33,049 bases of DNA. It comes from an uncultured Clostridia bacterium. GTDB lineage: Bacteria > Bacillota > Clostridia > Oscillospirales > Acutalibacteraceae. Position numbers and translations under genes: made by a program. This document shows, piece by piece, positions 1 to 33,049 of this stretch. How positions within the stretch are numbered: position 1 is the stretch's first letter; every line of letters starts with the position of its first letter. The stretch covers positions 1 through 33,049 of the forward strand of contig CAMGDG010000009.1 of assembly GCA_946041635.1 (NCBI GenBank). Direction: 5' to 3'. Under the pieces are notes generated by a model. It ran no database searches and was not told the DNA's origin. It saw only the letters and a program-made list of their open reading frames with translations.

Positions 1-5
1 CAATA

Positions 6-686
6 ATGAGCAAGACAAAAAAAATTAAACAAAAAACAACGGGGTTTGACATTTTTTATCGGGTAATAACGGTAATTATGACCGTTGCGATGTATCCGCT
101 GTTTTATTATAAAAATCTTTTATATTTTCAAATTGATCACACTTCCATTTCGAACTTAATAAACACGTTCGCCAACAAAAGCGAACTTCAAATTACATTT
201 GATTATATTTCCCTTGCCGGCCTTCCCAAATGGCTTGAAACAATTAAGCCATACATAGGCGAAGATACCGCCATTGGCGCAGATTTCTTTTCAAACAGTC
301 TTTACCGCCCTGTAATTGTTGCCATTGTTCTAATTGCGGTGGCACTTATATTGGGCCTTGTAATTATCGGTTTTGCGCTTTTCTCAAACAAGGTTAAAGT
401 TATTGCGGCTCTCTCAGGCTCCGGACTTGCTTGCACCATAGCGTCATATATCTCATTTACACAGTTCTTTGCAAAGCCGTTGATCAATGGTGAAATAACG
501 CTTTCCCAGCTTTTCGATGTTCAAAATACAATCGTAAATATGGTTTTAAATTTGGCAGGTGATGTAACGGTATTTCGGCTTGAAGGCGCGTTTTTCTCGG
601 TTTTATTCCTATTGCTTGCGGTTTTCATTTGGTCAATTGCCGTTGTTATCGTAAATAAAAGCGAAGAAAAAGAAAATGAAAAATAA
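6..686 (+). CDS. Uncharacterised four-TM membrane protein
   Basis: I do not recognise this 226-residue protein. It begins with a short lysine-rich tail and then shows about four hydrophobic segments (roughly residues 18-37, 102-125, 130-152 and 195-218). A non-hydrophobic stretch of about 60 residues between the first two is probably exposed outside the cell. The C-terminus is charged (KSEEKENEK). The ATG at base 6 has only five bases before it and the frame stays open to the window edge, so the true start and ribosome binding site may lie outside the window. It converges on the cca operon and ends 15 bases before a strong shared terminator. No catalytic motif is visible; an integral membrane role is the only safe statement. 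Confidence 0.65.
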   Translation: MSKTKKIKQKTTGFDIFYRVITVIMTVAMYPLFYYKNLLYFQIDHTSISNLINTFANKSELQITFDYISLAGLPKWLETIKPYIGEDTAIGADFFSNSLYRPVIVAIVLIAVALILGLVIIGFALFSNKVKVIAALSGSGLACTIASYISFTQFFAKPLINGEITLSQLFDVQNTIVNMVLNLAGDVTVFRLEGAFFSVLFLLLAVFIWSIAVVIVNKSEEKENEK

Positions 687-701
687 CAATTTTCATTAAA
701 C

Positions 702-739
702 AAAAGAACCGTGTTCCGTTAAAGGAATACGGTTCTTTT
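702..739. terminator. Bidirectional intrinsic terminator between convergent genes
   Basis: A 16-bp stem (702-717 pairing with 724-739, one G-T wobble) with a six-base loop gttaaa. It is T-rich on the + side and followed by TTTTGTTT on the - strand. It serves the + strand membrane protein and the - strand cca operon; the cca stop codon sits in the stem base. Confidence 0.9.
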
Positions 740-2085
740 TATTTCTTCTCTATAAACTTTAAAATTTCTTCGTAATCGTTTTTTATTCTTCCGTCGATTA
801 CCCCGTCAAGGCAAATTCGGAGAGCTTCTCCGATTTCTTTTCCCTTATAGCCCATTCGGAGTAAGTCGTTTCCGTTGATTTTCAAATCCTTAACGGAAAA
901 GCACTCTTTTCCCCCTATGATTTCATCAATCATTTCAAGAGTTTTACCGTAAAATTCATCGCCCCTGTAATAATCCGGATTTTGCGCCGAATTATCACAC
1001 CTTTTTATCTCAATCAAATCGTAAATCAGTTCTTCTCCGATTTGTGACATAATCCGCTTAATTCTGCGGCGGTCGGGAGAATTGCTTCCCTGCACCGTTA
1101 TTGGTGAATCGTGAAATTCCACAAGGGTTACAACCTTGTTTTTTGTGTCGTTATCAAATCGAAGCCGAGTCATAATGTTTGCCGTTATTTCTGCGCTCTT
1201 TTTCGGGTGAGAGTAAAAATGCATTTCACCCTTTTCGTCAAAGGAAACGCAGGCAGGCTTTCCTATATCGTGGAAAAGCAAAGCCAAACGGATTGTCTTG
1301 CTCGGTCGGCTCTTTGTCATCGCTTTAAGAGTATGTGTGTAAACATCGTAAATATGATGACGGTTTATCTGTTCAAACCCGATTAAAGGCTTGATCTCAG
1401 GTAAAATCACACCTAATACATCGGAAAACTCCTCTAAAACCTCATAAGCATTTTTTCCGCAGATAAGCTTGACGGTTTCTTCACGGATACGCTCTGCGGA
1501 AATATTTTTAAGCAATTCCTTGCATTTTCTTATGGCGATTTTCGTGTTTTCCTCAATAGTAAAGCCCAGCACGGAGGAAAAACGCAAAGCACGCATTATG
1601 CGGAGTGCGTCCTCACGGAAACGGGTTTCGGCGTCTCCGATACAGCGGATAATGCCGTTATTTATATCCTCAATACCTCCCACAAGGTCGCAAAATCCGT
1701 TTTCAAAGCTATACGCCACACCGTTCACTGTAAAATCACGGCGTATAACATCGTCACGCAGGGAGCGGGAGAACTCAACGCTGTCCGGGTGGCGGTTATC
1801 GGAATACTCCCCCTCGCTTCTGTATGTTGTTATCTCAACAGGCTCGCCCTCTAAAAGGACCGTTACGGTGCCGTGCTTTATCCCTGTTTCGATTACATTA
1901 TAATCCTTAAAAACATCTTCAACCTCATATGGCGTGGCATTTGTGGTAACATCAATGTCCCCTATGGGCAAGCCCATAAGGTAATCACGCACGCTTCCGC
2001 CTATGAGAAACGCCTCAAAGCCGCCCTCTTTCAGCATTTCGAGAGCGGTTTTTGCGGCGCTTTTAAAATTATTCTCCCTTTTCAC
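739..2085 (-). CDS. cca: CCA tRNA nucleotidyltransferase with HD domain
   Basis: Adds or repairs the 3'-CCA end of tRNAs in the cytoplasm, using CTP and ATP without a template. Class II signatures are clear: GGSVRD at residues 29-34, the metal-binding DID at 43-45, the RRDFTVN segment near 115-121, and EDALRIMRALRF near 158-169. A C-terminal HD domain follows (HDIGKP at 272-277), as in CCA-adding enzymes with extra phosphohydrolase activity. The open frame extends 29 codons further upstream, but that part overlaps the preceding gene and looks non-coding. I choose the GTG at 2083-2085, which follows AGAGG by nine bases and gives 448 residues, with GGSVRD at the family's usual distance from the start. 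It overlaps the TSCPD gene by 17 bases and is last in a five-gene operon, suggesting translational coupling. Confidence 0.93.
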   Translation of the reverse strand: MKRENNFKSAAKTALEMLKEGGFEAFLIGGSVRDYLMGLPIGDIDVTTNATPYEVEDVFKDYNVIETGIKHGTVTVLLEGEPVEITTYRSEGEYSDNRHPDSVEFSRSLRDDVIRRDFTVNGVAYSFENGFCDLVGGIEDINNGIIRCIGDAETRFREDALRIMRALRFSSVLGFTIEENTKIAIRKCKELLKNISAERIREETVKLICGKNAYEVLEEFSDVLGVILPEIKPLIGFEQINRHHIYDVYTHTLKAMTKSRPSKTIRLALLFHDIGKPACVSFDEKGEMHFYSHPKKSAEITANIMTRLRFDNDTKNKVVTLVEFHDSPITVQGSNSPDRRRIKRIMSQIGEELIYDLIEIKRCDNSAQNPDYYRGDEFYGKTLEMIDEIIGGKECFSVKDLKINGNDLLRMGYKGKEIGEALRICLDGVIDGRIKNDYEEILKFIEKK

Positions 2086-2329
2086 TTTCCAACGCCTCTT
2101 GAAGAGCCACCGCCAACTGGTCGGGGCACGAGGTTTTCTTAAAGCCGCAGGTAATGCCTTTAAAAGTATCAATAACCTCTGTGGCAGGCTTGCCCTTTAC
2201 GATGGCAGAAATTCCTTTTAAATTACCGTTACAGCCGCCGTAAAAAACAACATCCTTAATAATTCCGTTTTCCAGTTCGAAATCAATCTGCCCCGAACAG
2301 GTGCCTTTTGTTCTGTATGAATATTTCAT
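2069..2329 (-). CDS. TSCPD domain-containing protein (TIGR03905-type)
   Basis: An 86-residue protein with the family-defining TSCPDQLA motif near the C-terminus and a YGGCNGN segment in the middle. The family occurs as small stand-alone proteins in Clostridia and as a C-terminal piece of some vitamin B12-dependent ribonucleotide reductases. The conserved cysteines suggest metal or redox chemistry, but the role of the free-standing form is not established. The start follows AAAGGA by about eight bases. It begins four bases after the ksgA stop and its end overlaps cca, so it is an internal operon gene. Confidence 0.85.
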   Translation of the reverse strand: MKYSYRTKGTCSGQIDFELENGIIKDVVFYGGCNGNLKGISAIVKGKPATEVIDTFKGITCGFKKTSCPDQLAVALQEALESEKGE

Positions 2330-2333
2330 TTTT

Positions 2334-3215
2334 TTAATCCTTTACTTTAAATATTTCATTGGACAAATTCACAAGCTGCTCCATTGTAAGTGCTTCTGCC
2401 CTTGCATTTTCTGAAACACCTGCATTTTTAACCGCTTGTGCAATTTTGCTTTTTTCAATGCCCATTCCGCTTGAAAGGGCGTTTAGTACCGTTTTTCTCC
2501 TCTGGGAAAAGGCGGCTTTAACCGTTTGAAAGAAAAGCTTTTCGTCAATAACGGGATAATCTCCCTTTTGTGTTAAATCAAGCTCAATAACACAGCTATC
2601 CACCTTGGGGCTGGGAAAAAACGAGCCACGGGACACATCAAAAAGTTTTCTCGCCTTTGCATAATAATTTACAGCAACGGTAACGGCTCCGCTTTCTCTT
2701 GTGCCAACCTTGGCGCAAAGACGGTCGCCCGCCTCTTTCTGCACCATTACGATTATCTTTTTAAAGGGTAGTTTTTCCTCCAAAAGCCGCATAATTACGG
2801 GAGATGTGATGTAATATGGCAGATTTGCGCAAACAAACACCTCCATACCGTCAAAATGCTCCGCTATTACTTTTTTAAGGTCGATTTTTAAAATATCGCC
2901 GTTTATAAGAGTAAGATTTTCATAGCCCGACAGAGTATCGTTAAGCACGGGGAAAAGACGGGTATCAAGCTCAACGCACACTACTTTATCGCACCGTTCC
3001 AAGAGCTCCTTGGTAAGCACTCCAACGCCTGCGCCTATTTCAAGTACGCCTGTTTTGTTATCGGTGCTTTCCCTGACAGCCTCCGCCATTTTGGGGCAAA
3101 CCGTGGGATTTACAAGGAAATTCTGCCCAAGGCCTTTTGAAAATGTAACGCCGTGCTCCCCCATTACTCTTTTTATAACCGAAAGGTCGGTAAGAGTGTA
3201 GTTTTTCTTATCCAA
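2334..3215 (-). CDS. rsmA: 16S rRNA (A1518/A1519-N6) dimethyltransferase
   Basis: KsgA/RsmA dimethylates two adjacent adenines in the 3' hairpin of 16S rRNA with S-adenosylmethionine, a late step of 30S assembly. The family signatures are present: LGQNFL at residues 29-34, the SAM-binding LEIGAGVG at 58-65, the acidic residue of VELD near 81-84, and the adenine-specific NLPY at 131-134. The C-terminal helical domain contains the usual FSQRRKT stretch. The start is a TTG at 3213-3215 preceded by AAGGA; this puts LGQNFL about 28 residues in, typical of the family. It overlaps the upstream aminotransferase by eight bases and the next gene starts four bases after it. Length 293 aa is normal. Confidence 0.95.
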   Translation of the reverse strand: MDKKNYTLTDLSVIKRVMGEHGVTFSKGLGQNFLVNPTVCPKMAEAVRESTDNKTGVLEIGAGVGVLTKELLERCDKVVCVELDTRLFPVLNDTLSGYENLTLINGDILKIDLKKVIAEHFDGMEVFVCANLPYYITSPVIMRLLEEKLPFKKIIVMVQKEAGDRLCAKVGTRESGAVTVAVNYYAKARKLFDVSRGSFFPSPKVDSCVIELDLTQKGDYPVIDEKLFFQTVKAAFSQRRKTVLNALSSGMGIEKSKIAQAVKNAGVSENARAEALTMEQLVNLSNEIFKVKD

Positions 3216-4395
3216 TATATTTTTCCTTAACTTTTCCTAAAATTTTCATACCCTCAACGATTTTTTCATTGGAGGGCGTGGAGAAATTCATTCTGAAACA
3301 GTTTGTTTCCTCATCGTTTATCATAAACGCCGTACCGGGAACAACCGCAACCTTGTTTGCAATACATTCCTTTACAAATTCAATCATATCAACATTTTCA
3401 GGCAATTTGCACCATACGAACAGGCCGCCCTCGGGACGGACATATTCTACAAAATCGCCCAATTCCGAATCAATAAGGTCGCACATAAGGTTCAGCTTTT
3501 CACGGTAAATTCCGCGGATTTTCTCAATGTGAGCGTTAATATCATACTCCGCCATCCATTTATCCACAAGCATTTGTGAAAACACGGGCGTATGAACATC
3601 CGCAGCCTGCTTGCCCACCGTCATTTTTGCAACAATGGGTGCGGGAGCGCAAATATAGCCCACACGGATGCCCGGTGCCAGAAGCTTTGAGAAAGATCCT
3701 GCGTAAATAACAATTCCGTCCTCATCAAAGCTCTTGATTGAGGGAACCTCTTCACCTGCAACTCTCAAATCGCCGTAAGGGTTGTCCTCCACAATAAGAA
3801 GGCCATATTTTTTTGCAATTTCATAAACAGCCTTTCTCTTTTTAAGACTCATAGTGACTCCCGAGGGGTTCTGGAAATTGGGAATTGTATAGATAAAACG
3901 GGGATTTTCAGCGGTTTTAATAGCGTTTTCAAGCTGTTCTATATTCATTCCGTCCGCCTCAACATCAACGCCGGCAAGCTTACAGCCGTAAGAACGGAAG
4001 CAGTTTAATGAGCCGATAAAGGAGGGGCGTTCGCATATAACCGTGTCGCCGAAATCGCACAGCGCCTTTGTTGCAAGGTCCATAACCTGCTGTGCGCCCG
4101 AAGTTATAATAAGGCTGTCGAACTCTCTGCCGATATTGAATTTTTCCTTTAAATAGCCCGTCATACGGTTACGCAGAGGCGTGTAGCCCTCGGTAACGCC
4201 GTACTGCAAAGCTGTAACGGGTTCTTTTTCAAATATTTCCGCTGAAATCTTCTTAACTTCCTCAATGGGGAAAGCCGCCGCATCCGGGTTGCCCGCCGCA
4301 AAGGGAATTATTGCAGGGTCCTGCGTGGCTTTAAGTATTTCACGGATTGCAGAGGGCTGAAGCCCCGAAATTCTTTTTGAAAAATTGTACTCCAT
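3208..4395 (-). CDS. PLP-dependent class I/II aminotransferase (2-aminoadipate/LysN-like)
   Basis: A 395-residue fold-type I aminotransferase. The PLP-binding lysine is K237 in SFSKLLAPGIRVGY. NPSG (about 177-180) and EDNPYGDL (203-210) supply the conserved asparagine, aspartate and tyrosine contacts. The sequence resembles the free-standing catalytic domain of MocR/LysN-type enzymes (no N-terminal GntR DNA-binding domain here), often annotated as 2-aminoadipate or aromatic aminotransferases. Substrate cannot be decided from sequence. The ATG follows AAGGTGA by a good distance. It lies 11 bases after the patatin gene and overlaps ksgA by eight bases, so it shares their transcript although no common pathway is obvious. 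Confidence 0.9.
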   Translation of the reverse strand: MEYNFSKRISGLQPSAIREILKATQDPAIIPFAAGNPDAAAFPIEEVKKISAEIFEKEPVTALQYGVTEGYTPLRNRMTGYLKEKFNIGREFDSLIITSGAQQVMDLATKALCDFGDTVICERPSFIGSLNCFRSYGCKLAGVDVEADGMNIEQLENAIKTAENPRFIYTIPNFQNPSGVTMSLKKRKAVYEIAKKYGLLIVEDNPYGDLRVAGEEVPSIKSFDEDGIVIYAGSFSKLLAPGIRVGYICAPAPIVAKMTVGKQAADVHTPVFSQMLVDKWMAEYDINAHIEKIRGIYREKLNLMCDLIDSELGDFVEYVRPEGGLFVWCKLPENVDMIEFVKECIANKVAVVPGTAFMINDEETNCFRMNFSTPSNEKIVEGMKILGKVKEKYIG

Positions 4396-4406
4396 TTTAT
4401 ATCACC

Positions 4407-5276
4407 TTAATCGTTTATAGTATCCTGTTTTCTGACAAAGTCCTTTATATCCTGCAATCTTTGCAAGCAGTCAAGCCGACCTCTGTCATAGCAGGCGTCA
4501 AGCTTTGTCCGTGAAAGAGCAACCTCCCACACATCAAGCGGTCTTTCGCTTTGCACAACAATTGCCCTGCCCTCGTTTTCAAGCTTATCAATGAGTTTCA
4601 GAGTTTCGTTGTACTTTATGTGACGCTGTTCCAAAGACTCTGCAACCTTAGGATAATCGGACAGTATTTTTTTATAAACGGGAGGCAGTGCCTCGGGCCG
4701 TTTTTGAAAGCCTTTTTCACGGGTAAGCACTATAACAAGCCTGTCGCACCCGTCCTCCAACGCTTTTTTTACCGGTATGGAATCGGCAACGCCGCCGTCA
4801 AAATACGGTATTCCGTTAATCATTACGGGCTGACAGAATATGGGCACCGCACAGCTTGCCTTAAAGGGGTCAAGGGTGTTATTCTCCACAAGAAAATCCT
4901 TTGTAAAGTATTCGTCCTGCCCTGTCAGCGCATTTGTAACGCCGATTACAAGCTCCGTTTCATCACGGTAAAACTCATCAAAATCGAAAGGCTCCAAATC
5001 ATACGCCATACCGTCAACTATAAAATCAAGTCCGAAAAACGAGTGGTGCTTTAAAAGAGGGTCAACCCCCATAAAGCGTTTATCGTGAATATAATTGGTA
5101 TTGCACCTATAAGCCCTGCCGTTTTGCTTTGAAATATATGAAGCGGAATTGCCCGCCCCTGCGGAAACGCCTATAAGATAATCAAAAAATATGCTGTTTT
5201 CCAAAAGAACATCAAGCACACCTGCGTTATAGACGGCACGCATTGCGCCGCCCTCTACAACTATTCCCGTTTTCAC
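4407..5276 (-). CDS. Patatin-like phospholipase family protein
   Basis: A 289-residue cytoplasmic serine hydrolase of the patatin/RssA-like group. The oxyanion-hole GGAMR motif is at residues 9-13, the nucleophile S38 lies in GVSAG (36-40), and the dyad aspartate is D160 in DGG (160-162). There is no signal peptide or membrane segment. The length and motifs match bacterial YjjU-type patatins, which act on acyl-ester lipids; the substrate here is unknown. The start is GTG at 5274-5276 with GGGGTGA six bases upstream. It is the first gene of the five-gene minus-strand operon ending with cca. I found no convincing -35/-10 pair upstream of it. Confidence 0.9.
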   Translation of the reverse strand: MKTGIVVEGGAMRAVYNAGVLDVLLENSIFFDYLIGVSAGAGNSASYISKQNGRAYRCNTNYIHDKRFMGVDPLLKHHSFFGLDFIVDGMAYDLEPFDFDEFYRDETELVIGVTNALTGQDEYFTKDFLVENNTLDPFKASCAVPIFCQPVMINGIPYFDGGVADSIPVKKALEDGCDRLVIVLTREKGFQKRPEALPPVYKKILSDYPKVAESLEQRHIKYNETLKLIDKLENEGRAIVVQSERPLDVWEVALSRTKLDACYDRGRLDCLQRLQDIKDFVRKQDTIND

Positions 5277-5418
5277 TTACGGTCACCCCAAAAAATCTGT
5301 ATAATAAAGTATATTTGCAATAATTTGTTGTATTACGCATAACTGCCGATATTTTACCACATACGCCGCTGTTTTTCAAGGTGCTTAATAATACCTTAAA
5401 TAAATAAAAACAAAACAG
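5277..5418. other. AT-rich intergenic region between divergent operons
   Basis: About 140 AT-rich bases separate the minus-strand patatin operon from proBA. The minus-strand promoter must lie here (AT-rich stretch near 5295-5330) but no pair with good spacing stands out. No hairpin or T-box-like structure was recognised in front of proBA. Confidence 0.4.
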
Positions 5419-5447
5419 TTGTTAAACCGTGAAAAGTATGGTAAAAT
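5419..5447 (+). promoter_or_regulatory. Sigma-A-type promoter of proBA
   Basis: TTGTTA (5419-5424), a 17-base spacer, then TAAAAT (5442-5447). The expected transcription start near 5454 lies after an upstream in-frame ATG at 5451, which supports the downstream ATG at 5478 as the proB start. Confidence 0.75.
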
Positions 5448-5477
5448 AAAATGATATTTTATGTCAGGAGCAGAAAA

Positions 5478-6266
5478 ATGGCTGTTTTGAAGGATGTTAA
5501 GCGTATTGTTGTTAAGGTTGGCACCTCAACTCTTACATACAGTACGGGCAAAACGAATATAAGAAGAATGCACAAGCTTGTGAGCGTGCTTTCCGATATT
5601 GTAAATTCAGGAATTGAGGTAGCCCTTGTAACAAGCGGAGCAATCGGCGTGGGTGCAGGCAAATTGGGACTTCCCGAAAAGCCCCGTGATACGGCGGGAA
5701 AGCAGGCGGCGGCAACTATCGGTCAATGCGAGCTTATGTTTATGTACGATAAGCTTTTCGGCGAATACGGTCACACCGTAGGTCAGCTTCTCATAACAAA
5801 AAGCGATGTTGAGAACGACGAAAGGCGGCAAAATCTTATAAACACCTTTAACAGGCTGTTCGATTTCGGAGCAATTCCCGTTATAAATGAAAACGACAGC
5901 GTTGCGGTTGAAGAAATTGTTTACGGCGACAACGACTCGCTTTCGGCAATCGTTGCAAAGCTTATAGGAGCCGACGCTCTTATTATTCTCACGGATATTG
6001 ACGGCCTTTACGATGCAAATCCCACAGAAAACGAAGACGCAAAGCTTATTCCCCTTGTAACGGAAATAAACGACGAGCTTTTCGCCATTGCAGGCGGTCA
6101 CGGCTCACGCTTCGGCACGGGCGGAATGGTAACAAAGCTCCATGCGGCGCAAATCGCCATGGAGGCAGGAATTGATACAATTGTTATGAACGGGGAAAAC
6201 CCCACGGAAATTTATAAAGCTCTTGACGGCAAGCAGACAGGTACATTTTTTAAGGGCAGGAATTAG
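5478..6266 (+). CDS. proB: Glutamate 5-kinase, short form without PUA domain
   Basis: Phosphorylates glutamate to gamma-glutamyl phosphate, the first step of proline synthesis. The amino-acid-kinase fold is evident: VVKVGTSTL near residues 11-19, TSGAIGVGAGKLG, the IPVINENDSV substrate loop, and GTGGMVTKLHAA near the nucleotide site. The ATG at 5478 follows AGGAG by eight bases. The upstream ATG at 5451 has no ribosome site and would sit at the predicted transcript 5' end. The 262-residue protein stops just after the kinase domain and so lacks the C-terminal PUA domain of the roughly 367-residue E. coli enzyme; short forms are known in Firmicutes. proA starts two bases after the stop, so the pair is co-translated. 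Confidence 0.95.
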   Translation: MAVLKDVKRIVVKVGTSTLTYSTGKTNIRRMHKLVSVLSDIVNSGIEVALVTSGAIGVGAGKLGLPEKPRDTAGKQAAATIGQCELMFMYDKLFGEYGHTVGQLLITKSDVENDERRQNLINTFNRLFDFGAIPVINENDSVAVEEIVYGDNDSLSAIVAKLIGADALIILTDIDGLYDANPTENEDAKLIPLVTEINDELFAIAGGHGSRFGTGGMVTKLHAAQIAMEAGIDTIVMNGENPTEIYKALDGKQTGTFFKGRN

Positions 6267-6268
6267 AT

Positions 6269-7507
6269 ATGCTTAACGAAATCGGTAAAAGGGCAAAAGA
6301 CGCCGCGGCAAAATTAGCCGTTACCTCAACGGAAGATAAAAACAGAATACTTCAAGCCATGGCGGACGCCTTGCGTGAAAACCGTAAAAAAATTCTTGAA
6401 GCAAACTCAGAAGATATAGAAAACGGCAGAAAAAACGGTATGGCAGACACACTCATTGACCGCCTGATGCTGAATGACGAAAGAATTGAGGGTATGGCGC
6501 AGGGCATTGAGGGCGTTATTTCCCTCCCAGACCCTGTCGGCAGAGTGCTTTGGGAAACAGAACGGCCAAACGGTCTTAAAATTCAGCGTGTCAGCGTACC
6601 CTTGGGGGTAATCGGCATTATCTACGAGGCTCGTCCCAATGTTACAAGCGATGCGGCGGCTTTGGCGGTTAAAGCAGGCAACGCCGCAATTCTCAGGGGC
6701 GGTAAAGAGGCATTTTGCTCCAACGCCTGCATAACGGATATAATGAGAAGTGCCGTTCAAAACGCAGGATTTAACCCCGATATTATAGACCTTGTCCGTG
6801 ACACTTCAAGAGAGAGTGCAACGGCAATGATGAAAATGAACAAGTATATTGATGTGCTTATTCCTCGGGGCAGCGCTTCACTTATAAATGCGGTAGTGGA
6901 AAATTCAACCGTACCCGTAATTGAAACAGGCGTTGGCAACTGTCACATTTACATAGACCGTGACGCAGATATTGATATGGCGGCAAACATTGTATTCAAT
7001 GCGAAAACACAGCGTATTTCTGTTTGCAACACAGCGGAAAGTCTGCTTATTCACAAGGATATTGCAGAGCTCGCCCTGATAGCGGTCAAAGCCCGTCTTG
7101 ACGAAAAAGGCGTTACACTTTACGGCGACGAAATATGCCGTGAAATATGCCCCGATATTGAAAAAGCAACGGAAGATGATTGGGCAAGAGAGTATCTTGA
7201 CTATAAAATGTCCGTTAAAATCGTTTCTTCTCTTGACGAGGCGATGGAACATATCAGAAAATACTCCTCGGGTCACAGCGAAAGCATAATTACGGAAAAT
7301 ATTGACGCCGCTGAAAAATTCCTTTCGGGCGTTGACTCGGCGGCGGTTTATCACAATGCCAGCACACGGTTTACCGACGGCGGCGAGTTCGGCTTCGGTG
7401 CGGAAATCGGTATTTCTACGCAAAAACTTCACGCAAGAGGTCCCTTGGGGCTTCCACAGCTTAATTCCTTTAAATACAAAATATACGGCAACGGTCAGAT
7501 AAGGTAG
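6269..7507 (+). CDS. proA: Gamma-glutamyl phosphate reductase
   Basis: Reduces gamma-glutamyl phosphate to glutamate-5-semialdehyde with NADPH, the second step of proline synthesis. The 412-residue length is standard. An aldehyde dehydrogenase fold is shown by VSVPLGVIGIIYEARPNVT, the GNAAILRGGKEA segment, PVIETGVGNCHIYID, and the catalytic cysteine in QRISVCNTAE. The C-terminal RFTDGGEFGFGAEIGISTQ block is diagnostic for ProA. The ATG is preceded by AGGA at seven bases. It follows proB directly and is followed ten bases later by a membrane-anchored unknown protein. proC is not in the window. Confidence 0.97.
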   Translation: MLNEIGKRAKDAAAKLAVTSTEDKNRILQAMADALRENRKKILEANSEDIENGRKNGMADTLIDRLMLNDERIEGMAQGIEGVISLPDPVGRVLWETERPNGLKIQRVSVPLGVIGIIYEARPNVTSDAAALAVKAGNAAILRGGKEAFCSNACITDIMRSAVQNAGFNPDIIDLVRDTSRESATAMMKMNKYIDVLIPRGSASLINAVVENSTVPVIETGVGNCHIYIDRDADIDMAANIVFNAKTQRISVCNTAESLLIHKDIAELALIAVKARLDEKGVTLYGDEICREICPDIEKATEDDWAREYLDYKMSVKIVSSLDEAMEHIRKYSSGHSESIITENIDAAEKFLSGVDSAAVYHNASTRFTDGGEFGFGAEIGISTQKLHARGPLGLPQLNSFKYKIYGNGQIR

Positions 7508-7517
7508 GTGCTGCAAT

Positions 7518-8330
7518 ATGTCAGAATCCAAAAAAATTAAACACAGCGGCAGTCACAAGGCGGCTTTCCCCGTAGGAATGCTGATTATTCTTCTTGCCGC
7601 CGTGGGCGTTGTTGCGATTGTAATTTCAGCGGTAAAGGGTATATCAACCGCCGTTGAAAACCGCAAAAACTTTGATGAATACAATCGCCTTTTAACTCCC
7701 GTTGTTCTCATTGACCCCGACACTTTCGACGATATTACAAAGGCTGATATGAACCAGCTTATTGAAATTTCTGTGTGGTCGCTTTTAAAAAGTGATATTT
7801 CCCCCGATAAATATGCAGGTACGGGCAGCGGTCTTTCTATTCCCAAAGGCGATGTTGAAACGGAATTCAAAAAACTTTTCGGTACGGAAATTGCCCCCGT
7901 CCACGCAACCGTTGAGGGTTACGGATACGAATTTACATATGACGAAGCATCGGGAACATACACAATTCCCCTTACGGGAATCGTGCCTATTTACACCCCC
8001 AAGGTTGTTGACAAAAAGACCTCGGAGCACACAGTTGTGCTGACCGTGGCGTGCCTTGCAGGTGACGCATGGGAACAGGGCGATAACGGCGAGATGATTG
8101 AGCCTTCCCCCGACAAGTATCTCAAAATAACTCTGCGTGAAAAGGACGGCAGTCTGTTCATTTCCGCAATTCAGAACACAACAACTCCCGAAACGGCAAC
8201 AACCGTATCGCAAAGCGAAACAACCACCGAAAACAAGGATTTGTTGGCTCAGGCAGAGCAGGTTGCAAGCGACACAACCGCCGCAACCGAGGGTGAAAGC
8301 TCGTCTGAGGAAAGCACCTCCGCCGCATAG
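7518..8330 (+). CDS. Membrane-anchored protein with Ser/Thr-rich tail, unknown function
   Basis: A 270-residue protein I do not recognise. A lysine-rich N-terminus precedes one hydrophobic segment (about residues 18-42). The rest should lie outside the membrane: a folded domain (about 50-215) followed by a low-complexity tail rich in Thr, Ser, Glu and Ala (about 220-270), as in cell-wall spacer regions. No sortase signal is present. The ATG at 7518 is preceded by AGGTG at seven bases. It starts ten bases after proA and probably shares the proBA transcript, but nothing in it suggests proline chemistry; the linkage may be only positional. Confidence 0.75.
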   Translation: MSESKKIKHSGSHKAAFPVGMLIILLAAVGVVAIVISAVKGISTAVENRKNFDEYNRLLTPVVLIDPDTFDDITKADMNQLIEISVWSLLKSDISPDKYAGTGSGLSIPKGDVETEFKKLFGTEIAPVHATVEGYGYEFTYDEASGTYTIPLTGIVPIYTPKVVDKKTSEHTVVLTVACLAGDAWEQGDNGEMIEPSPDKYLKITLREKDGSLFISAIQNTTTPETATTVSQSETTTENKDLLAQAEQVASDTTAATEGESSSEESTSAA

Positions 8331-8536
8331 CAAAGTCGGAGCATCTCTTTTGAAACACTCCGACGGAATTTATATCATATCTGCACGGGGCGTACAGGCT
8401 GTTTTAAAAAGCAGGGCTTACCTGTGTCCGCTTTGCAGTTATCTTACTACATAGTATGCTTTTTTGCGGACAAGTGACAGTTTAAAAATTCAGAAAACAC
8501 ATATAATACAAAGAACATATTAAGCGAGGTAAATTT
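8331..8536 (+). other. Intergenic region with hairpins upstream of prfB
   Basis: Contains a 7-bp inverted repeat GTCGGAG/CTCCGAC (8335-8341 and 8358-8364) without a T-run, so it is a weak terminator candidate for the proBA transcript. A second repeat GTCCGC/GCGGAC (8426-8431 and 8466-8471) encloses a near-palindrome TACTACATAGTA. No gene is supported here. Confidence 0.4.
8502..8507 (+). promoter_or_regulatory. Putative prfB promoter -10 element
   Basis: A consensus TATAAT lies 30 bases before the prfB start. No good -35 hexamer is seen at 16-18 bases; GTGACA at 8474-8479 is too far upstream. Tentative. Confidence 0.4.
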
Positions 8537-9658
8537 ATGCTTCAGTATGAAGAATTAAAATTAAGACTTTCAAGCCACGAGGATGAGCTTAAAAACTTGG
8601 CGGAGGCTCTTGGGCTTGAAAAAATGAAGGCTGAAATTGCGTCCTTGGAACAACAGGCGGCAGAAGACGGCTTTTGGGACGATATTCAGAACTCCCAAAA
8701 GGTGCTTCAACGCACAAGCTCATTGAAAAACAAGGTTGCAAGTTATGAAAAGCTGAAATCCGATTACGAAGACGCCCTTGTTATGATTGAACTTGCAGAC
8801 GAAGAAGAGGACGAGAGCCTTTTGGCGGAGTGCACCGAGAGCGTTGAGGAGTTTGAAAGAACGCTTGACAGCCAAACTCTTGCAACGCTTTTAACAGGAG
8901 AATACGACTCTAAAAACGCCATTCTCACTTTCCATGCAGGCGCAGGCGGAACAGAGGCTCAGGACTGGGCGCAGATGCTTTTCAGAATGTATAACCGTTG
9001 GGGTGAACGCCACGGCTACAAGGTTTCAACCCTTGACTATCTTGACGGCGACGAGGCAGGGCTCAAATCCGCAAGTATTCTCATAGAGGGTGAAAACGCC
9101 TACGGCTTTATGAAAAGCGAGGCAGGAATTCACCGTCTTGTGCGGATTTCTCCCTTTGACGCATCGGGCAGGCGCCACACCTCCTTTGCCTCATTGGAGG
9201 TTATGCCCGAAATTGACGAGGACACAAATGTTGAGATAAATCCCGACGATATTGAAATGGCGGTTTACCGTGCCAGCGGCGCAGGCGGACAAAAGGTTAA
9301 CAAAACCTCCTCGGCGGTCCGTCTTACCCATAAGCCCACGGGCATTGTGGTTTCCTGCCAGGTGGAGCGCAGTCAGCACCAGAACCGTGAGGTTGCCATG
9401 ACAATGCTTAAATCAAAGCTTATTGAGATTAAAGAGCGTGAGCACCTTGCAAAGATTGAAGATATTAAAGGCGACCACAAAGAAATTGCATGGGGCAGTC
9501 AGATTCGTTCTTATGTTTTTATGCCTTATACCCTTGCAAAGGATCACAGAACCTCCTTTGAAAACGGTAATATCAACGCCGTTATGGACGGCGATATTGA
9601 CGGCTTTATAAACGCCTACCTTAAAATGCAATCACAAAAACAGTTGGAAAACAGTTGA
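8537..9658 (+). CDS. prfB: Peptide chain release factor 2, no programmed frameshift
   Basis: RF2 recognises UGA and UAA stop codons and triggers peptide release on the ribosome. The tripeptide anticodon SPF is at residues 205-207 ([13 protein letters not shown]) and the catalytic GGQ at 250-252 ([16 protein letters not shown]). Length 373 aa is close to the usual 365. Most bacterial prfB genes carry an in-frame UGA near codon 25 read by +1 frameshifting (CTTTGA); here the equivalent region (ALGLEKMK) is continuous with no stop and no CTTTGA slippery site, so the autoregulatory frameshift seems absent. The ATG follows GAGG by about seven bases. It stands alone between the proBA group and the convergent pnp. 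Confidence 0.96.
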
Positions 9659-9664
9659 TTTTGC

Positions 9665-9694
9665 GGGACGATGAAAGGCATCGTCCCCTACAAG
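9665..9694 (-). repeat. Palindromic repeat unit A1 (GACGATG stem)
   Basis: A 9-bp perfect stem gggacgatg/catcgtccc (9665-9673 and 9679-9687, loop aaagg) followed by ctacaag, i.e. the CTTGTAGGG head in minus orientation. It is almost the same sequence as unit B1 (22837-22864) in the opposite orientation. Confidence 0.75.
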
Positions 9695-9718
9695 GAATCT
9701 ATAAAATGTTTAGCGTGC

Positions 9719-9795
9719 TTGTAGGGTGCGACGACCTCGGCGCACCGTAGGTTTTTCCTGTGATTTTTCGGGCGATTCGTGATTTACCCCTACAA
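9719..9795 (+). repeat. MITE-like palindromic repeat unit A2 (GTGCG stem)
   Basis: Begins TTGTAGGG and ends CCCTACAA (8-bp perfect terminal inverted repeats, 77 bp in all). The left 29 bases (9719-9747) are identical to unit C1 at 23950-23978 and contain a GGTGCG/CGCACC stem. The right part is a second, degenerate unit in the opposite orientation. Confidence 0.75.
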
Positions 9796-9811
9796 TACCT
9801 AAATATGCAAA

Positions 9812-9847
9812 AACCGTCCGCCTTCCGGCGGACGGTTAATTTTTTTT
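9812..9847 (+). terminator. Intrinsic terminator downstream of prfB
   Basis: A perfect 11-bp GC-rich stem (9812-9822 with 9827-9837, tetraloop ttcc) is followed by aatttttttt on the + strand. On the minus strand a shorter T-run follows, so it may also stop pnp transcription. Confidence 0.85.
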
Positions 9848-9877
9848 AGTACTGCTGTTTTTTGCTACTGACCTTAA

Positions 9878-12076
9878 TTATTCGTGGTCACGGCGGCGGT
9901 TGTTAAAATGACGCTTTTTGTTATCTCTTTTGGGAGCTTCCTCAACATCATTTTCGGGAACAAGACCCTTAACCTCAATAAGCGCATCACGGCGTGAAAG
10001 GTTAAGTCTGCCCTGGTCGTCTATTTCAAGAACCTTAACAAGCACGCTGTCGCCAACATTGACAACATCCTCGACCTTATCAACACGCTTAACATCAAGA
10101 CGGCTGATATGAACAAGTCCCTCTTTGCCGGGAGCAATCTCAACAAATGCGCCGAAGCTCATAAGTCTTGTTACAACGCCGTTATATACAGCGCCGATTT
10201 CCGGGTCTTTTGCGATTGTTTCAACAATAAGCAAAGCTCTTTTTGCATTATCAATATCAATAGCGGAGATAAACACATTTCCGTCCTCTTCAATATCAAT
10301 CTTGCACTCGCACTCTGCCTGAATTTTCTGAATAACCTTGCCCTGTTTACCGATAACATCACCGATTTTTTCGGGGTCAATCTTTGTGGTGAGCATTTTG
10401 GGAGCATATTTTGAAAGCTCTGCTCTGGGCTGGGAAATAACGGGCAGCATAATCTCATCAAGAATATAATTTCTTGCCTTGTGAGTTTTTGCAAAAGCCT
10501 CTTTAATGATTTCGGGAGTAAGACCGTGAACCTTTAAGTCCATCTGGATAGCTGTGATACCGTTCTTTGTACCTGCTACCTTAAAGTCCATATCGCCGTA
10601 GAAATCTTCAAGTCCCTGAATATCAACCATTGTCATAAAGTCGCCGTAAACGCCTTCATCGCCTGTGATAAGACCGCAGGAGATACCTGCAACGGGAGCC
10701 TTAATGGGAACGCCCGCCGCCATAAGAGCAAGTGTTGAGCCGCAAACGGAGCCCTGTGAGGTTGAACCGTTTGAGGAGAGAACCTCGGATACTACACGGA
10801 TAGCATAGGGGAATTCCTCAACTGACGGAAGAACGGGAATAAGCGCTTTTTCAGCCAATGCACCGTGACCGATTTCACGGCGTCCCGGACCTCTTGAAGG
10901 CTTAGTTTCGCCTACTGAATATGAGGGGAAATTGTAGTGGTGGATATATCTCTTTTCGGTCTGCTCGTCAAGACCGTCAAGCTGCTGTGCGTCGCTTATG
11001 GGGCCGAGTGTTGCAACGGAGAGAACCTGAGTCTGACCTCTTGTAAACATACCTGAACCGTGAGCACGGGAGAGCAGGTCAATCTCGGCATTAAGAGGAC
11101 GGATTTCGTCAATTCCTCTGCCGTCAACACGCTTGTGCTCATCTTTGAGCCATGCACGGACAACATGTTTCTGAACAAGATACATAATCTCGTCAAGCTT
11201 TGCTTCACAGCCCTCAAAACGCTCGTCAAACTTCTCGTGAACAGCCTCGTAAATGGGGAGGAGAGCCTCGTCACGGACAAGCTTATCATCTGTATCAAGA
11301 GCCTTTTTAACATCCTCAATGCAGAAAGCCTCAATCTCTGCCATTATTTCGGGATCGGGGTCTGACGACTCATAAGAGAACTTCGCCTTGCCTACCTCGT
11401 CAACGATGCCCTGAATAAACTTAACAATCTTCTTATTTTCCTCATGACCTGCCATAATGGCGTCAAACATTGTGTCGTCGTCAATCTCATTACCGCCCGC
11501 CTCAATCATGGCAACAAGGTCGGCAGTTGAAGCAACGGTCAGAACAAGGTCTGATTTTCCGCGCTGTTCCAAATTGGGGTTGATAACAATCTGACCGTCA
11601 ACAAGTCCTACATTTACGCCTGAAATAGGGCCGTCCCACGGAATATCGGAAATTGCGATTGCAGTTGAAACACCGATCATGGCGGTGATTTCAGGTGAGC
11701 AGTCGGGGTCAACCGACATTACCGTTGCAACAACGGAGCAGTCGTTTCTCAAATCCTTGGGGAAAAGGGGACGGATGGGGCGGTCAATACAGCGAGAAGT
11801 AAGAATAGCCTTTTCGCTTGCTCTGCCCTCACGGCGCTGGAATGAGCCGGGGATACGGCCTACGGAATACATCTTCTCTTCATAATCAACTGAAAGGGGG
11901 AAGAAATCAACGCCCTCTCTCGGTTTTGCGGAAGCAGTTACGGTGCAGAGAACCTCTGTTTCACCGTAGCGTGCCATAACGGCGGCGTTTGCAAGGCCTG
12001 CCATTTTGCCTGTTTCAAGTGTCAGCTTTCTGCCGGCAAGCTCGGTTTCCCAAACTTTGAAATTCTTGAAAAACAT
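9878..12076 (-). CDS. pnp: Polyribonucleotide nucleotidyltransferase (PNPase)
   Basis: A 3'-5' phosphorolytic exoribonuclease for mRNA turnover, working as a trimer. The 732 residues follow the standard order: RNase PH domain 1 (from about 10, with RREGRASEKAILTSRCIDRPIRPLFP), helical linker, RNase PH domain 2 (SRAHGSGMFTRGQTQ, GPGRREIGHGALAEKAL), KH domain (IGKQGKVIQKI) and S1 domain (GVVTRLMSFGAFVEI...GLVHISR), ending in a basic tail (KRDNKKRHFNNRRRDHE). The ATG follows AGAGG by eight bases. It lies downstream of rpsO as in many bacteria, with a hairpin-bearing spacer of about 195 bases. Downstream is a repeat island and a terminator. Confidence 0.98.
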   Translation of the reverse strand: MFFKNFKVWETELAGRKLTLETGKMAGLANAAVMARYGETEVLCTVTASAKPREGVDFFPLSVDYEEKMYSVGRIPGSFQRREGRASEKAILTSRCIDRPIRPLFPKDLRNDCSVVATVMSVDPDCSPEITAMIGVSTAIAISDIPWDGPISGVNVGLVDGQIVINPNLEQRGKSDLVLTVASTADLVAMIEAGGNEIDDDTMFDAIMAGHEENKKIVKFIQGIVDEVGKAKFSYESSDPDPEIMAEIEAFCIEDVKKALDTDDKLVRDEALLPIYEAVHEKFDERFEGCEAKLDEIMYLVQKHVVRAWLKDEHKRVDGRGIDEIRPLNAEIDLLSRAHGSGMFTRGQTQVLSVATLGPISDAQQLDGLDEQTEKRYIHHYNFPSYSVGETKPSRGPGRREIGHGALAEKALIPVLPSVEEFPYAIRVVSEVLSSNGSTSQGSVCGSTLALMAAGVPIKAPVAGISCGLITGDEGVYGDFMTMVDIQGLEDFYGDMDFKVAGTKNGITAIQMDLKVHGLTPEIIKEAFAKTHKARNYILDEIMLPVISQPRAELSKYAPKMLTTKIDPEKIGDVIGKQGKVIQKIQAECECKIDIEEDGNVFISAIDIDNAKRALLIVETIAKDPEIGAVYNGVVTRLMSFGAFVEIAPGKEGLVHISRLDVKRVDKVEDVVNVGDSVLVKVLEIDDQGRLNLSRRDALIEVKGLVPENDVEEAPKRDNKKRHFNNRRRDHE

Positions 12077-12228
12077 AGTTTTTACCTCTTTTCTTTTTCT
12101 TTATTTTACAAGGCAAAAACCGTTTTTTAGCAATAAACGCAACATTCAAGCCGCAACTGCTTAAATGCTCTGTTTACCGCTAAAATCAAAGATTTTTGCC
12201 CCGTTTTACCGTGCTTTAAAAGCAATTC
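12077..12228 (-). promoter_or_regulatory. pnp leader with weak promoter candidate
   Basis: The spacer upstream of pnp holds TAAAAT (12103-12108) with TTGCTA 19 bases before it (12128-12133), a non-ideal spacing. No gene is supported. pnp may also be expressed by read-through from rpsO. Confidence 0.35.
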
Positions 12229-12261
12229 AAGGCAGACGGAGTAAAAAACTCTGTCTGCCTT
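12229..12261 (-). terminator. Strong hairpin at the end of rpsO (terminator or processing site)
   Basis: A 13-bp stem (12229-12241 with 12249-12261, one wobble) and a 7-base A-rich loop (12242-12248) lies 10 bases beyond the rpsO stop. On the minus strand it is followed by GAATTGCTTTTAAAG rather than a clean T-run, so it may be a leaky terminator or an RNase III-type processing hairpin. Confidence 0.6.
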
Positions 12262-12271
12262 AATTGTGGAA

Positions 12272-12535
12272 TTACTTACGAAGACCGAGTCTTGCAACGA
12301 TTGAACGGTATCTTTCGATATCCTTATCAGCAAGGTATGCAAGAAGGTTTCTTCTGTGACCAACCATTTTAAGAAGTCCTCTTCTTGAATGATGGTCTTT
12401 CTTGTTTGTTTTGAGATGCTCGGTCAAATCGTTAATTCTCTTTGTGAGAACTGCAATCTGAACCTCGGGTGAGCCTGTGTCGCCCTCGTGAGTAGCATAC
12501 TCAGCCATTATGGCCTGCTTTTCTTCTTTTGTCAT
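12272..12535 (-). CDS. rpsO: 30S ribosomal protein S15
   Basis: An 87-residue primary-binding protein of the 30S platform, contacting the 16S rRNA three-way junction. Typical S15 blocks are [46 protein letters not shown] and the final [13 protein letters not shown]. Full length for the family. The ATG follows a strong GAGGTG by eight bases. It is transcribed with or just before pnp and has its own well-formed promoter and a roughly 100-base untranslated leader. S15 often represses its own translation through such leaders. Confidence 0.98.
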
Positions 12536-12634
12536 TGTTTTTCACCTCATTAAAATTATTTCTCAAATGCCCCAGATGAAAGACAGGTGAACACCCTTTG
12601 GGTTTTCTCAATCACCCGAGCGCACAGAGATAGC
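12536..12634 (-). promoter_or_regulatory. rpsO 5' leader, candidate S15 autoregulatory element
   Basis: About 100 transcribed bases precede rpsO. Complementary blocks allow alternative pairings: GGGT (12600-12603 on +) can pair with ACCC (12614-12617) or with CACCC at 12592-12596, and AGGTG/CACC(C)T forms a compact arm at 12585-12597. S15 leaders are known in several phyla with unrelated structures; assignment here is inference. Confidence 0.4.
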
Positions 12635-12640
12635 CTTGAT

Positions 12641-12669
12641 ATTGTAACACAAGTTATTTTATTTTGCAA
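12641..12669 (-). promoter_or_regulatory. Sigma-A-type promoter of rpsO
   Basis: On the minus strand TTGCAA (12664-12669), a 17-base spacer, and TACAAT (12641-12646). Expected start near 12634, giving a leader of about 100 bases. Confidence 0.8.
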
Positions 12670-12730
12670 GTGTTTTTTCACTAAAATATAGTATCTCGCT
12701 TTTGCATTGCACTATTCACCGTTTTACTGT

Positions 12731-14830
12731 TTATCTCAGCACCGTATTGCTCTGCTGGGAGCCTGTAACAACGGAATTGCGATTGAAATACGCCTCGTAA
12801 ACATCACGGACATATGTGGGAAGTCCGGCGCTGGATACATTTTCGATTGCCGCAACAACGGCGATTTGAGGATTGTCGGCAGGAGCATATGACATAACGA
12901 AACCGTTTGTAAAGCTGACAATCTGACCGTTAACACGCTTTTTTGCCTGCGCAGTACCTGTTTTTGCGGCTACGGAATAATCAAGCCCGCGAATTGAAGC
13001 GTATGTGTTTGCCATTGCCACCATACCCCGTCTTACAGCCGCATATGCTTCGTCGGACGCCTCAACCTCGCCCAGCAAAACAGGCTCCGCCTCATAAATT
13101 GTCTGAGAATAATCCGCTGATTTTATGCTTTTTACGAAATGAGCCTTATATCTTTTGCCGTTATTTGCAAGGGCTGAAACATAGGACGCAAGCTGTATGG
13201 GAGTGAACAGGCTATCGGACTGACCGATAGCCGCCTGAATAGTATCGCCGGGATACCAACTTCCCCCTGCGTTGATGCGGTTTTCCGCACTTGCCACAAC
13301 GCCTGTTGCCTCAGTAAGCTCCACGCCTGTTTTTTGCCCCAGACCGAAAGCCGAAAGATAACTGCTTATTCTGTTAATACCCAACTGACTGCCCACAGTA
13401 TAATAGAATATGTTGCAGGAGTGCTTTATTGCCTCTTCAACGGTTATCTCTTTACCGCCGTGGCCGCCGAGACCTACGCATTTCCACTGAGGGAAGGGAG
13501 TATAGTTGATTGTGCATTTAATTCTTGTCTGAGGAGTTATTATACCCTCATTCAGCGCCGCAATACTCATGGCAGGCTTTACCGTTGAACCGGGAGCATA
13601 AGTGCTTCGCAAAGCTCTGTTCCAAAGGGGTGCGGAGGGGTCAGTATTAAGTTCTACCTGATTTTCCTTATAATAGGACAAGTCAAAGGTAGGATATGTG
13701 GCACAGGCAAGCACGGCGCCCGTTTTTACATCCATAACAACTATACTGCCTGCCGCCGCTATGTTTTTAAGGTCACGGGTATCGTTAATTCGTGCGGCAA
13801 GTATCTTCTGTACCTCTTTTTGGAAGTCCGCCTCAATTGTAAGAATAACATTGTTGCCGTTTACGGGCTCTTTTGTTATTGAGGTGGTTTTTGTGCCGTC
13901 GCTGTTTGTAACGGTGGTCTGTTTACCCTTTGTGCCTCTTAATTCCTCCTCCATTGCGCTTTCAATACCGAATTTACCGATTTTATCGGTCATTCCGTAT
14001 GCACGCAGGCGAAGCTCCTCTTTCTGTTCATCGGTAAGCGTTTCGTCTTTAAGCTGTTCTTTATACTGCTCTGTTACCGCCTTGTATTCATCGGCGTCGA
14101 TATAGTCGTAATAACCTACTATATGAGGGGCTATCGTTCCGTCGTAATATTCACGGCGAACATCGGTGCGAATTTCAATTCCCTCATAAAAACGGCTTTG
14201 CTCCTTCAAAATGAGCACCACATTATCGGGCACATCTTCTGCTAATGTAAAGGGATTTGCCGTTGAGAAATCGGCTCTTCTCATTCTGAAAAGTATTCCG
14301 CCCACTTTCAGCGCGTCGTCTGCGGTCATACCCCCCAGGGAATAATATTCGCAAAGAGCGTCAAAACAGTTCTGCGCCGTTGCATATGAATTTAGGTTAA
14401 GATAATCCGCCTTGAAAAGATACGCCTTATCGCTTTCACTTTTCTCCGCAAACACCAATCCGCCCTCCGAAAGCTCAATGGGCAGGGCGTGTGAATATTC
14501 CACCTGATTTTCATCAAACAGTTTTATAAGAGAAAGGAGTATTTCGTTTCTCTTTTCCTGCTGTGCGGAACGGGGGAAATACGAAGCGTCAATATAAACG
14601 GTGTTTGACTGCACATTATATACAAGGGGCGTTCCGTTGCTGTCCAGAATTTCGCCTCTTACGGCATCCACCGTGTTTGAAACGGACGAAAGAGAGAGTT
14701 TTTTTGAGGCGTATTCGTCACGCATAATCACCTGAATACGGAAAAGGTCGCCGATAAAAACAGAAATGACAAAAACTACCGCCGCAATAAATGCGGCAGC
14801 TCTGATTTTAAAGCTGTAATTGCTTTTCAT
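12731..14830 (-). CDS. mrdA: Penicillin-binding protein 2 (elongation-specific transpeptidase)
   Basis: A 699-residue class B PBP that cross-links peptidoglycan during rod-shaped growth with MreBCD. One N-terminal membrane helix (about 8-30) is followed by the pedestal domain and the transpeptidase domain. Active-site motifs: S415-T-V-K in YAPGSTVKPAMS, S471-C-N in KHSCNIFYY, and K623-T-G in AAKTGTAQ. It is preceded in the same direction by mreB, mreC and mreD, the classical context. GGGAG precedes the ATG at about eight bases; the gap to mreD is 16 bases. It lacks PASTA repeats, which separates it from the division-type PBP/SpoVD. No clear T-rich terminator is visible after it. rodA is not adjacent. 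Confidence 0.94.
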   Translation of the reverse strand: MKSNYSFKIRAAAFIAAVVFVISVFIGDLFRIQVIMRDEYASKKLSLSSVSNTVDAVRGEILDSNGTPLVYNVQSNTVYIDASYFPRSAQQEKRNEILLSLIKLFDENQVEYSHALPIELSEGGLVFAEKSESDKAYLFKADYLNLNSYATAQNCFDALCEYYSLGGMTADDALKVGGILFRMRRADFSTANPFTLAEDVPDNVVLILKEQSRFYEGIEIRTDVRREYYDGTIAPHIVGYYDYIDADEYKAVTEQYKEQLKDETLTDEQKEELRLRAYGMTDKIGKFGIESAMEEELRGTKGKQTTVTNSDGTKTTSITKEPVNGNNVILTIEADFQKEVQKILAARINDTRDLKNIAAAGSIVVMDVKTGAVLACATYPTFDLSYYKENQVELNTDPSAPLWNRALRSTYAPGSTVKPAMSIAALNEGIITPQTRIKCTINYTPFPQWKCVGLGGHGGKEITVEEAIKHSCNIFYYTVGSQLGINRISSYLSAFGLGQKTGVELTEATGVVASAENRINAGGSWYPGDTIQAAIGQSDSLFTPIQLASYVSALANNGKRYKAHFVKSIKSADYSQTIYEAEPVLLGEVEASDEAYAAVRRGMVAMANTYASIRGLDYSVAAKTGTAQAKKRVNGQIVSFTNGFVMSYAPADNPQIAVVAAIENVSSAGLPTYVRDVYEAYFNRNSVVTGSQQSNTVLR

Positions 14831-14846
14831 CTCTGTTTCTCCCTTT

Positions 14847-15365
14847 CTAATATTTATCCGAAAATCTTCTGTTGACCGCCCTTATAAGAACATACCACAG
14901 GGGCGTAAGCACCAAAGAATATAATGCCATGGGCAGATAATAACGCAAAAGCATTGCGAGAGCGCCGTCGATACCCCTTGCCGTAACAAAAAACAGGGCA
15001 TAAGTGATGTAATAAAACAATGTTATACAAGTATTCATAATAATATATGTTATTATGTTATTACGCAGAAAAACACGCATCAGCACACCGCACACAGCGC
15101 ACATAATCATAAGGAAAAGAGCATTGTAGCCATCGGCAGTTACCGTGACGGTATCCCATAAAGCGCCCGCCGCAAGCCCTGCCGCCGCACCTATAAGCTC
15201 GCCCTCAAACACGGCAATGCACACCGCGGCAGAAATCAGCAGTTCCGGACGGACTGACGCAATTTCGGGAAAAATCTGCAGTGTGTTTTGAAAAATATGT
15301 GCGGCAAAAAGTATTAAAGCATATACAAGATACCGCTTGGCTTTTGTTTTTGTTTGAACGGTCAT
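14847..15365 (-). CDS. mreD: Rod shape-determining protein MreD
   Basis: A 172-residue integral membrane protein with about five hydrophobic helices and little else, matching MreD in size and position between mreC and mrdA. MreD belongs to the elongasome that spatially organises lateral wall synthesis. Typical features are the early PELL segment (SVRPELLISAAVCIAVFEGELIGAAAG) and the glycine-rich GAAAGLAAGALWD. MreD sequences diverge strongly, so context carries much of the assignment. It starts eight bases after the mreC stop, with GAGGAAT overlapping that stop. Confidence 0.85.
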   Translation of the reverse strand: MTVQTKTKAKRYLVYALILFAAHIFQNTLQIFPEIASVRPELLISAAVCIAVFEGELIGAAAGLAAGALWDTVTVTADGYNALFLMIMCAVCGVLMRVFLRNNIITYIIMNTCITLFYYITYALFFVTARGIDGALAMLLRYYLPMALYSLVLTPLWYVLIRAVNRRFSDKY

Positions 15366-15373
15366 AGAAAATA

Positions 15374-16207
15374 TTATTCCTCAAAAGCAGTAATAACAAA
15401 GCAATCGTGAATATCCTTTGAATCTACCGCAAGATTAAGCGTTGCATACGAAGTCAAATCCGTACTGCTCTGCTCAACGGCTGAAACCGTGCCTATAATC
15501 AAATCCTTGGGGAAAATTCCGCCTGTGCCCGAGGTACAGACAATTCCGCCCTTTGATATGCCCGTGCTCTTATCAAGCCCGGAAAGGCGGCAGCCGCCGT
15601 TTACGGCTGTATCGTAAGACGAGGAAACATATCCCAGCTCGCCTGTTCTGATTTCGTAAGCGGCAACATTAACCGAGGGGTCGGAAATTGAGCGCACCAC
15701 CGCCGAGGTGGGGTTGACCTCCGTAACAACGCCTACAAGGTACTCGCTGTAAATTACGGCGTCGTTTACCTTTATACCGTCAAGAGAACCCTTGTTTATT
15801 GTGAAGGAGCCGAACAAATCCGCCGAATCTCTGCCGATAACCGTGGAATAAACCCATGTGAAATCGGGATTTTTTTCACGCACATCGAGAAACTCCTCAT
15901 ATGAGCTCAGCTGTTTTTTCGTTTTTTCGTAATCTACAAGCTGTTTTTGATAATCGGCCACCTGCTGTTCAAGCTGAGAAATTCTTTCCTGATATGATTT
16001 GGACGAGATAAATCCGCCTGTTACACCGTCAAATTTAGAATAGATAAACGATGTTGCCTCTTGAAGCGGCGAGGTTAAAAAGCTTAAAGCGTTTGTCAGG
16101 GGGGAAGTGGCTTTGCTTGTAACGGTTGCCAAAACCGTTGCACACAACAGCAAAACGGCAACTGCCAAAAGCACCCTGAAAGTTGTACTTTTAAAAAATC
16201 TGTTCAT
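15374..16207 (-). CDS. mreC: Rod shape-determining protein MreC
   Basis: A 277-residue membrane-anchored elongasome protein. An N-terminal helix (about residues 9-29) is followed by a coiled coil (about 72-110, YQERISQLEQQVADYQKQLVDYEKTKKQLSSYEE region) and the extracytoplasmic double beta-barrel domain with the typical VIGRDSADLFGSFTINKGS and DAVIYSEYLVGVVTEV segments. MreC links cytoplasmic MreB to PBP2. The start follows AAGGGCGG closely; mreB ends 11 bases upstream. Confidence 0.93.
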   Translation of the reverse strand: MNRFFKSTTFRVLLAVAVLLLCATVLATVTSKATSPLTNALSFLTSPLQEATSFIYSKFDGVTGGFISSKSYQERISQLEQQVADYQKQLVDYEKTKKQLSSYEEFLDVREKNPDFTWVYSTVIGRDSADLFGSFTINKGSLDGIKVNDAVIYSEYLVGVVTEVNPTSAVVRSISDPSVNVAAYEIRTGELGYVSSSYDTAVNGGCRLSGLDKSTGISKGGIVCTSGTGGIFPKDLIIGTVSAVEQSSTDLTSYATLNLAVDSKDIHDCFVITAFEE

Positions 16208-16218
16208 TATACCGCCCT

Positions 16219-17208
16219 TTACATATTTCCTTTTTCAAGGCAATAGCCCATTCCGTTTGCAACACAGTCCATAGGCTCTGCCGCAACATGAACGGGAATT
16301 TTCATCTCTTTTGAAATAAGCTTGTCCAGTTCTCTGAGCAGCGCTCCGCCGCCTGTGAGCATAATCCCGTTATCCACAATATCCGCCAAAAGCTCCGGAG
16401 GAGTTTTTTCAAGGGTTGAGCGTATTGTTTCAAGAATTTGCGCCAAAGGCTCTGAAAGAGCCTCACGCACATCCTCCGATGTAATTTCAATGTTTTTGGG
16501 AAGACCGTCCACAAGGTTGCGCCCTCTAATATCCATAGCGCCCTCGCCGTCGTATTCCATTGCGGAGCCGATTTTTATTTTTACATCCTCCGCCGTTCTT
16601 TCACCTATAAGCATATTGTGCTTTTTGCGTATGTACTCGATTATTGCTTCGTCAAAATTATCCCCTGCAACACGCACGGATTTTGAGGTTACAATATCAC
16701 GGTACGAAATAACGGCAACCTCGGTAGTACCGCCGCCGATATTTATTATCATACTTCCCACAGCCTCGGTTATGGGAAGCCCTGCGCCCATTGCCGCCGC
16801 CAAAGGCTCCTGGATAAGAGAGGCGTATTTTGCGCCTGCGTTTCTCGCCGCGTCGTGAACGGCTTTTCTTTCAACCTCGGTTATACCCGACGGCACGCAG
16901 ATAAGCACTCTCGCACGGCTGAAAGGCGAACGCTTGATGGCTTTTTTAATAAACTCCTTTAACATTTCGGAGGTAATTTCAAAGTCGGCGATAACTCCGT
17001 CTTTAAGCGGTCTCACCGCAGTTATCGAACCGGGGGTTCTGCCAATCATTTCCTTTGCCTCGTTGCCCACGGCAACAACCTCGGGAGTGCCGGTTTTTTC
17101 ATTTACCGCCACAACGGATGGCTCACGCAGTACAATCCCCTTACCTTTAAGATAAACCACCGTGTTGGCAGTTCCCAAATCTATTCCTATATCCTGCGAA
17201 AAAAGCAT
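16219..17208 (-). CDS. mreB: Rod shape-determining actin homologue MreB
   Basis: A 329-residue bacterial actin that forms membrane-associated filaments guiding lateral wall synthesis. Phosphate-binding loops are visible in [19 protein letters not shown] and [15 protein letters not shown], with [13 protein letters not shown] and the C-terminal [16 protein letters not shown]. The open frame begins six codons earlier at a GTG (17226). I prefer the ATG at 17206-17208 because AGGAG sits eight bases before it and [12 protein letters not shown] is the usual MreB N-terminus. The amphipathic MLF start fits membrane binding. First gene of mreB-mreC-mreD-mrdA. Confidence 0.95.
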
Positions 17209-17264
17209 TTCAACATCTCCTGTCACAATTTATACAGCAAAAAATCACACAAATAATCTATTTT

Positions 17265-17293
17265 ATTATAACAAAAATGCGGATATTATACAA
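17265..17293 (-). promoter_or_regulatory. Sigma-A-type promoter of the mreBCD-mrdA operon
   Basis: Minus-strand TTGTAT (17288-17293), 17-base spacer, TATAAT (17265-17270). An imperfect inverted repeat, gcggatatta/caatacccgc (17279-17300), covers the -35 region and could be an operator. Confidence 0.75.
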
Positions 17294-17361
17294 TACCCGC
17301 AACAAAAAATTAACCTTATAATTAAAGTTTTTTAATATCCTTTGAAGAAATACCCGCATAT

Positions 17362-17400
17362 TCAAAAATAAAAAACGCCCGCCCTATTGGGCAGACGCTT
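17362..17400 (-). terminator. Terminator of the 5S rRNA gene
   Basis: An 11-bp stem with three G-U wobbles (17390-17400 with 17374-17384) is followed on the minus strand by TTTTTATTTTT. It lies directly after the 5S 3' end. Confidence 0.8.
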
Positions 17401-17407
17401 TGGTTTG

Positions 17408-17524
<117 letters not shown>

Positions 17525-17557
17525 TCACGAAATACCGTTTCCGTGAGTGCAAGAGGT

Positions 17558-17586
17558 ATTCTATCACCAATCGTTTAAAAATGCAA
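17558..17586 (-). promoter_or_regulatory. Promoter of the 5S rRNA gene
   Basis: Minus-strand TTGCAT (17581-17586), 17-base spacer, TAGAAT (17558-17563), with an A/T-rich tract just upstream resembling an UP element. Predicted start is about 25 bases before the mature 5S end. Confidence 0.75.
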
Positions 17587-17685
17587 GTGTTTTTTTCAAA
17601 AAATTTAATAAAAATCCAACTTCTTGCATTTTTACCAGTTTGATTGTCGCATTTCCCCGCTAAACCGTGGAAAATACACAAAACT

Positions 17686-17719
17686 GTCCTGCAAGATACA
17701 GCTTTTCACCTTGCAGGAC
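17686..17719 (-). terminator. Terminator of the 575-residue membrane protein gene
   Basis: A perfect 10-bp inverted repeat gtcctgcaag/cttgcaggac (17686-17695 and 17710-17719), followed on the minus strand by AGTTTTGTGTATTTT. It begins six bases after the gene. Confidence 0.75.
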
Positions 17720-17724
17720 GCTCT

Positions 17725-19452
17725 TTATTTCGCTTTTGACACATCCAGCACAACATACTCCTTGCCCTGATTGGGGTCAACAACGGTATAAACAACGGTT
17801 GTGTTGTTTATAAATGTAAGGTCCGCATGTACAGATGGGTTTTTGTCAACATATTTCGCATAATCCCCTGTTTCAAGGTTGAATATATGCACCTGATAAT
17901 CCAATAAGCTCTTAACCGTGCCAAGCATTACAAGATACTTTCCGTCAGGGCTTATCTCCATCATCTCGGCGCTCATTCTGTATCCCACCAGCGTTTTTTC
18001 CTCGCCGGTACGCATATTGTAAAGCTTTCCGTTGTCCTTATTGAGAATGTAATCGTCGGAGTGAAGATACTCTGACATTGTGCCGTAGAACGACTTTTGT
18101 ATTTCTTCCGTTTCGCCCGTTTTGCGAATCAAATCAAAACCTGTGTTTGTCTTTTTCATAAATATTACGGATTCGCCGTCGGTCAAAAAGAACTTTCCGT
18201 AAACATCGCTTGCAAAAACCTCTTCCTTATTTCCGTTTTTAACGAAAATATCCTGCTTGCCGCTGTCGGGACCGTATTCCCTTGATGAAAAGAACGGAAT
18301 TTGCAAGGTTTTTGAAACGTATCCCTGCGTGGGAAGCATACAGAAATCGGCAACACCTGCGCCGCTCATATCCATTGTGCGGTTTACTATGCTTAAAAAC
18401 CGCTCTGTTTTGCCACTCTGAATATCAACGGTAAAGCTTTCGGGCCAGAGAATTTCCTTTTGAGATAGGGCATTTTCGCTTGTGGTTGCAAGCAGCAACG
18501 CTTTCGAGTCCTGCCTGTATGCCTCGGGAAGATTTGTAAGCTTAAATATCATTTTGTCATAGAAATAAACGCCCTCGTGCTCGTCGGCACGGAAAAGACC
18601 TATTCCGAAAATCTTATCGCCAAGTTCAACATAATTGATTGTTACGGGCAAAACCTCATTGCCGAAGTCAATATCTGTTGTAATTGTTCCCGTGTGCGAC
18701 ACCTGCACCATTTTGTTGTCACGGTACTGATAATAGCAAAGCTTCATATCTGCCGTAAAGCCGTAAAACACATCGGGAATATCCGACTGAATAAGGTTTA
18801 CCACGCCCACACTGTCACGGGCTATCTGTATATCGGCTATTTTCGATTCGGCAGTATTCTGATCGGGCGGCGATACCTGCGGCTCTCTTGAAATGTAATA
18901 TTTATAGCCGAAATATCCTGCAATGAGAAGCACGGCAAGCAGAGCCACGCCGATTGTTGCAAAATCCTTTTTGGTCAGCGGCTCTCGGGGCTTTTTTTCC
19001 TTGACGGGCTTTTCCTTTTTTTCTTTGGGCTGTTTCGGCTCTTTGATTTTCTTTTCTTTTGGCGGCTTTTGCTGCTTTTCTTTTTTTGCCGCTGATTTTT
19101 TGTTCTTTTTTGTGTCTTTTCCGGGAGTGAACACTATTTCCTCGGTTACACGCCTTTTTTCGGCAGGAGCTTCTGCCGCTAAATCAAGGGAAGCCTCAAC
19201 AGAAGGCATAAAACTCTCTTGAAAAATTTCCTCGCTTTTTTCAGACTTTATAGGTTTCTTAATTTTTTTCTCTTTCGGAGGCTTGGGCTCTTTTACCTTT
19301 TTCTCCTTGGGCGGTTTAGGTTCTTTTACCTTTTTCTCCTTGGGCGGTTTGGGCTCCTTTACCTTTTTTACCTTTGTTTCTTCAAGGGGCGTTTCAACTG
19401 TTTCCGCATCAATTTTCTGATATTTATTATTGAGAGATTTTTCCTTGTCCAA
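17725..19452 (-). CDS. Membrane protein with Lys/Pro repeat arm and outside beta-rich domain
   Basis: Not a family I can name. With the TTG start at 19450-19452 it has 575 residues. Residues about 28-160 are a highly charged Lys/Pro/Glu arm with three exact KVKEPKPPKEK units and several degenerate copies. A single membrane helix follows (about 164-186), then some 390 residues outside the membrane containing short strand-like repeats and an SPDGKYLVML stretch (near 520) reminiscent of TolB/WD-type propeller blades. I choose TTG because GGGAGG lies seven bases before it and the predicted transcript starts near 19483, leaving the upstream ATG (19482) without a leader. Monocistronic, with its own promoter and terminator. 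A wall-associated sensor or scaffold is possible; no catalytic motif is seen. Confidence 0.75.
   Translation of the reverse strand: MDKEKSLNNKYQKIDAETVETPLEETKVKKVKEPKPPKEKKVKEPKPPKEKKVKEPKPPKEKKIKKPIKSEKSEEIFQESFMPSVEASLDLAAEAPAEKRRVTEEIVFTPGKDTKKNKKSAAKKEKQQKPPKEKKIKEPKQPKEKKEKPVKEKKPREPLTKKDFATIGVALLAVLLIAGYFGYKYYISREPQVSPPDQNTAESKIADIQIARDSVGVVNLIQSDIPDVFYGFTADMKLCYYQYRDNKMVQVSHTGTITTDIDFGNEVLPVTINYVELGDKIFGIGLFRADEHEGVYFYDKMIFKLTNLPEAYRQDSKALLLATTSENALSQKEILWPESFTVDIQSGKTERFLSIVNRTMDMSGAGVADFCMLPTQGYVSKTLQIPFFSSREYGPDSGKQDIFVKNGNKEEVFASDVYGKFFLTDGESVIFMKKTNTGFDLIRKTGETEEIQKSFYGTMSEYLHSDDYILNKDNGKLYNMRTGEEKTLVGYRMSAEMMEISPDGKYLVMLGTVKSLLDYQVHIFNLETGDYAKYVDKNPSVHADLTFINNTTVVYTVVDPNQGKEYVVLDVSKAK
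19270..19368 (-). repeat. 33-bp in-frame tandem repeat coding KVKEPKPPKEK
   Basis: Three near-identical 33-base units encode 11-residue blocks rich in Lys, Pro and Glu at the start of the 575-residue membrane protein. Boundaries are approximate. Copy number could vary by slippage without breaking the frame. Confidence 0.7.
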
Positions 19453-19489
19453 AACTATACCTCCCGAACAAAAATTTCGCATTTAGTAC

Positions 19490-19518
19490 ATTATACATTT
19501 TTTGCCCCCATATTGCAA
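19490..19518 (-). promoter_or_regulatory. Sigma-A-type promoter of the 575-residue protein gene
   Basis: Minus-strand TTGCAA (19513-19518), 17-base spacer, consensus TATAAT (19490-19495). Predicted start near 19483. Confidence 0.8.
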
Positions 19519-19570
19519 CATGAAAAACTTTGCAAATCGCCGCAGACGCTCAAATAATTGGCTGTGGTTG

Positions 19571-19616
19571 TTGATTTTTCAGACGCTTTGTGGTAACATA
19601 TAATTTAATATATAAT
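19571..19616 (+). promoter_or_regulatory. Promoter region of ahcY
   Basis: Two readings overlap: TTGATT (19571-19576)-17-TAACAT (19594-19599) with an extended TG, or TTGTGG (19588-19593)-17-TATAAT (19611-19616). The first leaves room for the ribosome site GGAG at 19621, so I prefer it. Confidence 0.6.
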
Positions 19617-19631
19617 GTACGGAGCGATAAA

Positions 19632-20876
19632 ATGAGTATTGTTCGTGATATTTCACTTTTCCCCTCAGGTCAGCAAAAAATCGACTGGGTAAAGGCGCAT
19701 ATGCCTGTTCTTTCAAGCATTGAGAGAGATTTCAGCCTTTCAAAACCCCTTAAAGGACTGCGTGTTGCGCTTTCAATCCATCTTGAAGCCAAAACCGCAT
19801 ATCTTTGCACGGTGCTCGCCGCAGGGGGAGCGGAAATGTATGTTACGGGCTCAAATCCCCTTTCAACACAGGACGATGTTGCCGCGGCCCTCGCTCACAA
19901 CGGGCTTAATGTTTTTGCCTGGTACAACGCAACGGCAAAGGAATACAAAGACCATTTAAAATGCGTTATTGAGGCAGAGCCCCATATCATTATTGATGAC
20001 GGCGGCGACCTTGTTAACCTTATACACAACGAATATCCGCAGTTTTTGCCCAATGTTCTGGGCGGCTGTGAGGAAACCACAACGGGAATTATCCGCCTTA
20101 TGTCCATGGCAAAGGACGGAGAGCTTAAATTCCCCATGATTGCCGTTAACAATGCAAAATGCAAGTATCTTTTTGATAACAGATACGGCACGGGGCAATC
20201 TGTGTGGGACGGTATCAACAGAACAACCAATCTTATTGTCGCAGGAAAAACGGTAGTTGTTGCAGGCTATGGCTGGTGCGGTAAGGGCGTTGCAATGCGT
20301 GCGAAGGCGCTGGGCGCACAGGTTGTTATTACCGAAATCGACCCCATAAAGGCGATGGAAGCGAGAATGGACGGCTTCTCCGTTGCAAAAATGGAGGAGG
20401 CGGCAAAAACAGGTGATTTCTTCGTTACCGTTACGGGGTGTAAAGATGTTATTACCGAAAAGTCCTTTAAAAATATGAAGGACGGCGCAATTCTTTGCAA
20501 CGCAGGTCACTTTAATGTGGAAATTAACCTGACAGAGCTTGAAAGGTTGGCGGTTAAAACAATACCGCAGAGAAATAATATAACGGGGTATGTGCTTCCC
20601 GACGGCAGAACCATAAGCGTTATTGCCGAGGGCAGGCTTGTGAATCTTGCGGCGGGCGACGGTCATCCCGCAGAAATTATGGATATGAGTTTTTCTATTC
20701 AGGCTCTCTGCGCGGAATACATTGTCAAAAACCGCGGTTCTCTCAAAATTTCGGTGAACGATGTTCCCGAGGAAATTGACAGAAAGGTAGCGTTGAGAAA
20801 GCTTCAGAGCTGGGGAACGCAGATTGACACTCTTACTCCGGAGCAGGAAAAGTACATCAACAGTTGGAATGTGTAG
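19632..20876 (+). CDS. ahcY: Adenosylhomocysteinase (short, archaeal/Thermotoga-like form)
   Basis: Hydrolyses S-adenosylhomocysteine to adenosine and homocysteine, clearing the by-product of SAM-dependent methylation. The NAD-binding motif GYGWCGKG is clear, and NAKCKYLFDNRYGTGQSVWDGI supplies the catalytic Lys/Asp and the hinge. The 414 residues are shorter than the roughly 430-470 of eukaryotic and proteobacterial forms and lack the C-terminal K-x-YRY tail, as in the archaeal and Thermotoga subgroup. Related enzymes in methanogens prefer S-inosylhomocysteine, so substrate could differ. The ATG at 19632 follows GGAG at seven bases; an upstream in-frame ATG (19590) falls within the promoter. 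The next gene starts one base after the stop. Confidence 0.93.
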   Translation: MSIVRDISLFPSGQQKIDWVKAHMPVLSSIERDFSLSKPLKGLRVALSIHLEAKTAYLCTVLAAGGAEMYVTGSNPLSTQDDVAAALAHNGLNVFAWYNATAKEYKDHLKCVIEAEPHIIIDDGGDLVNLIHNEYPQFLPNVLGGCEETTTGIIRLMSMAKDGELKFPMIAVNNAKCKYLFDNRYGTGQSVWDGINRTTNLIVAGKTVVVAGYGWCGKGVAMRAKALGAQVVITEIDPIKAMEARMDGFSVAKMEEAAKTGDFFVTVTGCKDVITEKSFKNMKDGAILCNAGHFNVEINLTELERLAVKTIPQRNNITGYVLPDGRTISVIAEGRLVNLAAGDGHPAEIMDMSFSIQALCAEYIVKNRGSLKISVNDVPEEIDRKVALRKLQSWGTQIDTLTPEQEKYINSWNV

Positions 20877-20877
20877 T

Positions 20878-21849
20878 ATGGAGAGCAATTATTTCAGATA
20901 TGTAAATCAAAAATGTCCCGTTTGCGACAAGCCTTTTTCCGGTGACGATGATATTGTTGTGTGTCCCGTTTGCGGAACGCCTCATCACCGTGACTGCTAT
21001 AAGAAAAACGGCGAATGTGCAAACAGCGACCGTCACCGTGACGGTTACCGTTGGGCACCCGAAGCCGTGAACAGTACCGCAGGGGAAAGTGAAAATCCTT
21101 TTCCTCCCTTTTCAAACGGAGCGGAAAGCCGTCAGGCTCCCCCGCCCTTTGCAGACGGTGCGCCTTACAATTCACAGCAGGCGTCATCTACCGTATTTTT
21201 CGGCAATCAGCCCAACCCCTTTGCGCTTTTTCCCAAAGAGATTGCCGACGGTGTTTTAACAGAGGAAGCCGCTGAATTCGTGCAGGTCAGCAGTTTTAAA
21301 TATGTTCAGAAATTCTTTTACAATAAATCGGGAAAGAAAACATGGAACTGGGCGGCGTTTTTCTTTGCGCCTTATTGGTTCTTCTACCGCAAGCTTCATA
21401 AGCTGGGTGCAATTTTCTTGGCAGTTCTGCTTTTGATTTCCGTCGGTCTTTCGCTGCCGTCTGCGGCTGTTAAATTTTCAAACGATATGAATACTTTTGT
21501 AAGAGAATACAGCAACGAAGCAACTGTCAGCGATGAAAATGCCGACGCGTATATAGAAGATATGACTTCTGACTTTAAAGCTGTTTTTGCAAACAACCCT
21601 GTCGGTTCTGCGATATATGCTGTTCAGGGATTACTTTTAATCGGACTTCATATTGCCGCCGCTTTGATTGCAGACAAGCAATATTATAAGTTTACGGTTA
21701 ATAAAATCCGCAAAATCAAAGAGGAAACATCAGACGAAAATCAGCGCAAGCTCTTGTATTTCAGGAGCGGAGGGCTTGCTGTTGCAATAACAATTGCGGT
21801 TTTGCTGGGAGTGGAGTTATTTACAACTGCCCTCAGCTTGCTGCTTTAA
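20878..21849 (+). CDS. RING-like zinc-binding membrane protein with DUF2628-type region
   Basis: A 323-residue protein with three regions. Residues 13-47 form a RING-like zinc site: CPVC (13-16), CPVC (29-32), HH (36-37), C40 and C47, close to the prokaryotic RING finger family 1 pattern. A Pro/Ser-rich linker follows. The C-terminal half (about 155-323) begins with SGKKTWNWAAFFFAPYWFFYRKL, typical of DUF2628-like membrane proteins, and has about three to four membrane helices. The ATG at 20878 comes one base after the ahcY stop, so translation is probably coupled; an earlier ATG in this frame lies inside ahcY. Partner and role are unknown. RING-like in sequence does not imply ubiquitin-type ligase activity. 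Confidence 0.8.
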   Translation: MESNYFRYVNQKCPVCDKPFSGDDDIVVCPVCGTPHHRDCYKKNGECANSDRHRDGYRWAPEAVNSTAGESENPFPPFSNGAESRQAPPPFADGAPYNSQQASSTVFFGNQPNPFALFPKEIADGVLTEEAAEFVQVSSFKYVQKFFYNKSGKKTWNWAAFFFAPYWFFYRKLHKLGAIFLAVLLLISVGLSLPSAAVKFSNDMNTFVREYSNEATVSDENADAYIEDMTSDFKAVFANNPVGSAIYAVQGLLLIGLHIAAALIADKQYYKFTVNKIRKIKEETSDENQRKLLYFRSGGLAVAITIAVLLGVELFTTALSLLL

Positions 21850-21876
21850 TAAAATATTCAGTACGGAGAGCTTACT

Positions 21877-22752
21877 ATGAAAATTACAAAAGCAATTATC
21901 CCCGCCGCAGGTCTCGGCACAAGAGTTTTGCCGGCTTCCAAAGCCGTGCCGAAGGAAATGCTCAATATTGTTGACAAGCCCGCAATTCAATATCTTGTTG
22001 AAGAAGCCGCAAAATCAGGCATTACCGATGTGCTTATTATTACAAATCGAGGCAAAGGAGTTATTGAGGATCACTTTGACCACGCTTATGAGCTTGAAGA
22101 CAAGTTAAGCAAAAATCCCGACAAAAAGGACCTTTACGATTCCGTTGTTGAATGTTCCCGTCTTTGCAACACTTATTTCCTCCGTCAAAAAGAAACGGGG
22201 GGCTTAGGTCACGCCGTTCTTTGTGCAAAGAATTTTGTGGGCGATGAGCCTTTCGCAATCCTTTACGGCGACGATGTGTTTATTTCCGACGGTGAGCCTG
22301 TTACAAAACAGCTTATTGACGCTTACGAAAAATACGGCAAGGGCGTTGTTGGAGTTAAAGAAGTTCCCGCAAAGGATGTTACGAAATACTGTTCCCTTGC
22401 GGTTGAGCCTATTGAAGACAGAGTTTTTAACTGCACGGATATGATTGAAAAACCGAAGCCGGAAGAAATTTTGTCAAACTATTCTATCCTCGGCCGTGTT
22501 GTAATGCCTGCGAAAATTTTTGAAATTCTTGAAAACACGCCGAAAGGCGCAGGCAATGAGCTGCAACTTACCGACGCTATGAAAACTCTTGCCCGAACCG
22601 ACGGCGTTATAGCCCTTGATTATTACGGTACCCGTTACGATATGGGCAATAAAATGGGCATTATGAAAGCAAACTGCGAGGTGGCTCTCAATCATCCCGA
22701 AATCGGCGAAGATTTCAAAGCATATATTAAAGAACTCGCAAAAACATTATAA
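21877..22752 (+). CDS. galU: UTP-glucose-1-phosphate uridylyltransferase
   Basis: Makes UDP-glucose from UTP and glucose-1-phosphate, for wall and capsule polysaccharides, glycolipids and glycan metabolism. Nucleotidyltransferase signatures: IPAAGLGTRVLPASKAVPKEML (about 8-29), VDKPAIQYLVEEA, ETGGLGHAVLCAK, FAILYGDDV and VGVKEVP. The 291-residue length is typical. GGAGAG precedes the ATG by six bases; it starts 27 bases after the RING-like gene and ends at a strong terminator. It shares the substrate glucose-1-phosphate with glycogen phosphorylase, encoded about 6 kb away. Confidence 0.96.
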   Translation: MKITKAIIPAAGLGTRVLPASKAVPKEMLNIVDKPAIQYLVEEAAKSGITDVLIITNRGKGVIEDHFDHAYELEDKLSKNPDKKDLYDSVVECSRLCNTYFLRQKETGGLGHAVLCAKNFVGDEPFAILYGDDVFISDGEPVTKQLIDAYEKYGKGVVGVKEVPAKDVTKYCSLAVEPIEDRVFNCTDMIEKPKPEEILSNYSILGRVVMPAKIFEILENTPKGAGNELQLTDAMKTLARTDGVIALDYYGTRYDMGNKMGIMKANCEVALNHPEIGEDFKAYIKELAKTL

Positions 22753-22766
22753 GTTAAAATAATTTT

Positions 22767-22805
22767 AAACGCAGAACAGCAAAAACTGTTCTGCGTTTTG
22801 TTTTT
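22767..22805 (+). terminator. Intrinsic terminator of galU
   Basis: A perfect 13-bp stem (22767-22779 with 22786-22798, loop caaaaa) followed by tgttttt. Confidence 0.92.
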
Positions 22806-22836
22806 ATGAAGTTTCCAATGAATAATTATATGTATC

Positions 22837-22864
22837 TTGTAGGGGACGATGCCTTCATCGTCCC
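22837..22864 (+). repeat. Palindromic repeat unit B1 (GACGATG stem)
   Basis: TTGTAGGG head merging into a 9-bp perfect stem gggacgatg/catcgtccc (22843-22851 and 22856-22864, loop cctt), then gcaaaa. Same subtype as A1 in the opposite orientation. Confidence 0.75.
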
Positions 22865-22894
22865 GCAAAAATCACACCAAAACCCACGGCATGC

Positions 22895-22938
22895 TTGTAG
22901 GGTAGGGTTTCTGCGCCCGCCCGTTGATTTTACTGTCA
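22895..22938 (+). repeat. Degenerate palindromic repeat unit B2
   Basis: TTGTAGGG head, then an imperfect stem-loop ending cgcccgcccg and the same tail tttactgt found in unit D2. It looks like a decayed left half of the C2/D2-type element. Confidence 0.65.
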
Positions 22939-22946
22939 ACCGGTAA

Positions 22947-22989
22947 CTCCCTCAGTCGGCTTAGCCGACAGCTCCCTCAAAGAGGGAGC
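22947..22989 (+). repeat. Two-hairpin repeat B3 (CTCCCTCAGTC type)
   Basis: A perfect arm GTCGGC-tta-GCCGAC (22955-22960, 22964-22969) is followed directly by GCTCCCTC-aaa-GAGGGAGC (22971-22978, 22982-22989). Its sequence is unrelated to the TTGTAGGG units. I recall very similar ctccctcagtc...gagggagc repeats in other Clostridia genomes; this is memory, not a search. Confidence 0.65.
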
Positions 22990-23011
22990 GGAATGGGTTG
23001 CGATGCTGCCG

Positions 23012-23875
23012 TTATTCCTGTGGGGTGAGTCCGGTTAATTCCGTAAAGGCGGGCAACTCATAACTTGGAAAATAAATTCCCCACGACTCACCGTTGTGCA
23101 AAACTTCGAGTATGTAATAGGGTTTAAAGTGCACACAACCATAGTCGTCAACCCCTAACTTATACTCTTTATATTTTCCTTTTTTCGGGTCTTCCTCTTT
23201 ATTCCAACCCAAAGCGCTTATATGTTTGTTCTCCTTATGAATAGCCTTTAAAGATGACAACGGGAACGCGTATTTATTCTCTAAATCCGCAAGTATCAGT
23301 TTATCGTTTTCAATAAACGCTTTGAATTCAACATTAATATACGGCGTCGAGTTAAACCCTGTTTCTTTTGCTTTCGGCTCGCCGTTTTTTATTTTATATG
23401 TAAAGGCTAATATATCAACGGTTTCAGTGTTGTCGGGCACATCTAATTCGGAATATATGCCTTCGCTGACTGATTCAATTTTTCTTACTACATTTTCGCC
23501 CGTATCTGTATTAAGTGTTTCTTTTTGCTTCTTTACGCTTAAAATTTTAAGAATTGCCCAAGTAACAAGACAAGTGCCGCAAACCCAGAACAACCACGGT
23601 GCGTTCTGATAACACTGTGAAATAGTAATATCCGACCACGCTCTCATAATTCCTGATAAACACAACACACCTGCCACTCCGCACACGCCCTGAATTATGC
23701 GTAACGGTAACGGTATTTTTGATTCTTCAACTAAACCGAATGCGTCTTCCTGTGCATTTTCAAGGGTTTGCTTTTGTATTTGTGACACCGTTTTTACTAT
23801 AAATTCTTCCCCGTTAAACTTTTCATTTTTCTTATTCTCTGTAATATCAATACCAATAAACGGCTTCATTTTCAC
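23012..23875 (-). CDS. Orphan two-TM protein of unknown function
   Basis: A 287-residue protein with no family I can name. A polar N-terminus (1-54) precedes two membrane helices (about 57-77 and 93-113). A large soluble domain follows (about 120-287), rich in beta-type segments (TPYINVEFKAFIENDKLILADL, YYILEVLHNGESWGIYFPSYE). Both long ends should be cytoplasmic. The ATG follows GGATGGG with a short gap. It stands alone, with repeat islands immediately on both sides, and no good promoter pair is visible upstream. Its lysine-rich, AT-rich coding differs somewhat from neighbouring housekeeping genes, which could indicate recent acquisition; this is a reading by eye only. Confidence 0.65.
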   Translation of the reverse strand: MKMKPFIGIDITENKKNEKFNGEEFIVKTVSQIQKQTLENAQEDAFGLVEESKIPLPLRIIQGVCGVAGVLCLSGIMRAWSDITISQCYQNAPWLFWVCGTCLVTWAILKILSVKKQKETLNTDTGENVVRKIESVSEGIYSELDVPDNTETVDILAFTYKIKNGEPKAKETGFNSTPYINVEFKAFIENDKLILADLENKYAFPLSSLKAIHKENKHISALGWNKEEDPKKGKYKEYKLGVDDYGCVHFKPYYILEVLHNGESWGIYFPSYELPAFTELTGLTPQE

Positions 23876-23949
23876 CCATCCTTTATATTAAATTCAGCGA
23901 GGTCAAAGGGGTCTGCCGCAAAAAAATCATATCAAACCCAATGCCATAT

Positions 23950-23978
23950 TTGTAGGGTGCGACGACCTCGGCGCACCG
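23950..23978 (+). repeat. Palindromic repeat unit C1 (GTGCG stem)
   Basis: A 29-base unit identical to the left part of A2 (9719-9747), 14 kb away. TTGTAGGG head and GGTGCG/CGCACC stem. Confidence 0.8.
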
Positions 23979-24010
23979 AAAAAAATGAATAATGTTTCCA
24001 ACCTGTGATG

Positions 24011-24075
24011 TTGTAGGGGCGGGGCTTATGTTCCCGCCCAGAATTTTTATGTGATTTTGCGGCGGGGGCAAGCCC
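24011..24075 (+). repeat. Composite inverted repeat element C2 (GCGGG stems)
   Basis: Starts TTGTAGGGGCGGG and ends CCCGCCCTACC, so its two ends are inverted copies. Each end holds its own hairpin (GGGCGGG/CCCGCCC type and GGCGGGGGC-aa-GCCCCCGCC), separated by about 25 AT-rich bases. It is the same design as D2. Confidence 0.8.
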
Positions 24076-24115
24076 CCGCCCTACCTTGCTTATTTTGATT
24101 TTATGAAATTTCACA

Positions 24116-24142
24116 GGGTGGGCACAAAGACCCACCCCTACA
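24116..24142 (-). repeat. Palindromic repeat unit C3 (GTGGG stem)
   Basis: A 7-bp stem GGGTGGG/CCCACCC (24116-24122, 24131-24137) followed by ctaca, i.e. the TGTAGGGG head in minus orientation. It lies 24 bases beyond the Band-7 gene stop and might double as a 3'-end hairpin. Confidence 0.7.
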
Positions 24143-24165
24143 TTCACATTACGGTTTTACGGCAA

Positions 24166-25059
24166 TCAATCCTTCTTCGCCAATTCGGTTAATGAGGTTG
24201 CAAGACCTGCAATTCCCTGAATTTCCGAGGGGATTATTATCTTTGTTGCTTTGCCGTCGGCGGCTTTCTGGAAGGCTTCGAGAGCCTTTATGCTGATAAC
24301 CTCTTGGCTGGGGTTAACCTTGTTAATCATCTCAATACCGGCGGCGGTTGCCTGCTGGATTTTGAGAATTGCCTCAGCCTCACCCTCTGCCTCACGGATT
24401 TTAGACTCTCTTACAGCCTCGGCACGGAGAATTGCAGACTCCTTTTCACCCTCGGCTACAAGGATTGCGGACTTCTTTTCGCCCTCTGCCTGCAAAATCT
24501 TTTCACGGCGCTCACGCTCCGCTTTCATCTGCTTTTCCATGGAGTCCTGAATTTCTTTGGGAGGCATAATGTTTTTAAGCTCAACACGGTTAATTTTAAT
24601 ACCCCATGCGTCCGTTGCCTCATCAAGAACCTGTGTAATCTGTGAATTGATTGTATCTCTTGAAGTAAGGGTTGCGTCAAGTTCCATATCACCGATAATG
24701 TTACGGAGTGTTGTTGCGGTGAGGTTTTCAATAGCCATCATGGGGCGCTCAACGCCGTAGGTATAAAGCTTGGGGTCAACAATGCGATAGAATACAACCG
24801 TATCAATCTGCATTGTAACATTATCCTTTGTGATAACGGGCTGGGGCGGAAAATCCACAACAGCCTCTTTTAAACTTACTCTTTTAGCAACTCTGTCGAT
24901 AATCGGGATTTTTACATGCAAGCCTGTTTCCCATGTTGTATGGTATGAGCCGAGACGCTCAATAACAAAGGCGTTTGCCTGAGGTACTATGCGTACATTT
25001 GCCACGATAATTGCAATAAGTATTACTGCGATGATGATAGGGATAATTAAGAATTCCAT
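24166..25059 (-). CDS. SPFH/Band-7 (stomatin/QmcA-like) membrane protein
   Basis: A 297-residue prohibitin-homology protein that typically oligomerises at functional membrane microdomains. An N-terminal helix (about 3-21) is followed by the Band-7 domain (VRIVPQANAFVIERLGSYHTTWETGLHVKIP...RVSLKEAVVDFPPQPVITKDNV), and then the usual Ala/Glu-rich helical stretch (about 185-240, EGEKKSAILVAEGEKESAILRAEA). The paired NfeD-like gene lies 19 bases upstream, the standard arrangement for slipin/NfeD pairs. Third gene of the DUF1836-nfeD-band7 cluster. Partner proteins and physiological role remain uncertain. Confidence 0.93.
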   Translation of the reverse strand: MEFLIIPIIIAVILIAIIVANVRIVPQANAFVIERLGSYHTTWETGLHVKIPIIDRVAKRVSLKEAVVDFPPQPVITKDNVTMQIDTVVFYRIVDPKLYTYGVERPMMAIENLTATTLRNIIGDMELDATLTSRDTINSQITQVLDEATDAWGIKINRVELKNIMPPKEIQDSMEKQMKAERERREKILQAEGEKKSAILVAEGEKESAILRAEAVRESKIREAEGEAEAILKIQQATAAGIEMINKVNPSQEVISIKALEAFQKAADGKATKIIIPSEIQGIAGLATSLTELAKKD

Positions 25060-25078
25060 AAAATTTTCTCCTTTTTAA

Positions 25079-25522
25079 TTAGTTTTCTCTTTTTATAATA
25101 AGGGTTGTGCCCTGCACTCCCGTTATTATTACTGTTTCGTCTTTTTCGATTTTTTCACCGTTTTCGGTTACGGCACGCCAATAGACATCGCCTGCCAGCA
25201 CTCTGCCGCCGTGGGAATCGGTATCTTCGGATGTTTTTGCGGTTTTGCCGATAAGGTGTTCTTCCTGCTTTATTTCGTCCTTGTCTTTTTTGATGTACTT
25301 ATTGTAGATTTTACGGAACACTACCATAAATACTGCGCTCAGCACAACAAACAGGGCAATTTGCCACACGAGACTGTGAACAACAAGTGAAAACAGGCAG
25401 GTTATTATTGCCGCAGGTACAAACCAGATTGACACCAGCGCCGTTGTGAGCAGTTCAACTATGAGGAAGAAAACTCCAACCGCAACCCAGGCAATCCATA
25501 AATTTTCCATTATATATTCCAT
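25079..25522 (-). CDS. NfeD-like membrane protein with OB-fold
   Basis: A 147-residue short NfeD. About three membrane helices (residues 7-72) are followed by a C-terminal OB-fold domain (about 90-147) ending in VIITGVQGTTLIIKREN, as in NfeD1b proteins that partner SPFH proteins. There is no N-terminal ClpP-like protease domain. The ATG at 25522 follows AGGAGG by eight bases, preferred over the second methionine four codons later. It starts 20 bases after the DUF1836 gene and precedes the Band-7 gene by 19 bases. Confidence 0.88.
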   Translation of the reverse strand: MEYIMENLWIAWVAVGVFFLIVELLTTALVSIWFVPAAIITCLFSLVVHSLVWQIALFVVLSAVFMVVFRKIYNKYIKKDKDEIKQEEHLIGKTAKTSEDTDSHGGRVLAGDVYWRAVTENGEKIEKDETVIITGVQGTTLIIKREN

Positions 25523-25542
25523 AATTCTTTCCTCCTTTTCCG

Positions 25543-26103
25543 TTACCCTAACTGTGCAAAGGCTTTTTGCGCCAACTCCCTCATCTGTGTTGAAAGTATG
25601 GCGAGCACCATTGCCCGCAAGGCTGTTCGCAATTTCTTTTGGGATATTGCGTCGCTTATTTTCACTTTTTCAAGCTGTGCGTCAATCACCTTATCAAGGT
25701 ACTTCTCATCGGAAACCGAATTTTGCTCGCATATATATATTATGCTGCACAGTATGTTGAAAAGCTCTCTGTCGGGTAAAATATCGTCTGAGCGGTCCTC
25801 CACCGAGCCGTTGATATAACTCATCAGAAACGCTATTTGTTCCATTTGCATTGAACCTCGCATCATATTGATAAGTATAATGCGCATCAACTGTTCTTCG
25901 CCGTAGCGTTTTCCTTCGGGATTTTTCACCCAGCCACGCTTTACCCAATTTTGAATTGTTGACGCTTCAAGCCCTGTCAGCGACCTTACCTGCGCCAAGG
26001 TAAGCCCTTTTGTCACAGTCAGCAGCGGCGCTATAACGGAGTAGCAATCCTCTGCCGCCGAGCTGTTAAATCTCAATACTGTTCCGGGTATATATTCCGG
26101 CAT
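25543..26103 (-). CDS. DUF1836 protein, MerR-like DNA-binding regulator candidate
   Basis: A 186-residue protein of the DUF1836 family. The central segment (LTLAQVRSLTGLEASTIQNWVKRGWV...RYGEEQLMRIILINMMR) looks like a MerR-type winged helix-turn-helix followed by a helical C-terminal region. The ATG at 26101-26103 is seven bases after AGGAGG; a GTG two codons earlier lies too close to that site. It leads a cluster with nfeD and band7 genes (20-base gap), and its promoter is overlaid by two abutting palindromes, so autoregulation of the cluster is a reasonable inference. The effector is unknown. Confidence 0.82.
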   Translation of the reverse strand: MPEYIPGTVLRFNSSAAEDCYSVIAPLLTVTKGLTLAQVRSLTGLEASTIQNWVKRGWVKNPEGKRYGEEQLMRIILINMMRGSMQMEQIAFLMSYINGSVEDRSDDILPDRELFNILCSIIYICEQNSVSDEKYLDKVIDAQLEKVKISDAISQKKLRTALRAMVLAILSTQMRELAQKAFAQLG

Positions 26104-26129
26104 CAACACCCCTCCTCTCTTGACTGTAC

Positions 26130-26159
26130 TGTGATTATATCACAGGTTCATATGAACCT
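26130..26159. promoter_or_regulatory. Twin palindromic operator over the DUF1836 promoter
   Basis: A perfect 16-bp palindrome AGGTTCATATGAACCT (26144-26159) fills the spacer and touches the -35 box. Directly next to it TGTGAT-TAT-ATCACA (26130-26144) covers the -10 box. The two share base 26144. This is a very likely repressor site. Confidence 0.75.
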
Positions 26160-26162
26160 CAA
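26134..26162 (-). promoter_or_regulatory. Promoter of the DUF1836-nfeD-band7 cluster
   Basis: Minus-strand TTGAGG (26157-26162), 17-base spacer, consensus TATAAT (26134-26139). Confidence 0.8.
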
Positions 26163-26269
26163 ATACGATTTTATAACTTTTAAAGTCATTTTCCGCCGTT
26201 TTTTTAACGGAAGATATGTTTTTCTCGTTTTTTCATAATTTTTCGCTTATTTTTATCCTTTTTTTGCGT

Positions 26270-26293
26270 AAAAAAGCCCCCAAAAGGGGGCTT
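26270..26293 (-). terminator. Intrinsic terminator of the diguanylate cyclase gene
   Basis: An 8-bp stem AAGCCCCC/GGGGGCTT (26274-26281 with 26286-26293, loop aaaa on +), followed by six T on the minus strand. Confidence 0.9.
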
Positions 26294-26303
26294 GCGAAAA
26301 ATT

Positions 26304-27485
26304 TTATTTTCCCTGCGGTGTAAAAATCATGTCACGGTAAGAAACGCAGTTCTTCCCGCTGTTTTTGGCATTGTAAAGCTGACGATCCGCCTTGTCAATC
26401 CGCTCTTTTATATCGCTGTTATCGTATTTTGACGAAAAAACGCCCACACTTACCGTAACGCTCTCGTCAATATCTTCAATTTTCAGCTTGCTTATCTTGA
26501 ATAAAACATTTTGCAAATGGGTTATCAATCTTCCCATATCTCTTTGCGCCGTTACAATCAAAAATTCCTCGCCGCCGTAGCGCACGCACAAATCAGTTGG
26601 GCGAGAAAAGTCCTTTTTTAAGCATGCCGCAACATCTCTCAGGCATGAATCGCCCTTTAAATGGCCGTAAGTATCGTTAAATCTTTTGAAATTGTCAATA
26701 TCTATCATGATAATGCACAAATCGTAACCGTTATTGTTACAGAACTCCGTGAGGGGTACAAAGCGGCTCAAAAATCCCCGCCTGTTCATAAAGCCCGTGA
26801 GCAAATCACCGTTGGCTGAAAATTCAAGATTTTTCGTAGTGAGTTTATCGGAAATATAAAAGAAAAACCTTACACAAGAGAAGAAGATTCCCGCCGCTGT
26901 AACCGCCGCACACACTGCAATACTGCCAATTGAAGAACCAACATAAATCATCGTCCAAAGCTGAGCCGCCATAGCCGCAGCAAACACAAGTGTTTTCGGC
27001 AACGGCTCTAATATGGGCAAAACCGTGAACACAATTATAAAGGTAATATAGTTATTAACCGTGCCTCGGTCAAAAAGCTCCATTAAGGAGAAGGACATTG
27101 CCTCGGCAGTATAAAAAAGCCAGTACAGGGTGTATATAAAACGCCGTTTCTTTGCGGAGGTGCTTTTTTTCAGCCCCGAATTTATATAGAATATGAAAAA
27201 TACGGAAATAACGCAGAAAATTATACAGGAAATCAGAAATTTCATGCCGTAATCAAACTTTATCTTTGCCCAAAGCGCCCAAAGCATACCGCAGACTTCA
27301 ACCAAAAACAAAAGCAGGGACGCAGGTATAATTCTGATAAAATTAGTATGCACTCTGTCGGCTTCTATTTCACGGAAAATAATATTGTCGCCGTTTCTGC
27401 CTTTTCTTGCGGCGATAAAATCCCTGCTTTTTCTTAAATATTTAATACGGGTTTCACTTATTTCTTTTGAAATATTATTAAGCAC
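26304..27485 (-). CDS. Membrane diguanylate cyclase (GGDEF) with I-site
   Basis: Makes the second messenger c-di-GMP from two GTP. The 393 residues comprise a cytoplasmic N-terminus, about six membrane helices (roughly 50-205) that could form a sensory module I cannot name, and a C-terminal GGDEF domain. The active-site loop is GGEEF (304-308) and the allosteric I-site RPTD lies exactly five residues before it (295-298), implying product inhibition. DIDNFKRFNDTYGHLKGDSCL carries the metal and guanine contacts. Start is GTG at 27483-27485 with GGAG eight bases upstream. Monocistronic, with its own promoter and terminator. No EAL or HD-GYP gene is in the window. Confidence 0.92.
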   Translation of the reverse strand: MLNNISKEISETRIKYLRKSRDFIAARKGRNGDNIIFREIEADRVHTNFIRIIPASLLLFLVEVCGMLWALWAKIKFDYGMKFLISCIIFCVISVFFIFYINSGLKKSTSAKKRRFIYTLYWLFYTAEAMSFSLMELFDRGTVNNYITFIIVFTVLPILEPLPKTLVFAAAMAAQLWTMIYVGSSIGSIAVCAAVTAAGIFFSCVRFFFYISDKLTTKNLEFSANGDLLTGFMNRRGFLSRFVPLTEFCNNNGYDLCIIMIDIDNFKRFNDTYGHLKGDSCLRDVAACLKKDFSRPTDLCVRYGGEEFLIVTAQRDMGRLITHLQNVLFKISKLKIEDIDESVTVSVGVFSSKYDNSDIKERIDKADRQLYNAKNSGKNCVSYRDMIFTPQGK

Positions 27486-27520
27486 GGGTTCAACTCCATC
27501 TTATGTTTATTGCTACATTT

Positions 27521-27549
27521 ATTTTACCACGGTACGGTTTTTTTCGCAA
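27521..27549 (-). promoter_or_regulatory. Promoter of the diguanylate cyclase gene
   Basis: Minus-strand TTGCGA (27544-27549), 17-base spacer, TAAAAT (27521-27526) with an extended TG one base before it. Confidence 0.75.
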
Positions 27550-27573
27550 CCGCCCAAAATATCTTTTTTCTTT

Positions 27574-27604
27574 TTGTAACAAACACCGCCCATATTCATA
27601 CAAT
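27574..27604 (+). promoter_or_regulatory. Putative promoter of the cysteine-rich gene, sporulation-sigma-like
   Basis: CATACAAT (27597-27604) equals the sigma-E -10 consensus and is near the sigma-K form CATANNNTA; an AC pair stands 16 bases before it (27579-27580), the sigma-K -35 spacing. Read as sigma-A it would be TTGTAA-19-TACAAT, a poor spacing. Confidence 0.5.
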
Positions 27605-27643
27605 GGTACTGTCAGTTGATAATTTTTAACGGGAGGAATAACA

Positions 27644-28495
27644 ATGTCAGAAACAAGAAACTGCATTACCCATGAAAAAATGCCGTCAAAAATAAAAGAA
27701 GCCGTTTGCATTGATACAAACCGTGTTTACGATTCCTGCGCCGATAAGGACTGCCTTGAAGACCTGCGTGTGTATTTTACAGATTCGGCACAGTGTATCA
27801 TTGACAGAGCAACAAATATTCGGTGCAGAGGAAGCGAAGTACTTAACGCATTTATCGAGGTGGAAAAAGTCCCCTTTAACAGAGGCTTTTACTCCGTCGA
27901 TATTACCTACTTTTTCAAGGTTTGCCTTGATGTGTTCTGCGGTCCTGCAAATCCCCCCACAACGGTAGAGGGGCTTGCAACATTCTCAAAGAAATGTATC
28001 CTCTACGGCTCGGAGGGCAATGTTAAGGTATTTTCATCGGAATTTTCATGCGATGAAATCGACCGCCAGCTTGATATGGTCAGCACAAATCCCAAGGCAA
28101 AGGTGCAAACCGTTGACCCCATTTGCCTTGAAGCGAAGCTTTGCCGCCCCCATGACTGCTGCAATATGTCCGACTACTGCTGCAAGCCCTCACGAATTCC
28201 CCGCTCTGTATGCCGCTGCTTTGACGGAGATTTTGACTGCTGTGACCGTGAGCCCGAAAAAGCCGTTACAGTCACTCTGGGAATTTTCACAATCGTACAG
28301 TTGGAACGGGATGTTCAGATGCTCATTCCCGCATACGATTTCTGCATACCAAACAAGGAGTGTAAGTGCGAAACAGACAATCCCTGCGACGCTTTCCGCA
28401 AGATTCAGTTCCCGGTGGATGAGTTTTTCCCACCCAAGGAGGGCTGTCTTAAAGACTGCTTCCCCACTAACAATACCTGCGGCTGCGGTGAATAA
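27644..28495 (+). CDS. Cysteine-rich protein of unknown function
   Basis: A 283-residue protein with about 28 cysteines, roughly one in ten residues. They are concentrated in the C-terminal half as CC pairs and CxC units (CRPHDCCNMSDYCC, CRCFDGDFDCC, CKC, CGCG). There is no signal peptide or membrane helix, so it is made in the cytoplasm. The N-terminal half has a regular beta-like character (SVDITYFFKVCLDVF). ATG follows GGGAGG by seven bases. Monocistronic, with a terminator. The cysteine content and a sigma-E/K-like promoter suggest a cross-linked spore-coat or exosporium protein; metal binding is the alternative. Both are inference, and no named coat family is recognised. Confidence 0.75.
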   Translation: MSETRNCITHEKMPSKIKEAVCIDTNRVYDSCADKDCLEDLRVYFTDSAQCIIDRATNIRCRGSEVLNAFIEVEKVPFNRGFYSVDITYFFKVCLDVFCGPANPPTTVEGLATFSKKCILYGSEGNVKVFSSEFSCDEIDRQLDMVSTNPKAKVQTVDPICLEAKLCRPHDCCNMSDYCCKPSRIPRSVCRCFDGDFDCCDREPEKAVTVTLGIFTIVQLERDVQMLIPAYDFCIPNKECKCETDNPCDAFRKIQFPVDEFFPPKEGCLKDCFPTNNTCGCGE

Positions 28496-28507
28496 CAGCA
28501 TAAATTT

Positions 28508-28546
28508 AAGCCGCTCCGAGGGGTTTTTCCCTTGGGGCGGCTTTTC
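28508..28546 (+). terminator. Terminator between the cysteine-rich gene and glgP
   Basis: A 15-bp stem with two wobbles (28508-28522 with 28529-28543, loop gttttt) followed by a short T-rich stretch on the + strand. It may act in both directions. Confidence 0.85.
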
Positions 28547-28557
28547 TGATTCTTTAA

Positions 28558-30972
28558 TTATTTCTCAAATACGGATTTTGTATGCCAGATATTCTCTGCA
28601 TACTCATTTATTGCACGGTCGGCGGCAAAACGGCCTGCGCCTGAAATGTTCATAAGGGACATTCTGTTCCAATTATCTCTGTCAAGATAATCCTTTGCAA
28701 TTCTCTGCTGAGTGTTTCTGTAATCCTCAAAATCAGCCAGAACCATATAAGGGTCGTGGTGGATTATTGACGATGTAACTTCGTGGAAGAACTTTCCGCC
28801 GATACCCTTCTGATTTGCAAAGTCAAGAATCTTATGAATTTCTGCGTTGTTGTTGTAGTAACTCTGGGGATCGTAGCCTCTCTTTTTGAGTTGTTCAACC
28901 TCGGGAGTGCTCATACCGAAGATATAAATATTATCCTTACCTACTGCGTCGAAAATCTCAACATTTGCGCCGTCCATTGTGCCGAGGGTAACGGCGCCGT
29001 TAAGCATAAGCTTCATATTACCCGTACCGCTTGCCTCTGTTCCCGCAAGGGAAATCTGCTCGGAAATATCCGCTGAGGGCATAAGCTTTTCGGCAAGTGT
29101 TACATTGTAATCTTCAACATAAACAACTTTAAGTCTGCCCTTAACATCGGGGTCGTTATTTATCACATCGGCAAGGGCGCAGATAAAGGAGATAATCTTT
29201 TTGGCAACGAAATAACCCGAAGCCGCCTTTGCGCCGAAAATATAGGTGTGGGGAATAAACTCACCGTTGGGATTTTCTTTAATTGCAAGGTATTCGGAAA
29301 GAATATTGAGTGCGTTAAGGTGCTGACGCTTATACTCGTGAAGTCTTTTTACCTGAACATCAAAAATTGAATCGGGGTCAAGCTCTACGCCGTTGTGCTT
29401 CAACACATATTTTGCAAATTCTTCTTTGTTTGCACGCTTAATCTTGCCTAACTCTTCCAAAACAGCCTTGTCGTCCTTATACTTTCTCAAATCAAGGAGC
29501 GTATCCGCATTTTTAACATAGCCGTCACCGATAAGCTCCGTAAGAAGTGCGGAAAGCTTGGGGTTTGACTGACAAAGCCAGCGGCGGTGTGCAATACCGT
29601 TTGTAACATTTGTAAACTTGTTGGGTGTGAGGGCATAGAAATCGGAGAATACCGTATCTTTAAGAATATCGCTGTGGAGAGCGGAAACACCGTTTACGCA
29701 ATGTGAGCCTGCAACGCAAAGGTTTGCCATTCTCACAACGCCGTTTGAAATAATCGCCATTCTCTCAACTGTGTCGGCATTGCCTGTTCCCTGCCATACA
29801 AATGAACGGAAGCGGTTGTCAATTTCCTTTGTGATTTGCCAGATTCTGGGCATAAGTCTTTTGTAAAGGTCCTCGGGCCAACATTCGAGCGCCTCTTTCA
29901 TAACCGTGTGGTTTGTATATGCCACGGTATTTGTAACAATGTTCCATGCGTCGTCCCAGCCGTAGCCGCACTCGTCAAGAAGAATACGCATAAGCTCGGG
30001 GATAGCCATTGTGGGGTGAGTATCGTTAATATGGATTGCAACCTTTTGCGCAAAGTTATCCATTGTGCCGAATTCACGGAGATGGTGCTGAACAATATCC
30101 TGAATTGAGGCGGAAACAAGGAAATACTGCTGACGAAGTCTTAATGACTTGCCCTCGGGGTGATTATCGGCAGGATAAAGCACCTTGCTTATAACCTCTG
30201 CCATGGCGTTGCGCTCCATAGCACGCATATAGTCACCCTGATTAAAGAGCGTCATATCAAGACCGGGAGCCTTTGCCGACCACAGACGAAGCACGGAAAC
30301 ACCCTTGCCGTCCTTACCCGCAACATGCATATCATAGGGGATAGCCTGAATTGTGCTTGCGTTTTCAAGCTCAACATGGTGGTAGGGTCCCTCCCATGTA
30401 TCTTTTACATTACCTTCAAACTTTACCTCGAAGGCGCTTTCTTCATGGGGAACTAACCATACCTCGCCGCCGGGGAGCCAGAAATCGGGAAGCTCTGTCT
30501 GCCAGCCGTCAACGATTTTCTGCTTGAAAATACCGTATTCATAAAGAATGGAATAACCCTTTGCCACATAGCCCTGAGTTGCAAGGCCGTCAAGATAACA
30601 GGCGGCAAGACGGCCCAGACCGCCGTTGCCGAGGCCTGCGTCGGGCTCACAGTCATAAATACTTTCCATCTTTACGCCGTAATCCTTTAAAACGCTTTCA
30701 AAAACGCTTGTGAGATTAAGGTTATAAAGGTTATTTTTAAGGGAGCGTCCCATAAGGAACTCCATGCAGAGATAATAAACTCTCTTTGTTCCCTTTTGAG
30801 AGCCTTTTTTTGAAAATTCTGCTCTGCCTTGGCTCATCATATCTCTGACTATAAGCGAAATAGCCTTATAGAACTGCTCATTGGTAGCCTCCTTGGGGCT
30901 TACGCCTATAAAGTGGGAAAGCTTTGACTCCACAAGCTCCTTTGCTTGCTTCTTTGTAAGCGAATAATTCAT
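28558..30972 (-). CDS. glgP: Glycogen/maltodextrin phosphorylase
   Basis: Releases glucose-1-phosphate from alpha-1,4-glucans with inorganic phosphate. The 804 residues are full length. The PLP cofactor lysine is K654 in EASGTGNMKLMLNGA. Other family blocks are CEPDAGLGNGGLGRLAACYLDGLA, YEYGIFKQKIVDGWQ, HINDTHPTMAIPELMR and NGIAHRRWL. ATG follows GGAGG by six bases. It has its own promoter and no other glg gene is adjacent, so it is a separate unit. Its product can feed glycolysis or galU-dependent UDP-glucose synthesis. Confidence 0.97.
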   Translation of the reverse strand: MNYSLTKKQAKELVESKLSHFIGVSPKEATNEQFYKAISLIVRDMMSQGRAEFSKKGSQKGTKRVYYLCMEFLMGRSLKNNLYNLNLTSVFESVLKDYGVKMESIYDCEPDAGLGNGGLGRLAACYLDGLATQGYVAKGYSILYEYGIFKQKIVDGWQTELPDFWLPGGEVWLVPHEESAFEVKFEGNVKDTWEGPYHHVELENASTIQAIPYDMHVAGKDGKGVSVLRLWSAKAPGLDMTLFNQGDYMRAMERNAMAEVISKVLYPADNHPEGKSLRLRQQYFLVSASIQDIVQHHLREFGTMDNFAQKVAIHINDTHPTMAIPELMRILLDECGYGWDDAWNIVTNTVAYTNHTVMKEALECWPEDLYKRLMPRIWQITKEIDNRFRSFVWQGTGNADTVERMAIISNGVVRMANLCVAGSHCVNGVSALHSDILKDTVFSDFYALTPNKFTNVTNGIAHRRWLCQSNPKLSALLTELIGDGYVKNADTLLDLRKYKDDKAVLEELGKIKRANKEEFAKYVLKHNGVELDPDSIFDVQVKRLHEYKRQHLNALNILSEYLAIKENPNGEFIPHTYIFGAKAASGYFVAKKIISFICALADVINNDPDVKGRLKVVYVEDYNVTLAEKLMPSADISEQISLAGTEASGTGNMKLMLNGAVTLGTMDGANVEIFDAVGKDNIYIFGMSTPEVEQLKKRGYDPQSYYNNNAEIHKILDFANQKGIGGKFFHEVTSSIIHHDPYMVLADFEDYRNTQQRIAKDYLDRDNWNRMSLMNISGAGRFAADRAINEYAENIWHTKSVFEK

Positions 30973-31027
30973 ACAAATCCTCCAAAAAAATTTATAAAAA
31001 GCATTAAAAATTAAAGTCTGTTTGTTT

Positions 31028-31056
31028 ATTTTACACTAAAATACAGCTTTTTTCAA
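31028..31056 (-). promoter_or_regulatory. Promoter of glgP
   Basis: Minus-strand TTGAAA (31051-31056), 17-base spacer, TAAAAT (31028-31033). Confidence 0.78.
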
Positions 31057-31137
31057 CTGTAATAAAGAAATTTTTAAAAAATGTATTTCTTTCCTATATA
31101 ACATATGTCTGTTTTTCTTTATTTTGGGAGGTTTTAC

Positions 31138-31169
31138 AAAAAATCGGCAGGTAAACTACCTGCCGATTT
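31138..31169 (-). terminator. Terminator of the lipoprotein gene
   Basis: A perfect 13-bp stem (31141-31153 with 31157-31169, loop aac) ending in six T on the minus strand. Confidence 0.9.
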
Positions 31170-31183
31170 ATATGCTGCTTATT

Positions 31184-32173
31184 TTATGCGTAATTCTGAT
31201 AACCGGCCTTTACCCAGATAATTCTGAAAGTATTTCCGTTTCTTATGTAGAAATCGCTTCCCGTACTGTTTTTACCTGTGTATTGCTTAAAGGCGTTAAG
31301 GTTGCCGTTTTTATCGGTAACGGCTTTAAGGCCTTTTTCAATACCGTTTGCCATAGCGGTATCCTTTGCATTAAGTGTCATTTCCATTACGCAAACCTTG
31401 GGATCGCAATATCCGAACTGGAAGCCCGTAAGCCACCAATGCTCCTGGAGTTTGCGCTCAAACGCAGGGGCTTTTCTGTTGAAATCGCCTACGGATTTAT
31501 AAAACTTAAAATGCATTTCAAGCAGGTTTTCGTCAGAAGCGCACTCATAGAATTCAGACGAGGTATCGTTGGGGTTCTTTGTGTAAACGCCCATCTCGCC
31601 GCCTGCAAGAACACCGTACTGACCTTTCCAGCACTGAATTCTCCAAAGCAAGCCCTGGTAAACAAAATCAACCTTTATTGTGGTGTATCTCATATTGGCA
31701 TAAACTGCCGCCTCGTCATATGCGTCGCCGAAGCCGAAATGGCGCTGCCATGGATTAAGCGTTGAATAGAAAATGCCCTGCTCCTCATCATATTCATAGC
31801 CCAAGGCTTTAACTGTTCTGATAACATCCTCTGTTGTGAGCTGTGTTGAAGTAGCGTTCTGATTTCCGCCGGAGGTATTTCCGCCCGAGGTGTTGCCGCC
31901 GGAGGTGTTTCCGCCGGAAGTATTGCCGCCGGTAGGAGCTTCCGCAGCGGTAGTGCTTTCGTCACCGGAAGAAGGCTCGGTGCTTTCGGGGTCTTCAAGG
32001 AGCAACTCATCAAAATCTATTAAATCGCCGGTGTCGCCGGGACCCTCAACAGAATCGGGCTTTGTAACTTCGGGAGTTTTTTCTCCGCCGCCCTTTCCGC
32101 AAGCGGCAAGGCAGGTACACATCAAAACAACGGCAGTAATCCCCGCAATAATTCTCAAAATTCTTAATTTCAT
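31184..32173 (-). CDS. Lipoprotein with GGNTS repeat linker
   Basis: A 329-residue surface lipoprotein of unknown function. The signal peptide (MKLRILRIIAGITAVVLMC) ends in the lipobox LAAC with the acylated Cys at 25. An acidic Ser/Thr/Glu linker follows, then GGNTS repeated four times plus GGN (about residues 82-104), and a globular C-terminal domain of about 210 residues with aromatic-rich segments (WQRHFGFGDAYDE, FVYQGLLWRIQCWKGQYGVLAGGEMGVYTKN). I place the start at the ATG 32171-32173, seven bases after GGAGGG; an earlier in-frame ATG (32203) gives a poor signal peptide. Single gene with its own promoter and terminator. Confidence 0.85.
   Translation of the reverse strand: MKLRILRIIAGITAVVLMCTCLAACGKGGGEKTPEVTKPDSVEGPGDTGDLIDFDELLLEDPESTEPSSGDESTTAAEAPTGGNTSGGNTSGGNTSGGNTSGGNQNATSTQLTTEDVIRTVKALGYEYDEEQGIFYSTLNPWQRHFGFGDAYDEAAVYANMRYTTIKVDFVYQGLLWRIQCWKGQYGVLAGGEMGVYTKNPNDTSSEFYECASDENLLEMHFKFYKSVGDFNRKAPAFERKLQEHWWLTGFQFGYCDPKVCVMEMTLNAKDTAMANGIEKGLKAVTDKNGNLNAFKQYTGKNSTGSDFYIRNGNTFRIIWVKAGYQNYA
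31862..31930 (-). repeat. 15-bp in-frame tandem repeat coding GGNTS
   Basis: Sixty-nine bases encode GGNTS x4 plus GGN with small synonymous differences between units. It forms a flexible linker in the lipoprotein and is a possible variable-number site. Confidence 0.85.
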
Positions 32174-32220
32174 CTTTTTCCCTCCAAGACTTTCAAAAGA
32201 CAAATTAGTTTGTATATTAT

Positions 32221-32249
32221 ATTATGACATAATCTCAACACAATGTCAA
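32221..32249 (-). promoter_or_regulatory. Promoter of the lipoprotein gene
   Basis: Minus-strand consensus TTGACA (32244-32249), 17-base spacer, CATAAT (32221-32226). Confidence 0.8.
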
Positions 32250-32345
32250 ATAAAAATACTTGCGCCGATACTCTATGCTTTATATAATTTTATGCCTGTT
32301 TATTTCCGCAAACGAGCAAAAACCGTGCATATTGTGATGTGGGTA

Positions 32346-32360
32346 GCGTCCCCTACAAGG
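32346..32360 (-). repeat. Partial repeat unit D1
   Basis: gcgtcccctacaagg equals the head and first stem bases of the GACGATG-type unit in minus orientation; the rest is missing. Confidence 0.5.
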
Positions 32361-32381
32361 CAACTATAATTTTTTGCGAAC

Positions 32382-32456
32382 TTGTAGGGGCGGGTCTCTG
32401 TGCCCGCCCGATAGTTTTACTGTAATTTGGCGGCGGGAGCAAGCTCCCGCCCTACC
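32382..32456 (+). repeat. Composite inverted repeat element D2 (GCGGG stems)
   Basis: TTGTAGGGGCGGG at the left and CCCGCCCTACC at the right, two internal hairpins and an AT-rich middle. It aligns with C2 along its whole length; the right hairpin shows a paired change (GGGAGC/GCTCCC versus GGGGGC/GCCCCC). Confidence 0.8.
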
Positions 32457-32491
32457 CGGATATAATTGGTTTTGGGTTGATTTTACGGTTA

Positions 32492-32504
32492 TTTGTAGAG
32501 GACG
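32492..32504 (+). repeat. Head remnant D3
   Basis: TTTGTAGAGGACG resembles the head of the GACGATG-type unit but lacks the rest of the stem-loop. Confidence 0.35.
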
Positions 32505-32533
32505 AAAAAAATTGCCCCCTCGAAAGAGGGGGC
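32504..32533 (-). terminator. Terminator of the dockerin gene
   Basis: A perfect 8-bp stem GCCCCCTC-gaaa-GAGGGGGC (32514-32521, 32526-32533), followed on the minus strand by AATTTTTTT. Confidence 0.88.
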
Positions 32534-32583
32534 GATAAATTTTTGCGCTTGTTTTTTTGCGATTGTTTTTTGCGATTATTTAA

Positions 32584-33049
32584 TTAAGCTACTGTTTTTT
32601 GTGCAATCTCCGTATAACCTTTTATGGAGAGGTCAACTGCCATTGCATCGTAGGCGTCATAAGCACCGTCACGGGTTACATCTGCCGCCATAGCAAGCCA
32701 TTTATTATCGAGCTTTGCGTTTGCGTTTGCCGCATTTTTCAAAATAGTGTAGTCATCAGCATCGCAAAGTCCGTCGCCGTTAACATCGCCGTAAAGGACA
32801 ACCGTTACGGTTTTAATTTCCGCATTTGTGGTACGGTCATAGAATGTGATTGTTGCGCCCGTGCCCACAAGGTCGGTATCGGTGAGTGCTACGCCGTTTA
32901 TATTCTTAATTGCCACATACATATCCGATGTGTTCAATTCCGCGATGCAGTCGGATGCCGTATTTGCACCCAAAATCAAGCCTTCGGCGTGCAGATCCGC
33001 CTCAATAATCACAATGCTCTTTTCGGCACCGCACATATCGCAAACACCG
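32584..33049 (-). CDS. Dockerin type I domain protein, C-terminal part (cut by window edge)
   Basis: The frame is open to the right edge, so only about the last 154 residues are seen and the first visible Met (33036) is probably internal. It begins with GVCDMCGAEK, a CxxC followed by a small beta-rich domain. Near the C-terminus are two dockerin calcium-binding repeats: DVNGDGLCDADDYTILKNA and DVTRDGAYDAYDAMAVDLS, each with the Asp-rich loop and helix. Dockerins bind cohesins in cellulosomes or on the cell surface of Ruminococcus-type bacteria. The GVCDMCG motif also occurs in low-complexity parts of such extracellular proteins. Enzyme type, signal peptide and full length lie outside the window. 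Confidence 0.8.
   Translation of the reverse strand, partial: GVCDMCGAEKSIVIIEADLHAEGLILGANTASDCIAELNTSDMYVAIKNINGVALTDTDLVGTGATITFYDRTTNAEIKTVTVVLYGDVNGDGLCDADDYTILKNAANANAKLDNKWLAMAADVTRDGAYDAYDAMAVDLSIKGYTEIAQKTVA

Follow-up and report, generated by a model that had tools for sequence, protein, structure and literature searches.

The repeats analysed here most resemble the REPs of the GTAG super-family (Di Nocera 2013, PMC3733652), in which an unpaired GTAG tag immediately adjoins the base of a short hairpin (stem of 6-13 bp, short loop), the stems define complementary subfamilies, and each genome holds many dispersed, mostly extragenic copies, some in intergenic dimers or clusters. The families described there come mainly from Proteobacteria, and the main text of that paper names neither Firmicutes nor Clostridia nor Ruminococcus; RepRanger (2025) lists REPs of Bacillota, RAYTs going unmentioned in its main text. 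The associated enzyme, TnpAREP or RAYT, acts on single-stranded DNA, where it binds GTAG together with the hairpin and cleaves at CT or CA (PMC8266576, PMC2817692). In the REPtron (Nunvar 2010, PMC2817692) an inverted pair of the gene's own REP flanks one RAYT gene, and in REPINs and BIMEs (Bertels and Rainey 2011, PMC3116915) REPs form inverted doublets and mosaic clusters of alternating orientation. For TnpAY1 subclass 2.4 (Bertels group 4 RAYTs), REPs have been described within the tnpAREP genes themselves, as frame-preserving insertions in flexible regions that fall generally between HuH and Y and come besides flanking REPs (Quentin 2018, PMC6006769); this paper was the sole relevant match in the literature searched for REPs of Clostridia or REPs within genes. 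Already known, then, are GTAG REPs and RAYTs, the presence of REPs in RAYT genes, and mosaic clusters of REPs.

The window, i.e. the whole stretch of 33,049 nt that was analysed, contains nine copies of TTGTAGGG where 0.64 are expected. In nine units a perfect or near-perfect hairpin lies immediately 3' of GTAG; each unit comprises an unpaired GTAG foot and a stem of 7-10 bp whose first bases are GG, and folding as single-stranded DNA gives z values of -2.4 to -7.1. The hairpin has gone from three of the nine TTGTAGGG copies (9788, 22895 and 32351; z about 0 to +1). We therefore identify the TTGTAGGG repeats scattered over the window as REP hairpins of the GTAG type, small palindromes of the kind that would be mobile.

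Island A holds A1 (9665..9693, minus strand; TTGTAG foot, stem GGGACGATG, loop CCTTT, z -7.1), A2 (9719..9747, plus strand; stem GGTGCGACGA, interrupted by a single internal mismatch, loop CC) and the decayed A3 (9769..9795, minus strand; z +1.1), which keeps the head, has lost the left arm and has a right arm (..GAATCGCCCG) similar to the GGGCGATTC type. B1 (22837..22865, plus strand; stem GGGACGATG, loop CCTT) is followed by the decayed B2 (22895..22923, plus strand; z +0.2), whose site in the relative G449 is occupied by an intact REP (GGGCGGG, loop GCTTATGCG). Further on come C1 (23950..23978, plus strand; A2 type, stem GGTGCGACGA), C2 (24011..24039, plus strand; stem GGGCGGG, loop GCTTATGTT) and C3 (24116..24141, minus strand; stem GGGTGGG, loop TCTTTGTG), then the decayed head D1 (32351..32358, minus strand; hairpin gone, z +0.3) and D2 (32382..32409, plus strand; stem GGGCGGG, loop TCTCTGTG). 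Two REPs had been overlooked in an earlier note on this DNA: one at 24061..24084 (minus strand; GTAG foot, stem GGCGGGGGC, loop TT), the inverted partner of C2 across a gap of 22 nt, and one at 32432..32455 (minus strand; stem GGCGGGAGC, loop TT), the inverted partner of D2 across 23 nt. The stems quoted in that note were all located in the window: GGGACGATG at 9665-9691 (minus strand) and 22839-22864 (plus strand), GGTGCGACGA at 9721-9746 and 23952-23977 (both plus strand), GGGCGGG at 24013 and 32384 (both plus strand), and GGGTGGG at 24116-24141 (minus strand). Its fixed head narrows to the shared GTAGGG: the full TTGTAGGG is not constant, since the two overlooked units begin with AGGTAGGG and GGGTAGGG, i.e. 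GTAGGG without TT. Its statement that all copies lie outside genes holds for every REP of the window and fails genome-wide, because RAYT genes contain copies. The 29-base identity of A2 and C1, taken there as a sign of recent copying, belongs to a type with about ten copies in 402 kb of this genome; identity alone therefore cannot date the copying.

Inverted doublets with a spacer of 22-23 nt and mosaic clusters of alternating orientation are found here as in REPINs and BIMEs; unlike these, the doublets here often pair two different stem types. In the same-genus genome G098 (L201 14925-15142; L202 11958-12181), five REPs follow one another in strictly alternating orientation with gaps of about 25 nt, nearly every stem type being different, a mosaic, BIME-like arrangement. 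REP tandems of the window's own genome (e.g. window 24061-24141) usually show a gap of 31-34 nt and many share an AT-rich tail like GCAAAATCACANAAAAACCCACGGC; because of this regular spacing and common tail, what is copied may extend beyond the hairpin.

In the whole assembly (1.48 Mb) TTGTAGGG occurs 90 times, against 25 for the reversed control. We then considered 402 kb of this genome, made of the window and of stretches mostly from contigs with hits, so that density is biased upward. There GTAG precedes a GG-hairpin at 70 of 1053 sites (6.65%, against 0.055% for all tetranucleotides) and ranks first among tetranucleotides as GG-hairpin prefix; the second, TAGG, is the same motif shifted by one base. 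The 75 hairpins found 3' of GTAGG in this sample fall mainly into a few stem-and-loop types: GGGACGATG, GGCGGGGGC with loop TT and GGGCGATTC (13 each), GGTGCGACG(A) (10), GGGCGGG (5) and smaller ones. The family is therefore large and far from the handful of copies that would have spoken against the earlier note, and its several subfamilies correspond to these discrete types. The proposal that structure is selected while stems vary also stands: compensated pair types occur at stem pairs 3-9, as measured on the copies inside RAYT genes.

A Pfam search revealed Y1 transposase genes in the assembly, and a protein search identified four copies of a RAYT (TnpAREP, HUH/Y1), the REP-type transposase that the earlier note had suggested looking for. 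They match the NCBIfam model NF047646 (REP_Tyr_transpos, REP-associated tyrosine transposase) with E values of 1e-12 to 1e-15 and a score under the curated cut-off. With both the profile and the AlphaFold model (pLDDT 84.5), the top match among solved structures is 4er8, a RAYT bound to a REP hairpin; the HUH fold with its catalytic Y1 tyrosine is thus nearest to TnpAREP. The four copies are 51-74% identical to the C18 protein and two of the four genes carry a premature stop; the near-identical whole-element copies with terminal hairpins that characterise IS200/IS605 elements were not found. The motifs agree with those of subclass 2.4 (NH[IFV]H, WQ and YIxNNP with a variable beta3:alphaC segment): the RAYTs here have the HUH motif NH[IV]H, WQ and YI..NP, YIxNNP being variable (YIEYNA in the window's genome). 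As in the described members of that subclass, the variable beta3-alphaC segment is an in-frame REP, there is no C-terminal extension, and the REPs are GTAG REPs with a GC-rich stem base, including double-foot REPs (e.g. G000:C10:5062-5091).

In this genome, each of the four RAYT genes has two inverted REPs in its coding region, with the HUH motif between them. We collected 54 RAYT ORFs from the window's genome, from its family and from a small number of other records; both REPs are internal in 36 of them. In these 36 genes the upstream REP begins at a codon boundary in 34, and the downstream REP keeps a single frame in 30. REP1 encodes VG......P and REP2 G....PT; in the model both segments are loops (residues 42-51 and about 98-108), the second with low confidence. 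The gene thus has the inverted pair of its own REP known from the REPtron, within the coding sequence instead of flanking the gene. It also differs from the subclass 2.4 cases in having two inverted one-stem REPs, one before and one after HuH, mostly without flankers of the same type; the main text of PMC6006769 describes no such pair around HuH.

The two REPs of a gene match each other. Over 14 arm positions, their stems have on average 0.72 differences, whereas REPs of different genes have 5.76 (0 of 10,000 permutations). In 26 of 29 genes REP1 is closer to the gene's own REP2 than to the REP1 of the nearest relative (mean protein identity 57%). Differences between REP1 and REP2 occur only in sets of two or four, which is what compensation of each change would produce. 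After synonymous recoding that preserves the protein, the stem pairs fall from 8.3 and 8.2 observed to 4.3 and 4.0; pairing exceeds the synonymous-codon expectation significantly in every one of the 29 genes, and all 29 retain GTAG where 8.4 are expected to. These genes were picked for having a hairpin; the test therefore establishes that pairing exceeds the need of the protein and does not measure how often the hairpin is lost. The REP-coded segments are a clear case of codons that are under selection both for a DNA structure and for the protein sequence.

Where both REPs are internal, the usual outside partners are mostly missing: a REP of the same type lies within 300 nt outside the gene in only 4 of these 36 genes (absent in 32), against 6 of 10 genes with only the downstream REP internal. 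The RAYTs of other families of the phylum mostly have flanking REPs only (e.g. L139, L144, L145, L148, L152, L156), with intermediates in L140, L143 and L147 and both REPs internal in L142; some RAYTs of the clade itself have one or no internal REP. On a poorly resolved tree, which leaves the ancestral state undated, the internal-pair state is clustered (16 changes, against 25 in shuffles). The internal pair was also found in a Monoglobus pectinilyticus plasmid and in the fecal clone MT839559.1. A Chloroflexota relative has flanking REPs, and in the named Spirosoma record that was checked REPs were found neither flanking nor internal.

We then asked how stem type relates to RAYT type. With the REP-coded residues excluded, RAYT sequence still co-varies with stem and loop type (Mantel r=0.33, 0 of 5000 permutations). 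Three stem types were counted over 150 genomes of the family. After manual removal of the copies inside RAYT genes, dispersed copies were present in 6 of 9 cases where a RAYT carries the stem and in 26 of 441 others (Fisher p=6e-6). In the window's own genome three of the four RAYT stem types recur among the dispersed REPs, two exactly and one by its core only: the stem of A1 is identical to that of RAYT gene C18:12536-13039, A2 shares the core of the C45 RAYT gene and not its outer pairs, and the stem of the C51 RAYT, one base pair away from that of C18, was seen, within the 402 kb, only in its own gene. D2 has the type of the internal pair of a RAYT from a same-genus genome (L050). Dispersed and internal copies of the window's genome often differ in loop or outer pairs (GGTGCGACGA as opposed to GGGGCGACGA and GGGCTGACGA). 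Most dispersed copies of the three tested types sit in genomes in which no RAYT with matching stem was found; G112 and G087, with 46 and 25 copies of the GGGACGATG REP respectively, yielded no detectable RAYT. These could be orphaned REPs, and the enzyme could have been missed, lost, or be absent from the draft assemblies, possibly because repeats break contigs. Such REP-rich genomes rule out a strict one-to-one tracking of REP and RAYT; by these counts the tracking of stem type by RAYT is significant but incomplete.

Comparison with G449 gives indications of movement. At window positions ~23907-24056, about 150 bases carrying C1 and C2, from a conserved gene to a conserved REP, are extra relative to G449, with no obvious target duplication; they may be bases gained in the window or a deletion in G449. 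The block 774-9873, from cca to prfB, is inverted in G449 (C2 of that genome); one breakpoint coincides with REP island A, and no REP is present at the corresponding G449 junction. The REP-bounded stretch 22895-23906, which contains a gene without assigned function (23012-23875), is 93% identical to G449, against 79% in the neighbouring block, and a recent exchange of this stretch is possible. The ends of two orthologous genes, dapL and one ending in ...SGNM, are followed by RAYTs that differ in stem type between the window's genome and G449 and that overlap the upstream stop codon by a few bases. These two cases suggest, as a lead, replacement of RAYTs or repeated insertion at fixed docking sites. 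The RAYT start often lies a few bases from the upstream stop codon (L032 1456-1962; L031 1351; L036; L199 6846, 10664), and in this genome one RAYT sits between dapL and purB, overlapping at both ends, as if docked in the operon.

We consider it very probable that these REPs are non-autonomous partners of HUH/Y1 RAYTs, each of which would recognise its own stem; the internal pair probably replaces the flanking one. By analogy with TnpAREPs in vitro, each RAYT would act on single-stranded DNA, binding its own hairpin together with the unpaired GTAG and cutting alongside; REPs would thus be copied or moved into intergenic sites, and the transposase gene is probably what spreads them. Each RAYT would prefer its own stem, and a RAYT lineage would carry its stem type along, since its gene includes the REP pair. 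With several RAYT lineages per genome, one head with several stems would result, the pattern that the earlier note had described. Its other suggestion, a machinery that reads only the head and spreads any hairpin behind GTAG, the stems being arbitrary, agrees with the one head common to many stem types. It is nevertheless highly improbable: the stems of this genome form only a handful of discrete stem-and-loop types, they co-vary with the RAYT sequence outside the REP-coded residues, and other TnpAREPs have stem and loop requirements in vitro (PMC8266576).

That REPs move by RAYT while the internal copies merely sit in two permissive loops, with no role of their own, is the reading that follows Quentin 2018. 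The loops of the model, the frame-preserving insertions in flexible regions reported in PMC6006769 and the clade RAYTs with one or no internal REP all fit it. We nevertheless judge it rather unlikely, given that frames and positions are fixed over a divergent clade, that hairpins exceed the protein's need in every gene tested, that stems are matched within genes, and that flanking REPs are lost where both are internal. Less likely still is a role at the RNA level, in which transcribed hairpins act as terminators or mRNA stabilisers and the self-pairing inverted pair regulates RAYT expression. For three RAYT genes the mRNA is predicted to fold with REP1 paired to REP2, the units are mostly behind genes, and a function as RNA elements has been suggested for REPs in other organisms (PMC3733652); but any inverted matched pair would give such a duplex, and the conserved unpaired GTAG foot, the dispersal and the link to RAYT type would be left unexplained. 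Fixed frames, excess pairing, matched stems and lost flanking REPs rather point to a maintained function of the internal pair, which probably stands in for the two REPs found, as a rule, on either side of a RAYT gene.

As far as the literature consulted shows, the new elements are the matched inverted pair around HUH prevailing in a clostridial clade, the joint change of its two stems, the disappearance of flanking REPs and the apparent swaps of RAYT type at shared sites. A further reading, which we put forward tentatively and regard as a real possibility, is that the transposase gene is its own REP carrier: the pair coded in its loops would replace the element ends, its hairpins would switch stems jointly, and alleles would be swapped at conserved gene-end docking sites such as that behind dapL. 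These genes hold their cognate hairpin in two in-frame copies, with dozens of different stems among them. For the questions of how REPs spread and how a RAYT recognises its own REP, this one clade therefore offers many natural enzyme-substrate pairs, in which the co-variation of REP stem and protein can be read directly and tested by stem swaps. If the gene is indeed its own carrier, stem identity would be an address inherited within the coding sequence.
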